From Candidatus Thioglobus sp. (lineage in GTDB: Bacteria; Pseudomonadota; Gammaproteobacteria; PS1; Pseudothioglobaceae): 64,000 nucleotides of DNA. The stretch covers positions 62,001-126,000 of the forward strand of contig JAOMCO010000001.1 of NCBI GenBank assembly GCA_028345055.1, written 5' to 3'. The translations under genes and the position numbers were made by a program. The notes beneath the pieces were generated by a model, which did no database searches, was not told where the DNA came from, and worked only from the letters and a program-made list of their open reading frames with translations. Shown here piece after piece: positions 1-64,000 of this stretch (positions are counted from its first letter, which is position 1; the number at the start of each line of letters is the position of its first letter).

Positions 1-809
1 ACAGACTGGCCAATCGAGTCCAGCAAAAAAGATGTTTTTTTAAACTGCCTTGATCCACTTAAAGCTCCTAATAGCTGAGAAAACAAACCTGAAGATTGTC
101 TTGGAATAAATATAACTGGGCACTTCTGTGACTTTAAATTGCGTGAACCCAACTTTTTTTGTGCAAAGCTGGCTGCTTTTTTACCAACACTAGAAGGACT
201 CGCTAAATCATTTGAATCTAACGCAATAGAGTATTCATAGGCCGTTTGCATTTCGGAATTCCTTTTGGCAATTAAAGAGCAATGCAAAGAATGTCTAGAA
301 TTTTTAATATTTGTTATTAGCCCATTTGAATTGGCATAGTAGGTTTCGCCTTCATAGCTAGATAATTCAGCACCATCTGAGTTATCAATTTCATCTTGAT
401 CAAGTGCACTTTGTTCACATTCTTTAGCTATATCAACACTCTGTTGAGCTTCTAAGTTCCATGGATGGAAAAGATCCAAGTCTGGAATGGTCCAGGCCAT
501 CCTATCTTTTGGAGCGAGTCCATTGAATGGGTCTTCTTGGGTATATTTGGCTATCATTGATGCAGATTCAATAGCTTTTTTTAAGCTCTCCTTACTAAGG
601 TCAACACTCGTTGCCTGGCCTTTGTTTTTTCCAAAATATACACAGACATCAAAACTGGTGCCAATGTGGTATTGCAATGTTTCAACCTTAGCTAATCTAA
701 CTGCAGTTGAAACGCCAGAACTCTTACCGATCGAAAATTCAAAATCGGTTGCTTTGTTTTGCTTAATTAAGTCAATGATAAGATGTGTGGTTTGCTCTAG
801 AGGATTCAT
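1..809 (-). CDS. pmbA: PmbA/TldD-family metalloprotease component, partial (runs off left edge)
   Basis: Own translation from ATG at 809 (minus): MNPLEQTTHLIIDLIKQNKATDFEFSIGKSSGVSTAVRLAKVETLQYH...; open to window edge so absent from the ORF track. Confidence 0.8.
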   Translation of the reverse strand, partial: MNPLEQTTHLIIDLIKQNKATDFEFSIGKSSGVSTAVRLAKVETLQYHIGTSFDVCVYFGKNKGQATSVDLSKESLKKAIESASMIAKYTQEDPFNGLAPKDRMAWTIPDLDLFHPWNLEAQQSVDIAKECEQSALDQDEIDNSDGAELSSYEGETYYANSNGLITNIKNSRHSLHCSLIAKRNSEMQTAYEYSIALDSNDLASPSSVGKKAASFAQKKLGSRNLKSQKCPVIFIPRQSSGLFSQLLGALSGSRQFKKTSFLLDSIGQS

Positions 810-861
810 AATGAAGAATTATACTGAGTGATTAAAAAAAATTAAAGCTTCGATGAAGGCT

Positions 862-1713
862 TTATTTATCCTTGGTTGAATCTTTAACTGTATGTTGAAC
901 CTCTAGAAGAAGCAGTCTACGATTATCAGTTTTTAAAACCTTGAATTGAAACCCATGAAGATTAATCTCACTGAGTTGCTCTGGCAAATAACTAAAGCCT
1001 GAAATAACTAAACCAGCAACTGTATCATAATCATCACTCATGATATTGGATTCAAAAAACTCATTGAATTCACTAAGACTTGTGTTGGCTTGAAGAAGAT
1101 ACCGACCATCCCCATAATCAATGATGTTATCCTCTTCCTTGTCATGTTCGTCTTCTATTTCACCAACAATTTGTTCAATTACATCTTCAAGAGTGACCAA
1201 TCCAGCAATTTCTCCATACTCATCTAGTACAATTGCCATATGCGATTTATTCTGTTGAAATTCTCTCAGTAAAGCACCCAGTGGTTTACTTTCGGGAACG
1301 GATAAAGCATCTCTAAGATACTCTCTATAGTTAAACTCATCGTTTTGTTTTTGAGCTAAATGAGCCAACAAATCTTTTGCTAAAACAACACCCAAAATTG
1401 AATCTTGCTCTTCATTATGAATTGGAAAGCGAGAGTGGGATGAGGCTACCATAACTTGAAGCAGATTTTTTGTTGTTGCTTCTGAACTTATCATAATCAT
1501 CTTTGAACGAGGAACCATAACATCTCGAACCTTAAGACTCTCAACCTGCAATGCACCCTCTATTACTGACCTACTATGTGGATCAATAACAAGGTTTTCC
1601 TCAGCATCCTCTAGGGCTTGCATTAATTGTGCTCTTGGTTTTAAAGTTTTAGGAAAAAACTTATCAAATATCTTAGATATAAATGGTCTACTCGGAGGTT
1701 TATCTTCGCTCAT
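862..1713 (-). CDS. corC: CorC/HlyC-family CBS-domain protein (Mg/Co efflux type)
   Basis: VRDVMVPRSKM, SRFPIHNEEQDSILGVVLAKDLL, LDEYGEIAGLVTLEDVIEQIVGEIEDEHD. Confidence 0.85.
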   Translation of the reverse strand: MSEDKPPSRPFISKIFDKFFPKTLKPRAQLMQALEDAEENLVIDPHSRSVIEGALQVESLKVRDVMVPRSKMIMISSEATTKNLLQVMVASSHSRFPIHNEEQDSILGVVLAKDLLAHLAQKQNDEFNYREYLRDALSVPESKPLGALLREFQQNKSHMAIVLDEYGEIAGLVTLEDVIEQIVGEIEDEHDKEEDNIIDYGDGRYLLQANTSLSEFNEFFESNIMSDDYDTVAGLVISGFSYLPEQLSEINLHGFQFKVLKTDNRRLLLLEVQHTVKDSTKDK

Positions 1714-1755
1714 ATAGCTTATAAATGTCTTATTAATTTAATATTTTACCTTGAA

Positions 1756-2052
1756 TTAGGCTTTTTTATTGACTTGCATCGCTTTGCTCTGTGCTGCTCT
1801 TTCTTTTCGAACTTTTTTTGGATCAGCCTCAAGAGGTCGATAAATCTCAACTCTGTCTTTTTCTCTAAGAACAGTATCGAGAGTTGCAAATTTAGAAAAA
1901 ATTCCTACTCTATCCTTAGATAAATCAATTTGCCTGTATTGCTTTAGAATGCCAGATGCATCTATAGCCTCTTTAAGGGTAGAGCCCTCTTTTACCTCAA
2001 GACTAATGAGACTTTGTTTTTCAGCTAAAGCATATGCTACTTCAACTATCAT
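1756..2052 (-). CDS. rnfH: RnfH family (UPF0125/RatB-like) protein
   Basis: [40 protein letters not shown]; likely start at internal Met, overlapping hisA end. Confidence 0.75.
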
Positions 2053-2779
2053 AAAAATCACTCATTGCTTGTGCGTCTCTAAAATTCAATTGTCCCTCGT
2101 AAATTGCTCGGCCAGTAATTGCACCAATTATTCCATAATGAGCTTTTTTAAGGAGCGCAGCAATGTCATCAAGATTCGTTACACCTCCAGAAGCAATAAT
2201 TGGGATAGAGGTTTTATTAGCTAGGTTTGCAGTAGCCTCAACATTCACACCTTGCATCATTCCATCTCGAGCTATATCAGTATATACAATTGAGCTGACT
2301 CCATATTGTTCATACTTTTTAGCTAGATCTAAAACATTAATATTTGTTTGTTCTGCCCATCCATCTGTTGCAACAAAGCCATTATTTGCATCAAGACCTA
2401 CGATGATTTTGCTTGGAAACTCTAGACAAAGCTCTTTGACAAAATCTGGATTTTTTACTGCCATAGTGCCAATAATAAGGTAACTAATTCCTGCATCAAT
2501 GTATGCGTTTGCAGTTTTTAAATCGCGAATTCCACCTCCAATTTGCACTGGGAGCTTTGGAAAAGTTCTTGTGATTTCTTTAATACAATCTTCATTGATC
2601 GGCTTGCCTTCAAATGCTCCATTAAGATCAACCAAATGAAGCCTTCTTGCTCCTTCATCAACCCATTTAGCAGCCATCTCAGTAGGATTATTCGAAAACA
2701 CCGTTGTGTCATCCATGACTCCTTTTCGGAGCCTAACACACTGGCCATCTTTCAAATCAATAGCAGGAATAATAATCAT
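2042..2779 (-). CDS. hisA: ProFAR isomerase HisA
   Basis: [42 protein letters not shown]-barrel signature. Confidence 0.95.
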
Positions 2780-2870
2780 AGAATTGTAATTTATTTGATC
2801 ACTTCAAACCAAATAAGTAATTATACTCTATGCCTTTTCAGCCATATTAAGTTATGCCCTCATGATTCTT

Positions 2871-3905
2871 CTAGAGGGGCTGAAGCTCTTCAAGACTCCA
2901 TCGGGGTTTGATAGAGATTTCATAATTTTGATTGAACTGCCCAGCAAGAAATCGATAATGCCCTGCTAATGCAATCATAGCTCCATTGTCAGTGCAGAAA
3001 TTAAGAGCTGGATAAAAAACGCTTACCTCATTATCATTACACATCTTGTTTAATAATTCTCGCAGAGACAGGTTTGCACTGACACCTCCAGAAACTACCA
3101 AGCATTTATATCCAGTATGTTTGAGTGCTCGATTACATTTGATTGACAACGTCTCAGTTGCAGCAACTTCGAATGCTTTTGCGATATTAGCTTTTTCTTG
3201 AGGAAAGTCAAAAAATGTATTTCTTGCAAATGTTTTTAAACCACTAAAACTAAAGTCAAGTCCTGGCCTATCTGTCATTGGCCTTGGGAAAGTAAACCTA
3301 TCCTTATCTCCTTTTTTTGCAAGATTAGCAAGAGCGGGTCCACCTGGATAACCTAATCCAAGTATTTTAGCAGTCTTATCAAAACCTTCTCCAACCGCAT
3401 CATCAAGTGACTCTCCAAGAATCTTGTATTCACCTATTCTGGGAACATCAACAAGTAATGTATGACCACCAGATACCAAAAGAGCAACAAATGGAAACTC
3501 TGGTTTTTTTTCTTCTAGCAATGGGGCTAAAAGATGTCCCTCCATATGATGAACACCAAGTGCTGGAATACCTAAGCCCCAAGCCAAGCTCTGCGCTATT
3601 GAACTTCCAACCAACAATGCACCCGACAATCCTGGTCCAGCTGTGTATGCAACTCCCGTCAGTTCATTTAATTTGACACTGCTCTCTTTCAGAGCTTCTT
3701 TGATTAATGGTACAGTCTTTTGAATGTGATCTCTTGATGCTAGCTCGGGTACCACCCCGCCATATTCTGCATGAAGCTTGACTTGAGAAAACAGCTTGTG
3801 TGAAATAAGACCATCATTACTACTATAAATTCCGATTCCAGTTTCATCACAAGAAGACTCAATCCCCAGTGTGATTAGATTTTTTTTAACCACCAACCGT
3901 CTCAC
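2871..3905 (-). CDS. tsaD: tRNA N6-threonylcarbamoyladenosine synthase TsaD (true start may be slightly internal)
   Basis: [34 protein letters not shown]. Confidence 0.95.
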
Positions 3906-4617
3906 CTAAGTAAACTTTTTTTACTTCTTCATTTGCTAAAATTTCATCCTTTCCACCTTGAGCAATAATCTTTCCAGCACTTAAAACATAAGAATGATTA
4001 CAGGTATCTAGCATCTCCCTGTAATTATGGTCTGTGATTAGAATGCCTATGCCTTTGTCTCTTAATTGATAAATAATTTCTTGAATATCTCCAACTGAAA
4101 TTGGATCTATGCCTGCAAATGGCTCATCAAGCAGGATGAACTTTGGATCCATTGCCAGTGCTCTTGCTATTTCTACCCTTCTTCGTTCACCACCAGATAG
4201 AGTAATGCCTTTGATATGACGAACATGCTCAACTTTGAATTCAGACAAAAGCTCTTCTAGTCGGCCAGGCCTATCTTTGGCGGTGATTGATTTATTCATT
4301 TCTAATACAGCCATGATATTATCCTCAACGCTCAATTTACGAAAAATTGAAGGCTCTTGAGGCAAATAACCAAGCCCAAGATTTGCTCGTTTATGCATTG
4401 GCATATGGCCTATACTTTTATTATCTAAATTCACCTCTCCTTGACTTGATCTGACAAGTCCACAGGTAATATAAAAGCATGTTGTCTTTCCAGCACCGTT
4501 TGGCCCCAGCAACCCTACAATTTCTCCACCTCTAACAGAAAATGAGACATCATTAACGACCTCACGCCGTGCATACTTTTTATATAGATTTTTTACTTCT
4601 AGCTGATGATTTAACAT
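3886..4617 (-). CDS. lptB: LPS export ABC transporter ATPase LptB
   Basis: Walker [13 protein letters not shown], signature [27 protein letters not shown]. Confidence 0.95.
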
Positions 4618-4654
4618 TCAATTTTAATGCCACTTTATTGGAAACTATCTTACC

Positions 4655-5410
4655 CTAAATGTACTCAATATGCATCGAGCTATAGAGCTCTTTAACCCCA
4701 TTTCTTGTTAAAACTTTCAGCGCACCTTGATGAGTTATTCCATCAATATGGCCTTGAAACTCTTTATTTAATTCTATCGATCTAATTTCTTGTCCTTTGA
4801 GCATATCGTAATCATCCCATTCAGAAATTAGATTTGATAGGCCATTGATTTGAAAATCTTCTGACATGATTAAAATATTATTGATGATTGAGGCAGTAAT
4901 TTTTTGAAAGTTTGGAAGTTGGCTAATAATTCTAGATAAATCTATCCATGGTATATCGATATCAATTTGATCGACTAAGTGAAAGTTAATACCAACCCCA
5001 ATCAAGACATACTGTATGCCCTTATAGTGATTATTTTCCATCAAAATACCTGCCAGTTTTTTATCTTCGAAATAAATATCATTTGGCCACTTAATCTTCA
5101 AACCATTTAAATCACATTCCTTCTCAATTGATTTAATTATTGCCATACCAACAACCAAGCTAAGTCCATTGAGATTAGCATCAGTAACAAAACTCTTGCG
5201 GATTGAAAAAATAATACTACCATCTTTTTGAGAAACCCAATTTCTTCCAAACTGGCCTTTTCCCTTTGTTTGCTCCCTTGAAATACATAGCTGAGGATTA
5301 GTTGAGTAAGGAATATTTGCTAAAAAAGAATTTGTACTATCAATTGAATCAAAAAAATGACAGTCTATTTCAGGACCAAGGTATCTCTTCAGAGAAGAAT
5401 AATAATCCAC
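4655..5410 (-). CDS. birA: Biotin--[acetyl-CoA-carboxylase] ligase, no N-terminal HTH domain
   Basis: SREQTKGKGQFGRNWVSQKDGS, IKWPNDIYFEDKKLAGILME, IGVGIN. Confidence 0.85.
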   Translation of the reverse strand: MDYYSSLKRYLGPEIDCHFFDSIDSTNSFLANIPYSTNPQLCISREQTKGKGQFGRNWVSQKDGSIIFSIRKSFVTDANLNGLSLVVGMAIIKSIEKECDLNGLKIKWPNDIYFEDKKLAGILMENNHYKGIQYVLIGVGINFHLVDQIDIDIPWIDLSRIISQLPNFQKITASIINNILIMSEDFQINGLSNLISEWDDYDMLKGQEIRSIELNKEFQGHIDGITHQGALKVLTRNGVKELYSSMHIEYI

Positions 5411-5790
5411 GTGACTAAGAAAATAATTAATGAAAATAGAACAGCTGCCGAGGCTACATCTTTGGCAAATCTGGAAAGCTCATGATGTTCATTTCCCACT
5501 CGATCAACAACTGCCTCAATTGCGGAATTTATCATTTCTACAATCAAAACCAAAAAAATTGGAATAATCAGTAGTACTTTTTCAACCGATGTTTCACCAA
5601 GCCAGTAGGCAATTGGCAACAATATAACTGCCAACCATACTTCAAGTCGAAAAGCGTATTCAGATTGATAATATGACTTCAAGCCTTGTGCAGAGTAGAC
5701 TGAGGCTGACCAAAGTTTTTTAATACCTGTTTGTTTTTGGTTTTCTCTCATTTCACTTGCTTCCTCTTTGAGACTCATTAGATGAGCCAC
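5389..5790 (-). CDS. dgkA: Diacylglycerol kinase
   Basis: Small membrane protein with EMINSAIEAVVDRVGNEHHELSRFAKDVASAAV. Confidence 0.9.
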   Translation of the reverse strand: MAHLMSLKEEASEMRENQKQTGIKKLWSASVYSAQGLKSYYQSEYAFRLEVWLAVILLPIAYWLGETSVEKVLLIIPIFLVLIVEMINSAIEAVVDRVGNEHHELSRFAKDVASAAVLFSLIIFLVTWIIILL

Positions 5791-5841
5791 AATAGTTTGT
5801 TAAAATATTAAGGTCAATTTTACAATAAAAAAAATTAATGG

Positions 5842-6591
5842 TTGATTATGAAAGTTGCTCTAGGAGTTGAATATTTTGGAAAGAATTTTCATGGTTGGCA
5901 AATCCAAAAATCTGTCCTTAGGACTGTTCAAAGCGAAGTAGAGCTTGCTTTATCTCAAGTTGCAAACCATCAAGTGCGCGTTTTTTGTAGCGGCAGAACT
6001 GACTCTGGCGTACATGCTGTTGAACAAGTCATTCATTTTGAGACTAATACAAATCGAACAGATAGAGCGTGGCTTTTTGGCGGCAATGTTAATCTCCCAA
6101 AGGATGTCAACTTTAAGTGGGTAAAGGTAGTTAGTGATGACTTTCATGCTAGGTTTAGCACTGTCGCTAGATCATATAAATATAAGATTCATCATAATCC
6201 TGTTAGATCATCACTTAAGGCCGATTATTTTCTATGGGAACCAAGGCCTCTTAATGTTGATGATATGAAAGAAGCAGCAGCATTGTTAGTTGGAGAGCAT
6301 GATTTTTCATGTTTTAGGGGAAGCTTATGTCAAGCAAAATCTCCAATTAAAACAGTTGAATATTTGGAGATTGATTCATTTGAAGATGAGTTAATACTTA
6401 ACATCAAGGCGAATGCTTTTCTTCATCACATGGTTAGAAACATTGTTGGCACCCTATTGAAAATAGGCAGGGGCGAGAAGGACGTTGAATGGATGTCTTT
6501 TATATTAGCTAGCAAGGATCGAAAAAAAGCTGGTCCGACTGCAGAGCCTCAGGGCTTATACTTTATGCAGGCCTTCTATGAGGAGATTTAA
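5842..6591 (+). CDS. truA: tRNA pseudouridine synthase A
   Basis: CSGRTDSGVHAVEQVIHF, FLHHMVRNIVGTLLKIG. Confidence 0.95.
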   Translation: MIMKVALGVEYFGKNFHGWQIQKSVLRTVQSEVELALSQVANHQVRVFCSGRTDSGVHAVEQVIHFETNTNRTDRAWLFGGNVNLPKDVNFKWVKVVSDDFHARFSTVARSYKYKIHHNPVRSSLKADYFLWEPRPLNVDDMKEAAALLVGEHDFSCFRGSLCQAKSPIKTVEYLEIDSFEDELILNIKANAFLHHMVRNIVGTLLKIGRGEKDVEWMSFILASKDRKKAGPTAEPQGLYFMQAFYEEI

Positions 6592-8450
6592 CTAGGCTCA
6601 GGCTCAGCATTTTCAAAGTCAAGATCTTCCTCAGCATCATTTAACTCATCATTCTTATTTTGAAGATCCTCTAACTCTTGCCAAACGAACTTTAATGCGT
6701 CAGCTCTCAGATCAAAGAAACGATTTTCACCAAAACGTTTTTTAAAACCTGATCTGAATAATTCAGCTTCTAGCCTCTCCGTTCTTGCAAAAAGAATTTC
6801 AACACCAGAGTTTGAGCATGTTTCAACCAGGCCTGATAATACCTGCTCACCACTAGCATCAACCTGAACGATAGAAGCTACATCTACAATCACATACTTC
6901 AATTCATCATTATTTCTAGCAATTAAATCTAAAAATTTTGTTTCAAAGTAAGCGGCATTAGCAAAATAAAGAGAGCCACTCCATTTCGCAACTTTAACTG
7001 CTGGACTAACCTCAACTGACTCATCAGCAAATCTTGAAGCTATAATTGATCCATGCTCAACAGATAATTCAGAAAAGTTAGGCTCCATAGTCCGGTATAG
7101 AAAGAGACCTAGTGACAAAATAACACCGAATGCAATTCCATTTTCTAGATGTGGCGCAAAAATGAGCGTCATTATGAAAGTTAGCAAACCGACAAGCCCA
7201 TCATGCTTTTCAACCTTCCATGCATGCCTTAAGGGTGAGAAATGAATCAAGTTAACAACGGCCATTAAAATAATAGCAGCTAAAGTGGCTTGTGGTAGAT
7301 GATATAGTAAAGGTGTCAACCAGATAATCGTCAACCCAACAATAATTGCTGTAACTACTGAGGAAAACCCCGTAATAGCGCCAGCGGTCATATTAACAGC
7401 AGAACGAGAAAAAGAACCTGAAACAGGATAACCCTGAAAGAAACTTGACGTTACATTGGATAGTCCTTGGCCAATAAGCTCCTGGTTAACATCTAAACGC
7501 TGCTTGGTTGTTGCAGCCATTGATTTAGCAACAGAGATAGCCTCCATAAAACCAATCAAAGATATTGTAATAGCATAGATAAACAAGGTTCCAATAGCAT
7601 TAAAATCAAAACTTGGTAATTTAAAACTAATTAGACCGTCAATATTAATTGAATTGACTATTGCTCCGCCCATACCTTGATAGTCAATCAAGAATGATGC
7701 AGCAGTTGAAAGAACTGCAACAGACAAAATAGCAGGCAACCTTGGAAAAAAACGCTGAAAAATAATAATGCCTAATACTCCTGTAAGGGCCATAGCTAGT
7801 GTTGGAAAATGAGTATAGTATATTGCTGCCTCAAAAAGTCTGACGATTGTTTGATAGCTTTGATCAGCATTACAGATGGTATGAAGGCCATTGATATCAA
7901 CATTCTCAATTCTTTCAATGATAGTCAAAGGCTGGCATGCACTCTCCCAATCAGTATCATTTGAGCTAATTACTCTTATTCCAAAAACTTTAGGAAGTTG
8001 AGATGCTCCAATAATAATGGCTGCAGCATTAGTAAATCCTGTTACTACAGGAAGAGATAGGAAGTTAATAACAAAACCTAGTCGAAGAACTCCCAATGAA
8101 AATTGAAATACCCCAACTATTAACGCTAATAAAGCTGCATAAACAGCATAACTTGATGGATCAGTTACAATTTCACCAAGTGCTGCAGCGGTTAATAAAG
8201 AAACTACAGCAACTGGCCCTGTCGAGAGTTGCCTCGATGATCCCATCATAGAACCAATCAAGACAGGAAGAAATGAGGCATAAAGGCCATACTGAGGACC
8301 TAGTCCAGCAAGCTGCGCATATGCCATTGACTGAGGAATTAAAACGAATGCAACAGTTGCTCCTGCAACAATATCAGCTTTGAAAGTTTTTGGCTTACTA
8401 AGGTCTTTAATCCATAACAAAAACGGAAATAGTCTTGTTATCCAAATCAT
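6588..8450 (-). CDS. SulP family anion (sulfate) permease with STAS domain
   Basis: DIVAGATVAFVLIPQSMAYAQLAGLGPQYGLYASFLP and C-terminal STAS region. Confidence 0.9.
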   Translation of the reverse strand: MIWITRLFPFLLWIKDLSKPKTFKADIVAGATVAFVLIPQSMAYAQLAGLGPQYGLYASFLPVLIGSMMGSSRQLSTGPVAVVSLLTAAALGEIVTDPSSYAVYAALLALIVGVFQFSLGVLRLGFVINFLSLPVVTGFTNAAAIIIGASQLPKVFGIRVISSNDTDWESACQPLTIIERIENVDINGLHTICNADQSYQTIVRLFEAAIYYTHFPTLAMALTGVLGIIIFQRFFPRLPAILSVAVLSTAASFLIDYQGMGGAIVNSINIDGLISFKLPSFDFNAIGTLFIYAITISLIGFMEAISVAKSMAATTKQRLDVNQELIGQGLSNVTSSFFQGYPVSGSFSRSAVNMTAGAITGFSSVVTAIIVGLTIIWLTPLLYHLPQATLAAIILMAVVNLIHFSPLRHAWKVEKHDGLVGLLTFIMTLIFAPHLENGIAFGVILSLGLFLYRTMEPNFSELSVEHGSIIASRFADESVEVSPAVKVAKWSGSLYFANAAYFETKFLDLIARNNDELKYVIVDVASIVQVDASGEQVLSGLVETCSNSGVEILFARTERLEAELFRSGFKKRFGENRFFDLRADALKFVWQELEDLQNKNDELNDAEEDLDFENAEPEPS

Positions 8451-8534
8451 GAAATATGTTTCTGAAGTTAAGTTCTAATAACCTGATAAGTGTACCTAAC
8501 TGGGACGGCTAAACTCAGATTTTTTTACCTTTGA

Positions 8535-9056
8535 TTAGAAATCTTTGTCCCAGTCAACCAAAATTTCTTTATTTTGTGTATCAATTGATATTAAAAATGG
8601 TTCGATATACGGAATCCAATGTTCTTTTTTTCCTCGAACTACTAATACATCATTGGCTCCAGTTTCAACAAAGTAATCAACTACTCCAAGATTTTCTTGA
8701 TTATTATTTATAACTTTAAATCCAATTAACTCATGCCAGTAGTACTTACCTTCTTTAAGCTCAGGAAGCTGATCTTTGTCTATATAAACATCTTTTCCTA
8801 TAAACTTTTGAGAGTCCTCTCGATTATCTATTCCTTTTATATGTGCAACAATTGTTTTTGATTGCTCACGGCCTTTTATTACATCAATTTCCTGAAAAAT
8901 GTCTTCAAACTTGATTGACCAGGGTGAATAATTAAGAATATTGGACCGAGGACTGGTATATGAGAACACTTTTACCCAGCCCTGTAAACCAAAAAAGCCA
9001 TTAATCTTTCCGACTAAAAGCTTTTTATCGTTCAATTGAGGTGCTGATGACACCAA
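8535..9056 (-). CDS. rimM: 16S rRNA processing protein RimM
   Basis: VGKINGFFGLQGWVKVFSYT, YYWHELIGFKV, WIPYIEPFL; follows rpsP. Confidence 0.9.
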   Translation of the reverse strand: MVSSAPQLNDKKLLVGKINGFFGLQGWVKVFSYTSPRSNILNYSPWSIKFEDIFQEIDVIKGREQSKTIVAHIKGIDNREDSQKFIGKDVYIDKDQLPELKEGKYYWHELIGFKVINNNQENLGVVDYFVETGANDVLVVRGKKEHWIPYIEPFLISIDTQNKEILVDWDKDF

Positions 9057-9057
9057 A

Positions 9058-9561
9058 TTACTTTTCTTCAGGATCTTCCGCTGGCTTGCCTTCTGCTGCG
9101 GCTTCTTCTGCTGGAGCTTCTGCTGCGGCTTCTTCTGCTGGGTGGTCTTCTGCTGCGGCTTCTTCTGCTGGAGCTTCTGCTGCTGGAGCTTCTGCTGCGG
9201 CTGCCTCAGCTGCTTCTTTAGCTTCTAATTCCGCTTTTGTTTTTTCGTCGGCTGCAACCTTTTTAGCTTTTTCATCAGCCTTAGCTGCTTGCTTTGCAAG
9301 CTGTTTTTCACGAATAGAAGGGTCTCTATATTCCTTCACAAGCTGTTTTACACGATCTGAAATCTGTGCACCTTGTGAAATCCAATGTGACAATCTGTCT
9401 TCTTCAAGTTGAAGCCTGACTTCTTGTCCGCGAGCTACAGGATTAAAGTATCCAATACGCTCAATGTAACCGCTATCTCTTCTCTTTCTAGAGTCAGTTG
9501 CTACAATCGAATAAAAAGGGTTTTTCTTGGCTCCACCTCGGGCTAATCTAATCTTAACCAT
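9058..9561 (-). CDS. rpsP: 30S ribosomal protein S16 with long Ala/Glu/Pro-rich C-terminal extension
   Basis: [41 protein letters not shown] core, then [46 protein letters not shown]. Confidence 0.95.
9092..9211. repeat. Imperfect tandem repeat (~27-30 nt unit tctgctgcggcttcttctgctggagct) encoding the S16 tail
   Basis: Units read directly at 9092-9118, 9119-9148, 9149-9175 plus partial units to 9211. Confidence 0.9.
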
Positions 9562-9617
9562 AGGTTTTTTGCTCCTTTCTGATTGTTAAATATTTAAGGC
9601 GGGAAATTATATCAGCT

Positions 9618-11045
<1,428 letters not shown>

Positions 11046-11075
11046 TTATTTAATCATCTTATACTCAGTATTGTT

Positions 11076-13634
11076 ATGAAAGAAGCTTATTTAAAGCACC
11101 TTGACGAAAGGCAGTTAGAAAATTTGCCCCCTTTGGCACTTGATGCTAAACAAACTAAATCAGTTGTTGATAATTTATTACTAGGAAAAGATGAAGATTT
11201 TTATTTAGATCTTCTCACACATAGAGTTCCACCAGGGGTTGATGAAGCCGCATATGTCAAAGCAGGCTTTTTAACAAGCGTTGCAAAGGGTGAGGAGACT
11301 TGTAAAGCTATTTCAAAAAAACATGCTACTTTCTTATTAGGGACAATGCTGGGCGGATATAGTATAGCATCTCTAATAGACTTGCTTGATGATGAGGATA
11401 CAGCTGAATCAGCTTGTGAAGCTCTTTCTCATACCATTTTAATCTATGAGGCTCACCAAAGTATTCTTGAAAAATCAACAAATAATATTTATGCAAAAAA
11501 AATAGTTGATTCATGGGCTAGGGCTGAATGGTTTACCTCAAAAGATCCTTTACCAGAAAGTATCAAATGTATTGTCTTTCGTGTTGATGGTGAAACTAAT
11601 ACAGATGATCTTTCTCCAGCTACTGAAGCCTGGTCACGCCCTGATATTCCTCTTCATGCAAAAGCAATGTTGATAAAGAAGATGGATAAACCCCTCGAAA
11701 AAATTGCCAAACTTAATGAAAAAGGGCTTCCTCTTGCCTATGTTGGTGATGTAGTTGGAACCGGCTCATCAAGAAAATCTGCTATTAACTCAGTTTTATG
11801 GCACATGGGAGAGCCAATTGACTATATTCCAAATAAGAATAGTGGTGGAATAGTCCTTGGTGGAAAAATTGCACCAATATTTTTTAATACTGCTGAAGAT
11901 TCTGGAGCTCTTCCAATTCAGTGCGATGTTTCTGGACTTGATATGGGAGATGAAATTACAATTTTTCCTTATGAAGGGGTTATTAAAAATTCGACTGGAG
12001 AAATTATCTCAAAGTTTGATCTTTCTCCAAGCACTATGCCAGATGAGGTTCGAGCAGGTGGTAGGATTCCACTGATAATTGGTAGAGGACTAACTGATAA
12101 AACTCGATCTGAACTTGGCCTTGAGGTTAGCGATGTATTTCTTCGTCCAGTTGATCCTAAGAATAGCTCATTAGGCTTTACATTAGCTCAAAAAATTGTT
12201 GGAAAGGCTTGCGGAGTTGTGGGTATTAGACCAGGAACATACTGTGAGCCTAGAATGAGCACTGTAGGGTCGCAAGACACCACCGGAGCTATGACTCGTG
12301 ATGAGCTGAAAGAGCTCGCATGTTTGGGATTTTCTGCAGATTTAGTGATGCAGAGTTTTTGTCATACAGCAGCGTACCCAAAGCCTATTGATCTTGAATT
12401 ACAGCACACTCTTCCAGATTTCATGCACTCTCGTGGTGGGGTTTCACTTAAACCAGGAGACGGAATTATTCACTCATGGTTAAATCGAATGCTATTGCCT
12501 GACTCTGTTGGCACTGGAGGAGATTCACATACTCGTTTTCCTATAGGAATTAGTTTTCCAGCTGGCTCTGGTCTAGTTGCATTTGGTGCTTCAATTGGCG
12601 TATTACCTCTTGATATGCCCGAGTCTGTATTGGTCAGATTTAAAGGTGAAATGCAGCCAGGTATTACCCTAAGAGATCTAGTTAACGCTATACCTTATGT
12701 TGCCATTCAAAAAGGGCTACTGACTGTTGATAAATCAAATAAAAAGAATGTATTCTCTGGTCGTGTTTTAGAAATTGAAGGCCTTGGAGATCTAAAAGTT
12801 GAGCAGGCATTCGAGCTTGCAGATGCTACCGCTGAACGCTCGGCAAATGGCTGTACAGTTAAGCTCAATAAAGAGCCAATTCAAGAATATCTAAACTCTA
12901 ATATTACTCTTCTTGGCTCCATGATTGACTCTGGCTATGATGATAAAAAAACTATTGCAAAGAGAATACAAGATATGAAAAAGTGGCTTGATAATCCTGA
13001 ACTCCTTGAGGCTGATGAAGATTGTGAATATGCAGAAGTTATTGAAATAGATCTTGCAGAAATTAAAGAACCGATATTGGCATGCCCCAATGATCCGGAT
13101 GATGTGAGGCTTCTTTCATCCGTTGCTAAAACCTCTATTGATGAGGTCTTTATTGGCTCATGCATGACAAATATTGGGCACTTTAGGGCAGCAGCACAGT
13201 TACTTAAAGACAAGACTGATCTTAATACCGTCTTGTGGATAGTTCCTCCGACAAGAATGGATGAAAAGCAATTAAGGGCTGAGGGAATATATGAAACATT
13301 TGAACGTCTTACTGAAAGAACCGAGGTTCCTGGATGTTCACTCTGTATGGGCAACCAAGCTAGAGTTGAAGAAGGAGCATCTGTCGTCTCAACATCTACA
13401 AGAAATTTTCCAAATCGACTTGGTGATAACAGTGATGTCTTTTTGGCTTCAGCAGAAGTTGCTGCAATCTCTGCAAAACTAGGGTACATTCCTACTGTCG
13501 ATGAATACCTATCACTAATGAAAGATATTGAGCCATTATCAGGTGAGATCTATCAATATCTCAACTTCGATCAGATAGATGACTATCAAAAATCCTCTTC
13601 AAATGTTCCACTCGAAATGATTCTTCAAAGTTAA
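11076..13634 (+). CDS. acnB: Aconitate hydratase B
   Basis: Full-length 852 aa, [39 protein letters not shown]. Confidence 0.95.
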
Positions 13635-13645
13635 AACGTATATGT

Positions 13646-13672
13646 AAAAAAGCCGCTAAATGCGGCTTTTTA
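13646..13672. terminator. Probable bidirectional intrinsic terminator between acnB and rpmG
   Basis: aaaaagccgc taaat gcggctttt perfect stem with flanking A/T tracts. Confidence 0.85.
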
Positions 13673-13690
13673 TTAAATAAATTGAAGATG

Positions 13691-13846
13691 TTATTTAATC
13701 TTTGCTTCCTTGTACATCACGTGCTTTCTAACTACTGGATCAAATTTTTTCACCTCAACCTTCTCAGGATGAATTCTTTTGTTTTTAGTTGTAGTGTAAT
13801 AGTGACCTGTGTCAGCTGAAGAAACTAGTTTAATTTTTTCTCTCAT
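13691..13846 (-). CDS. rpmG: 50S ribosomal protein L33
   Basis: Own translation [51 protein letters not shown] (51 aa, below ORF-track cutoff). Confidence 0.95.
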
Positions 13847-13856
13847 AAATTACTCC

Positions 13857-14093
13857 TTATACCTTTTCACCACGGCCACGGATCTCTTCTAAGACCACAT
13901 CTATTCCCTTCTTGTCAATTACACGAAGACCTCGAGCTGATAATTTTAGCTTAACAAAACGGTTTTCAGCCTCAACCCAAAAACGGTGAGTATGAAGGTT
14001 AGGATAAAAACGACGGCGCGTTTTATTATTAGCATGCGAAACGTTATTTCCACTTAAAGGTCTCTTACCTGTTACTTGACAAACTTTAGACAT
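13857..14093 (-). CDS. rpmB: 50S ribosomal protein L28
   Basis: [33 protein letters not shown]. Confidence 0.97.
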
Positions 14094-14206
14094 AACGACT
14101 ACCTAATGAAATTTCTAAAAAGGGAGAATTATACGCAAAAAAATGCGGTTTTTTTAAATAAATTTTATATACTTTATTGATAAAAACGGTATCATACCAA
14201 TCTTTT

Positions 14207-14296
14207 GGAGGGATGGCAGAGCGGTTGAATGCACTGGTCTTGAAAACCAGCAAGGGCTAATACCCTTCCAGGGTTCGAATCCCTGTCCCTCCACCA
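14207..14296 (+). tRNA. tRNA-Ser(UGA), CCA encoded
   Basis: GGAGGGA acceptor pairs with TCCCTCC-ACCA, anticodon arm ctggt-cttgaaa-accag (TGA), variable arm, GGTTCGAATCC T-arm. Confidence 0.95.
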
Positions 14297-14348
14297 TCCA
14301 AGCTCTTTTCCTCAATATTAACTCTTTATTTTTTAATTTAAAGATTTT

Positions 14349-15020
14349 ATGGACATGATTTTGAATTACAAAGCAATACTCTTTGGATCAATTGGAACAC
14401 TTGTTGAAACTTCTGAGCTACAGCGCAGAGCATTCAATCAGGCCTTTTCTGAAGCTGGACTTGACTGGCATTGGGATACTGATGAATATCAGAAAATGCT
14501 CAAAAAGTCTGGCGGGCTTAATAGGATTAATGATTTTGCGATTCATAGTGGAATTGATGTAGATGCGAAACAGCTCCATCTTCGGAAAACTGAAATATTC
14601 GATAGCATGATGGCTGAAGAAAAGATTTCACTTCGTCCTGGGGTGGCCAATTTGATTAATCATGCCCTTAATAACGATATTGTTATAGCATTCGTAACAA
14701 GCACTTCAGAGGCTAATATTAATGCAATATTTTTTGCATTGAATAATCAAATTAACAGAGATGACTTTAGTTTCATTGGAAATGATAGGATGATTTCTTT
14801 TCCCAAACCTAATTCTGAGATTTATCTTAAAGCATTGTCTGAACTTAAGCTGGAAGCAAAAGATTGTATCGCTATAGAGGATACTCAGGTTAGCATGCAG
14901 GCTGCATTAGATGCGGATATAAGTTGTGTTGGATTTCCAGGGGCGCTAGCTCAGGATGATGATTTTATTAATGCGCTTATTGTAACTGATGACGTATCTC
15001 CAACTAATATTTCAAATTAG
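14349..15020 (+). CDS. HAD-superfamily (CbbY/Gph-like) protein lacking the motif I aspartates
   Basis: AILFGSIGTLVETSELQRRAFNQAF in place of FDxDGTL; VTST, FPKPNSEIY and IEDTQVSMQAAL motifs retained. Confidence 0.8.
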   Translation: MDMILNYKAILFGSIGTLVETSELQRRAFNQAFSEAGLDWHWDTDEYQKMLKKSGGLNRINDFAIHSGIDVDAKQLHLRKTEIFDSMMAEEKISLRPGVANLINHALNNDIVIAFVTSTSEANINAIFFALNNQINRDDFSFIGNDRMISFPKPNSEIYLKALSELKLEAKDCIAIEDTQVSMQAALDADISCVGFPGALAQDDDFINALIVTDDVSPTNISN

Positions 15021-15164
15021 TAGCATTAATACAAATAATTATTGATGTAATTTCAGTTGTAATCAATTTACTGACATTCTAGTATTGAGTTTTCTAGAAG
15101 CTAATAAAGTGTATTATTTCCAAATATTTATGGAAAAATATTTGAAAAGCTCAAGGAAGATTTA

Positions 15165-15503
15165 GTGAAATTAGTGACTGCAATTCTAAGGCCTGAAATT
15201 CTTGATAAAGTTAGAGAGGCTCTTTGTGATGTTGATATTCCAGGCATGGCAGTGACTGAAGTCAAAGGATTTGGAAAGCAAAAAGGACATAAAGAGTTAT
15301 ATCGTGGAAATGAGTTCACTGTCGAATTTGTTCATAAAGTTAAACTGGAAATTGCTATTTCAAATAAAAATCTGGATTTACTAATTAATACGATTAGTGA
15401 TGTTGCTTGCTCTGGAAAAAAAGGTGATGGAAAAATCTTTGTAACTGACATTGAAAAAGTAGTTCGAATTCGAACAGGTGAAACCAACCATAACGCAATT
15501 TAG
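15165..15503 (+). CDS. PII family nitrogen regulatory protein (GTG start, T-loop Y51F)
   Basis: MAVTEVKGFGKQKGHKELYRGNEFTVEF, GKKGDGKIFVTDIEKVVRIRTGE. Confidence 0.9.
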   Translation: MKLVTAILRPEILDKVREALCDVDIPGMAVTEVKGFGKQKGHKELYRGNEFTVEFVHKVKLEIAISNKNLDLLINTISDVACSGKKGDGKIFVTDIEKVVRIRTGETNHNAI

Positions 15504-15512
15504 GAGCACTGA

Positions 15513-16085
15513 ATGAAAAAACTTACTCTATCGACTTTAATAGCTATATCTACTCTTACTCTAAACTTAAATGCAACTGCAGATGATTCTGTTCTTGCTT
15601 ATCCATTTAGTGCCGATAGTGGAAAATACTGGCAATACGTTAGTGACCGAGTAATGGGTGGCATTTCAGATGGCCAGGTTACTCTTGAACAGGATGGAGA
15701 TATTTATTACGCGAGACTTACTGGGAACGTAAGTACTGCAAATAATGGTGGTTTCATTCAGTTACGAGCAGGAGTTTCATTTGCTAACTCTGAAAAAGAT
15801 GGCAAAAATCTCCAAGGTGTCAGACTCAACGTAAGAGGAAATGGTGAAACATACTATATTCATATCCGAACCGATGAAAGCTGGTCTCCATCTGACTATT
15901 ATGCTACAACTTTTAAGGCTAATTCAGATTGGCAAATGATTGATCTTCCCTTTAATTCATTCAAACGAAGATGGTCAAAAGACTCAGTTCTGGATCCAAA
16001 AAAAATTAGGAGCTTTGGAATTGTTGCTTATGGAAGAGATCATGTTTCTGATATTTCAGTTTCAACACTAGAGTTTTATTACTAG
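15513..16085 (+). CDS. Secreted CIA30-family protein (complex I intermediate-associated protein 30 fold)
   Basis: Signal peptide MKKLTLSTLIAISTLTLNLNATA; SDRVMGGISDG, GGFIQLRA, LPFNSFKRRW. Confidence 0.75.
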   Translation: MKKLTLSTLIAISTLTLNLNATADDSVLAYPFSADSGKYWQYVSDRVMGGISDGQVTLEQDGDIYYARLTGNVSTANNGGFIQLRAGVSFANSEKDGKNLQGVRLNVRGNGETYYIHIRTDESWSPSDYYATTFKANSDWQMIDLPFNSFKRRWSKDSVLDPKKIRSFGIVAYGRDHVSDISVSTLEFYY

Positions 16086-16100
16086 TTGTAAGGAATTCAT

Positions 16101-18536
16101 ATGAAGTCAAGATCCAAGGTTGTGGTTATTGGTGGAGGAATTGCAGGCTGCTCAACGCTTTATCATCTCACGCAGGAAGGGTATTCTGATGTTGTTCTTA
16201 TTGAGCGAAATGACCTAACAAGTGGAACAACTTGGCATTCAGCAGCCCAGGTTACGAATTTTGGAATGAATCAAACCATGATTGGTTTAAAGACTCATTC
16301 TATAAATTTATATAAAGAACTGGCAAATGACCCAAATCATCCTATCAACTATAATCATGCTGATGGAGGAATAAGACTTGCAAATACAAAAGAACAAATA
16401 CAGGGATATCGCCACTTCGCTTCAATGGCCCGAGGAATGGGAGTCAACTTTGAAGTAATTGATGCTGAGGAATGTCAACGACGACATCCATTAATATCAA
16501 AAAATAATTTGATTGGTGGATTATGGGATCCACTCGATGGCGATATAGACCCTTACCAGTTATGTCATTCAATGATTAGGAGAGCTAAGGAAGCTGGCGC
16601 TAAAGTCTACACAAATACACCAGTAATAGCTTTAGAACAATATAAAGATAGTACCTGGAAGGTAAGCACTGAGATTGGTGAGATTGATTGTGATATCATA
16701 GTTAATGCCTGTGGTTATAGGGTCAATGAGGTTGGAGCAATGATGGGAGTTCACCATCCAGTTGCTTCAATGGAACATCAATATTTTTTGACAGAAGATA
16801 TTCAAGAAATTATTGATGCAGATCACAGAATGCCTCTATTAAGATGCCCAATATCTGATTATTATTGTCGACAAGATAAGAATGGACTTTTGATTGGATT
16901 TTATGAACAAAATTGTAAAACTTGGGGAATGGATGGAATTGACCCAAACTTTGTCAATGCTCTTTGTCCAGATGATTTAGAAAGAGTTGTCGATGTCTTA
17001 GATGGGGCATTTGCTCGAATGCCAGCACTAATGAATGCTGGAATAAAAAGCATTATTAATGGCCCAATTACTTACACTATTGATGGTGCTCCACTAGTTG
17101 GAAAAATTCCTGGTAAAGAAAATGCTTTCTGCATCATTGGCTTAAGAGCAGGGCTTGGTGAGGGTGGCGGCCATGGATGGCTACTTGCTCAACAAATTGT
17201 CCATGGAGAAGCATGTTATGACACTTGGTGCCTTGATCCAAGAAGATTTACCTCAAATACTAATGTTGAAATGACATCCTTAAAAGCTATTGAGGACTAT
17301 CAAAACGAATTTCGCTTTCACTTTCCCCACGAGCAGCGCCCAGCTGCTCGCCGTGCCAAAACTACTTCTCTTACATCAGTAATGGAAAAAGAAAATGCAG
17401 AATTTACAGTTATAAATGGATGGGAACGTGTCGAATATATTAAGCCTTCAGAAGACTTCCATCCTTCTCTTTCATTCCACTTTGATGAAGCATTTGAAAT
17501 TATTGCAAACGAAGTAAAAAATATACAAAATAATGTTGGTCTTACCGAAGTAAATGGCTTTAACCGGTTTGAAATTACTGGTTCAGATGCTAGTAGTTTT
17601 GTTAATCGTATGTTCTGTGGAAACATTACCCAGAAGCCAGGCCGTGTTGGATTAGGCTACCTTCTCAATGACTTTGGAATGATCAAAAGTGAAGCTACTA
17701 TTTCCAATATTCCTGCCTCAGATCGAGGCCCTAAAAGAATGTGGTATGGTTCAGCCGCAGCCTCCGAGTTACACGATATGGATTGGTTAAATCAGCACTT
17801 AAAGGATGATGAAGATGTTGTAATCAAAAGCTTAACAAATGAACAAACAATTCTCCTCTTGGCTGGACCCAAATCAAGAGAAGTCCTCTCAAAATGTAGT
17901 CGCGAAGATTGGAGTAAGGAGACATTTCCATGGCTGAGTGTAAGAGAATGCTTCATTGGTTTTTCTGCAGCTACAGTAATGTCAGTTAGTTTCTCAGGTG
18001 AGCTCGCTTATGAAGTGCATGTCCCAAATGAATCTCTTTATGCAGCATACATTACTCTTAATGAAGCAGGTAAAGAGTTTGGAATGAAGCTCTTTGGATC
18101 TAGAGCTGTAGAGTCTATGAGGATGGAGAAAGGATATTTGGCATGGAAGTCTGATTTATTAACTGAATTTGATCCTTTTGAAGCTGGTCTTGAACGTTTT
18201 GTGGATCTAAATAAAGATAACTTTATCGGTAAAGAAGCGTTAAAAAGCCGATTAAAAGATGGCCCAAAACAAAAACTTGTTTGTTTAAAAATAGATTGTA
18301 AATATGCGCCTGCTTATAGTGGTGCCTCTGTCATAGATAATGATAAAGTTATTGGAGTAATAACCTCTGGGGAATGGGGATACAGAGTGAATCTCAACCT
18401 TGCATATGCATATGTGAACGCAGAAAAATCAAAAGAAGGAACACAAATGTATATAGATCTATTGGGAGAAATGCTATTAGTTGAGGTTATTCCATTTTGC
18501 TCTTATGATGAAAGCTATAGTAGAATACTCATGTGA
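16101..18536 (+). CDS. FAD-dependent oxidoreductase with GcvT/aminomethyltransferase C-terminus (dimethylglycine/sarcosine dehydrogenase family)
   Basis: VVVIGGGIAGCSTLYHLTQEG..LIERNDLTSGTTWHSA; C-terminal GELAYEVHVPNE...SMRMEKGYLAWKSDL, 811 aa. Confidence 0.85.
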   Translation: MKSRSKVVVIGGGIAGCSTLYHLTQEGYSDVVLIERNDLTSGTTWHSAAQVTNFGMNQTMIGLKTHSINLYKELANDPNHPINYNHADGGIRLANTKEQIQGYRHFASMARGMGVNFEVIDAEECQRRHPLISKNNLIGGLWDPLDGDIDPYQLCHSMIRRAKEAGAKVYTNTPVIALEQYKDSTWKVSTEIGEIDCDIIVNACGYRVNEVGAMMGVHHPVASMEHQYFLTEDIQEIIDADHRMPLLRCPISDYYCRQDKNGLLIGFYEQNCKTWGMDGIDPNFVNALCPDDLERVVDVLDGAFARMPALMNAGIKSIINGPITYTIDGAPLVGKIPGKENAFCIIGLRAGLGEGGGHGWLLAQQIVHGEACYDTWCLDPRRFTSNTNVEMTSLKAIEDYQNEFRFHFPHEQRPAARRAKTTSLTSVMEKENAEFTVINGWERVEYIKPSEDFHPSLSFHFDEAFEIIANEVKNIQNNVGLTEVNGFNRFEITGSDASSFVNRMFCGNITQKPGRVGLGYLLNDFGMIKSEATISNIPASDRGPKRMWYGSAAASELHDMDWLNQHLKDDEDVVIKSLTNEQTILLLAGPKSREVLSKCSREDWSKETFPWLSVRECFIGFSAATVMSVSFSGELAYEVHVPNESLYAAYITLNEAGKEFGMKLFGSRAVESMRMEKGYLAWKSDLLTEFDPFEAGLERFVDLNKDNFIGKEALKSRLKDGPKQKLVCLKIDCKYAPAYSGASVIDNDKVIGVITSGEWGYRVNLNLAYAYVNAEKSKEGTQMYIDLLGEMLLVEVIPFCSYDESYSRILM

Positions 18537-18554
18537 GTAATTTTTAAAAATACT

Positions 18555-19448
18555 ATGAATCGTTATAGTAAATTAATGAAAAGAGTCCAAGAGGGAGAAT
18601 GTATCTTAATTGATGGTGCAACTGGAACAGAGGTTGAGAGAAGGGGTGTACCAAAACTTGATAATGCTTGGAACGGAGGGGGCGCTTTAAGTCATCCAGA
18701 AACCGTTAAACAGATTCATAAAGACTATATCCAATCAGGAGCTGAAATCGTTATCAGTAATACTTTTGCTACTACCAAGCATGCTCTCAGAGATGCTAAT
18801 CAAGAAAATAACTTTGAAGCTTTAAACCGAAGAGGAGTTGAGCTTGCCATTCAAGCTAGAGAGGAGCTTGCTAAGGACAATATTCTAGTTGCTGGAGGAA
18901 TCTCATATTGGACTTGGACGGGTAATAAGCCAACACTGAAAGAGCTAGAATTATCAGTAACCAAACAAGCACATATTATGAGAGAGGCTGGAGCAGATTT
19001 TATTATGCTTGAAATGATGATTGATATCGAACAGATGGTAACTACGTTTGAAGCTGCCAAATCATCAGGTCTTCCAGTCTGGATAGGACTTACCTGTGAG
19101 CCAAACCAATCAGATCGGATGTGTTTAAGAGATGGAGATGACCTTGAAGATGTTATTAATCAAATTAAATCCGACTGTCCAGATGTTATTAATATTATGC
19201 ATACAGAAGTTAAGTTCGTAGGCCGATGCTTAACAATTCTTCAAAATCAATGGAATGGTTTAGTTGGAGTTTATGCTCATTCAGGCCAAACAGTAGATGG
19301 GAAATGGACTTTTGAAGATGTGATTTCAGCCAAAGAATATTGTGAATATTCTGCACATTGGAAGAAAAAGGGAGTCAGTTTTATAGGCGGCTGCTGCGGA
19401 ATTCATACTGAGCATATAAACTTAATACAAAAAGAGCTATTTAGCTAA
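18555..19448 (+). CDS. Homocysteine/betaine S-methyltransferase family (BHMT-like)
   Basis: LIDGATGTEVERRG, SNTFATTKHAL, C-terminal GGCCG zinc motif. Confidence 0.8.
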   Translation: MNRYSKLMKRVQEGECILIDGATGTEVERRGVPKLDNAWNGGGALSHPETVKQIHKDYIQSGAEIVISNTFATTKHALRDANQENNFEALNRRGVELAIQAREELAKDNILVAGGISYWTWTGNKPTLKELELSVTKQAHIMREAGADFIMLEMMIDIEQMVTTFEAAKSSGLPVWIGLTCEPNQSDRMCLRDGDDLEDVINQIKSDCPDVINIMHTEVKFVGRCLTILQNQWNGLVGVYAHSGQTVDGKWTFEDVISAKEYCEYSAHWKKKGVSFIGGCCGIHTEHINLIQKELFS

Positions 19449-19449
19449 T

Positions 19450-19893
19450 CTAATTCACCTTAATTGGTAAATCTGGTAACAAATCAATAACATGCCCATA
19501 TCCATCAGGGCCAAGTCCAGCAACTACGGCGTTAACTGCAGAAGAAATAAACGAAATATGGCGAAACGTCTCACGCAAATGGGGATTTGAAATGTGTAAC
19601 TCTACCTTATAGCCTGAATATGACTTTAATGCATCATGTATAGCTATTGATGTATGCGTATAGGCTGCAGCATTGATGATAATAACATCAACTTTTTGAA
19701 TAATTGCGTCTTGAATCCATTCAACAATTTCGCCTTCATAATTAGATTGCATGAAGTCAACTTTATGTCCAGCTTTTGAAGCTTTTTCTATGCAAGTAGT
19801 GGCAATACTTTCTAGAGTATCTCTTCCATAAATTTCAGGCTCACGAGTACCTAGAAGATTTATATTTGGTCCATTTATCACATATATATTCAT
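19450..19893 (-). CDS. aroQ: Type II 3-dehydroquinate dehydratase
   Basis: INGPNINLLGTREPEIYG, INAAAYTHTSIAIHDAL, VELHISNPHLRETFRHISF. Confidence 0.9.
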   Translation of the reverse strand: MNIYVINGPNINLLGTREPEIYGRDTLESIATTCIEKASKAGHKVDFMQSNYEGEIVEWIQDAIIQKVDVIIINAAAYTHTSIAIHDALKSYSGYKVELHISNPHLRETFRHISFISSAVNAVVAGLGPDGYGHVIDLLPDLPIKVN

Positions 19894-20357
19894 CTATTTG
19901 ATACTATTTTTTGATTAATTGACTCGATTGCAAGAATGTAACCCTGGTCACCCAGTCCGCTTATTAAGCCAACACCACTATCAGAAGCATTTAATGGCTT
20001 TGTATCATCTTGCTTGAAAATATTTTCTATACGAACTTCAACAACTGGTTTACTTTGGTTTGTAATTTTATTTAAAGCTTTACTAAAGGCTTCATAATCT
20101 ATCGATGATGATTTTGAACTACCAGCTGGATTAATGATAAAGGCATCAAATTTATTAATATCAATAATTAAGGCGCTCAAAAGCTCTGATACATTATCAT
20201 TTTGACGAAAATCTACGTCAAGATCAAATCTCTCAGAAGTCTCGATGCATTTTTGCTCTATGCTAGATAAAGATAGACCATCATAAGCTATCTCATTCTC
20301 GACACTTAAATCTGATAAACCAGGGCCATTAATTATTAATAATTTACTTCTGCTCAT
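19890..20357 (-). CDS. Degenerate AroQ paralogue (probably catalytically dead), overlapping aroQ by 4 nt
   Basis: LLIINGPGLSDLS, FIINPAGSSKSSSIDY, VVEVRIENIFKQ, GVGLISGLGDQGYILAIESI follows the AroQ fold without active-site residues. Confidence 0.75.
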   Translation of the reverse strand: MSRSKLLIINGPGLSDLSVENEIAYDGLSLSSIEQKCIETSERFDLDVDFRQNDNVSELLSALIIDINKFDAFIINPAGSSKSSSIDYEAFSKALNKITNQSKPVVEVRIENIFKQDDTKPLNASDSGVGLISGLGDQGYILAIESINQKIVSNR

Positions 20358-20515
20358 TTATAAATTAATTCCATTATTTTATAAAAATCATTTAATATTT
20401 ATTACAAAAGCTACTGCATAGCGCTTTGGCATATTATATATACCTCATGGTTTGTTGTATATGGACTTGATGTTAGTCTTTTAAATACGTCAAGATTATA
20501 ACTAAGTTGAAATAG

Positions 20516-21079
20516 TTAGTTTTTAACAAGAGATTCAATTAATGGTCGATAGTAAGAAAATGATGCACACTTTCTTTCAGGATCTTTCGCTTTTTCGTCC
20601 CAATATCTTAAATTTACGCATTGTTCTAAATAATCATTTTTTTCGAATTCACGAATTTCTTTCTCATTCATTGGACCGCCCTGAAGATTAAGAGTATTAA
20701 TGGAAGCAGGAGAAAGACGCATGAAATATTCTGGTCTAACTGCGCATAGATATCGTTTTGCCTCTACATGCTGACGAATGGGCTCAACGACAGATGCTGG
20801 AAAATACTCCTCAAGAAAATTAGCACCTACCTCCTCATGATAGTTGTTCACTCCATTTGACAATGATGATTCAGGGATTTCGTTTTTGTAATGACCTATA
20901 TCATGAAGAAGGGCTGCCACTATTTGAGTATGATCAGCGCCAGCTTCTTCAGCACATTGAGCCGCTTGAAGCATGTGTTGTGACATCGTGACCTGCTCTC
21001 CAAGATATGATTCAGCACCTCTTCTTTCAAAAATGTCTTGAATGAGGTCGACGATGTTTTCTGATGTAATCTTAACCAT
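20516..21079 (-). CDS. tmpB: HD-domain mixed-valent diiron oxygenase, PhnZ/TmpB-like
   Basis: YLGEQVTMSQHMLQ, ALLHDIGHY, YHEEVGANFLEEYFP, HVEAKRYL, QGGPMNEKEIREFE, RYWDEKAKD; overlaps the TmpA-like gene. Confidence 0.75.
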   Translation of the reverse strand: MVKITSENIVDLIQDIFERRGAESYLGEQVTMSQHMLQAAQCAEEAGADHTQIVAALLHDIGHYKNEIPESSLSNGVNNYHEEVGANFLEEYFPASVVEPIRQHVEAKRYLCAVRPEYFMRLSPASINTLNLQGGPMNEKEIREFEKNDYLEQCVNLRYWDEKAKDPERKCASFSYYRPLIESLVKN

Positions 21080-22217
21080 TAAAACTTCTTTTTTCTAAAG
21101 TATTGAGTAGGCTGTAAAGTCCATCGAGGTCTGTATAGGCACCTTGCAGGTGGCGCCTTCCATTTTTTGAAAATTTAGTTCTGGCATGCATAACTCGAGT
21201 ATTATCAAACAACAGCAAGTCTCCCTCAGAAAGCTTAAATTGAATCTTCAATTCATCTCTCTCAATAACCTCACTCCAGTGACGGTAAGCCATATAAAAA
21301 GATCTCATTTTATCTTTTGGCACTTTAATCGTATCTATAGAGCGGTTGTTATATCTGACCTTGATGATTTCATGATTGTCATTTAACTCGATCATAGGGA
21401 CTCTTGAGCGAAGATCAGTTTTAGAATCAGTAAATCGATAATTAATCCAGTTACTTGTCAATGTTTGAAAGTTCTCTTCGTTTTCATCACGCAGAATCGA
21501 GGCCGCTTTGAATCCGTCAACCAAGATGGAATCTCCACCCTCAGTAGAACTCTCAAGACAGTGAAGCAATTGGACGGTTGGGACAGGATCCCTGTATGGA
21601 TTGTCCGTGTGAGAACCAAGGCCCATATTTGTATAGGCCAGATTGTTTGGGTTGACTTCAGTTCTCACCTCAAACAATGCTCCATAGTTTGTTTCACGAG
21701 TGTATCCCATTTTACTGATGACTTTTAGTACTTGACCTTCAATAGTTGGGACATCTGTTATCACAAAGAACCCTAAGTCTCTTAATGAGCTAAGAGCAGA
21801 TAACTTCGTATCACTCTCATTTATAGAGTCATAGTTAATCAAAGGGATGCCAGTCTCAAAACTATTTTTCTGCCAGAGCTTTTTTATCTTTTCGCTTCTA
21901 TCTTCGAAGTGGCTTTTTAAATCATAGCAATTAGATCGAAGCCATTCTTGTGAAAAGACTGATAGGTGATTTTCAGGTTGAAATATTACACAAACATTCC
22001 CTAATTCATCCTTATAGACTTTTTCTATAGATATATCTGAGGGTAAATCTTTAACGCTAAAAAGTCTTTGCCCATTATCAATGTTTCTTGATTCAGGCAT
22101 CTGACAGTGGTCCCTAAGCCAGAAGCTGTAAAGGGAGCTATTGCTTCCATCCATCCAATCGATAACCAACTCATTATCAATAATAGAAATTTTTTTGATT
22201 AAATCTATTGTATCCAC
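21072..22217 (-). CDS. tmpA: 2OG-Fe(II) dioxygenase of gamma-butyrobetaine hydroxylase/TmpA type
   Basis: FWLRDHCQMPESRNIDNGQRLF N-terminal domain; GLGSHTDNPYRDPVPTVQLLHCL (HxD) and DNTRVMHART (distal His). Confidence 0.7.
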   Translation of the reverse strand: MDTIDLIKKISIIDNELVIDWMDGSNSSLYSFWLRDHCQMPESRNIDNGQRLFSVKDLPSDISIEKVYKDELGNVCVIFQPENHLSVFSQEWLRSNCYDLKSHFEDRSEKIKKLWQKNSFETGIPLINYDSINESDTKLSALSSLRDLGFFVITDVPTIEGQVLKVISKMGYTRETNYGALFEVRTEVNPNNLAYTNMGLGSHTDNPYRDPVPTVQLLHCLESSTEGGDSILVDGFKAASILRDENEENFQTLTSNWINYRFTDSKTDLRSRVPMIELNDNHEIIKVRYNNRSIDTIKVPKDKMRSFYMAYRHWSEVIERDELKIQFKLSEGDLLLFDNTRVMHARTKFSKNGRRHLQGAYTDLDGLYSLLNTLEKRSFNG

Positions 22218-22328
22218 AAAGGCCTTAAATAACCAATCTACATAACATTTTTAAAAATATACTTTCGATTAACTTTGAATTATACAATTTCTATTAATGA
22301 AATAAACTTATGTCGCTATTTACAAAAG

Positions 22329-23117
22329 TTAAGAAGATCGTCCAAGAAAGTTCTTTCTAATTTCAGAAGAAAAAGTAAAATCTGGTACTTCTGAATAACT
22401 TAATATAGCAACAATCCTCTCAGAATTATGTGCGACAGGAGCCACTCTGTGAAGTGAGTTTGATCCATTGAAAATTGCAAGCGTTCCTGGATTTTGAGCT
22501 AAACTAATTATGTCTTCGTCTTGATTATCTAAAATTGATAATTCTTTTTCACTCACTTCATTGATTGATTCTTTACAATTTGGAACAAATTCAAATTCTC
22601 CTCCATTGTCTGGCTTCTGTAACAAGAGTGTTACAACACCATCATTTGGATCATAATGCCATCCCAATTCATCACCACCCTTTTGGCTAGCGACTAAACA
22701 GCTTACTAGTGGGTCAGCACACTTAAAAAAATTATCTACTCTTAATATTTTTTTTAGAAATTCTGTAAAAATATCTGATTCATACAACAATCGTAGTTTC
22801 GAGTTTGGCGCCAATAAATCATATGCAAAAGTTTTCATTGAAGCCCTAGTTTGAATTGAATTTTCTTGCGCTTTTCTACTTTTTATACCAAAAGGTGATC
22901 TCCAACTCTCATTGTAAAAACCTTTCTCTTCATTATCTTTAACCTCAGAAATGACTCCATCAAAAAAAATACTAGTAACAAAATCAGGCAGTAAGCAAAG
23001 ACCATTTGTATCAATTTGCTTATGGCACAATGATATTAAGGCTTCATAGTGCTTAGATCCTATTGCGCTTATATCGTATTTTTTTAGATTTATAAGGCCT
23101 GATAAATTATTAGTCAT
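22329..23117 (-). CDS. 2OG-Fe(II) oxygenase, ArpA-like, substrate unknown
   Basis: GWHYDPNDGVVTLLLQ (HxD), FNGSNSLHRVAPVAHNSERIVAILSY. Confidence 0.6.
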   Translation of the reverse strand: MTNNLSGLINLKKYDISAIGSKHYEALISLCHKQIDTNGLCLLPDFVTSIFFDGVISEVKDNEEKGFYNESWRSPFGIKSRKAQENSIQTRASMKTFAYDLLAPNSKLRLLYESDIFTEFLKKILRVDNFFKCADPLVSCLVASQKGGDELGWHYDPNDGVVTLLLQKPDNGGEFEFVPNCKESINEVSEKELSILDNQDEDIISLAQNPGTLAIFNGSNSLHRVAPVAHNSERIVAILSYSEVPDFTFSSEIRKNFLGRSS

Positions 23118-23144
23118 GGCTTTTTTCTAATCAGTTAAATTGAT

Positions 23145-24020
23145 CTACATAGCAATATTTTTACTTTTAGATTGCTGTCCAAAAAATGAAACCTCTTTAG
23201 GGTACTCTGGCAACTCAACACTATAACTTGTACACCTCACAGTTCCAGTTTCTTCTCCTCTGACAACCATTCCAACGAGGTCACTAGGGAGGTGATTGGG
23301 TGATAGAGCTACTGCATCCTCAGCCTTATAGGTCACAATAAACAGTGATCTTGAATGTTGTGATAAATTAGGTGCTGAACCGTGCAGTAACTTTGAATGC
23401 ATGAGGCAAGCCGAGCCAGCCTTTCCAGTGCAGCTTAGAGCTTTATCTTTATTTGATTCCATAACCTTGTCATCAACTGCTCCAGTAAAAACACCGTTCT
23501 GCCAATGTGAGTGGAGCGGTCCGTTATGTGTACCCGGAACCACTTCCAAGGGCCCATTATCTAAAGTCACGTCATCTAAAAAGTAAAGAACCGTCATAAT
23601 GTCCTCATTTGAATGTGGCTCAAAAGGAAAGTCTTGGTGGAACTTTACTTCAGTTCCTGCGCCAGGCAATTTGAGATTTATTTTGTTGCCCAGGTGAGTG
23701 ATATTTGGACCAAAGATCTCAGTAACCAGATCCAGTGCGTTATTGTCTTTGACAACATCAAGGCATATATCAGAAATCTCTGCAGGAGAGGTAATCCTTC
23801 TAACCGCAGGAGTTTCAGGAGAATGTGTGATTGGCTCGAGATCAAATCGAGGCCTACCGTCCATGATTCTGCCAAAAGGCTCTTTATGTTTTTTACTCTC
23901 CTCAACCCACTTGGACAGCTCAGAATTCAATGATGCGAGTTGTTCACTAGAAATAGCATCTTCAAAGAACAGGTAGCCATCCCTATGAAACTGTTCAATC
24001 AAACCTTTATTGTCTTGCAT
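23145..24020 (-). CDS. Phytanoyl-CoA dioxygenase (PhyH) family oxygenase
   Basis: QFHRDGYLFFEDAIS, VKFHQDFPFEPHSNEDIMTVLYFLDDVTLDNGPLEVVPGTHNGPL, LLHGSAPNLS; start taken at MQDNKG after GGAGGC RBS (ORF track extends to 24056). Confidence 0.85.
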   Translation of the reverse strand: MQDNKGLIEQFHRDGYLFFEDAISSEQLASLNSELSKWVEESKKHKEPFGRIMDGRPRFDLEPITHSPETPAVRRITSPAEISDICLDVVKDNNALDLVTEIFGPNITHLGNKINLKLPGAGTEVKFHQDFPFEPHSNEDIMTVLYFLDDVTLDNGPLEVVPGTHNGPLHSHWQNGVFTGAVDDKVMESNKDKALSCTGKAGSACLMHSKLLHGSAPNLSQHSRSLFIVTYKAEDAVALSPNHLPSDLVGMVVRGEETGTVRCTSYSVELPEYPKEVSFFGQQSKSKNIAM

Positions 24021-24110
24021 ATTAAGCCTCCAAATCGCATTATGAACCAAACTCAAGAAAAAATAAAGAAAAATTTAATGGTTGATTAGAAAGAATATAA
24101 AATTATCGCC

Positions 24111-24551
24111 ATGGAAATGCTATTTGAAAATTTAAACTTTATGCATTGGCTAGTTCTCGGGCTTTCGCTTATCATCCTTGAGCTTTTTTTGTGGACCGTC
24201 TTTCTGCTCTGGATTGGGGCATCAGCCATTACAGTCAGTATCTTTTTCTACCTTATGCCAGAGACTGCATGGCCAATACAGCTTCTCATCTTCGTTGCAC
24301 TCTCTTTAGCTACAACCTTCCTTGCAAAACGATACTACCCGGTCAAAACGGTTGACGATGAACTGCACGAGAAAGCCAAAACCTACATCGGAAAAGAGTG
24401 CAAGGTTAGCTCCATTGAGGATGGGGCCGTCAAGGTCCAGATAGGAAGCTCACTCTGGTTCGCGAAAGGCCCAGAACTGAGCGTTGGGCAGACCGTTAAA
24501 ATAATTGATGTCGAGTCTTCGACCTTCATAGTCGATCCAGTCGACTCTTAA
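24111..24551 (+). CDS. NfeD family membrane protein
   Basis: Two hydrophobic helices then OB-like KECKVSSIEDGAVKVQIGSSLWFAKG domain. Confidence 0.8.
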   Translation: MEMLFENLNFMHWLVLGLSLIILELFLWTVFLLWIGASAITVSIFFYLMPETAWPIQLLIFVALSLATTFLAKRYYPVKTVDDELHEKAKTYIGKECKVSSIEDGAVKVQIGSSLWFAKGPELSVGQTVKIIDVESSTFIVDPVDS

Positions 24552-24556
24552 CTAAG

Positions 24557-25201
24557 TTAACTTATCCCGAACTGCGACCTGTAGCTTTCTATATCAGTTA
24601 GAATCTTTGAGTCATTGCTCGACCTCAAATAGTCAATGATGTGAGACAGATTGATGATACTCAATACTTTAATTCCAAAAATCTTCTCGACCTCTTGAAT
24701 AGCAGAGAGCTCTCCCTGCCCTTTTTCTTGACGGTCAAGGGCTACAATAACCCCTTTAGCATTTGCTCCAAAATTATTGATAATATCTTGAGCCTCTCGA
24801 ATTGCAGTACCCGCTGTAATGACATCATCGATGATCAGAATGTCTCCTTCTAAGGCGTGCCCAACGATGCTTCCACCCTCGCCATGATCTTTTGCCTCTT
24901 TGCGATTAAAACTGTAAGGTACGTTCTGGTTGAATCTATCATTTAATGCAATAGAGGTAGCAGATGCTAAAGGAATCCCCTTATAGGCAGGGCCAAACAA
25001 AACATCAAACTTGAGGCCACTCGCTTCTATAGTCTGGGCATAGAATTTTCCAAGCTCAGATAGATGGCTACCCTTATTGAAAAGTCCTGCATTAAAAAAA
25101 TACGGACTCACCCTTCCAGACTTGAGAGTAAACTCGCCAAACTTAAGAACGCCAGTTTCCAAGGTGAAGTCAACAAAATCCTTCTGATACTGTTCCATCA
25201 A
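24557..25201 (-). CDS. pyrE: Orotate phosphoribosyltransferase
   Basis: [45 protein letters not shown]. Confidence 0.95.
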
Positions 25202-25220
25202 ATATTCCTAAACAATTAAA

Positions 25221-25994
25221 ATGAGAGCAATGAGAATTATAACAATTAATGTCAATGGAATAAGAGCCGCCGAAAGAAAAGGCTTCTTTAATTGGCTCAA
25301 TAAACAAAATGCTGATGTTGTATGCTTACAAGAAATTAAAGCGCAAGAACATCAACTCGATGAGCGCTTTTATCCAGATGATATGCACACCTTTTATCAT
25401 CCAGCAGAGCGCAAAGGATACAGTGGTACTGGCTTATACTGCAAATCAAAGCCAGATCTGATTTCTTATAGTCCTTGGGAGGATATGAATGCTGAAGGCA
25501 GAATCATGCAGGCTGACTTTGGTGACTTAAGTGTAGTATCTATCTATCTTCCTTCTGGTTCCTCGAAAGAGGAGAGGCAAGCCCTGAAAATTGAGTTTAT
25601 CTATGATAGATTCTTACCTCATTTAAAGGAGTTACAAAGAGATGGACGAAAATACATACTTTGTGGTGACTGGAATATTGCTCACAAAAAAATAGATCTT
25701 AAAAACTGGCGATCGAATCAAAAGAATTCTGGCTTCCTTCCAGAGGAGCGTGCCTGGCTCGATACTCTTTATAACGAGGTCGGCTTTATAGACTCTTTCA
25801 GAGAAATTAATCAAGAAGAATTCCAATATACTTGGTGGTCAAACAGGGGCCAGGCTTGGGAGAATAATACGGGTTGGAGATTAGACTACCAGGTTGTCAG
25901 CGCTAATCTCGCTGGACTTGCACTCTCATGCGAGATTTATAAAGATGAGCGCTTTTCAGACCACTCTCCATTGATTATCGATTACGAGCTATGA
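25221..25994 (+). CDS. xthA: Exodeoxyribonuclease III
   Basis: ITINVNGIRAAERKGFFNWL, VCLQEIKAQ, CGDWNIAH, WRLDYQVVS, DHSPL. Confidence 0.92.
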   Translation: MRAMRIITINVNGIRAAERKGFFNWLNKQNADVVCLQEIKAQEHQLDERFYPDDMHTFYHPAERKGYSGTGLYCKSKPDLISYSPWEDMNAEGRIMQADFGDLSVVSIYLPSGSSKEERQALKIEFIYDRFLPHLKELQRDGRKYILCGDWNIAHKKIDLKNWRSNQKNSGFLPEERAWLDTLYNEVGFIDSFREINQEEFQYTWWSNRGQAWENNTGWRLDYQVVSANLAGLALSCEIYKDERFSDHSPLIIDYEL

Positions 25995-26686
25995 GCCAAG
26001 CAAAAAATCTGCGCAAAATTCAAAGCTTTGTTAAACGATCAGGAAGACTCTCTAAAGGACAGTCTTTAGGACTTACTGAGCTTTGGAGGGACTATGGAAT
26101 TGATATTGACAAGAAAATGCTTGACCTTGAAGGTATCTTTTCTAATCAGAATGATATTACTCTAGAGATAGGCTTTGGAAATGGTGACAGTCTACTTGAA
26201 ATGGCTATTAAACAACCTAATGTGAATTTTTTAGGCATCGAGGTATATGAAGCTGGAGTGGGAAGACTTGTGAATGAAGCAAGCAAAAAAAATATTGGCA
26301 ATCTTAGAGTTATCAAAGAGGATGCAGTAGAAGTTATTGAGAACAATATTCCAGACAAAAGTATTTCTTACTGTCAATTATTTTTTCCTGATCCTTGGCA
26401 CAAAAAGAGACATCATAAGCGTAGAATTATACAAGTGGGTTTTTTAGATTTGCTATCTAGTAAGTTAAAAGTTAATGGAATAGTTCATATTGCAACTGAC
26501 TGGGAAGACTATGCAGAACATATTTTGGAAACACTCGAGTCTCATAAACACTTTAAAAACTGCTCTGGAGCCCATAGATATTCTGAAAGACCAAAAAATA
26601 GACCACTAACAAAATTTGAAAATAGAGGTCAAAAATTAGGTCATGGTGTTTGGGATATCATTTTTACAAAGATAAAGGGAGGTTAA
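25991..26686 (+). CDS. trmB: tRNA (guanine-N7)-methyltransferase
   Basis: LEIGFGNGDSLLEMA, QLFFPDPWHKKRHHKRRI, RPLTKFENRGQKLGHGVWD. Confidence 0.95.
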   Translation: MSQAKNLRKIQSFVKRSGRLSKGQSLGLTELWRDYGIDIDKKMLDLEGIFSNQNDITLEIGFGNGDSLLEMAIKQPNVNFLGIEVYEAGVGRLVNEASKKNIGNLRVIKEDAVEVIENNIPDKSISYCQLFFPDPWHKKRHHKRRIIQVGFLDLLSSKLKVNGIVHIATDWEDYAEHILETLESHKHFKNCSGAHRYSERPKNRPLTKFENRGQKLGHGVWDIIFTKIKGG

Positions 26687-27139
26687 ATGTTATTTCCTAT
26701 ATTTGTTGTAGTTACACTTGCTGAAATCTATGTATTGGTTAGCGTTGGACAGGCTATTGGAGGACTCTCTACTGTTTTACTTGTGATCATTACTGCCTTT
26801 ATAGGGTCAAGCCTATTGAGGTCACAGGGCTGGTCTACAATGGCTAAAGCCCAACAAAGCATAGCTGAGGGTAGAGCGCCTGCAATGGAGATGTTAGAGG
26901 GTGTTGTAATAGTAGTTTCCGGAATTTTACTTCTAACGCCAGGCTTTCTGACAGATACCCTTGGTTTATTGGGTCTGATGCCTTGGAGTAGAACCTACTT
27001 CATCAACCACTTTCTTGAAAAAAATGCAGAGCGAGTCTTTAAATCAAGAAATTCAGTATTTATTCAAAAGTCAGAATCAACTGAAACAAAAAATAAAAAA
27101 GATGAAACCATCGAAGGCGAATTTTGGGAAGATAAATAA
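26687..27139 (+). CDS. fxsA: FxsA family membrane protein
   Basis: GSSLLRSQGWSTMAKAQQSIAEGRAPAMEMLEGVVIVVSGILLLTPGFLTDTLGLL. Confidence 0.85.
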   Translation: MLFPIFVVVTLAEIYVLVSVGQAIGGLSTVLLVIITAFIGSSLLRSQGWSTMAKAQQSIAEGRAPAMEMLEGVVIVVSGILLLTPGFLTDTLGLLGLMPWSRTYFINHFLEKNAERVFKSRNSVFIQKSESTETKNKKDETIEGEFWEDK

Positions 27140-27174
27140 ACCTAGTATGACCCACAGATAATTTAGTCCATAGC

Positions 27175-28371
27175 ATGCAAAATAAAAGAACTCTCGATTA
27201 TTGGCTAAATTGGCAAGAAACCTTAATGGAAGAGACCATTGTTTTGGGTCTAGATAGAGTTGAGATCGTCTATGAGCGTCTTTTCCCGAATGGTGTACCA
27301 TTTGGCGTAATCACTATCGCAGGAACTAATGGTAAAGGCTCCACTGTTTCTTTTTTAGATAGTATTTACAGACAATCTAAATACAAAATTGGTCGCTCAA
27401 CATCACCTCACCTTATTAAATACAATGAACGTTTTGCTATTAATGGAGTGGAGGCATCTGACGAGACAATTATCAAAGCGTTTGAGCTCATTGAGACTAA
27501 AAGAAAAAATATTACCTTAACCTATTTTGAATTTTCAACTCTTGCAGCTCTCATTATATTTGCAGAGGCAGATATTGACCTTGCACTTTTAGAGGTTGGT
27601 CTTGGAGGGAGGCTAGACTCTGTCAATGTAGTCGACAGTGATGTAAGCGTTATTACAAATATTGCTATTGATCATACTGATTATCTCGGAGATACAAGAG
27701 AGGCCATTGGTAGAGAAAAGGCGGGCATTATGAGAACTTCTAGGCCTTGCATTTGTGGTGATCAAGACCCACCAGACACTCTAATCTCTTATGCTAATGA
27801 AATAAATACCCCTATTACTTTCGTTTCCGAAGGCTACCCAGGAGAGATAGGACTTGAGGGTGCTCATCAGAGAATCAATGCAGCAGTTGCAATCAAGGCT
27901 GTTGAATGCTTAATGGATAGGTTTCCAGTTTTAGACCAAATGACTACTGATGGCATTAAAAAAGCAAGTATTAAGGGACGCTTTGAAAAGAAATATATTG
28001 CTGACAAAACAATCATTTTGGATGTAGCGCACAACCCTGCAGCAGTTGAATCACTGGTTGACACCCTGCGAGAATCACCCATGAATACAGTTGCTATTTT
28101 TTCAGCGCTCATTGATAAAAATATTATTGATATGGTGAGCCTTGCATCTGAATCTATCAAACATTGGTATTTAGTCCCCCTTTCATCTGAGAGGGCAATT
28201 GAATCCAAAGAACTCAGGAATAAATTTTCCAAACCAAGTGCAACTTCAATTTGTAATGACATGAATGCTGCTATCAAAGCAGCATTGAAGCATAAAGAAA
28301 TCGAGAGAGTAGTGATTTTTGGCTCTTTTTATACCATTGCCGATGCAACTCTTATTCTTGATGAAATCTAA
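27175..28371 (+). CDS. folC: Bifunctional folylpolyglutamate synthase/dihydrofolate synthase
   Basis: ITIAGTNGKGSTVSFL, LEVGLGGRLDSVNVVD, ILDVAHNPAA. Confidence 0.93.
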   Translation: MQNKRTLDYWLNWQETLMEETIVLGLDRVEIVYERLFPNGVPFGVITIAGTNGKGSTVSFLDSIYRQSKYKIGRSTSPHLIKYNERFAINGVEASDETIIKAFELIETKRKNITLTYFEFSTLAALIIFAEADIDLALLEVGLGGRLDSVNVVDSDVSVITNIAIDHTDYLGDTREAIGREKAGIMRTSRPCICGDQDPPDTLISYANEINTPITFVSEGYPGEIGLEGAHQRINAAVAIKAVECLMDRFPVLDQMTTDGIKKASIKGRFEKKYIADKTIILDVAHNPAAVESLVDTLRESPMNTVAIFSALIDKNIIDMVSLASESIKHWYLVPLSSERAIESKELRNKFSKPSATSICNDMNAAIKAALKHKEIERVVIFGSFYTIADATLILDEI

Positions 28372-28446
28372 TTACTATTAGGTTTGGTAGATTAAGACAA
28401 ACCCTAAGAAAGTGTTGTAAAATTGAACCTATCTTTCAGGGAGCTC

Positions 28447-29343
28447 ATGGGCAATTTTTTTAACAATGTTTGGAGTGCTATCAGTTTACTGGCTTGGTCA
28501 GATTGGCTTACCCTTATTATTCTCATTATATTTGTTGTTCGTGGCTTCATTCAGGGCCTTGCAAAGGAAGTCATCAGCTTTATTTTCGTTATCATTGCAA
28601 TAATCATAGCCTGGTTTTATTATGAAACTTTTGCTAAAACGTTTCTAAGTAGCTTGATTAACTCTGATAATCAATCGATCTATGCCCTATCTTTTGGTGG
28701 AATATTTCTGAGCATTTGGCTTATAAAAAAGGGCTTATACAGAATTGCTATTGCATCATCAATCAATCAAAACCCCAATGCACTTAATCGGCCTTTTGCA
28801 AACCTTGTCATCACTCTGCTGATTGCAGTAATTAGTTATAACTACATAGGAATGATTTCAAATCTTAGCTCATTAGAGTCATTAATTTCAAACGAATCAC
28901 TTAGAAATTTTGTCTCTTTCATAGTGCTTTTTGCAATTTTAATTATTGCTCTTATTTCGCTATCAAAGCTTCTTAACATAAAGGTTGATTCAGAAAATCC
29001 TTCTTTAATGGTTCCAGCTTATGAGCGTATATTAAGATTACTGAGTGCTTTAGATGTTCTGATTAATGCAAGAAATATTGTTGGACTGAAAAATAAGTTT
29101 TTTGGCGCAATATTAGGGCTATTTAAAGGAGGCACGTTTGTCTTAATTGCGGTTCTTATTCTTCAGAGCATGTCTTGGATTACGCAAAATCATGCATGGG
29201 TTGAGACCACTGGTGCTTTAAGAACATTTCAGGACTGGTCTGTTGACATAAAACCAGTCTTGTCAAAGCACCTACTATTTGTTGAGTTAGAGCCAGGTGA
29301 TGTTGTTGTAGAGTTTATAGAAAGCGAAATTTTAAAGGACTAA
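28447..29343 (+). CDS. cvpA: CvpA family membrane protein
   Basis: Hydrophobic; DWLTLIILIIFVVRGFIQGLAKEVISF; upstream of purF. Confidence 0.8.
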   Translation: MGNFFNNVWSAISLLAWSDWLTLIILIIFVVRGFIQGLAKEVISFIFVIIAIIIAWFYYETFAKTFLSSLINSDNQSIYALSFGGIFLSIWLIKKGLYRIAIASSINQNPNALNRPFANLVITLLIAVISYNYIGMISNLSSLESLISNESLRNFVSFIVLFAILIIALISLSKLLNIKVDSENPSLMVPAYERILRLLSALDVLINARNIVGLKNKFFGAILGLFKGGTFVLIAVLILQSMSWITQNHAWVETTGALRTFQDWSVDIKPVLSKHLLFVELEPGDVVVEFIESEILKD

Positions 29344-29346
29344 AAA

Positions 29347-30864
29347 ATGTGCGGAATTATTGGAATCTTATCTACGACCAAAAAAGATGTTGGTCTATAC
29401 ATCTATGATGCACTAAACATTATTCAACATCGAGGGCAAGATGCTGCTGGAATAATGACCGCTAATAAAGATCGATTCTATATGCGGAAAGGGAATGGAC
29501 TTGTTCGAAATGTATTTAGAACGAAGCATATGGAAAAACTTATTGGTGATATGGGCATTGGTCATGTCAGATATCCTACTGCAGGAAGCTCATCAGAAGC
29601 TGAAGCTCAACCCTTTTATGTCAATTCTCCTTATGGAATTGCATTTGCACATAATGGAAACCTGACCAATGCAAATACTTTAGCTCAAGAAATCTTTGAG
29701 CAGGACCTTCGCCACATTAATACGAATTCAGATTCAGAAATCCTACTTAATATTTTAGCCAGTGAGATCGCTGAAGAACAAAAGCACAGAATTAATGAGA
29801 ATGATATCTTTAAAGCAGTAACCAAACTTCATAAGAGGGTTAAGGGAGCATATTCAGCCTTAGGAATGATTCCAGGGTATGGAATTTTTGGATTTAGGGA
29901 CCCTAATGGAATTCGTCCTCTAATACTTGGAGAGAGAACGACTCATGAAGGTACAAAATATATGCTGGCCTCAGAGAGTGTTGCCCTTACCGCTCTTGGA
30001 TATAAAATCACTCGAGATGTTGAACCAGGAGAAACTATTGCGATAGATCGCAATGGTAAAGTTCACTCACATCAGTGCTCAGAAAACTCTAGACTATCAC
30101 CCTGTATTTTTGAGTTTGTTTATTTTGCAAGGCCTGACTCTATTATTGATAATATTTCAGTTTACAAATCTCGCTTAAGAATGGGTGAAAAGCTAGCAAA
30201 TAAAATTAAGTCTGAGTGGCCAGATGAAAAAATAGACGTTGTGATGCCTGTCCCTGATACCTCAAGAACTGCTGCCCTGCAATTAGCAAATGAACTCGAT
30301 GTGAAGTATCGAGAGGGACTTATTAAAAATCGTTACATTGCAAGAACATTCATCATGCCTGGACAGAAACAAAGAAAAAAATCTGTTCGTCAAAAGTTGA
30401 GTACTATTGACCTTGAATTCAAAGACAAAAATGTTCTACTTGTGGACGACTCAATTGTGCGCGGCACGACCAGCAAAGAAATTGTCCAGATGGCAAGGTC
30501 CGCGGGAGCAAAGAAGGTCTACTTTGCCTCAGCAGCTCCGCCAGTTAGATTCCCTAACGTTTACGGCATTGATATGGCCAGTAAAAATGAATTCATTGCT
30601 CATAAAAAAAATACTGATCAGGTTTGTAAAGCTATAGGATCTGATAAATTAATTTATCAAAACCTTGATGACTTAATTTGGTCAGTAAAGCAAGGAAATC
30701 CTGAAATTAATGTCTTTGATTGCTCATGCTTTGATGGAAACTATCTTACCAATGATATTGATAAACCATACCTAGATAACCTAGAGGCAGAGAGATCTGA
30801 TGACGCAAAAGAGAGTAATATCTCCAATGAAAGCTCTGAATTGATCTACAATGATGCTGATTAG
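29347..30864 (+). CDS. purF: Amidophosphoribosyltransferase
   Basis: MCGIIGIL Ntn nucleophile Cys, VLLVDDSIVRGTTSKEIVQMARSAGAKKV. Confidence 0.97.
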   Translation: MCGIIGILSTTKKDVGLYIYDALNIIQHRGQDAAGIMTANKDRFYMRKGNGLVRNVFRTKHMEKLIGDMGIGHVRYPTAGSSSEAEAQPFYVNSPYGIAFAHNGNLTNANTLAQEIFEQDLRHINTNSDSEILLNILASEIAEEQKHRINENDIFKAVTKLHKRVKGAYSALGMIPGYGIFGFRDPNGIRPLILGERTTHEGTKYMLASESVALTALGYKITRDVEPGETIAIDRNGKVHSHQCSENSRLSPCIFEFVYFARPDSIIDNISVYKSRLRMGEKLANKIKSEWPDEKIDVVMPVPDTSRTAALQLANELDVKYREGLIKNRYIARTFIMPGQKQRKKSVRQKLSTIDLEFKDKNVLLVDDSIVRGTTSKEIVQMARSAGAKKVYFASAAPPVRFPNVYGIDMASKNEFIAHKKNTDQVCKAIGSDKLIYQNLDDLIWSVKQGNPEINVFDCSCFDGNYLTNDIDKPYLDNLEAERSDDAKESNISNESSELIYNDAD

Positions 30865-30875
30865 CGAGCAAAATC

Positions 30876-32030
30876 ATGAAAGATAGCAGCTTTAAAACCA
30901 AGTCAGTACGTGAAGGTCAACAACCTTCCAATGAACAAGAACACTCGGCTGCAATTTTTTTAACCTCAAGCTATCAGTTTGATAGTGCTGAGCAAGCTGC
31001 TGAACGCTTTGATAAAAATCAAGGTAATATCTACTCAAGGTTTACTAATCCAACTGTTAGCGCCTTTCAAAATAAATTAGCTGCGCTAGAGGGAGCAGAG
31101 AAATGTCAGGCAACCGCAAGTGGAATGTCTGCGATTTTTGCGACTATTATGACTATTCTAAAACCAGGTGATCATATGGTTGCTTCCCGATGCATGTTTG
31201 GAACAACTATTGTTCTTCTCAATAGTATTATTGAAAAATTAGAAATAAAAGTTACTTTTGTAAATTTACCTGACTTAGATGCATGGAAAAAGAGTATTAA
31301 TGACAATACTAAGCTATTTCTATTAGAGACGCCCTCTAATCCTCTGGGAGAAGTCGTTGAAATTCAGAAATTAGCTACTATTTCAAAAGAAAATAATATT
31401 ATTCTAGCGGTAGATAATTGCATTATGTCTCCTGCACTTCAAAAACCATTATCATTTGGGGCTGATCTTGTTCTTCACTCAGCTACGAAATATATAGATG
31501 GTCAAGGAAGATGTCTCGCTGGTGCAGTTGCTGGAAAAGAATCAATTATTGATGAAATTAGTTCGTTTACTCGAAGCACTGGACCAACCTTAAGTGCCTT
31601 CAATGCCTGGATTGTTCTTAAAGGACTTGAAACTCTTAGCCTCAGAATGAATGCGCATAGTGAAAGTGCCCTAGAGCTAGCTTTATGGCTTAAAACTCAA
31701 GCCTTTGTAGAAAAAGTACACTATGTTGGACTTGAAAATCATCCACATCATGAGATTGCTAAAAAACAACAAACAGGATTCGGTGGTATTGTCTCATTCG
31801 AAGTGAAAGGTGGAAAGAAGAAAGCGTTCAAACTGATAAATAATACAAAGATGATCTCAATAACTGCAAACTTGGGAGATGCTAAAACCACCATTACACA
31901 TCCATCGACAACTACTCATGTCAGACTTTCTGAGGAAGAAAAAAAGCAGACAAGCATTTCAGAAAACCTCATTCGTATTTCTGTTGGATTAGAAAATATT
32001 GAAGATATTATTGGTGATCTAAGACTTTAA
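30876..32030 (+). CDS. metZ: O-succinylhomoserine sulfhydrylase
   Basis: PLP Cys/Met-metabolism family: SRFTNPTVSAFQNKLAALEGAE, HSATKYIDGQGRCLAGAV; purF-metZ order. Confidence 0.88.
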   Translation: MKDSSFKTKSVREGQQPSNEQEHSAAIFLTSSYQFDSAEQAAERFDKNQGNIYSRFTNPTVSAFQNKLAALEGAEKCQATASGMSAIFATIMTILKPGDHMVASRCMFGTTIVLLNSIIEKLEIKVTFVNLPDLDAWKKSINDNTKLFLLETPSNPLGEVVEIQKLATISKENNIILAVDNCIMSPALQKPLSFGADLVLHSATKYIDGQGRCLAGAVAGKESIIDEISSFTRSTGPTLSAFNAWIVLKGLETLSLRMNAHSESALELALWLKTQAFVEKVHYVGLENHPHHEIAKKQQTGFGGIVSFEVKGGKKKAFKLINNTKMISITANLGDAKTTITHPSTTTHVRLSEEEKKQTSISENLIRISVGLENIEDIIGDLRL

Positions 32031-32093
32031 GTTGAATTTTAAGCCCAATTCAACTATGTTAAAATTTATCTAAAACTAGATTTGACTTACCCT

Positions 32094-32606
32094 ATGAATC
32101 AAAACAGCTATTCTTATGAAGAACTAATCCTATGCGGTAAAGGGAAGTTATTTGGTCCTGGAAATGCACAGCTTCCTCAGCCACCAATGCTTATGCTTGA
32201 TCGCATAACAAATATTAGTGAAAGTGCTGGAGATTATGGAAAGGGTGGAATAACTGCTGAGCTTGATATTAACAATGACTTATGGTTTTTTGATTGTCAC
32301 TTTAATGAAGACCCTGTAATGCCTGGATGCCTCGGTGTTGATGCTATGTGGCAATTAGTTGGATTTTATTTGGGCTGGTTAGGTGGGCCCGGAAGAGGAC
32401 GTGCGCTTGGGTCTGGGCAGGTTAAATTTACAGGTCAAGTTTTGCCTACAAACAAAAAAGTTACCTACAACATTAGCCTTTCAAGAGTAATCGCTAGAAA
32501 GCTTTATATGGGTATTGCGGATGCAACAATGGAAGTAGACGGAAAAACTATATATGAAGCTACCAACTTAAAAGTTGGCTTGTTTACTGATACCTCAGCA
32601 TTCTGA
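32094..32606 (+). CDS. fabA: 3-hydroxydecanoyl-ACP dehydratase/isomerase
   Basis: [39 protein letters not shown]. Confidence 0.95.
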
Positions 32607-33826
32607 TGAATAGAGTAGTTATAACTGGTATGGGAATTGTTAGCAGTTTAGGTACTAATAAACTTGAAGTGCTCGAGTCTCTTAAGTCGGCAAAGTCTGG
32701 TATTGAGTTTAGTGAGAAATATCAAGAAATGGGCTTAAGATCAAATGTCCATGGTTCTATTTCAGAAATTGATACGGGTGAGGTCATTGATCGAAAAACT
32801 TTAAGATTCATGGCAGATGCAGCAATATATAACGCTATTGCATTAGATGAGGCTATTAAAGAATCTGGTCTAAGTGATGAAATGATTTCTCACGATAGAA
32901 CAGGTTTAATTATGGGTTCTGGTGGAGCCTCAAATGTAAATGTTATTGAGGCTGCCGATATACTTAAAGAAAAAGGCATAAAACGTGTTGGACCCTATCG
33001 TGTTCCGAGAACGATGGGCTCCACTACTTCTGCTTGTCTCTCAACTCTGTTTAAAATAAAAGGTATTAATTATTCAATAAGCTCTGCCTGTTCAACTAGT
33101 GCTCACTGCATCGGTAACGCAATGGAGCAGATTCAACTTGGAAAACAGGATGTTGTCTTTGCTGGTGGAGGTGAAGAACTAGATTGGTCAACATCAATGC
33201 TATTTGACTCCATGGGAGCGCTTTCCTCAAAATTTAATAAAACACCTGAGAAAGCCTCACGCGCTTTTGATTCTGATAGGGATGGATTTGTAATTTCAGG
33301 AGGTGGAGGTGCTCTTGTCCTGGAATCTTTAGATCATGCAAAAGCTCGAGGAGCAACAATTATTGCCGAACTTGTTGGCTATGGAGCGACCTCAGATGGT
33401 TACGATATGGTTGCACCGTCTGGTGAAGGAGCCAAAAGATGCATGGAGATAGCTATTGCTGGTGTCAATGGGCAAATAGATTATATCAACGCTCATGGGA
33501 CATCAACCCCAGTTGGAGATATCAAAGAGCTTGGTGCAATTAAAGAGGTTTTTGGAGATAGCTCAATTCCACTTATTGGCTCAACTAAATCTTTGTCAGG
33601 ACATGCTCTTGGTGCTGCAGGAGTTAATGAGTCAATCTATTCACTATTAATGCTTAAAAATAACTTTGTGGCTGAATCTATCAATATTGACAATCTAGAT
33701 GATGAAGCTTCTGGAATGCCTATTGTGAGAGAAACTAAAGATATAGAATTAAACCGAGTACTTTCAAATAGTTTTGGTTTTGGTGGTACTAATGCCTGCC
33801 TAGTTTTTGAAAAATTTAATAAATAA
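32606..33826 (+). CDS. fabB: Beta-ketoacyl-ACP synthase I
   Basis: [46 protein letters not shown]; overlaps fabA. Confidence 0.95.
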
Positions 33827-33831
33827 ACCAA

Positions 33832-34758
33832 TTAAGGTCTAGCATCAATCTCTTTTTTCTCTTTTTCAGATGGCAACATATCTTCTTTGGAAATCCCGAG
33901 TGCAAGGATCATAGAACTAGCAACATAGATTGAGGAATATGTTCCAATAATAACTCCAATAATTAAAGCACCAGCAAAACTATTGATCACTTCTCCGCCT
34001 AGGTAAAACAGTGCAAAAAGTACAAGCAATGTTGTCAGTGATGTCATCAATGTCCTTGACAATGTCTGGTTAAGAGCTTCATTAACAATAGGTTCAGGCT
34101 CTATATGACGAGTTGCTAGAAAATTTTCACGAATCCTATCAAAAACAACGATTGTATCATTTAAAGAATAACCAATAACAGCAAGGATAGCTGCCAAAAC
34201 AGTCAAATCAAATTCAATCTGAAGAATCGAAAAAACACCTAGCGTAATAATGACATCATGAACTATAGCTGCAATTGACCCTAAGGCAAATCGATATTCA
34301 AACCTGAAGGCGACATAAATTAATATTCCTATTAGGGCATATAGCAACGCAAGACCACCATCATTAGTTAATTCTTCACCTACCTTAGGACCCACAAATT
34401 CTACTCTTCTTACATCAATTCCCTCACCAAGCATTCTAATAATTGAAGAGCTTAGCTTAGCACTAGATGTCGCTTGAGGCTCAAGCTGAATAAGCACTTC
34501 AGTATCTGAACCAAAATATTGTACATTAGCACCATCATATTCAGCAGCAGCAAGCTTTGACCTTATACTTTCAAGATCGGCAGTTTTTTCATAACCCAAT
34601 TCAATTAAAGTTCCACCTGTAAAGTCGATACCAAACTTTAAGCCTTGTAAGCCTAAAGAAGCTATAGAAACTATCAGTAAAACTGCAGAGAAAATAAGTG
34701 CAATCTTACGCTTACCAACAAAATCAATGACTGGAAGATTTAAAGATCTGAGACTCAT
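33832..34758 (-). CDS. secF: Protein translocase subunit SecF
   Basis: GIDFTGGTLIELGY, GYSLNDTIVVFDRIRENF. Confidence 0.95.
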   Translation of the reverse strand: MSLRSLNLPVIDFVGKRKIALIFSAVLLIVSIASLGLQGLKFGIDFTGGTLIELGYEKTADLESIRSKLAAAEYDGANVQYFGSDTEVLIQLEPQATSSAKLSSSIIRMLGEGIDVRRVEFVGPKVGEELTNDGGLALLYALIGILIYVAFRFEYRFALGSIAAIVHDVIITLGVFSILQIEFDLTVLAAILAVIGYSLNDTIVVFDRIRENFLATRHIEPEPIVNEALNQTLSRTLMTSLTTLLVLFALFYLGGEVINSFAGALIIGVIIGTYSSIYVASSMILALGISKEDMLPSEKEKKEIDARP

Positions 34759-36602
34759 ATAGCTAACTCCTCAACTTTTTTACCACCATAGATTAAATTG
34801 ATAATTGCTCTAGAGACAATTATTGCAGTAAACATTGATGTAATAATCCCAATGGTTAAGGTTACTGCAAAACCCTTTATTGGCCCGGTACCAAAGCTAA
34901 ATAATACAATCGAGGCAATAAGAGTTGTAATGTTTGCATCTGCAATTGTTAGCAACGCTTTTTCATAGCCTGATGATATTGCTTTTTGAATATTTTTACT
35001 CGTGCGCATCTCCTCTTTAATTCGTTCGAAAATCAATACATTGGCATCAACCGCCATACCTACTGTTAAAACAATCCCTGCTATACCTGGAAGAGTAAGT
35101 GTGGCCTGAATCAATGACAAAATAGAAATAATTGTGACTAAGTTAAGGGTTAAGGCTAAATTAGCTACCAAACCAAAAACACGATAGCGCCATGCCATAA
35201 AGATTAGTACCAAAGCAAATCCTACAAGCACTGAAATCAGTCCTTTTTGAATATTATCCGCACCAAGACTTGGGCCAATTGTTCGCTCTTCAATAATCTC
35301 AACAGGTGCTGATAGAGAGCCTGCTCTTAAAAGAAGAGCCAAATTTGTTGCTTCTCTAGCACTGTCTAGACCCGTTATTTGGAAACGATTAGAAAATGTT
35401 CCTTGAATTGTAGCCGCATTAATAATATCTTGAGTCTTACTTCTCTTCTTAAAAGCAACACCATCCTCCATAACTGTTTCAACTTGGTTTTCGATAAAGA
35501 CCACTGCCATTCTATACCCTAAAAATTCTTTGGTCGTATCGAGCATCGATCGTCCACCTGAACTATCAAGAACAATGCTAACACTAGGCTGATTGTTTTC
35601 ATCCATACTTGAAGAAGCATCAACTATATTTTCTCCAGTAGTTATAACGTTAGTCTTTAAAAGTAAAGGTCGTCCATCTTTAAACTTATAAATTTTTGAT
35701 CCTGAGGGAGTTTTTCCTGACTGAATTGCTGTTTGCACATCATTTTTTTCATCAACCATTCTAAATTCAATTGTCGCAACAGCCCCTAGGATTTCTTTTG
35801 CTCTTGCAGTATCCTGAACTCCTGGTAATTGAACAACAATTCTTTCAGTTCCTTGCTGTTGAATAATAGGTTCAGCAACACCCAACTCATTCACACGATT
35901 TCTGAGTGTAGTAATATTTTGTTTAAGTGCACCTAGTTTTGCTGCAGATTGAGCAGAAGCAGAAATTTCAAGACCTAGTTCAAGTTCTTGCTCACTTCCT
36001 TCTGCAATTACTAAATCAGGTAAATCTTTTTTTATGACTTTTTTTGCCTCATTTTTGAGCTCTTCACTTTTAAAACTAACAATTAGTAAGCCATCATCTT
36101 TACGGATTTTCTTATAAAGCTTATCTTTACGAAGAGCTGCCCGTAACTCATTGTAATAACGATCTACAGCCATCGTAGTGACTGCTTTCATGTCTACCTC
36201 AAGCAGAAAATGAACACCTCCTCTTAGATCAAGCCCTAAAGACATGGCTTTACCACCAAGACCAGAGAGCCATTGAGGTATCGATGGTGCTAAGTTTAAA
36301 GCAATAACATAATTTCTAGTGAGTGAATCTTTTAGAAGTACTTTAGAGGATAACTGAGATTGGGAATCATTAAATCTTACTAATATATTTTTGTCTTCTA
36401 GTGATACAGATTTGAAGTCAACTTTATTATCTGAGAGTGCATCATTTATTTTATCTAAATCCCTTTTATTGACTTCATAATTACCTGAACCAGAAATCTG
36501 AATTGCCAAATCTGAACCATATAGATTTGGCAGGGCATAAAGGCCTAAAATAAATAGAAATAATACAATTAAGGTATTTTTCCAGGCTGCGTAATGGTTC
36601 AT
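34755..36602 (-). CDS. secD: Protein translocase subunit SecD
   Basis: LGLDLRGGVHFLLEVD, VGMAVDANVLIFERIKEE. Confidence 0.96.
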   Translation of the reverse strand: MNHYAAWKNTLIVLFLFILGLYALPNLYGSDLAIQISGSGNYEVNKRDLDKINDALSDNKVDFKSVSLEDKNILVRFNDSQSQLSSKVLLKDSLTRNYVIALNLAPSIPQWLSGLGGKAMSLGLDLRGGVHFLLEVDMKAVTTMAVDRYYNELRAALRKDKLYKKIRKDDGLLIVSFKSEELKNEAKKVIKKDLPDLVIAEGSEQELELGLEISASAQSAAKLGALKQNITTLRNRVNELGVAEPIIQQQGTERIVVQLPGVQDTARAKEILGAVATIEFRMVDEKNDVQTAIQSGKTPSGSKIYKFKDGRPLLLKTNVITTGENIVDASSSMDENNQPSVSIVLDSSGGRSMLDTTKEFLGYRMAVVFIENQVETVMEDGVAFKKRSKTQDIINAATIQGTFSNRFQITGLDSAREATNLALLLRAGSLSAPVEIIEERTIGPSLGADNIQKGLISVLVGFALVLIFMAWRYRVFGLVANLALTLNLVTIISILSLIQATLTLPGIAGIVLTVGMAVDANVLIFERIKEEMRTSKNIQKAISSGYEKALLTIADANITTLIASIVLFSFGTGPIKGFAVTLTIGIITSMFTAIIVSRAIINLIYGGKKVEELAI

Positions 36603-36618
36603 AACTCGTTATTGCCTT

Positions 36619-36948
36619 TTATTCAGCTTTATCTAATTGTTTTGGCTTAGCTTTTGACTTAGAGCTTGACTTTGTCATAGGCTTGACACTTCCTTTTGGC
36701 ATTTTTTGATTGATGCCCTGTTTTTGTACCTTCATAGAAACCCCTGAAGATAATTCTATTTCTGCGAAAGATTCATCTACAGCTGTAATTTTTCCAATAA
36801 CACCACCATTGGTAACAACCTCATCACCTTTTTTCAATTCTTTTAATAAGTTTTTGTGATCTTTAGCTCTTTTTTGTTGTGGCCTGATTAATAAAAAGTA
36901 CATCAGCACAAACATTGCAATCAGAAAAATTTCTGGTGGTAGATTCAT
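36619..36948 (-). CDS. yajC: Preprotein translocase subunit YajC
   Basis: MYFLLIRPQQKRAKDHKNLLKELKKGDEVVTNGGVIGKI. Confidence 0.95.
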   Translation of the reverse strand: MNLPPEIFLIAMFVLMYFLLIRPQQKRAKDHKNLLKELKKGDEVVTNGGVIGKITAVDESFAEIELSSGVSMKVQKQGINQKMPKGSVKPMTKSSSKSKAKPKQLDKAE

Positions 36949-36975
36949 CTTTCACTCCAAAAAATAATAAAGGGG

Positions 36976-38271
36976 TTATTTTATCTTAGTTAGGCCGCCC
37001 ATGTAACTCTGTAGGACTTTTGGAATAGTTATACTTCCATCAACATTTTGATAATTCTCAATAACTGCCACAAGAGTTCTTCCAACTGCCAATCCTGATC
37101 CATTTAAGGTATGTAAAAACTCAGATTTATTGGTTTCAGGATTTTTCCAGCGGAGTTGCATCCTTCTGGCCTGGAAAGACTCAAAGCATGAGCAAGATGA
37201 GATCTCACGATAAGCATTTTGGCCTGGTAGCCAAACCTCAAGGTCATAAGTCTTAGCTGATGAAAAGCCAAGATCTCCTGTGCATAGGGTAACTTTTCGA
37301 TAAGGTAGTTCTAACAACTGCAATATACCTTCAGCATCATTTGTTAACTCTTCAAGAACTTTATATGACTCAGAAGGCTTTGAAATTTGAACCAGCTCAA
37401 CCTTCTCAAACTGGTGTTGACGAATTAGTCCTCGGGTATCTTTTCCATAAGATCCAGCTTCTGATCTAAAACATGGCGTATGTGCAACATATTTAAGGGG
37501 TAAGTCAGATTCATCGATTATTGAGTCGCGGACTAAATTGGTTAAAGGAACTTCAGCAGTTGGAATCAAATAAAGAGCTCTTGCCTCACCCTCTTCACCA
37601 TGGAGATGAGTTTTAAATAAATCTGCTTCAAATTTAGGCAATTGGCCTGTACCCATTAAAGAATCTGAATTCACCAAATAAGGGGCATAAGTTTCTTGGT
37701 AATTATTTTTTTCAGTGTGGTGATCCAACATAAACTGAGTTAAAGCGCGCTGAAGCTTTGCTAGTTTTCCAGTCATGACTACAAATCTGGAGCCAGATAT
37801 TTTGGCTGCTGCTGCAAAATCAATGCCATACATTTCACCCAAATCAACGTGGTCTTTGGGTTCAAAATCAAATTCACTTGGACCTTTTGTTGGCCAGCTT
37901 AGGACCTCTTCATTTTCATCTTCAGTACTTCCTTGTGGTACTGAGGGATGAGGAATATTAGGCATCGATAAAGTAATATCACTAATTTTTGACTGGATTT
38001 CTTGGAGCTGAATTTTAGCATTATCAAGCTTTTCACCTAGTTCAGATACCTCCTTTAGAAGTTGCTCAATACTCTCTCCATTAGCCTTGGCTTGACCAAT
38101 TGATTTAGACCTAGTGTTTCGCGAATTTTGTAATTCTTGAGTTTTAACTTGAAGAATTTTTCTTTGGTCTTCAAGTTCATTAAACTCACCAGCATTAAAG
38201 GAAAAATTCCGCCTGTTGAGTTGCTCAACAACAAAATCGATATTTCCTCTTAAAAGCTTACTCTCTAGCAT
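36976..38271 (-). CDS. serS: Seryl-tRNA synthetase
   Basis: Coiled-coil N-terminus, [46 protein letters not shown]. Confidence 0.97.
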
Positions 38272-38377
38272 GATACTCAGTTAAATTATTATCCATAAAT
38301 TATACTATGTACTGGTTTGATAGAGTCATTGTTAGCCTTGTATCAAAGTTTCCTGGTTGACTTTCATTTTTAACACC

Positions 38378-39649
38378 CTAATACTGGTACTTAATTTCTA
38401 AATTAACTCTCTGATAATCATCTAATGTAGCAAAAGCACGATTATCATTAGCATTCATATAAGTTCCACTAAAAGAAGCTTGCCACTGATCATTAATATC
38501 CCAATCAAGAGTTGCCGAACTAAGATTTAGGTCATTATTAGAGGATATAACGTTTGACAACCCCCACTTCCAGTCAGAGTCTCCAAACTTATCACTGACG
38601 CTCGCCATATAGCTCATGTTGTTTTTTTTTGTGCTAACACCAACACCTAAAATTGAAGGTGTTAAATAATCACCGGAAAAATCCAAAAGATACTGAGAAT
38701 TAATAGATATTAACCACTGTCGATCATCATTCTGAATATCAAATGCCAAATCCCAATCAAGGCGATCTACTTTAACAAATTGTCCTGTTTGATTATGTTG
38801 AATATTATTTTTATAGGCAACATCAAACTTAAGCAAATAGTCATTAAAAGCCTTATTGACTCCAAAACCCATAAGTTGATATGGAGTTGCATATACCAGT
38901 CCATCAGTAAGATTGATTAAGGCATTATTGGGTACGAGCTGACCCAAATAAAATGCCATATCACTTCCCTCACTACTTATCCCATAGCGCATTCCAAACT
39001 CATCATAGGTGTCATTTTTCAAAACAAGAAGCTTACTCTTGGAAATTGTTGGATTGGTATTATAGAAAAAACTTAAATCCCTATTATCAAAATAGCGCGT
39101 TGCACTCAAAAACCACTGAGGCAACATGGATGGATCAGTTAATCCGCCAGAGGGATTAACAACATCAAGTGCACCGCCTTCGAGCTCACCCCACCCAATA
39201 GTATATTTCCCTATTTTGGTACTCCAGTCATCAAAACTAAACTGTAAAAAGGCCTTTTCGACTTCTAAATCATTTTTTTCAGTTGAATAATTGCTATCAC
39301 TTGGCCAATATTGAGTCGCTTTAAGCTCAACCTCTCCATAACCTGAATCCGATACAGACCCATTAGTTCCAAGCGTAATCTCCGTTCTTTCTTTAGAAGT
39401 ACTGTAATCACTTGCAGGGTTAACGCCCCACTTTTGAGTCACCCCAAGGTCTAACCAGAATAATGGCTTATCTGATACAGAGCTATCTTCACCAAAGATA
39501 TCACTATCATCAGACCACTCATCAAACTCCCCTTCAGATTCATCAAAAACAGTATCATCATCAAAAAATGAGTTCTCTGCATTAACATTCAGTAAGAAGA
39601 CAAAACCAAATATTACAAAAATAAATTGTCTTAGAAAACTATTAAACAT
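38378..39649 (-). CDS. Putative outer-membrane beta-barrel protein (DUF1302/porin-like) with acidic N-terminal segment
   Basis: Signal peptide, FFDDDTVFDESEGEFDEWSDDSDIFGEDSS, alternating aromatic beta strands, C-terminal YQRVNLEIKYQY. Confidence 0.6.
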   Translation of the reverse strand: MFNSFLRQFIFVIFGFVFLLNVNAENSFFDDDTVFDESEGEFDEWSDDSDIFGEDSSVSDKPLFWLDLGVTQKWGVNPASDYSTSKERTEITLGTNGSVSDSGYGEVELKATQYWPSDSNYSTEKNDLEVEKAFLQFSFDDWSTKIGKYTIGWGELEGGALDVVNPSGGLTDPSMLPQWFLSATRYFDNRDLSFFYNTNPTISKSKLLVLKNDTYDEFGMRYGISSEGSDMAFYLGQLVPNNALINLTDGLVYATPYQLMGFGVNKAFNDYLLKFDVAYKNNIQHNQTGQFVKVDRLDWDLAFDIQNDDRQWLISINSQYLLDFSGDYLTPSILGVGVSTKKNNMSYMASVSDKFGDSDWKWGLSNVISSNNDLNLSSATLDWDINDQWQASFSGTYMNANDNRAFATLDDYQRVNLEIKYQY

Positions 39650-39657
39650 CTAATTGT

Positions 39658-40572
39658 TTATTGAGCTTGTTTGCGAAGATCTTTAAGATACTTCTCTCTG
39701 AAGGCCTGGTCAGTAAGGGCTCTCTGAGTTAAAAAATCCTCCTTGATATCCACACCAAAATTGATAGCTTCGAGCCTCATATTAGTTAGCCTATTACTGA
39801 CAGTATTAAAAAATGTTAGACTTCTACCCATCCACACATCATTAATTTTTTCAACTTTACCAACCTCAAGCTTTTTGATAGGATTGGAGTTCTTGTCAAA
39901 CATTTGAACCTTCAAGGTAATAAATCTCTCGGTATCTACCCAGCTCTGAGTTTTTCCATAACTACTTTTACTGAGTCGATGAGGTTTTGGTGACGACTCA
40001 ACAACCGCAACATCACGACCCCTAAACTTGCCCTGCTCCAATAGTTTATAGGTATAGTCATCAAGCTTTCCAGACTCCTGATCTTCAGTTGTCATTTCAG
40101 TACCAAAAATACTAGCAGACTCAGTCTCCTCATCGTCACTGTTTCTGACACTGATTCTCTTCACTTTTCCAAGAGCAGACAAATATAGCCAGGTTTCGTT
40201 ATCTCTATCACTATCATCATAGCTATAAGAGAGCATACCAATTCCCCTCTCACTTGCTGGCTCAAGAATGATTGCAACACTCTTAGTATCTTTATCATCT
40301 ATACCGGTATTAATTTGTGCATTCTCAACCAATTTAATGCGAGGCTTTTCAGCACACTTAATCTTGCCATCTTTTTTGCCATATTTACAAGTCGTTAGTT
40401 TCATTCTCGTAAACGCAGAGTCTGTTGATTTTCTAGACTCTTCGTCAACTCTTTCCATAATTTCTCTTGCGCTTAGATCAGTTTCAGCTAAGGCATTTAG
40501 ACTAAACATTGCAACACAGAAAGTTACTAAGAGCAGTTTTAAGTTCAAATCATTTGTTACTGGTTTATTCAT
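39658..40572 (-). CDS. Outer-membrane lipoprotein-sorting (LolA-like) periplasmic protein
   Basis: Signal peptide; LSAREIMERVDEESRK..., DNETWLYLSALGKVKRIS, SQSWVDTERFITLKVQMFDKNSNPIKKLEV; overlaps RND gene. Confidence 0.7.
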   Translation of the reverse strand: MNKPVTNDLNLKLLLVTFCVAMFSLNALAETDLSAREIMERVDEESRKSTDSAFTRMKLTTCKYGKKDGKIKCAEKPRIKLVENAQINTGIDDKDTKSVAIILEPASERGIGMLSYSYDDSDRDNETWLYLSALGKVKRISVRNSDDEETESASIFGTEMTTEDQESGKLDDYTYKLLEQGKFRGRDVAVVESSPKPHRLSKSSYGKTQSWVDTERFITLKVQMFDKNSNPIKKLEVGKVEKINDVWMGRSLTFFNTVSNRLTNMRLEAINFGVDIKEDFLTQRALTDQAFREKYLKDLRKQAQ

Positions 40573-43262
40573 TTTGAAACCTCTATAAAGTTTAAATTAT
40601 CATCAACATCTTTCTGGCCAAATTTTGGCTTAAATATCATTATCAGTGCTGGGAAAAACAACAAGTCACATAGCAGTGCTACAAAAATAGCTAAGGAGCC
40701 AAAGCCTCCTATTTTAGCTAATCCTAAATAGTCACTAAAGGTTAGCATAAAAAACCCGCAACCCAATATGAGCGTTGTAAAAGTAACCGCCTGTCCAACC
40801 TCTTTTATGGTTTCAACCAGGGCGATTTTCATGTTGTGGTTTTGAGCGAGTGACATTCTGTAATGACTAATAAAGTGAATTGTATCATCGACCGCAATAC
40901 CAATAATTAAAGGCGCAATCATGAGTGTATCTGTATCAAGCGAAATTCCAAGAAGGCCCATCAGTCCAAACGCTAATGTTGCAGGAATTAGATTCGGCAC
41001 AATTGACATCACACCTGCCTGAAATGAACCAAGAGTCAGCATCATAAGTAGACTGATGACAACTGCTGCTATCGCCAAACTCTTAAATTGATTCTTACTA
41101 ATATCATCTGCAAGCCTCATCATTAATGCAAAAGAGCCAGTAATTTGAACCTTGAGTTCTGGATAGATTTCTGTAAGTTTATTAAACTCGTAATTAATAT
41201 CTTTTTGAATCTCATCAAAAAATTCTTTGTATTCTTCAGAACCAGCATTTCTAAGCTGAACACTGATATGACTTTTACTGAAATCATCACTAACCAAAGC
41301 TCTTCGTTCCTCTGGATTCGAACTATTAAAAAGATAAAGGAGTTGAGAGACCGCAATCTGACTATTTGGGATAGTTCTGTACTCTTCTGAACTTTGCATA
41401 ATCGCATGAGTATCTTTTACAAGGTCAGCCAGAGAATTTGTACGGATAATATAGTCACTATAGCTGTCTTCAATTTTATTCTGAAGTCTGTCCATTGAGC
41501 TTAAGACAGCAGGATCCATGATTCCTTCAGAACTGGCTGTATCAACCACAATGACCATGTTTCCAGTTCCCATCATATTGTCATCAACAATATCGTATGC
41601 TTGACCAATTGGAACATCATCAGAATAAAGCTCAACTAGGTTTGAGTCTATTTTTACTTGTGTTGCGCCATACAAACACACTATAAATACTCCAAAAAAG
41701 ACAATGGCAATTAAGTATCGGAAACGCTCTACAAAAGCTGGGATTCTGTCTAGTAATGGCTGTAACCAGTCTGCGCTCACTAACCAAGTAAAACCAATTT
41801 TTTTTGATAAACTTAATAAAGGTTTTGTAAAAAAACATAAAAATCTTAATGACTTTAATTTGAGGTTTAAAGCTAGAACCTTTATTCCATTTTTGTTATT
41901 TTCTTGATTTCCAGCTTTTTTAGTTTGCATTGGATGCCAATAATTTAATAAGACAGGTAGCAAATAGATTGTGTAAGCAAATGCAAAGAAAACTCCAGCT
42001 GCAGAAGATAGGCCAAATTGAACAAACATAGGCATACCTGTTGCTGCCAATGAAGACATGCCAGCCATCGTAGTGATGGTTGTTAAGAGAATAGGTACTC
42101 CAGTCTTGCCATAAGCTTTTGATAATGCTTCATCATGCTCCTTGCCATCCCGCCTAAAAAATAAATATGAGCTCATGACATGAACACAATCAGCCACACC
42201 AACAGCAATGACAAGCATTACAGTTAACGCAATGAGAGTTGTCGATGCTAAATTAAGCCAGCTCAGACCGCCGATCACAAAAAGAATACTGAGTCCTATT
42301 GCAAGTTGAGGCAGAACAACGGCGCTGGCAGAGCGAAACAAAGTCCAAAGCAAAAGGTTTATGATGACTACCATTCCTACCAACAAGAATGCAGCTTGGA
42401 TCAGAGTGTCCATAGCTAAAGAGATCATTGCAGAGTTGCCAATCGGATAAAAGTTGAAGTGATCAGTCATCTTTGACTGCTCAGTGATTGCTGTTATAGC
42501 CTTCATAAACGGAATATAGAGAGCAGCCTCATCAGGCTGGTATTCGATTTTTTGAATCACAGCGCTCTCATCAATACTAGCATCAAAATCATCACTCCAG
42601 TCATCATCAGAAAAAAGAGAGAGTTCGTCATCAGACTCTTGAACTACTGGAATAGCACCAAAATCAGTTTTTATTGAGATTGCCCCATAACGGTGATCCT
42701 TTGAAAACATAAATAGCTCAAGACTCGGCTGTTCATCAGCCTCAGAACTAATTTCATTTAGCTGATTAATGTCACTTGGAATTATTTTAGGTACTAAACG
42801 AGGTGAACTTAAAACATCATCTTCATTTTTCTGAATTCTGATATTTGATAAGGACTGAACTCTCTTAATGTGTGAAAGTGATTCAACAATATCTGGAGTT
42901 AAGCCATACTTTTCAAGCCAAACATCGTCACTTATCTGCTCATAATTATCTAGGGTCTGTGTTATCTCTGAGATTAAAGTGAGCGATTTATTTGAGAAGA
43001 CATCTCCATCTTTTGCTTCATAAACAATGAAAAGACCATCATCACTTCCAAATTGATCACGAAACTCGTCTAAAGCCTCAATTGCTGGATCAGACTCACT
43101 AAACCAAACATCAAAGGAAGTGTCAAGGACAAAACGAGAAGCACCATAACCCATGAAAATTGTTGACAATAGGGCGACTAATAGAACTGCTTTTCGATAT
43201 GGAATAAGCTGCGAGGGCACTTTCGCAAAATACTTATTAAGATAAAGTAATAGATTCTTCAT
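40569..43262 (-). CDS. RND/MMPL-family exporter (HpnN-like)
   Basis: Two hydrophobic six-helix blocks, VIAVGVADCVHVMSSYLFF, IIGIAVDDTIHFISHYR; 897 aa. Confidence 0.85.
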   Translation of the reverse strand: MKNLLLYLNKYFAKVPSQLIPYRKAVLLVALLSTIFMGYGASRFVLDTSFDVWFSESDPAIEALDEFRDQFGSDDGLFIVYEAKDGDVFSNKSLTLISEITQTLDNYEQISDDVWLEKYGLTPDIVESLSHIKRVQSLSNIRIQKNEDDVLSSPRLVPKIIPSDINQLNEISSEADEQPSLELFMFSKDHRYGAISIKTDFGAIPVVQESDDELSLFSDDDWSDDFDASIDESAVIQKIEYQPDEAALYIPFMKAITAITEQSKMTDHFNFYPIGNSAMISLAMDTLIQAAFLLVGMVVIINLLLWTLFRSASAVVLPQLAIGLSILFVIGGLSWLNLASTTLIALTVMLVIAVGVADCVHVMSSYLFFRRDGKEHDEALSKAYGKTGVPILLTTITTMAGMSSLAATGMPMFVQFGLSSAAGVFFAFAYTIYLLPVLLNYWHPMQTKKAGNQENNKNGIKVLALNLKLKSLRFLCFFTKPLLSLSKKIGFTWLVSADWLQPLLDRIPAFVERFRYLIAIVFFGVFIVCLYGATQVKIDSNLVELYSDDVPIGQAYDIVDDNMMGTGNMVIVVDTASSEGIMDPAVLSSMDRLQNKIEDSYSDYIIRTNSLADLVKDTHAIMQSSEEYRTIPNSQIAVSQLLYLFNSSNPEERRALVSDDFSKSHISVQLRNAGSEEYKEFFDEIQKDINYEFNKLTEIYPELKVQITGSFALMMRLADDISKNQFKSLAIAAVVISLLMMLTLGSFQAGVMSIVPNLIPATLAFGLMGLLGISLDTDTLMIAPLIIGIAVDDTIHFISHYRMSLAQNHNMKIALVETIKEVGQAVTFTTLILGCGFFMLTFSDYLGLAKIGGFGSLAIFVALLCDLLFFPALIMIFKPKFGQKDVDDNLNFIEVSK

Positions 43263-43326
43263 AATTAACTTTGGAAGGCCGGCTTATATTATAACTATTT
43301 GTTGCTAAAAAGATTAAATTCAAGAG

Positions 43327-44277
43327 TTAACTTGATCTATTTTTATGCCAATAAATTAGACCCTGAGCATTAATTTTTACATCAAGACTTAGCCTCTCTT
43401 CTACAAAATTTGTATCACTCACACCAATCTCATTGAGTCCCTTAAGAAAATAATTCATCATTTTTCTATAAATGATTGATTCTGCATCATTTTTACCCGC
43501 ATACTTGATTGCTAAATCACTCACAAAATGGATACTTTCTGTTAAGTCATTTACAATTTTTTTGGTTGGCTTTATAGCTGAAAAATGAGTTAAGCAGACT
43601 CGCTGAGGCTTAAACTCCATTATTCGATTAATGCTTTTAATGAGGGCTTCAGGATCGAACTGGACAGGACTAGTACTTGGCAAAATATAGATTTTGCCTC
43701 CACAATCAAGATCGCGATAGGAAACTCCAAAGGTGTCACCAGTAAACATTGACTTTGTAGACTTGTCCCATAAACAAAAATGATGTTTAGCATGCCCTGG
43801 AGTATCAATAAACCTGAGCTCTCTTCCTTCAAAATCTAAAATAAAGTTATCTTCTGCCTCAATCACTCTATTAGCATCTATCGGAATAATTTCACCATAA
43901 TATTCTTTAAATTTCTCTTCTCCATAGACTGCCATAGCTCCTTCAATTAGTTTACTTGGATCAATCATGTGACGAGCACCCCTTGGATGGACTATCAAAC
44001 TTGCATTTTGACATTGCATCATCAGTTCACCAGCACCACCTGCATGATCTAGATGAACATGAGTTGGAATAACATAACACACATCCAAAAAACTGAGGCC
44101 TTTCTGGATTAGAGCATTTTCAACAACAGGAACACTATAATTAGTGCCTGTTTCAATAATGGCAACCTTGTTGTTCTGACTCAGAAGATATATTGATGCA
44201 AAATCTTTACTATAGTATCCAGAATCTACAACATCAATTCCTATTGCAACATTGATTACTTCTAGTTTATTAATCAT
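43327..44277 (-). CDS. MBL-fold metallo-hydrolase
   Basis: IPTHVHLDHAGGAGEL, FIDTPGHAKHHFCLWD, FTGDTFG, LTHFSA. Confidence 0.85.
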   Translation of the reverse strand: MINKLEVINVAIGIDVVDSGYYSKDFASIYLLSQNNKVAIIETGTNYSVPVVENALIQKGLSFLDVCYVIPTHVHLDHAGGAGELMMQCQNASLIVHPRGARHMIDPSKLIEGAMAVYGEEKFKEYYGEIIPIDANRVIEAEDNFILDFEGRELRFIDTPGHAKHHFCLWDKSTKSMFTGDTFGVSYRDLDCGGKIYILPSTSPVQFDPEALIKSINRIMEFKPQRVCLTHFSAIKPTKKIVNDLTESIHFVSDLAIKYAGKNDAESIIYRKMMNYFLKGLNEIGVSDTNFVEERLSLDVKINAQGLIYWHKNRSS

Positions 44278-44339
44278 AAATTATTTTGAAGATTGAATTT
44301 CTTGAAAAATCTTAATTTTACTTGATTAAATTTGGATAA

Positions 44340-44376
44340 AAAAATACCCCGCCTATGAAAAGGTCGGGGTATTTTG
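44340..44376 (-). terminator. Intrinsic terminator of rrn operon
   Basis: aaaataccccgcc tatgaaaa ggtcggggtatttt inverted repeat immediately downstream of 5S. Confidence 0.85.
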
Positions 44377-44382
44377 AATAAA

Positions 44383-44501
44383 AGCCTAGCAATGTCCTAC
44401 TCTCACATGGGGAGACCCCACACTACCATCGGCGCTAAGTGGTTTCACTTCTGAGTTCGGGATGGGATCAGGTGGGTCACACTTGCTATTATCACTAAGC
44501 A
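44383..44501 (-). rRNA. rrf: 5S rRNA
   Basis: Reverse complement contains CCGAACTCAGAAGTGAAACC...GCGCCGATGGTAGTGTGGGGTCTCCCCATGTGAGAGTAGG. Confidence 0.95.
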
Positions 44502-44649
44502 AACTGCTTACTTGAACTAGGTCGGAACCCAAATCAAATGAATTAAAAAGTTTTTATACCAAGGAGGCATAACAAATTGGATAAAGTAAAGTTTATAAGG
44601 CATATTGCCTGTTGACACAACAACATCTCCAAATATCTTGGGTGTTATA

Positions 44650-47539
<2,890 letters not shown>

Positions 47540-47744
47540 ATATAACCCCAAAGTATCTGGGCTAAATGGTTTCGTATTTCACCTTGTGAAGTCACTAGTT
47601 ATATCTTTCGATACAATCAGTGAATTCTATTTATCAATGATAGAAATTAATCTATCAATGAGAATCCATATTTTTTGAAATTGTTGTGTCAATGCAATAC
47701 ACCTTACGTTGTATTGTATTTAACAAACTTTACTTCATATCCAA

Positions 47745-47759
47745 ATTGTTAAAGAGCTC
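47745..47759 (-). promoter_or_regulatory. boxA-like antitermination element upstream of 23S
   Basis: Reverse complement GAGCTCTTTAACAATT matches boxA core. Confidence 0.6.
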
Positions 47760-47842
47760 CATATCTAGTTGAACTAGAAATGGTATAAAAACTTAAATAA
47801 AATTTATAACTAAATCTTATTTAAGTTTTCATTTGAGAAAAA

Positions 47843-47918
47843 TGGTGGAGCTAAGCAGGATCGAACTGCTGACCTCCTGGATGCAAACCAGGCGCTCTCC
47901 CAGCTGAGCTATAGCCCC
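47843..47918 (-). tRNA. tRNA-Ala(UGC)
   Basis: GGGGCTATAGCTCAGCTGGGAGAGCGCCTGGTTTGCATCCAGGAGGTCAGCAGTTCGATCCTGCTTAGCTCCACCA. Confidence 0.97.
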
Positions 47919-47942
47919 AATTAAAACTAATAACCCAGAAAA

Positions 47943-48020
<78 letters not shown>

Positions 48021-48109
48021 TAATATCAAATAAATTGAAATTGGGTTATTGGTCTTTTTCTCTTACTTTAATATTATCAAACAACTTGTGTGAACACTCA
48101 TGCTTTTCT

Positions 48110-49650
<1,541 letters not shown>

Positions 49651-49781
49651 ATCTTTGACTTTTTAGAACACTTGGCATTTTATAACCAATAGTTCAATTT
49701 TTTAAAAAGCTTATCTGCTTTTGTTTTTTATGTGCACTGCACAATTTCTTGCACGAGTGCCCACACAAGTTGCTTGATAAA

Positions 49782-49795
49782 TTGTTAAAGAACTA
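49782..49795 (-). promoter_or_regulatory. boxA-like element upstream of 16S
   Basis: Reverse complement AGTTCTTTAACAAT. Confidence 0.6.
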
Positions 49796-49835
49796 CCACT
49801 CAAAAAAAGATTGATTTGCGCGGTGAAAGCGGGAA

Positions 49836-49863
49836 ATTATACATGCTCAAATCCCGGCGTCAA
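49836..49863 (-). promoter_or_regulatory. Probable sigma70 rrn promoter
   Basis: Reverse complement TTGACG-16 nt-TATAAT, AT-rich upstream. Confidence 0.75.
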
Positions 49864-50016
49864 GCTATATTGCTATTTTTTCTCAAATAAAGTTTAAAGC
49901 ACAAAAAACATTGTTTAACTCTGACACAAAATAGTGATTTAAATCAACAATATATAGAGAGAATAAAAGCCAAAAATCTTCGTATTTTTTTTTCTCTCTA
50001 GAAGTCTAATTTTACT

Positions 50017-51361
50017 CTATTTACCAATACAAAAAGAAGAGAAGATTTCACCCAAAAGATTATCAGAAGAAAATTCACCAGTTATTTGACCAAGTTTCAT
50101 ACTTGCTTGTCGAAGATCCTCTGCGACTAACTCACTTGAACCTGCATTTAACTGACTTGAAGCATTATGAATAAACTTAAGAGTTTCATCTATTGCATTA
50201 ATATGTCTTTTTCTTGCTAAAAAAACGCTCTCGATACTTACATTCAATCCTGCAAACTCAGAAAGAGCCTGTTGAACCAAATCAATACCTTCACCGTTTT
50301 TTGCGGAGATTGCTATTTCTGTTAAGTTGTACAATTTTTTTAACAGATGGCTTATGGTCAACAAGATCAATTTTATTTCTAACTAATATTTTTGGTTTAT
50401 TTTTAACTGAATCAGGCAATATTGTTAAATCAACATCTGAATCACGTGAGTCAAAAACCAGCAAAATAATATCGGCATTATTGATTTCATTATGCGCTCT
50501 TCGAATTCCTTCTTGTTCAATAACATTGTCGCTATTATGAAGACCAGCAGTATCAATTATATGAATAGGCATTCCATCAACATAAATAGTTTCTTTCAGG
50601 ATATCTCTTGTTGTTCCTGCAATATCTGTGACTATTGCACTAGATTGTTTTGTTAAGGTGTTCAGCAAACTAGATTTACCAGCATTGGGTTTACCTGCAA
50701 TTGCCACATGAATACCATCTCTTAAGATTGTGCCTTGGTTAGCAGTTCTAAGAATATCGGTAAGTGTCTCCTTAAGAATTTGAAGTTTATTTGATACTTC
50801 ATGGGATTCTAAAAAATCAATTTCTTCATCAGAAAAATCAATAGTGGCCTCTACAAAAACCCTCAATGAAATTAATTCTGAGAGTATTTGATTTATTTTT
50901 TCTGAAAACTCTCCAGTCAATGATCTAACCGCACTTAAGGCAGACTCCTCAGAGTTTGATTGAATCAAATCTTGAACAGCCTCAGCTTGAACTAAATCCA
51001 TTTTTCCATTCAAGAAGGCCCTTTTAGAGAACTCTCCAGGCTCAGCAAGTCGAATATCTAAGGCTATTATTGTCTCTAGAGTCTTCTTTATTACACCTGG
51101 ACCTCCATGTCCTTGAAATTCAACAACATCCTCACCAGTATAAGAGTTTGGACCTGGAAAAAATATAGCTACACCTTTATCAATAATATTATTATCACTG
51201 CAATAAAATGCCCCGTAATATACATATCTTGGTTTTAAATCATTTTTTAGAATCTTTTTAGAAACATTCAGAGCAAGAGGGCCTGAGACCCTAATAATAC
51301 CAATACCACTTTGCCCCAATGCTGAAGCGAGAGCACAGATTGTATGAACTTTAGGAGTCAC
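50017..51361 (-). CDS. mnmE: tRNA modification GTPase MnmE, interrupted by an apparent +1 frameshift at 50335-50341
   Basis: ORF 50291-51361 carries GKPNAGKSSLLN and DIAGTTRD; ORF 50017-50370 carries the C-terminus ending CIGK; they join in another frame across an A7 tract. Confidence 0.9.
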
Positions 51362-52913
51362 TTGAAAAATATTCTTCTAAAAATTGATCAAAACTTATTT
51401 TTTTATCAGATTCTATTTCATGTTGCTTTTCAGTTGAGAGTATTTTGAGTTTTTCTAACTCTGAAAAGTAACCATCACTTATTTTGGTATCTTTATATAA
51501 TTTTTGGTATTTGTGGCTGAACTGATCTGTATATTCAAAAAAACCTTTTTCCTCGATTTTCATTTCATTAAGCATTTGAGCTGATGGTGTTAGGTCTGGA
51601 TTATTAATCCTAGCTGAGATTTTATTGACCGAAGTCTTATGGCTTTTACTTAAAAGAGCCGAGCAATCATTAATATTACTCAGGATTACTTCACCCCAAC
51701 TATTTAACTTCAACTCTTTACTATTTTGTTTTAGTTTAATCCCTGGCTCTCTTCCTCTGTGGGCAACTAAATTCGCATTAATATCTATTTCATTAATCTC
51801 AGAAGAAGAAATAGCTGGTGAGTCCTCTAATAGGCAATACAACATAAAAGCCTCGAGGAATTCTATCTGTTCTGTATCAATGCCATCCTTCATAAGAGGA
51901 TTTACATCGAGTGATCTAAGTTCAACATAGCCAACACCAGAATTTAAAAGGGCATTTAAAGGCCTATCATTTCCATTTATTATTGGTTTGGGCCTGACTG
52001 AAGAATAATATTCATTTGCAATTTGAAGGATATTGGTATTTAATTGAAGATACTCACCATTTTTTTTAATTCCAATTGCTTCAAAGTCCTCACAATTGCT
52101 TTGCATAGCTGCTCTGAGACTATAAATATATTGACGTAAACTATTATAATTGGCCTTGATACCTTTTTTATCCTCCTGGGTGTTTTGATATCCAATATCG
52201 CCCATTCTTAAAGAAGTAGCATATGGAAGATACAAAGTATTATCATCAAATTCTTCCAGGTCATGCTCATGATAATCTTGCATAAAAGATTTACAGACCG
52301 TAGCTGAAGCACCAAACAAATAAGTAATTATCCAGCCAAATCTCAAAATATTTCGGGTCAGCCCCATATAGTGCTGACTTATAAATCTTGTAGAGTCTAG
52401 TTTACTTGTTGGAGCTAAGGTTTTTTGATAGGAGCTCCAAAAATCTAATGAGAATGAATAATTAAAGTGAATTCCAGCGATGGCTTGCATAACGCTTCCA
52501 TATCGATTAGCAAGGCCACGTCGGTAGACTGTCTTCATTTGTCCGAGATTAGATTCTCCATAATAAGCTATAGGAATATTAGTTTTACCTCTTAAGATGC
52601 AGGGCATACTTGCAGGCCAGAAGCGCTCAGTGGGTGGCAAATGATTATTAACATAATGATTTATTTTAGATAACTCACCTATTGCGTTTTTGGCACCTGT
52701 AGTTGGTTGGGTAACTATTTCAACTAAGGCTTCACTGAAGTCTGTTGTAATTTTAGGATGAGTCAATGCCGAACCAAAACTTTTTGGATGTGGTGTTTGA
52801 GCAATACTCCCATCCTCAGAAACTCGAAGGCCTTCCTTTTCTAATCCAATTAAATTTTCACCTAGGGTATCTTTAAAGGAATCGAGTGAATTAATTTTCT
52901 CTTGAAGACTCAC
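51351..52913 (-). CDS. gshA: Glutamate--cysteine ligase
   Basis: GLEKEGLRVSEDGSIAQTPHP, ALTHPKITTDFSEALVEIVT, HYNFS-like IAGIHFNYS. Confidence 0.92.
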   Translation of the reverse strand: MSLQEKINSLDSFKDTLGENLIGLEKEGLRVSEDGSIAQTPHPKSFGSALTHPKITTDFSEALVEIVTQPTTGAKNAIGELSKINHYVNNHLPPTERFWPASMPCILRGKTNIPIAYYGESNLGQMKTVYRRGLANRYGSVMQAIAGIHFNYSFSLDFWSSYQKTLAPTSKLDSTRFISQHYMGLTRNILRFGWIITYLFGASATVCKSFMQDYHEHDLEEFDDNTLYLPYATSLRMGDIGYQNTQEDKKGIKANYNSLRQYIYSLRAAMQSNCEDFEAIGIKKNGEYLQLNTNILQIANEYYSSVRPKPIINGNDRPLNALLNSGVGYVELRSLDVNPLMKDGIDTEQIEFLEAFMLYCLLEDSPAISSSEINEIDINANLVAHRGREPGIKLKQNSKELKLNSWGEVILSNINDCSALLSKSHKTSVNKISARINNPDLTPSAQMLNEMKIEEKGFFEYTDQFSHKYQKLYKDTKISDGYFSELEKLKILSTEKQHEIESDKKISFDQFLEEYFSSDS

Positions 52914-53002
52914 TTGCTTATCTCAAAAAATAAAGTACTTATTTTACCTCGGTCTCATGAGAGCGGAGATAATAGAAAGACATCTATAAAATAACATTAA
53001 TA

Positions 53003-53932
53003 TTGATGCAGCAAAAAAATATGGTTGAAGTGGTAGTTGGAGTAATTCGTAATCTATCTGAAGATATATTCATTACCAAACGTCAGAAAAATCAATTTAT
53101 GCCTGGCTTTTGGGAGCTTCCTGGAGGTAAAGTAGAAAATAATGAGGATCACTCCTCTGCTCTAATTCGGGAAATATTTGAGGAGACAGGGATTAAGATT
53201 GAGAAGTGTAGCCTGATTCAGACTATTCAACAGCAATATCCTGAAAAGATGGTCAATCTATCAGTCTATCTTATTGATCAATACTCTGGAATACCAGTTG
53301 GCAAAGAAGGTCAAGAGTTTTCGTGGTGCAGTATAGAAAAGTTTTCAGAGTATAAACTTTTACCAACGATGTTGAAAATTATAAAGCGGATCTCGCTTCC
53401 ATCTAGCTATTGGATTACTCCCAATAATCATGATTCTAGCTCTATTCTGGAACAATGCAGTCTGCATCTTTCCCAGGGAATTAAGATGATACAACTAAGA
53501 AGTAAAGTGAAACTAAATAAAAACTACATAGAAAAATTTAATAGACTGTGTGAATTAAATCAAGCGAAACTTATTCTTAATATGCCCAAAATGGCTTTTG
53601 AAGAACCCTGTGATGGATGGCACTTAAACACTAAAGAGTTAATGGCACTCTCATCAAGGGAACTTCCTAGTGAGAAACTTTTTGGAGCTTCAACTCATAA
53701 TCTGGAGGAAGCAATGCACGCTGAAAAAAACTCACTAGATTATATTAGCCTCTCACCAATTAATGAAACTCTCTCTCACCCAAATACTAAGGCTCTTGGA
53801 TGGAATAAAGCATCTGAGATTATTAATCAATGCAAAATTCCAATTTATCTACTCGGAGGTATGGATCAATACTCTATGAATCATGCATTAAGTATTGGTG
53901 CACAAGGCATTGCAGGTATCAGAGAAATTTAA
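53003..53932 (+). CDS. mutT: Nudix hydrolase (MutT) fused to thiamine-phosphate-synthase-like domain
   Basis: GGKVENNEDHSSALIREIFEETGI Nudix box; C-terminal IKMIQLRSKV...GASTHNLEEA...DYISLSPI...GGM. Confidence 0.85.
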   Translation: MMQQKNMVEVVVGVIRNLSEDIFITKRQKNQFMPGFWELPGGKVENNEDHSSALIREIFEETGIKIEKCSLIQTIQQQYPEKMVNLSVYLIDQYSGIPVGKEGQEFSWCSIEKFSEYKLLPTMLKIIKRISLPSSYWITPNNHDSSSILEQCSLHLSQGIKMIQLRSKVKLNKNYIEKFNRLCELNQAKLILNMPKMAFEEPCDGWHLNTKELMALSSRELPSEKLFGASTHNLEEAMHAEKNSLDYISLSPINETLSHPNTKALGWNKASEIINQCKIPIYLLGGMDQYSMNHALSIGAQGIAGIREI

Positions 53933-54195
53933 AGTGGGGATCCAGTAATCTCAAGAAATTTCTCTTGAATATCCTCTTTACTCATTTCTACTAGACCATC
54001 AGAACCACCTCTGCAAAGCAGAGTGTCATTTACGAAAATCTGTGGGACTGTTCTAAAACCTGATTTAACAAAAAAATCTCGCGCATCACTATCTTCTTGA
54101 ATGTTAAGAGTTTCATACTCTATATCTAGATTATCAAGATAGTTCTTAGCCCTAGTGCAGTAAAAACAGGAGTGAGAAGTATATACTTTAATCAT
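53929..54195 (-). CDS. grxC: Glutaredoxin
   Basis: SHSCFYCTRAKNYLD, RTVPQIFVNDTLLCRGGSDGL. Confidence 0.9.
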   Translation of the reverse strand: MIKVYTSHSCFYCTRAKNYLDNLDIEYETLNIQEDSDARDFFVKSGFRTVPQIFVNDTLLCRGGSDGLVEMSKEDIQEKFLEITGSPL

Positions 54196-54285
54196 ATATT
54201 TGACTGAACATCACGTATTTGGCCAAAATGATACCAGCATATCAATTTTATATCACTAGTGAAAATATGAAAAATGTTTAAAACA

Positions 54286-55038
54286 TCAACCTCTTAAGAA
54301 CACCCAGGATGAATCAGTTGAAAGTTCTTTATCAAAACGATAACCTTCATCTGAAAAATCTTTTAAGGCCTCTGGGCTCTCTAGCCTATTTCTTATGATG
54401 TAATTAACCATTAATCCTCTGGCTCTTTTTGCATAAATCCCAATAACTTTATAGCTATCTCCTTTTTTTTCTTTGAATACAATATCCAAGATATTAGCAT
54501 TGAGAGTTTTTTTATCAATCGCTTTAATGTATTCATTAGATGCAAGATTAATAATTAAATCTGGTTCATCATCATTAAGAACACTGCTTATTTCTGACCC
54601 CCAGTAGTCATATAGGTCTCCCCCTTTAGCATTGCTGAGTTTTGTTCCCATTTCTAGCCGATAGGGTTGTATCAAATCAAGTGGCCTAACAACTCCATAT
54701 AGTCCAGAAAGCATCCTAACTTTGCCTTGAGCAAATTCTAAATCTTCACTAGATAATTCAGGTGCATTTATTCCATTATAGACATCGCCTTTAAAGGCAA
54801 GGATTGCCTGTTTTGCATTATCAAGTGTAAATGGTAATTTAAACTTTTGGAATCGATCAAAATTCAATGCTGATAATTTTTCACTCAATGACATCAGTTT
54901 TGAAATTTGGGATTTACTTTTGTTTTTAAGAATTCCAATTAACTCATCTGAACTGTCTATTTGCCTAGTTTGAGTAAAAAAATCAATATTACACTGAGAA
55001 AAATCTTGTGTTTTTGAGGGTGAAATAACAGCTAACAT
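54286..55038 (-). CDS. yaaA: Peroxide stress protein YaaA
   Basis: MLAVISPSKTQDF, AFKGDVYNGI, LSGLYGVVRPLDLIQPYRLEMG. Confidence 0.92.
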   Translation of the reverse strand: MLAVISPSKTQDFSQCNIDFFTQTRQIDSSDELIGILKNKSKSQISKLMSLSEKLSALNFDRFQKFKLPFTLDNAKQAILAFKGDVYNGINAPELSSEDLEFAQGKVRMLSGLYGVVRPLDLIQPYRLEMGTKLSNAKGGDLYDYWGSEISSVLNDDEPDLIINLASNEYIKAIDKKTLNANILDIVFKEKKGDSYKVIGIYAKRARGLMVNYIIRNRLESPEALKDFSDEGYRFDKELSTDSSWVFLRG

Positions 55039-55168
55039 ATTAGTAGGAAAATAGAATAATTCTACCTTATAATCCTTATCATAGCAATATATGTCGGTAA
55101 ATTTGAACTTTAAATAACTACAGAAATAAGGTATTATTACAGGTCCGTCGGAATTCGTTTTAGACTCA

Positions 55169-58100
55169 ATGTTTATGAAGAAGAAGCAATTACATTTGCC
55201 AAAAGCGCGTGGGCTCTATGACCCCAGCAATGAAAAGGAAAACTGTGGGGTTGGATTTATCGCCAATCTTAAAAGCAACTCATCGCATCAAATTACGCAA
55301 GATGCACTTGAGATGTTAACAAGAATGGATCATCGTGGTGCTTGCGGATGTGAAGCAAATACCGGCGATGGAGCTGGCATTCTTACTGATATACCTCATG
55401 AATTTTTCTCATTAGAAATTAAAAAGCTTTTTGGAGCAAGTGTGACACCTGGCAATTATGGTGTTGGTAATATTTTCTTACCCCAAGATCAAAAAGAAAG
55501 AGACTATTGCATTTCTTTAGTTGAAAAAATAATTATAGATGAAGGTCAATCTTTAATTGGCTGGAGAGATGTTCCTATTGACTCAAAATTAGCCAATATA
55601 GGTGATACAGCTCGTGAGTCTCAACCTGAAATAAAGCAACTAATTATTGAAAATAATAATAATTTGGATCAAGATGCTTTTGAGGCAATCCTCTATGTCA
55701 TTCGTAAAAATATATCAAAAATAATCCGAACAGATAAATCCATTTCACAGGCTTTGATGTTCTATGTATGCAGTTTGTCTACTAGAGTAATCATCTATAA
55801 AGGAATGTTGATGGGATCTCAATTATTAGACTTTTATACTGACCTTGATAATGAGAAATTCAGCACTTATTTAGCAATGGTACACTCACGCTTCTCTACA
55901 AATACTTTCCCCTCATGGGACAGAGCTCAGCCATGTAGATTTATGGCACATAACGGTGAAATCAATACTCGCCAAGGTAATTATAATTGGATGAGAGCAA
56001 GAGAAGGAGTTCTAGAAAGTGATATTTTTGGTGATAATCTATCCAAAACTCTACCTGTCATTGAAACAGAAGTTTCTGACTCTGGAAGCTTTGATAATGT
56101 CCTAGAGTTTTTATTGATGAATGGAAGATCACTTCAAGAAGCTGTATTAATGATGGTTCCAGAAGCTTGGCAAAATGATACAGAAATGAGTTCTGAGAAA
56201 AAAGCATTTTATGAATACTTTTCAAATGTTATGGAGCCATGGGATGGACCAGCATCTATTGCATTTACTGATGGACGCTATATTGGAGCTGTTCTTGATA
56301 GAAATGGACTCAGACCATCTCGCTATTACATAACTCATGACGATCGAGTAATCATGGCTTCAGAAGTTGGTGTTGTGGATGTTGCAACAAATAATGTAAA
56401 AACAAAAGGTAGGCTCAGACCTGGAAAAATGTTTCTTGTTGACTTTAATAAAGGTCAGCTAATTGATGATGATGAGATTAAGAATAGCTTTGCTAAAAAG
56501 AATCCTTATGCTGACTGGTTAAATAATCAAAAGATTGTACTTAAAGATCTTAGCTCAAAGTATGACTCCAAAGGTTTCTATCCAGACTCACTGGTCAATC
56601 GACTTAAAGCATTTGGTTACAGCACAGAAACTCTTCAATTTATGTTGCTGCCTCTGGTCAGTGAACTTAGAGATCCAGTTGGCTCAATGGGAAACGACTC
56701 TGCTCTAGCCTGCTTATCTGATCATTCAAGAATTATATATGACTACTTTAAGCAGCTCTTTGCTCAAGTTACGAACCCTGCGATTGATTCAATTAGAGAA
56801 GAAGTCGTTATGTCTTTGAGCTGTTCTATAGGACCTGAGGGTAATTTATTGTCTAACAAAGAGGCAAATGCACATCGATTGGTAGTTGACCATCCTATCT
56901 TAACTAATGAAGAAATGACGTCACTTCATCATTGTAACCATAGAGGATGGACAAGCAAGACAATTGATATTACTTATGAGACTAATAGTAATCATAATTT
57001 AAATGATATGCTTGACTCTATATGTGAAAAAAGTACGCAAGCAATCGAAGATGGCCATAGCTTAGTTATCTTGTCAGACAGGAATATCAATTCTACTCGA
57101 AATGCTGTTAGCTCTCTTCTTGCATCCTCTGCAGTTCATAGACATTTAGTTGCTAATCATAAGCGAACTCAAGTAGGAATCATAGTTGAAACTGGAGAAG
57201 CAAGAGAAGTTCATCACTTTTGCCTTTTAACCGGATTTGGTGCAGATGCTGTCAATCCATATCTGGCTTTTGAAGCATTATGGCAGGCTAGAAGAGATAA
57301 ATTAATTAATTTAACTGATGATGATGCGGTCGTTAAATCATATCGTAAAGCAATTGCCAAAGGCATGTTGAAAGTTATGGCAAAAATGGGTATTTCAACT
57401 CTTGCATCATACAAAGGGGCTCAAATTTTTGAAGCAGTTGGTCTTTCAAATGAAGTTATGAATAAGTGCTTTTTTGAAACCGCAAGTCGAATCAGTGGTG
57501 TAGGTTTTGATGTAATTCAGCAAGAATCTGAAGCGCAACATAAAAAAGCATTTTTAACAAAATCACTTGATAATCTTGGCCACTACCATTGGAGAAGTGG
57601 TGGAGAAAAACATATGTGGGAACCACAGACAATTACTTCTTTGCAGCAAGCTGCTAGAGGCAATGATCGGAATGCATATTGGGAATTTTCTAAAAAATCT
57701 AATGAAGAAGGAACCAGAAACTGTACTCTTCGTGGCCTTATGTCGTTCAAAGATGGAAAGTCAATTGATATTGAAAAAGTTGAACCTGCAAAAGAAATAG
57801 TTAAAAGATTTGTTACTGGAGCAATGAGTTTTGGATCAATATCTGCTGAATCGCATGAGTCCCTAGCAATAGCAATGAATCGTATTGGTGGCAAGTCTAA
57901 TACTGGCGAAGGAGGGGAAGACTCTAAACGCTGGACTCCAGATGCTAATGGTGATTCAAGACGAAGTGCCATTAAACAAGTAGCCTCAGGCCGATTTGGA
58001 GTTACTATTGATTATCTGAATAATGCTGATGAACTTCAAATTAAAGTTTCTCAAGGAGCTAAACCAGGAGAAGGGGGGGAGCTTCCAGGCGGCAAAGTTG

Positions 58101-59692
58101 ATGAAGGAATTGCAAAAATTCGGTGCTCCACCGCTGGAGTAGGATTGATTAGTCCTCCACCTCATCATGATATTTATTCAATTGAGGACCTTTCTCAACT
58201 CATCTTTGATCTTAAAAGATCAAATCCAGATGCTCGTATTAGTGTCAAACTAGTATCGGAAGTTGGTGTCGGTACCGTTGCTGCTGGAGTAACTAAAGCA
58301 AAATCTGACCATATCGTTATTGCTGGACATGATGGAGGAACTGGTGCCTCTCCTTTAACCTCTATCAAACACGCTGGACTGCCTTGGGAATTAGGTGTTG
58401 CCGAAACTCATCAAACTCTAGTCATGAATGATCTAAGATCAAGAGTAGTAATACAAACTGATGGGCAGCTTAAAACAGGAAGAGATGTTGCAATTGCTGC
58501 CTTATTAGGCGCTGAGGAATTTGGTTTTTCTACTGCTCCATTAATAACACTTGGTTGCATTATGATGCGCAAATGTCACTTAAATACCTGCCCAGTTGGT
58601 ATTGCAACGCAAGACAAGGTACTACGTAAAAAATTTACTGGAAAGCCTGAACATGTTGTTAATTATTTGTTTATGGTTGCTGAAGAATTACGAACTATTA
58701 TGGCTCAACTAGGTTTTTCTCAATTGACTGACATGGTTGGAAGAGTTGATATGCTGGAGATGAATAAAGCGATAAACCACTGGAAGCAAGATTCTATAGA
58801 TTTGAGTTCAATATTAACGCCAGCTGAAAACCTATTCAGAGATGCTGGAACTTATCAAAGTATTAAACAAGACCATCAGCTAGAGGAACAGTTAGACCTT
58901 GATTTAATTGAAAAGTCTAAAGAAGCCATTGAAAATAATACAATAATTAAATTTAATTCTAACATTTCTAATGTTGATAGAGCAGTTGGAGCGATGTTAT
59001 CATCACATATTGTAAAATCAAGAAATGGAAATAATCTTAAAGACGGCTCAATTCAGATCAATTTCCAAGGTTCGGCAGGTCAATCTTTTGGAGCTTTCCT
59101 TGCTCAAGGTATTACTTTATCTGTAGAAGGAGATGCAAATGATTATGTTGGTAAAGGTCTCTCAGGTGGTCGTGTTATTGTCTATCCACCAAAAGATTCA
59201 ACTTACTCTCCAGAAAATGAAATTATTGCAGGAAATGTTTGTGGCTATGGCGCAACGGGTGGTGAATTATATCTTTCGGGACAGGTCGCTGAGCGCTTCT
59301 GTGTTCGTAACTCTGGGCTAATTGCTATTGTAGAAGGAATTGGCGACCATGGCTGTGAATATATGACAGGTGGAAGAGCTGTGATTTTAGGTGAAGTTGG
59401 ACGAAATTTTGGTGCAGGTATGAGTGGAGGCATTGCTTACGTTTATGACCAAAGTAAAAAACTAGAGGAAAGAGCAAATTCGGCTATGATTGACTTTGAT
59501 CCAATGGATAACGAATCACTCTCTGAACTTCATAAATTTACAAAAAAACATTTTCAATATACTGGATCAAAAATTGCTGGTAGAATTTTAGATAACTGGA
59601 ATGTAGAAGTTAATCATTTTGTAAAAGTAATGCCAAAAGCATTAAAAGAAGTGCTTGCTGCTAAAGATAAAAAACATCTTAAAGCTATTTAA
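55169..59692 (+). CDS. gltB: Glutamate synthase large subunit
   Basis: CGVGFIANLKS N-terminal Ntn domain, GEGGEDSKRW, HLNTCPVGIATQD, GxxGG repeats in C-terminal domain; 1507 aa. Confidence 0.96.
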   Translation: MFMKKKQLHLPKARGLYDPSNEKENCGVGFIANLKSNSSHQITQDALEMLTRMDHRGACGCEANTGDGAGILTDIPHEFFSLEIKKLFGASVTPGNYGVGNIFLPQDQKERDYCISLVEKIIIDEGQSLIGWRDVPIDSKLANIGDTARESQPEIKQLIIENNNNLDQDAFEAILYVIRKNISKIIRTDKSISQALMFYVCSLSTRVIIYKGMLMGSQLLDFYTDLDNEKFSTYLAMVHSRFSTNTFPSWDRAQPCRFMAHNGEINTRQGNYNWMRAREGVLESDIFGDNLSKTLPVIETEVSDSGSFDNVLEFLLMNGRSLQEAVLMMVPEAWQNDTEMSSEKKAFYEYFSNVMEPWDGPASIAFTDGRYIGAVLDRNGLRPSRYYITHDDRVIMASEVGVVDVATNNVKTKGRLRPGKMFLVDFNKGQLIDDDEIKNSFAKKNPYADWLNNQKIVLKDLSSKYDSKGFYPDSLVNRLKAFGYSTETLQFMLLPLVSELRDPVGSMGNDSALACLSDHSRIIYDYFKQLFAQVTNPAIDSIREEVVMSLSCSIGPEGNLLSNKEANAHRLVVDHPILTNEEMTSLHHCNHRGWTSKTIDITYETNSNHNLNDMLDSICEKSTQAIEDGHSLVILSDRNINSTRNAVSSLLASSAVHRHLVANHKRTQVGIIVETGEAREVHHFCLLTGFGADAVNPYLAFEALWQARRDKLINLTDDDAVVKSYRKAIAKGMLKVMAKMGISTLASYKGAQIFEAVGLSNEVMNKCFFETASRISGVGFDVIQQESEAQHKKAFLTKSLDNLGHYHWRSGGEKHMWEPQTITSLQQAARGNDRNAYWEFSKKSNEEGTRNCTLRGLMSFKDGKSIDIEKVEPAKEIVKRFVTGAMSFGSISAESHESLAIAMNRIGGKSNTGEGGEDSKRWTPDANGDSRRSAIKQVASGRFGVTIDYLNNADELQIKVSQGAKPGEGGELPGGKVDEGIAKIRCSTAGVGLISPPPHHDIYSIEDLSQLIFDLKRSNPDARISVKLVSEVGVGTVAAGVTKAKSDHIVIAGHDGGTGASPLTSIKHAGLPWELGVAETHQTLVMNDLRSRVVIQTDGQLKTGRDVAIAALLGAEEFGFSTAPLITLGCIMMRKCHLNTCPVGIATQDKVLRKKFTGKPEHVVNYLFMVAEELRTIMAQLGFSQLTDMVGRVDMLEMNKAINHWKQDSIDLSSILTPAENLFRDAGTYQSIKQDHQLEEQLDLDLIEKSKEAIENNTIIKFNSNISNVDRAVGAMLSSHIVKSRNGNNLKDGSIQINFQGSAGQSFGAFLAQGITLSVEGDANDYVGKGLSGGRVIVYPPKDSTYSPENEIIAGNVCGYGATGGELYLSGQVAERFCVRNSGLIAIVEGIGDHGCEYMTGGRAVILGEVGRNFGAGMSGGIAYVYDQSKKLEERANSAMIDFDPMDNESLSELHKFTKKHFQYTGSKIAGRILDNWNVEVNHFVKVMPKALKEVLAAKDKKHLKAI

Positions 59693-59871
59693 ATTGATAT
59701 TGCATCTATTACATCAGCGCTAACTCCCAACACGCCATTAACGCCGTCTCCAACAATAGGTATAACAGAGATAACTGCTCCAGTTACTCTAATAGGAACA
59801 GTAACTACTTTAGTGAATACACAGCTAGATAATAATAAAATCGATAAGCTTAATGCAATTAACCTTTTCAT
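59689..59871 (-). CDS. Small predicted lipoprotein, 60 aa
   Basis: MKRLIALSLSILLLSSCVFTKVVTVPIRV lipobox LLSSC; overlaps folA by 4 nt. Confidence 0.6.
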   Translation of the reverse strand: MKRLIALSLSILLLSSCVFTKVVTVPIRVTGAVISVIPIVGDGVNGVLGVSADVIDAISI

Positions 59872-60356
59872 TGGATTCTATCTAAAACAATAAAGTGATA
59901 TGAGTAAGCATTTGAATCATCTTTTGGATGAGATTCACAGCTCACTTGGTGCCATTTTATATGATCATAATTAGGAAAAAAAACATCTCCCTCAAACTGG
60001 CCATCAATCTTTGTTATGTAAAGCCTATTAATTTTTGGGAGAAGCTGATTACATAAACTTGCACCCCCAATAACCATAACCTCCTCATCACCTTTTGTAA
60101 TCTCCAAAGCACTCTCTATACTCGAAACAACTTCACATCCAGGTATTGAAATTTCTATATTTCGAGTAATCACTATGTTCCTTCGATTTGGAAGTGGCCT
60201 TCCTATAGAATCATGAGTCTTTCTTCCCATTAATATTGACTTTCCTGTGGTAAGTTTTTTGAAATAATCCAGGTCTGCTGGGAGATGCCACGGAAGCTGA
60301 TTATTATTACCAATCAGACGGTTATCATCCATTGCCACTACTATTGATAAGCGCAT
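59868..60356 (-). CDS. folA: Dihydrofolate reductase
   Basis: VAMDDNRLIGNNNQLPWHLPADLDYFKKLT, ILMGRKTHDSIGRPLPNR. Confidence 0.95.
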   Translation of the reverse strand: MRLSIVVAMDDNRLIGNNNQLPWHLPADLDYFKKLTTGKSILMGRKTHDSIGRPLPNRRNIVITRNIEISIPGCEVVSSIESALEITKGDEEVMVIGGASLCNQLLPKINRLYITKIDGQFEGDVFFPNYDHIKWHQVSCESHPKDDSNAYSYHFIVLDRIQ

Positions 60357-60412
60357 TAATTCTGCCTGATTGAAGTAAAATATTAGATTATTTTACAATT
60401 TTTAATCTCTTA

Positions 60413-61003
60413 GTGTCACTCATTCTAGCCTCATCTTCGCCATTTAGAAAAGCTATTCTTGATAAGCTAGGACTTGACTTTGAAGTAATTGCCCCTAATA
60501 TCAATGAATCTAGAAAAGTAAATGAATCACCCATTGATTTGGTGACTCGCTTATCAAAAGAAAAAGCTTTGGCTGTATCTAAATCTCGCTCCGGTCTAAT
60601 TATCGCCTCTGACCAAGTTGCGACTTTTGATGCTGGAGTTAGCTCTGATGATGTCATCCTAACTAAGCCACAGAATGAGAAAAATGCTTTCAATCAATTA
60701 AAGAAAAGTTCTGGAAAAACTGTAAATTTTATATCTGGGTTAGTTTTGATGAATACAAAGACCCTCAATACTCAGATTCATGTCGAACATTTCAAAGTTA
60801 CATTTAGGACACTAACAGACAATCAAATTTTAAATTACTTATCTAAAGAAGATGTCCTTAACTGTGCCGGTAGCTTCAAATCAGAAAGTTTAGGAATTGC
60901 ATTATTTAATCAAATGGAAGGTAATGATCCCAATAGTCTTATTGGTCTCCCCACTATTCAATTAATTGATATGCTTGCAAAGGAAGATGTTCACATCCTA
61001 TGA
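60413..61003 (+). CDS. maf: Maf family nucleotide pyrophosphatase (YceF-like), GTG start
   Basis: LILASSSPFRKAILDKLGLDFEVIAP, IIASDQVATFD. Confidence 0.88.
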   Translation: MSLILASSSPFRKAILDKLGLDFEVIAPNINESRKVNESPIDLVTRLSKEKALAVSKSRSGLIIASDQVATFDAGVSSDDVILTKPQNEKNAFNQLKKSSGKTVNFISGLVLMNTKTLNTQIHVEHFKVTFRTLTDNQILNYLSKEDVLNCAGSFKSESLGIALFNQMEGNDPNSLIGLPTIQLIDMLAKEDVHIL

Positions 61004-64000
61004 GCATAGTTTATCCTCAAGAATCTAAGTCAATCTCTTCTGGCTTTAAAAAGAATTATTGGGGCTCTTTATTTGGCCCTTCAGAATCACTTGCGCTATT
61101 GGAATTTGCTGAATCTAACGATGGCATTGTTTTATATATTGCAAGAGATATAAAGCATTATGATGAAATCAATAAATCACTGACTTTTTTTAAAAATTCT
61201 ATTGAAATTCTGAGTTTTGCTAGTTGGGAAGTTTTAGCATTTGATCATTTTTCTCCACATCCTGATATTGTCTCTTCAAGGCTCAATACGCTTGCAAAAC
61301 TCTCTTCCATAAAATCAGCAATAGTCGTTACTACGATTGAAGCACTTTCTCAAAGAATATGTCCAAAAAACTTTATAGAAAAGTATAGACTTGTCCTTAA
61401 AAAGAATCAGAATCTTGAGATTGATTCATTTATTGAAAGCCTTATTAGAATTGGATACCGAAGAGTAACAACTGTGATAGAACAAGGCGAATTTTCATTA
61501 AAAGGTTCGTTAATTGATATGTATCCAATGGGTGCAAAAAACCCATACAGAATTGATCTTTTTGATAATGAAATCGAGTCAATTCGTTCATTTGACCCTT
61601 CTTCACAAAGGTCAATTAAAGTTATAGAGCAAATTCAACTTTTACCTGCTAGGGAGTTTGCTTCTGATAAAGATAGTATTAATATCTTTAAAGAAAATTA
61701 TTTATCTGAATTTGGTAATTCTGATGGCTTTATTTTCACAGAAGTTACTGAAGGTCGCTATCCAGGAGGAATAGAATTCTTTTTGCCATTATTTTTTGAA
61801 ACAACCGATACATTGTTTGACTACATTCCAGATGATTCAGTAATTGTTTATCAGAAAGGGCTTTCTGAGTCAATTGACATCCAAAGTAAGGAATTGTTAG
61901 AACGTTTTGAATATTGCCAGAGTTCTCTAGATAGACTTCCTCTTGAGATTAATAAGGTCTTCCTAAATACTAATGATTTTTTTGCTGCCCTTAATAAAAA
62001 AAAGCAAATACAAATTCAAAAATCGAAGACACTCAAACGAGAAGGTTTGGACTTTAAATCTTCAATTCTACCTCCAGTTAAAATTGAGTCAGAAGCTAAA
62101 AAACCACTGAGCAAATTATTCAGCTTTATTGATAACTTTAATGGTCGTACTTTAATTGTTTGTGAATCAGAAGGTAGGCAAAGCATTCTTAAAGATTTGT
62201 TATCTTCCTATGAATTCAATGTAGTTGATTGCATAAACTGGTCAGACTTCCTTAAACAAGACTCAAAACTCAGTATTACTAACTCAAGCTTAAGTGAAGG
62301 CGTTATTTTTGATCAAATAGCAATCATTACTGAAAATAATTTATTTGGACAAGATGCGGTAAAGCAGCAGCGGAGACGTCGTGCAAAGCACAAAGATTTT
62401 GATGAGGCCATAAAAAGTTTAGTTGAGATTCAATTGGGTGATCCTGTGGTTCATGAACATTATGGAGTAGGTCGTTATCTTGGTCTCATTAGTCGAATCT
62501 TTGATGAGAATCAACAAGATTTTCTATCTGTTGAATACGCCAATGGCTCTAAGCTTATGGTTCCGATTACAAGCTTAAACCTTATTTCAAGATATACAGG
62601 AGTGAGTCCAGATAATGCCCCTTTGCATAAATTAGGAAGTCAGCAATGGACAAAAGCAAAAAGAAAGGCAGCTGAGTCACTTTATGATGTAGCTGCTGAG
62701 CTATTAGAAATTTATGCTAAAAGAGAATCTCAAAAGGGCTTTTCATATCCAAGTCCTAGTGATTCATATATTTCATTTGTATCAAGTTTTGCATTTGAAG
62801 AAACTCCAGATCAACTTAAAACTATGGATGATGTTTTATTGGATATGCAATCTGAAAAACCTATGGATCGGCTAGTCTGTGGAGATGTAGGATTCGGTAA
62901 GACTGAAATTGCAATGAGAGCTGCTTTTCTAGCAGTTGATTCTGGAAAGCAAGTAGTGATTCTTGTTCCAACGACGCTTCTAGCCAACCAACACTATCAA
63001 ACATTTACTGATCGATTTTCTAAATTTCCAATTGTTATTAAATCTCTGTCTCGGTTTCAAAATGCAAAAGAGCAGAGTCAAATCAAGTCAGATCTTACAC
63101 AAGGAAAAATTGATATTATAGTTGGAACGCATAAGCTCATCCAAAGTGGAATCAGCTATCAAAATCTTGGGCTAATCATTATTGATGAGGAGCATCGATT
63201 TGGAGTAAAACAAAAAGAGTCATTAAAAAAAATTCGTGGTCAAAGTGATATATTAACAATGACAGCAACTCCTATTCCACGCTCACTAAATATGGCGCTT
63301 GGTTCATTGAGAGAGTTATCAATTATTGCCTCACCTCCAGCTAAGAGAATGGCAATACAAACCTTTGTTGATGAATGGGATAACAATACTATTATTGAAG
63401 CTTGCGCAAGAGAGCTTCATAGGGGTGGTCAAATTTTTGTTGTCCATAATGATATAGATACTATTGATAATATGGCTGAATCATTGAAAGATCTTTTGCC
63501 TAGAACAACAATTAGAATTGCTCATGGTCAAATGCCAAGTAAGGAACTTGAGCAAATCATGACTGATTTTTATCACCAGCGTTTTCAGCTCCTAGTATGT
63601 ACTACAATTATTGAAACCGGTATTGATATCCCAAGTGCCAATACAATTATTATTAATAATGCACAAAATTTTGGCCTTGCACAGCTTCATCAGCTTCGTG
63701 GGAGAGTTGGTCGCTCTCATCACAAAGCTTATGCATATCTTGTGATTAAATCACATCAATCGATTACAGCTAATGCTCGAAAAAGACTTGATGCAATAGC
63801 TTCTTTAGAGGAGTTAGGGGCTGGCTTTATGTTAGCTAATCATGATCTTGAAATAAGAGGTGCTGGAGACTTATTAGGTGAAAATCAAAGTGGAAAGATT
63901 TCTGAAATAGGCTTTAATCTCTATCATGATTTACTTAGGAGAACAATTCATGCTATAAAAAATAACTATAAACTCAACATAAAAGATGTATCACAAGAAG
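61000..64000 (+). CDS. mfd: Transcription-repair coupling factor Mfd, partial (runs off right edge)
   Basis: Own translation from ATG overlapping maf stop: MSIVYPQESKSISSGFKKNYWGSLFG...; VCGDVGFGKTEIAMRAAF, DEEHRFGVKQKE, QLHQLRGRVGRSHHKAYAYL. Confidence 0.95.
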   Translation, partial: MSIVYPQESKSISSGFKKNYWGSLFGPSESLALLEFAESNDGIVLYIARDIKHYDEINKSLTFFKNSIEILSFASWEVLAFDHFSPHPDIVSSRLNTLAKLSSIKSAIVVTTIEALSQRICPKNFIEKYRLVLKKNQNLEIDSFIESLIRIGYRRVTTVIEQGEFSLKGSLIDMYPMGAKNPYRIDLFDNEIESIRSFDPSSQRSIKVIEQIQLLPAREFASDKDSINIFKENYLSEFGNSDGFIFTEVTEGRYPGGIEFFLPLFFETTDTLFDYIPDDSVIVYQKGLSESIDIQSKELLERFEYCQSSLDRLPLEINKVFLNTNDFFAALNKKKQIQIQKSKTLKREGLDFKSSILPPVKIESEAKKPLSKLFSFIDNFNGRTLIVCESEGRQSILKDLLSSYEFNVVDCINWSDFLKQDSKLSITNSSLSEGVIFDQIAIITENNLFGQDAVKQQRRRRAKHKDFDEAIKSLVEIQLGDPVVHEHYGVGRYLGLISRIFDENQQDFLSVEYANGSKLMVPITSLNLISRYTGVSPDNAPLHKLGSQQWTKAKRKAAESLYDVAAELLEIYAKRESQKGFSYPSPSDSYISFVSSFAFEETPDQLKTMDDVLLDMQSEKPMDRLVCGDVGFGKTEIAMRAAFLAVDSGKQVVILVPTTLLANQHYQTFTDRFSKFPIVIKSLSRFQNAKEQSQIKSDLTQGKIDIIVGTHKLIQSGISYQNLGLIIIDEEHRFGVKQKESLKKIRGQSDILTMTATPIPRSLNMALGSLRELSIIASPPAKRMAIQTFVDEWDNNTIIEACARELHRGGQIFVVHNDIDTIDNMAESLKDLLPRTTIRIAHGQMPSKELEQIMTDFYHQRFQLLVCTTIIETGIDIPSANTIIINNAQNFGLAQLHQLRGRVGRSHHKAYAYLVIKSHQSITANARKRLDAIASLEELGAGFMLANHDLEIRGAGDLLGENQSGKISEIGFNLYHDLLRRTIHAIKNNYKLNIKDVSQE

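What the first reader, a model, noticed from the sequence alone, without database searches (positions are those of the whole stretch)
16101..22217. Candidate phosphonate to glycine betaine to dimethylglycine to sarcosine locus (TmpA/TmpB-like pair facing DMGDH-like and BHMT-like genes)
Sequence: overlapping genes encode a BBOX/TmpA-type 2OG dioxygenase and a PhnZ/TmpB-type HD oxygenase, on the strand opposite a FAD/GcvT dimethylglycine-dehydrogenase-like gene and a BHMT-like gene. Knowledge: TmpA hydroxylates 2-trimethylaminoethylphosphonate and TmpB cleaves the product to glycine betaine and phosphate. BHMT would make dimethylglycine, and DMGDH would make sarcosine. Inference: these genes could link phosphorus scavenging from a choline-like phosphonate to one-carbon and methionine metabolism. 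No phosphonate transporter or regulator is visible in the window.
Basis: partly seen in the sequence, partly recalled or inferred. Interest (0 to 1): 0.7.

Follow-up and report, generated by a model that had tools for sequence, protein, structure and literature searches.

The report
TmpA/TmpB choline-phosphonate degradation genes in Pseudothioglobus
A small marine bacterium of the SUP05 kin carries, as most sequenced members of its genus do, the known two-enzyme pathway that splits a choline-like phosphonate into glycine betaine and phosphate; in three relatives the two enzymes are fused into one protein, but the neighbouring "BHMT" gene is probably not the enzyme that uses the betaine.

Summary
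The genes are real and at the stated coordinates. The window comes from a Pseudothioglobus (Arctic96BD-19/"Ca. Thioglobus") genome. The 21072-22217 protein falls with characterised TmpA (PDB 6npb), among genes that have an adjacent TmpB-like gene; gamma-butyrobetaine and trimethyllysine hydroxylase-like proteins lie outside. It keeps the published phosphonate-binding Asn/Asn/Arg. The 20516-21079 protein falls in the TmpB clade, PhnZ outside, with all diiron ligands and the YxxE loop. The pair is genus-wide; in three relatives it is one fused ORF (569-587 aa).

The rest needs correction. The "BHMT-like" protein scores far below the BHMT model, lacks one of three Zn-binding Cys, and is absent from both closed genomes. 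In this lineage glycine betaine is published to be demethylated by MtgBCD; every genome examined has MtgB-family genes, several beside DMGDH-like genes. DMGDH is plausible but one of about six paralogues. No PhnD, PhoB or Pho box supports phosphate-starvation scavenging.

Verdict: new member of a known pathway. The TmpA-TmpB fusion and a conserved URO-D-like partner in relatives are the novel extras.

The parts
21072..22217 (-). tmpA: 2-(trimethylammonio)ethylphosphonate hydroxylase-like Fe(II)/2OG dioxygenase
   Evidence: NF049936 TmpA 423 bits (cut-off 400 met); best PDB chain TmpA 6npb E 4e-95 against 4e-55 for BBOX; tree; N192/N291/R292 equal TmpA N187/N287/R288
20516..21079 (-). tmpB: HD-domain diiron oxygenase that cleaves the C-P bond
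   Evidence: best PDB TmpB 6npa 191.8 bits against PhnZ 122; TmpB clade 99/93 support, PhnZ outside; Y25xxE28, H35, H59-D60, H81, H104, D160; NF049941 253 bits, cut-off 300 not met
23145..24056 (-). PhyH-family Fe(II)/2OG dioxygenase, conserved first gene of the unit, substrate unknown
   Evidence: Pfam PhyH; HQD...H motif; upstream of tmpA at the pyrE locus across the genus
22329..23117 (-). HalD-like 2OG oxygenase inserted between PhyH and tmpA; HYD motif suggests hydroxylase, not halogenase
   Evidence: PF23169 48 bits; HYD at 154; not seen at this place in relatives
19890..20357 (-). degenerate AroQ (type II dehydroquinase) paralogue downstream of tmpB
   Evidence: DHquinase_II 62 bits; dN/dS 0.25; syntenic
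19450..19893 (-). aroQ, ordinary type II dehydroquinase
   Evidence: ORF and motif; syntenic
18555..19448 (+). divergent S-methyltransferase ('BHMT-like'), accessory; substrate unknown
   Evidence: PF02574 172 bits; BHMT model cut-off not met; zinc Cys missing; 9 of 26 genomes
16101..18536 (+). dimethylglycine-dehydrogenase-like FAD/folate oxidoreductase
   Evidence: PDB DMGDH 5l46 499 bits; DAO + FAO_M + GCV_T

Best explanation
tmpA (21072-22217) and tmpB (20516-21079) are overlapping, probably translationally coupled genes for the two-step oxidative breakdown of 2-(trimethylammonio)ethylphosphonate (TMAEP). TmpA hydroxylates the carbon next to phosphorus using Fe(II), 2-oxoglutarate and O2; TmpB, a mixed-valent diiron HD oxygenase, cleaves the C-P bond of the (R)-hydroxy product to glycine betaine and phosphate. 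(Reaction inferred from characterised homologues; family placement shown here.) The betaine most likely feeds the genus's methylated-amine metabolism: MtgB-type corrinoid methyltransferases elsewhere in the genome give dimethylglycine, and one or more of about six DMGDH/SARDH-like enzymes, perhaps including the convergent 16101-18536 gene, oxidise it further. (Inferred from gene content plus the published MtgBCD system.) With no PhnD, PhoB or Pho box found, uptake is probably by one of several OpuAC-type quaternary-amine ABC transporters, with carbon, nitrogen and methyl groups gained as well as phosphate. (Inferred.) The neighbouring BHMT-like protein is a divergent accessory methyltransferase and not the main betaine-consuming step.
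For: TmpA tree: the window lies in a 44-row clade (SH-aLRT 95) that holds 6npb TmpA; its members have an adjacent or fused TmpB-like HD gene wherever the flank allows a check, and BBOX/TMLH-like rows lie outside. All clade-diagnostic residues are present, including the phosphonate-binding Asn/Asn/Arg reported for TmpA in PMC9296572. TmpB tree: 44-row clade with 6npa, 99/93, PhnZ outside; complete H..HD..H..H..D and YxxE, the motif described in PMC8177086. TmpB in 23 of 29 genomes of the genus and one of another genus, none in the rest of the family. Natural TmpA-TmpB fusion in G015, G028 and G030. MTTB in all 26 genomes examined of the two genera that carry the pair, often beside DMGDH-like genes. 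OpuAC solute-binding proteins 2-5 per genome; no PhnD over cut-off in G000, G007 or G008; no PhoB over cut-off in 10 genomes; Pho-box matches fewer than chance.
Against: No activity was measured. The window's subclade is sister to, not inside, the clade of the characterised enzymes, and TmpB is below the NCBIfam equivalog cut-off (253 of 300), so a related quaternary-ammonium phosphonate could be the true substrate. The older gamma-butyrobetaine model TIGR02409 also rings above its cut-off (477 of 415). No transporter or regulator is tied to the genes. The downstream route is gene-content inference; DMGDH is far from tmpAB in closed G007.
Confidence: 0.78

Rival explanations
1. The pair acts on a different N-methylated or quaternary-ammonium phosphonate (for example dimethyl-AEP or a longer-chain analogue), with the same two chemical steps.
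For: The Pseudothioglobus subclade is separate from that of the characterised TmpA/TmpB; TmpB misses the NCBIfam cut-off; a PhyH oxygenase is probably co-transcribed.
Against: Phosphonate-binding Asn/Asn/Arg and the diagnostic residues checked are unchanged.
Confidence: 0.13
2. The 2OG enzyme is a gamma-butyrobetaine hydroxylase of carnitine metabolism and the HD gene is incidental.
For: TIGR02409 above cut-off; a BBOX-like gene with a neighbouring, very distant HD gene exists next to choline genes on a Pseudomonas plasmid.
Against: The tree separates BBOX-like rows; that plasmid's HD protein lies across a branch of 5.7 changes per column; tmpA and tmpB fuse and move together; R292/S293 are kept by all TmpA-clade rows.
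Confidence: 0.04
3. It is a PhnY*/PhnZ-type pathway for 2-aminoethylphosphonate or methylphosphonate, perhaps using the neighbouring PhyH protein as PhnY*.
For: PhnY* enzymes are PhyH-type dioxygenases (own knowledge); a PhyH gene heads the operon; weak hit to the methylphosphonate hydroxylase model (31 bits of 500).
Against: The HD protein is in the TmpB clade with PhnZ outside; PhyH is only 26% identical to a PhyH gene that sits beside an HD gene in Dietzia; no PhyH orthologue was found in G030, which keeps the fused pair.
Confidence: 0.04
4. The locus is a dedicated unit: TMAEP to betaine, to dimethylglycine by the local BHMT, to sarcosine by the local DMGDH.
For: Physical proximity in most of the contigs that reach far enough; the DMGDH-like and BHMT-like genes are 18 bp apart.
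Against: Opposite strands with aroQ between; BHMT-like absent from both closed genomes and DMGDH elsewhere in G007; zinc Cys missing; MtgB-family genes present.
Confidence: 0.1

Closest known systems
TmpA/TmpB pathway of Leisingera caerulea (PDB 6npb, 6npa; reviewed in PMC10574752)
   Same: Gene pair and order, domain families, phosphonate-binding and diiron residues, clade membership
   Different: Separate subclade; PhyH gene upstream; in three relatives the two enzymes are one polypeptide; different flanking genes
PhoF, a PhnY-PhnZ fusion of the fungus Fonsecaea multimorphosa (PMC10574752)
   Same: Hydroxylase and HD oxygenase joined in a single bifunctional protein
   Different: PhoF joins PhnY and PhnZ and uses AEP and APP; the Pseudothioglobus fusion joins a GBBH/TauD-type TmpA and a TmpB
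MtgBCDE glycine betaine demethylase/split methionine synthase (PMC12478193)
   Same: Links glycine betaine to methionine; reported from Ca. Thioglobus and Roseobacters; MtgB-family and MtgE-like genes are in this genus
   Different: Encoded elsewhere in the genome; not the window's BHMT-like gene
PhnY*/PhnZ (2-AEP; PDB 4mlm)
   Same: Same two-step chemistry and HD oxygenase family
   Different: PhnY* is PhyH-type; PhnZ falls outside the TmpB clade

Membership tests
TmpA | Above the NCBIfam NF049936 cut-off | tested here: met
   423 of 400 bits
TmpA | Groups with characterised TmpA apart from BBOX/TMLH | tested here: met
   44-row clade, SH-aLRT 95
TmpA | Phosphonate-binding Asn187, Asn287, Arg288 | tested here: met
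   N192, N291, R292
TmpA | Hydroxylates TMAEP, no activity on gamma-butyrobetaine | not testable with these tools
   needs an enzyme assay
TmpB | Above the NCBIfam NF049941 cut-off | tested here: not met
   253 of 300 bits; the PhnZ-type models also fail (203 of 214.6; 156 of 300). Filed with TmpB on tree and residues, as a divergent member
TmpB | Groups with characterised TmpB apart from PhnZ | tested here: met
   99/93 support
TmpB | H..HD..H..H..D ligands and YxxE loop | tested here: met
   motif from PMC8177086
TmpB | Adjacent to or fused with tmpA | tested here: met
TmpB | Cleaves (R)-1-hydroxy-TMAEP to glycine betaine and phosphate | not testable with these tools
   needs an enzyme assay
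Gamma-butyrobetaine hydroxylase (BBOX) | Above the TIGR02409 cut-off | tested here: met
   477 of 415 bits; the model does not separate this TmpA group
Gamma-butyrobetaine hydroxylase (BBOX) | Groups with BBOX/carnitine-type rows | tested here: not met
Betaine-homocysteine methyltransferase (18555-19448) | Above the NF005718 cut-off | tested here: not met
   85 of 338 bits; a 338-aa genus-wide protein elsewhere scores 459 but is probably MtgE-like, see PMC12478193
Betaine-homocysteine methyltransferase (18555-19448) | Three zinc-binding Cys | tested here: not met
   GGCCG kept, N-C motif reads INIMH or ISIMH
Dimethylglycine dehydrogenase (16101-18536) | DAO + FAO_M + GCV_T architecture, closest to DMGDH | tested here: met
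Dimethylglycine dehydrogenase (16101-18536) | Substrate specificity among the six homologues of the genome | not testable with these tools

The most novel reading that the evidence does not exclude
Pseudothioglobus runs a variant of the TMAEP pathway that is not a phosphate-starvation system: a genus-wide, probably Pho-independent route that treats a phosphonate as a methylated-amine food. In some members it is streamlined into one bifunctional TmpA-TmpB enzyme with a dedicated URO-D-superfamily methyltransferase-like partner, and in others it has a third (PhyH) oxygenase that widens the range of phosphonates fed to TmpB.
Probability: 0.27. Interest if true: 0.62.

Novelty: new member of a known kind. 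Interest (0 to 1): 0.42.

Why it matters
TMAEP breakdown was characterised in a Roseobacter relative and thought rare in the sea (tmpB-type genes in under 1% of surface bacteria according to the review PMC10574752). Finding it as a common trait of Pseudothioglobus, a genus with cultured strains and abundant in Arctic water (PMC12421898), gives testable organisms and suggests a choline-like phosphonate is a regular marine food. The fused TmpA-TmpB enzyme is a direct tool for testing substrate channelling. It also warns against reading BHMT from the S-methyltransferase fold alone.

Tried and rejected
The Rajakovich 2019 TmpA/TmpB paper is not in the library; residues were taken from PMC9296572 and PMC8177086. 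A PhnD-like gene beside the DMGDH orthologue in G015/G028 first looked like a phosphonate transporter, but at 66 of 261 bits it fails the PhnD model and no ABC partners are seen there. Alphaproteobacterial tmpAB neighbourhoods (MFS, ADH, lyase, mandelate-racemase family) gave no shared transporter with this genus. A search of viral contigs for TmpA and TmpB found none. The HD gene beside a BBOX-like gene on a Pseudomonas plasmid was considered as a counterexample, but its HD protein is very distant; it does show that 'BBOX-like plus HD' alone is not diagnostic. No earlier report of a TmpA-TmpB fusion was found, but most subscription papers are not searchable here.
Full report
Observation. tmpA and tmpB overlap by 8 bp; the DMGDH-like and BHMT-like genes are 18 bp apart on the other strand, and the BHMT-like stop lies 1 bp from the convergent aroQ stop. 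The host genome is 1.31 Mb in 54 contigs, 74% complete. Nearest named records are Candidatus Thioglobus and Candidatus Pseudothioglobus, so the genus is Pseudothioglobus (Arctic96BD-19). Absences are therefore judged mainly on the closed relatives G007 and G008.

TmpA. The protein passes both the TmpA model (423 of 400 bits) and the older gamma-butyrobetaine model (477 of 415) of NCBIfam, so models do not decide. The best solved structure by sequence is TmpA 6npb (E 4e-95; BBOX 4e-55). I gathered homologues from genomes and plasmids and noted whether a TmpB-like gene follows. In the tree of 73 rows the window lies in a 25-row clade of Pseudothioglobus plus two outside genomes, sister to an 18-row clade that holds 6npb. 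The joint 44-row clade (SH-aLRT 95) contains only rows with an adjacent or fused TmpB-like gene, apart from those whose contig end forbids the check; rows without one fall outside. The genus also has a separate trimethyllysine-hydroxylase-like paralogue (TIGR02410 294 of 268 bits). Residues kept by at least 93% of the TmpA clade and uncommon outside are all present in the window. PMC9296572 reports that TmpA binds the phosphonate with N187, N287 and R288 whereas human BBOX has only two Asn; the window has N192, N291 and R292, and R292 is kept in 44 of 44 rows.

TmpB. The HD protein has all diiron ligands and the YxxE loop (motif from PMC8177086), matches TmpB better than PhnZ (192 against 122 bits) and sits in a TmpB clade with 99/93 support, PhnZ outside. 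It is below the equivalog cut-off (253 of 300), as is the TmpB half of a relative's fused protein (260), so the genus is divergent within TmpB.

Distribution and fusion. A TmpB match was found in 23 of 29 genomes of the genus and in one genome of another genus, none in the rest of the family; most of the six genomes without a match are incomplete, and in G013 and G017 the contig ends just after the PhyH gene. TmpA parallels it. In G015, G028 and G030 the two are one uninterrupted ORF of 569-587 aa at a different genome place. The junction DNA differs among the three, which come from separate MAG assemblies, so a shared assembly error is unlikely. A PhnY-PhnZ fusion, PhoF, is known from a fungus (PMC10574752); a TmpA-TmpB fusion was not found in the literature available.

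Partners. A PhyH dioxygenase lies directly upstream of tmpA at the pyrE locus throughout the genus; in G015 and G028, where tmpAB is elsewhere, PhyH stands by itself near ftsK. No orthologue was found in G030, and G047 has only a 38% homologue elsewhere, so it is a likely but not obligatory partner. A 433-aa protein with a weak URO-D match follows tmpB in seven genomes and in both genome places. Its predicted fold (pLDDT 73) is closest to a Methanosarcina methyltransferase and uroporphyrinogen decarboxylase, at modest TM-scores of about 0.5-0.6. It is missing from the window's genome.

Downstream steps. The BHMT-like protein scores 85 of 338 bits against the bacterial BHMT model. In 9 orthologues the zinc Cys of the N-C motif is replaced (INIMH or ISIMH) though GGCCG remains (that these are the zinc ligands is own knowledge of BHMT). 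The orthologue occurs in 9 of 26 genomes and not in G007 or G008. A 338-aa genus-wide relative passes the BHMT model (459 bits), but PMC12478193 reports that MtgE, the homocysteine subunit of a split methionine synthase, is homologous to such a predicted Bhmt. That paper shows that MtgC and MtgD serve both betaine demethylation and methionine synthesis in Ruegeria, and reports mtgC reads assigned to Candidatus Thioglobus. Here all 26 genomes of the two tmpAB-bearing genera that were examined carry MtgB-family (MTTB) genes, 2 to 10 each, and the SUP05 relative G061 has none. Several lie directly beside DMGDH-like genes, including in the window's own genome (C34:32421 with 34033; C32:1131 with 2687). 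In G015 and G028 the orthologue of the window's DMGDH is followed by an MTTB gene. I did not search for MtgC and MtgD themselves.

Uptake and regulation. No PhnD passes its cut-off in G000, G007 or G008. OpuAC-type quaternary-amine binding proteins number 2-5 per tmpAB-bearing genome. No PhoB equivalog passes in ten genomes, though one in G012 is close (260 of 296). Pho-box-like sites in the window are fewer than in shuffles and none lies at this operon. The phosphorus-scavenging reading is therefore not supported, though phosphate would still be released.

Judgement. This is a firm member of a known pathway in a host group where I found no earlier report of it, with a corrected downstream route and two new leads outside the window (the fusion and the URO-D-like partner).

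Noticed in passing
L034:8813-10564, L036:8849-10558, L038:8795-10558: TmpA and TmpB are one fused ORF in three Pseudothioglobus MAGs, at another genome place than in the window.
   Followed up: yes
L034:10592-11893, L033:2594-3892, L055:10593-11891: A URO-D-superfamily-like protein of unknown function follows tmpB in seven genomes and in two genome contexts; its predicted fold weakly resembles MtaA/UROD.
   Followed up: partly
window 23145-24056: PhyH dioxygenase conserved as first gene of the tmpAB unit; substrate unknown.
   Followed up: partly
window 22329-23117; L047:1625-2470; L051:4711-5520: A HalD-like 2OG enzyme with HYD (hydroxylase-type) motif is inserted in the window's operon; HalD-like genes also lie near tmpAB in two Kiloniellaceae MAGs.
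   Followed up: no
window 19890-20357: A degenerate AroQ paralogue directly upstream of aroQ is conserved across the genus (43-71% identity, dN/dS 0.25) and appears to lack the usual active-site motifs.
   Followed up: no
L184:4751-9870: In G028 (and G015) the DMGDH orthologue is clustered with an MTTB methyltransferase and a D-cysteate sulfo-lyase (CuyA, 536 of 450 bits) beside a LysR gene.
   Followed up: partly
L238:1015-2031: Genus-wide protein that passes NCBIfam BHMT (NF005718) but is probably MtgE of the split methionine synthase, so that model may mislabel.
   Followed up: partly
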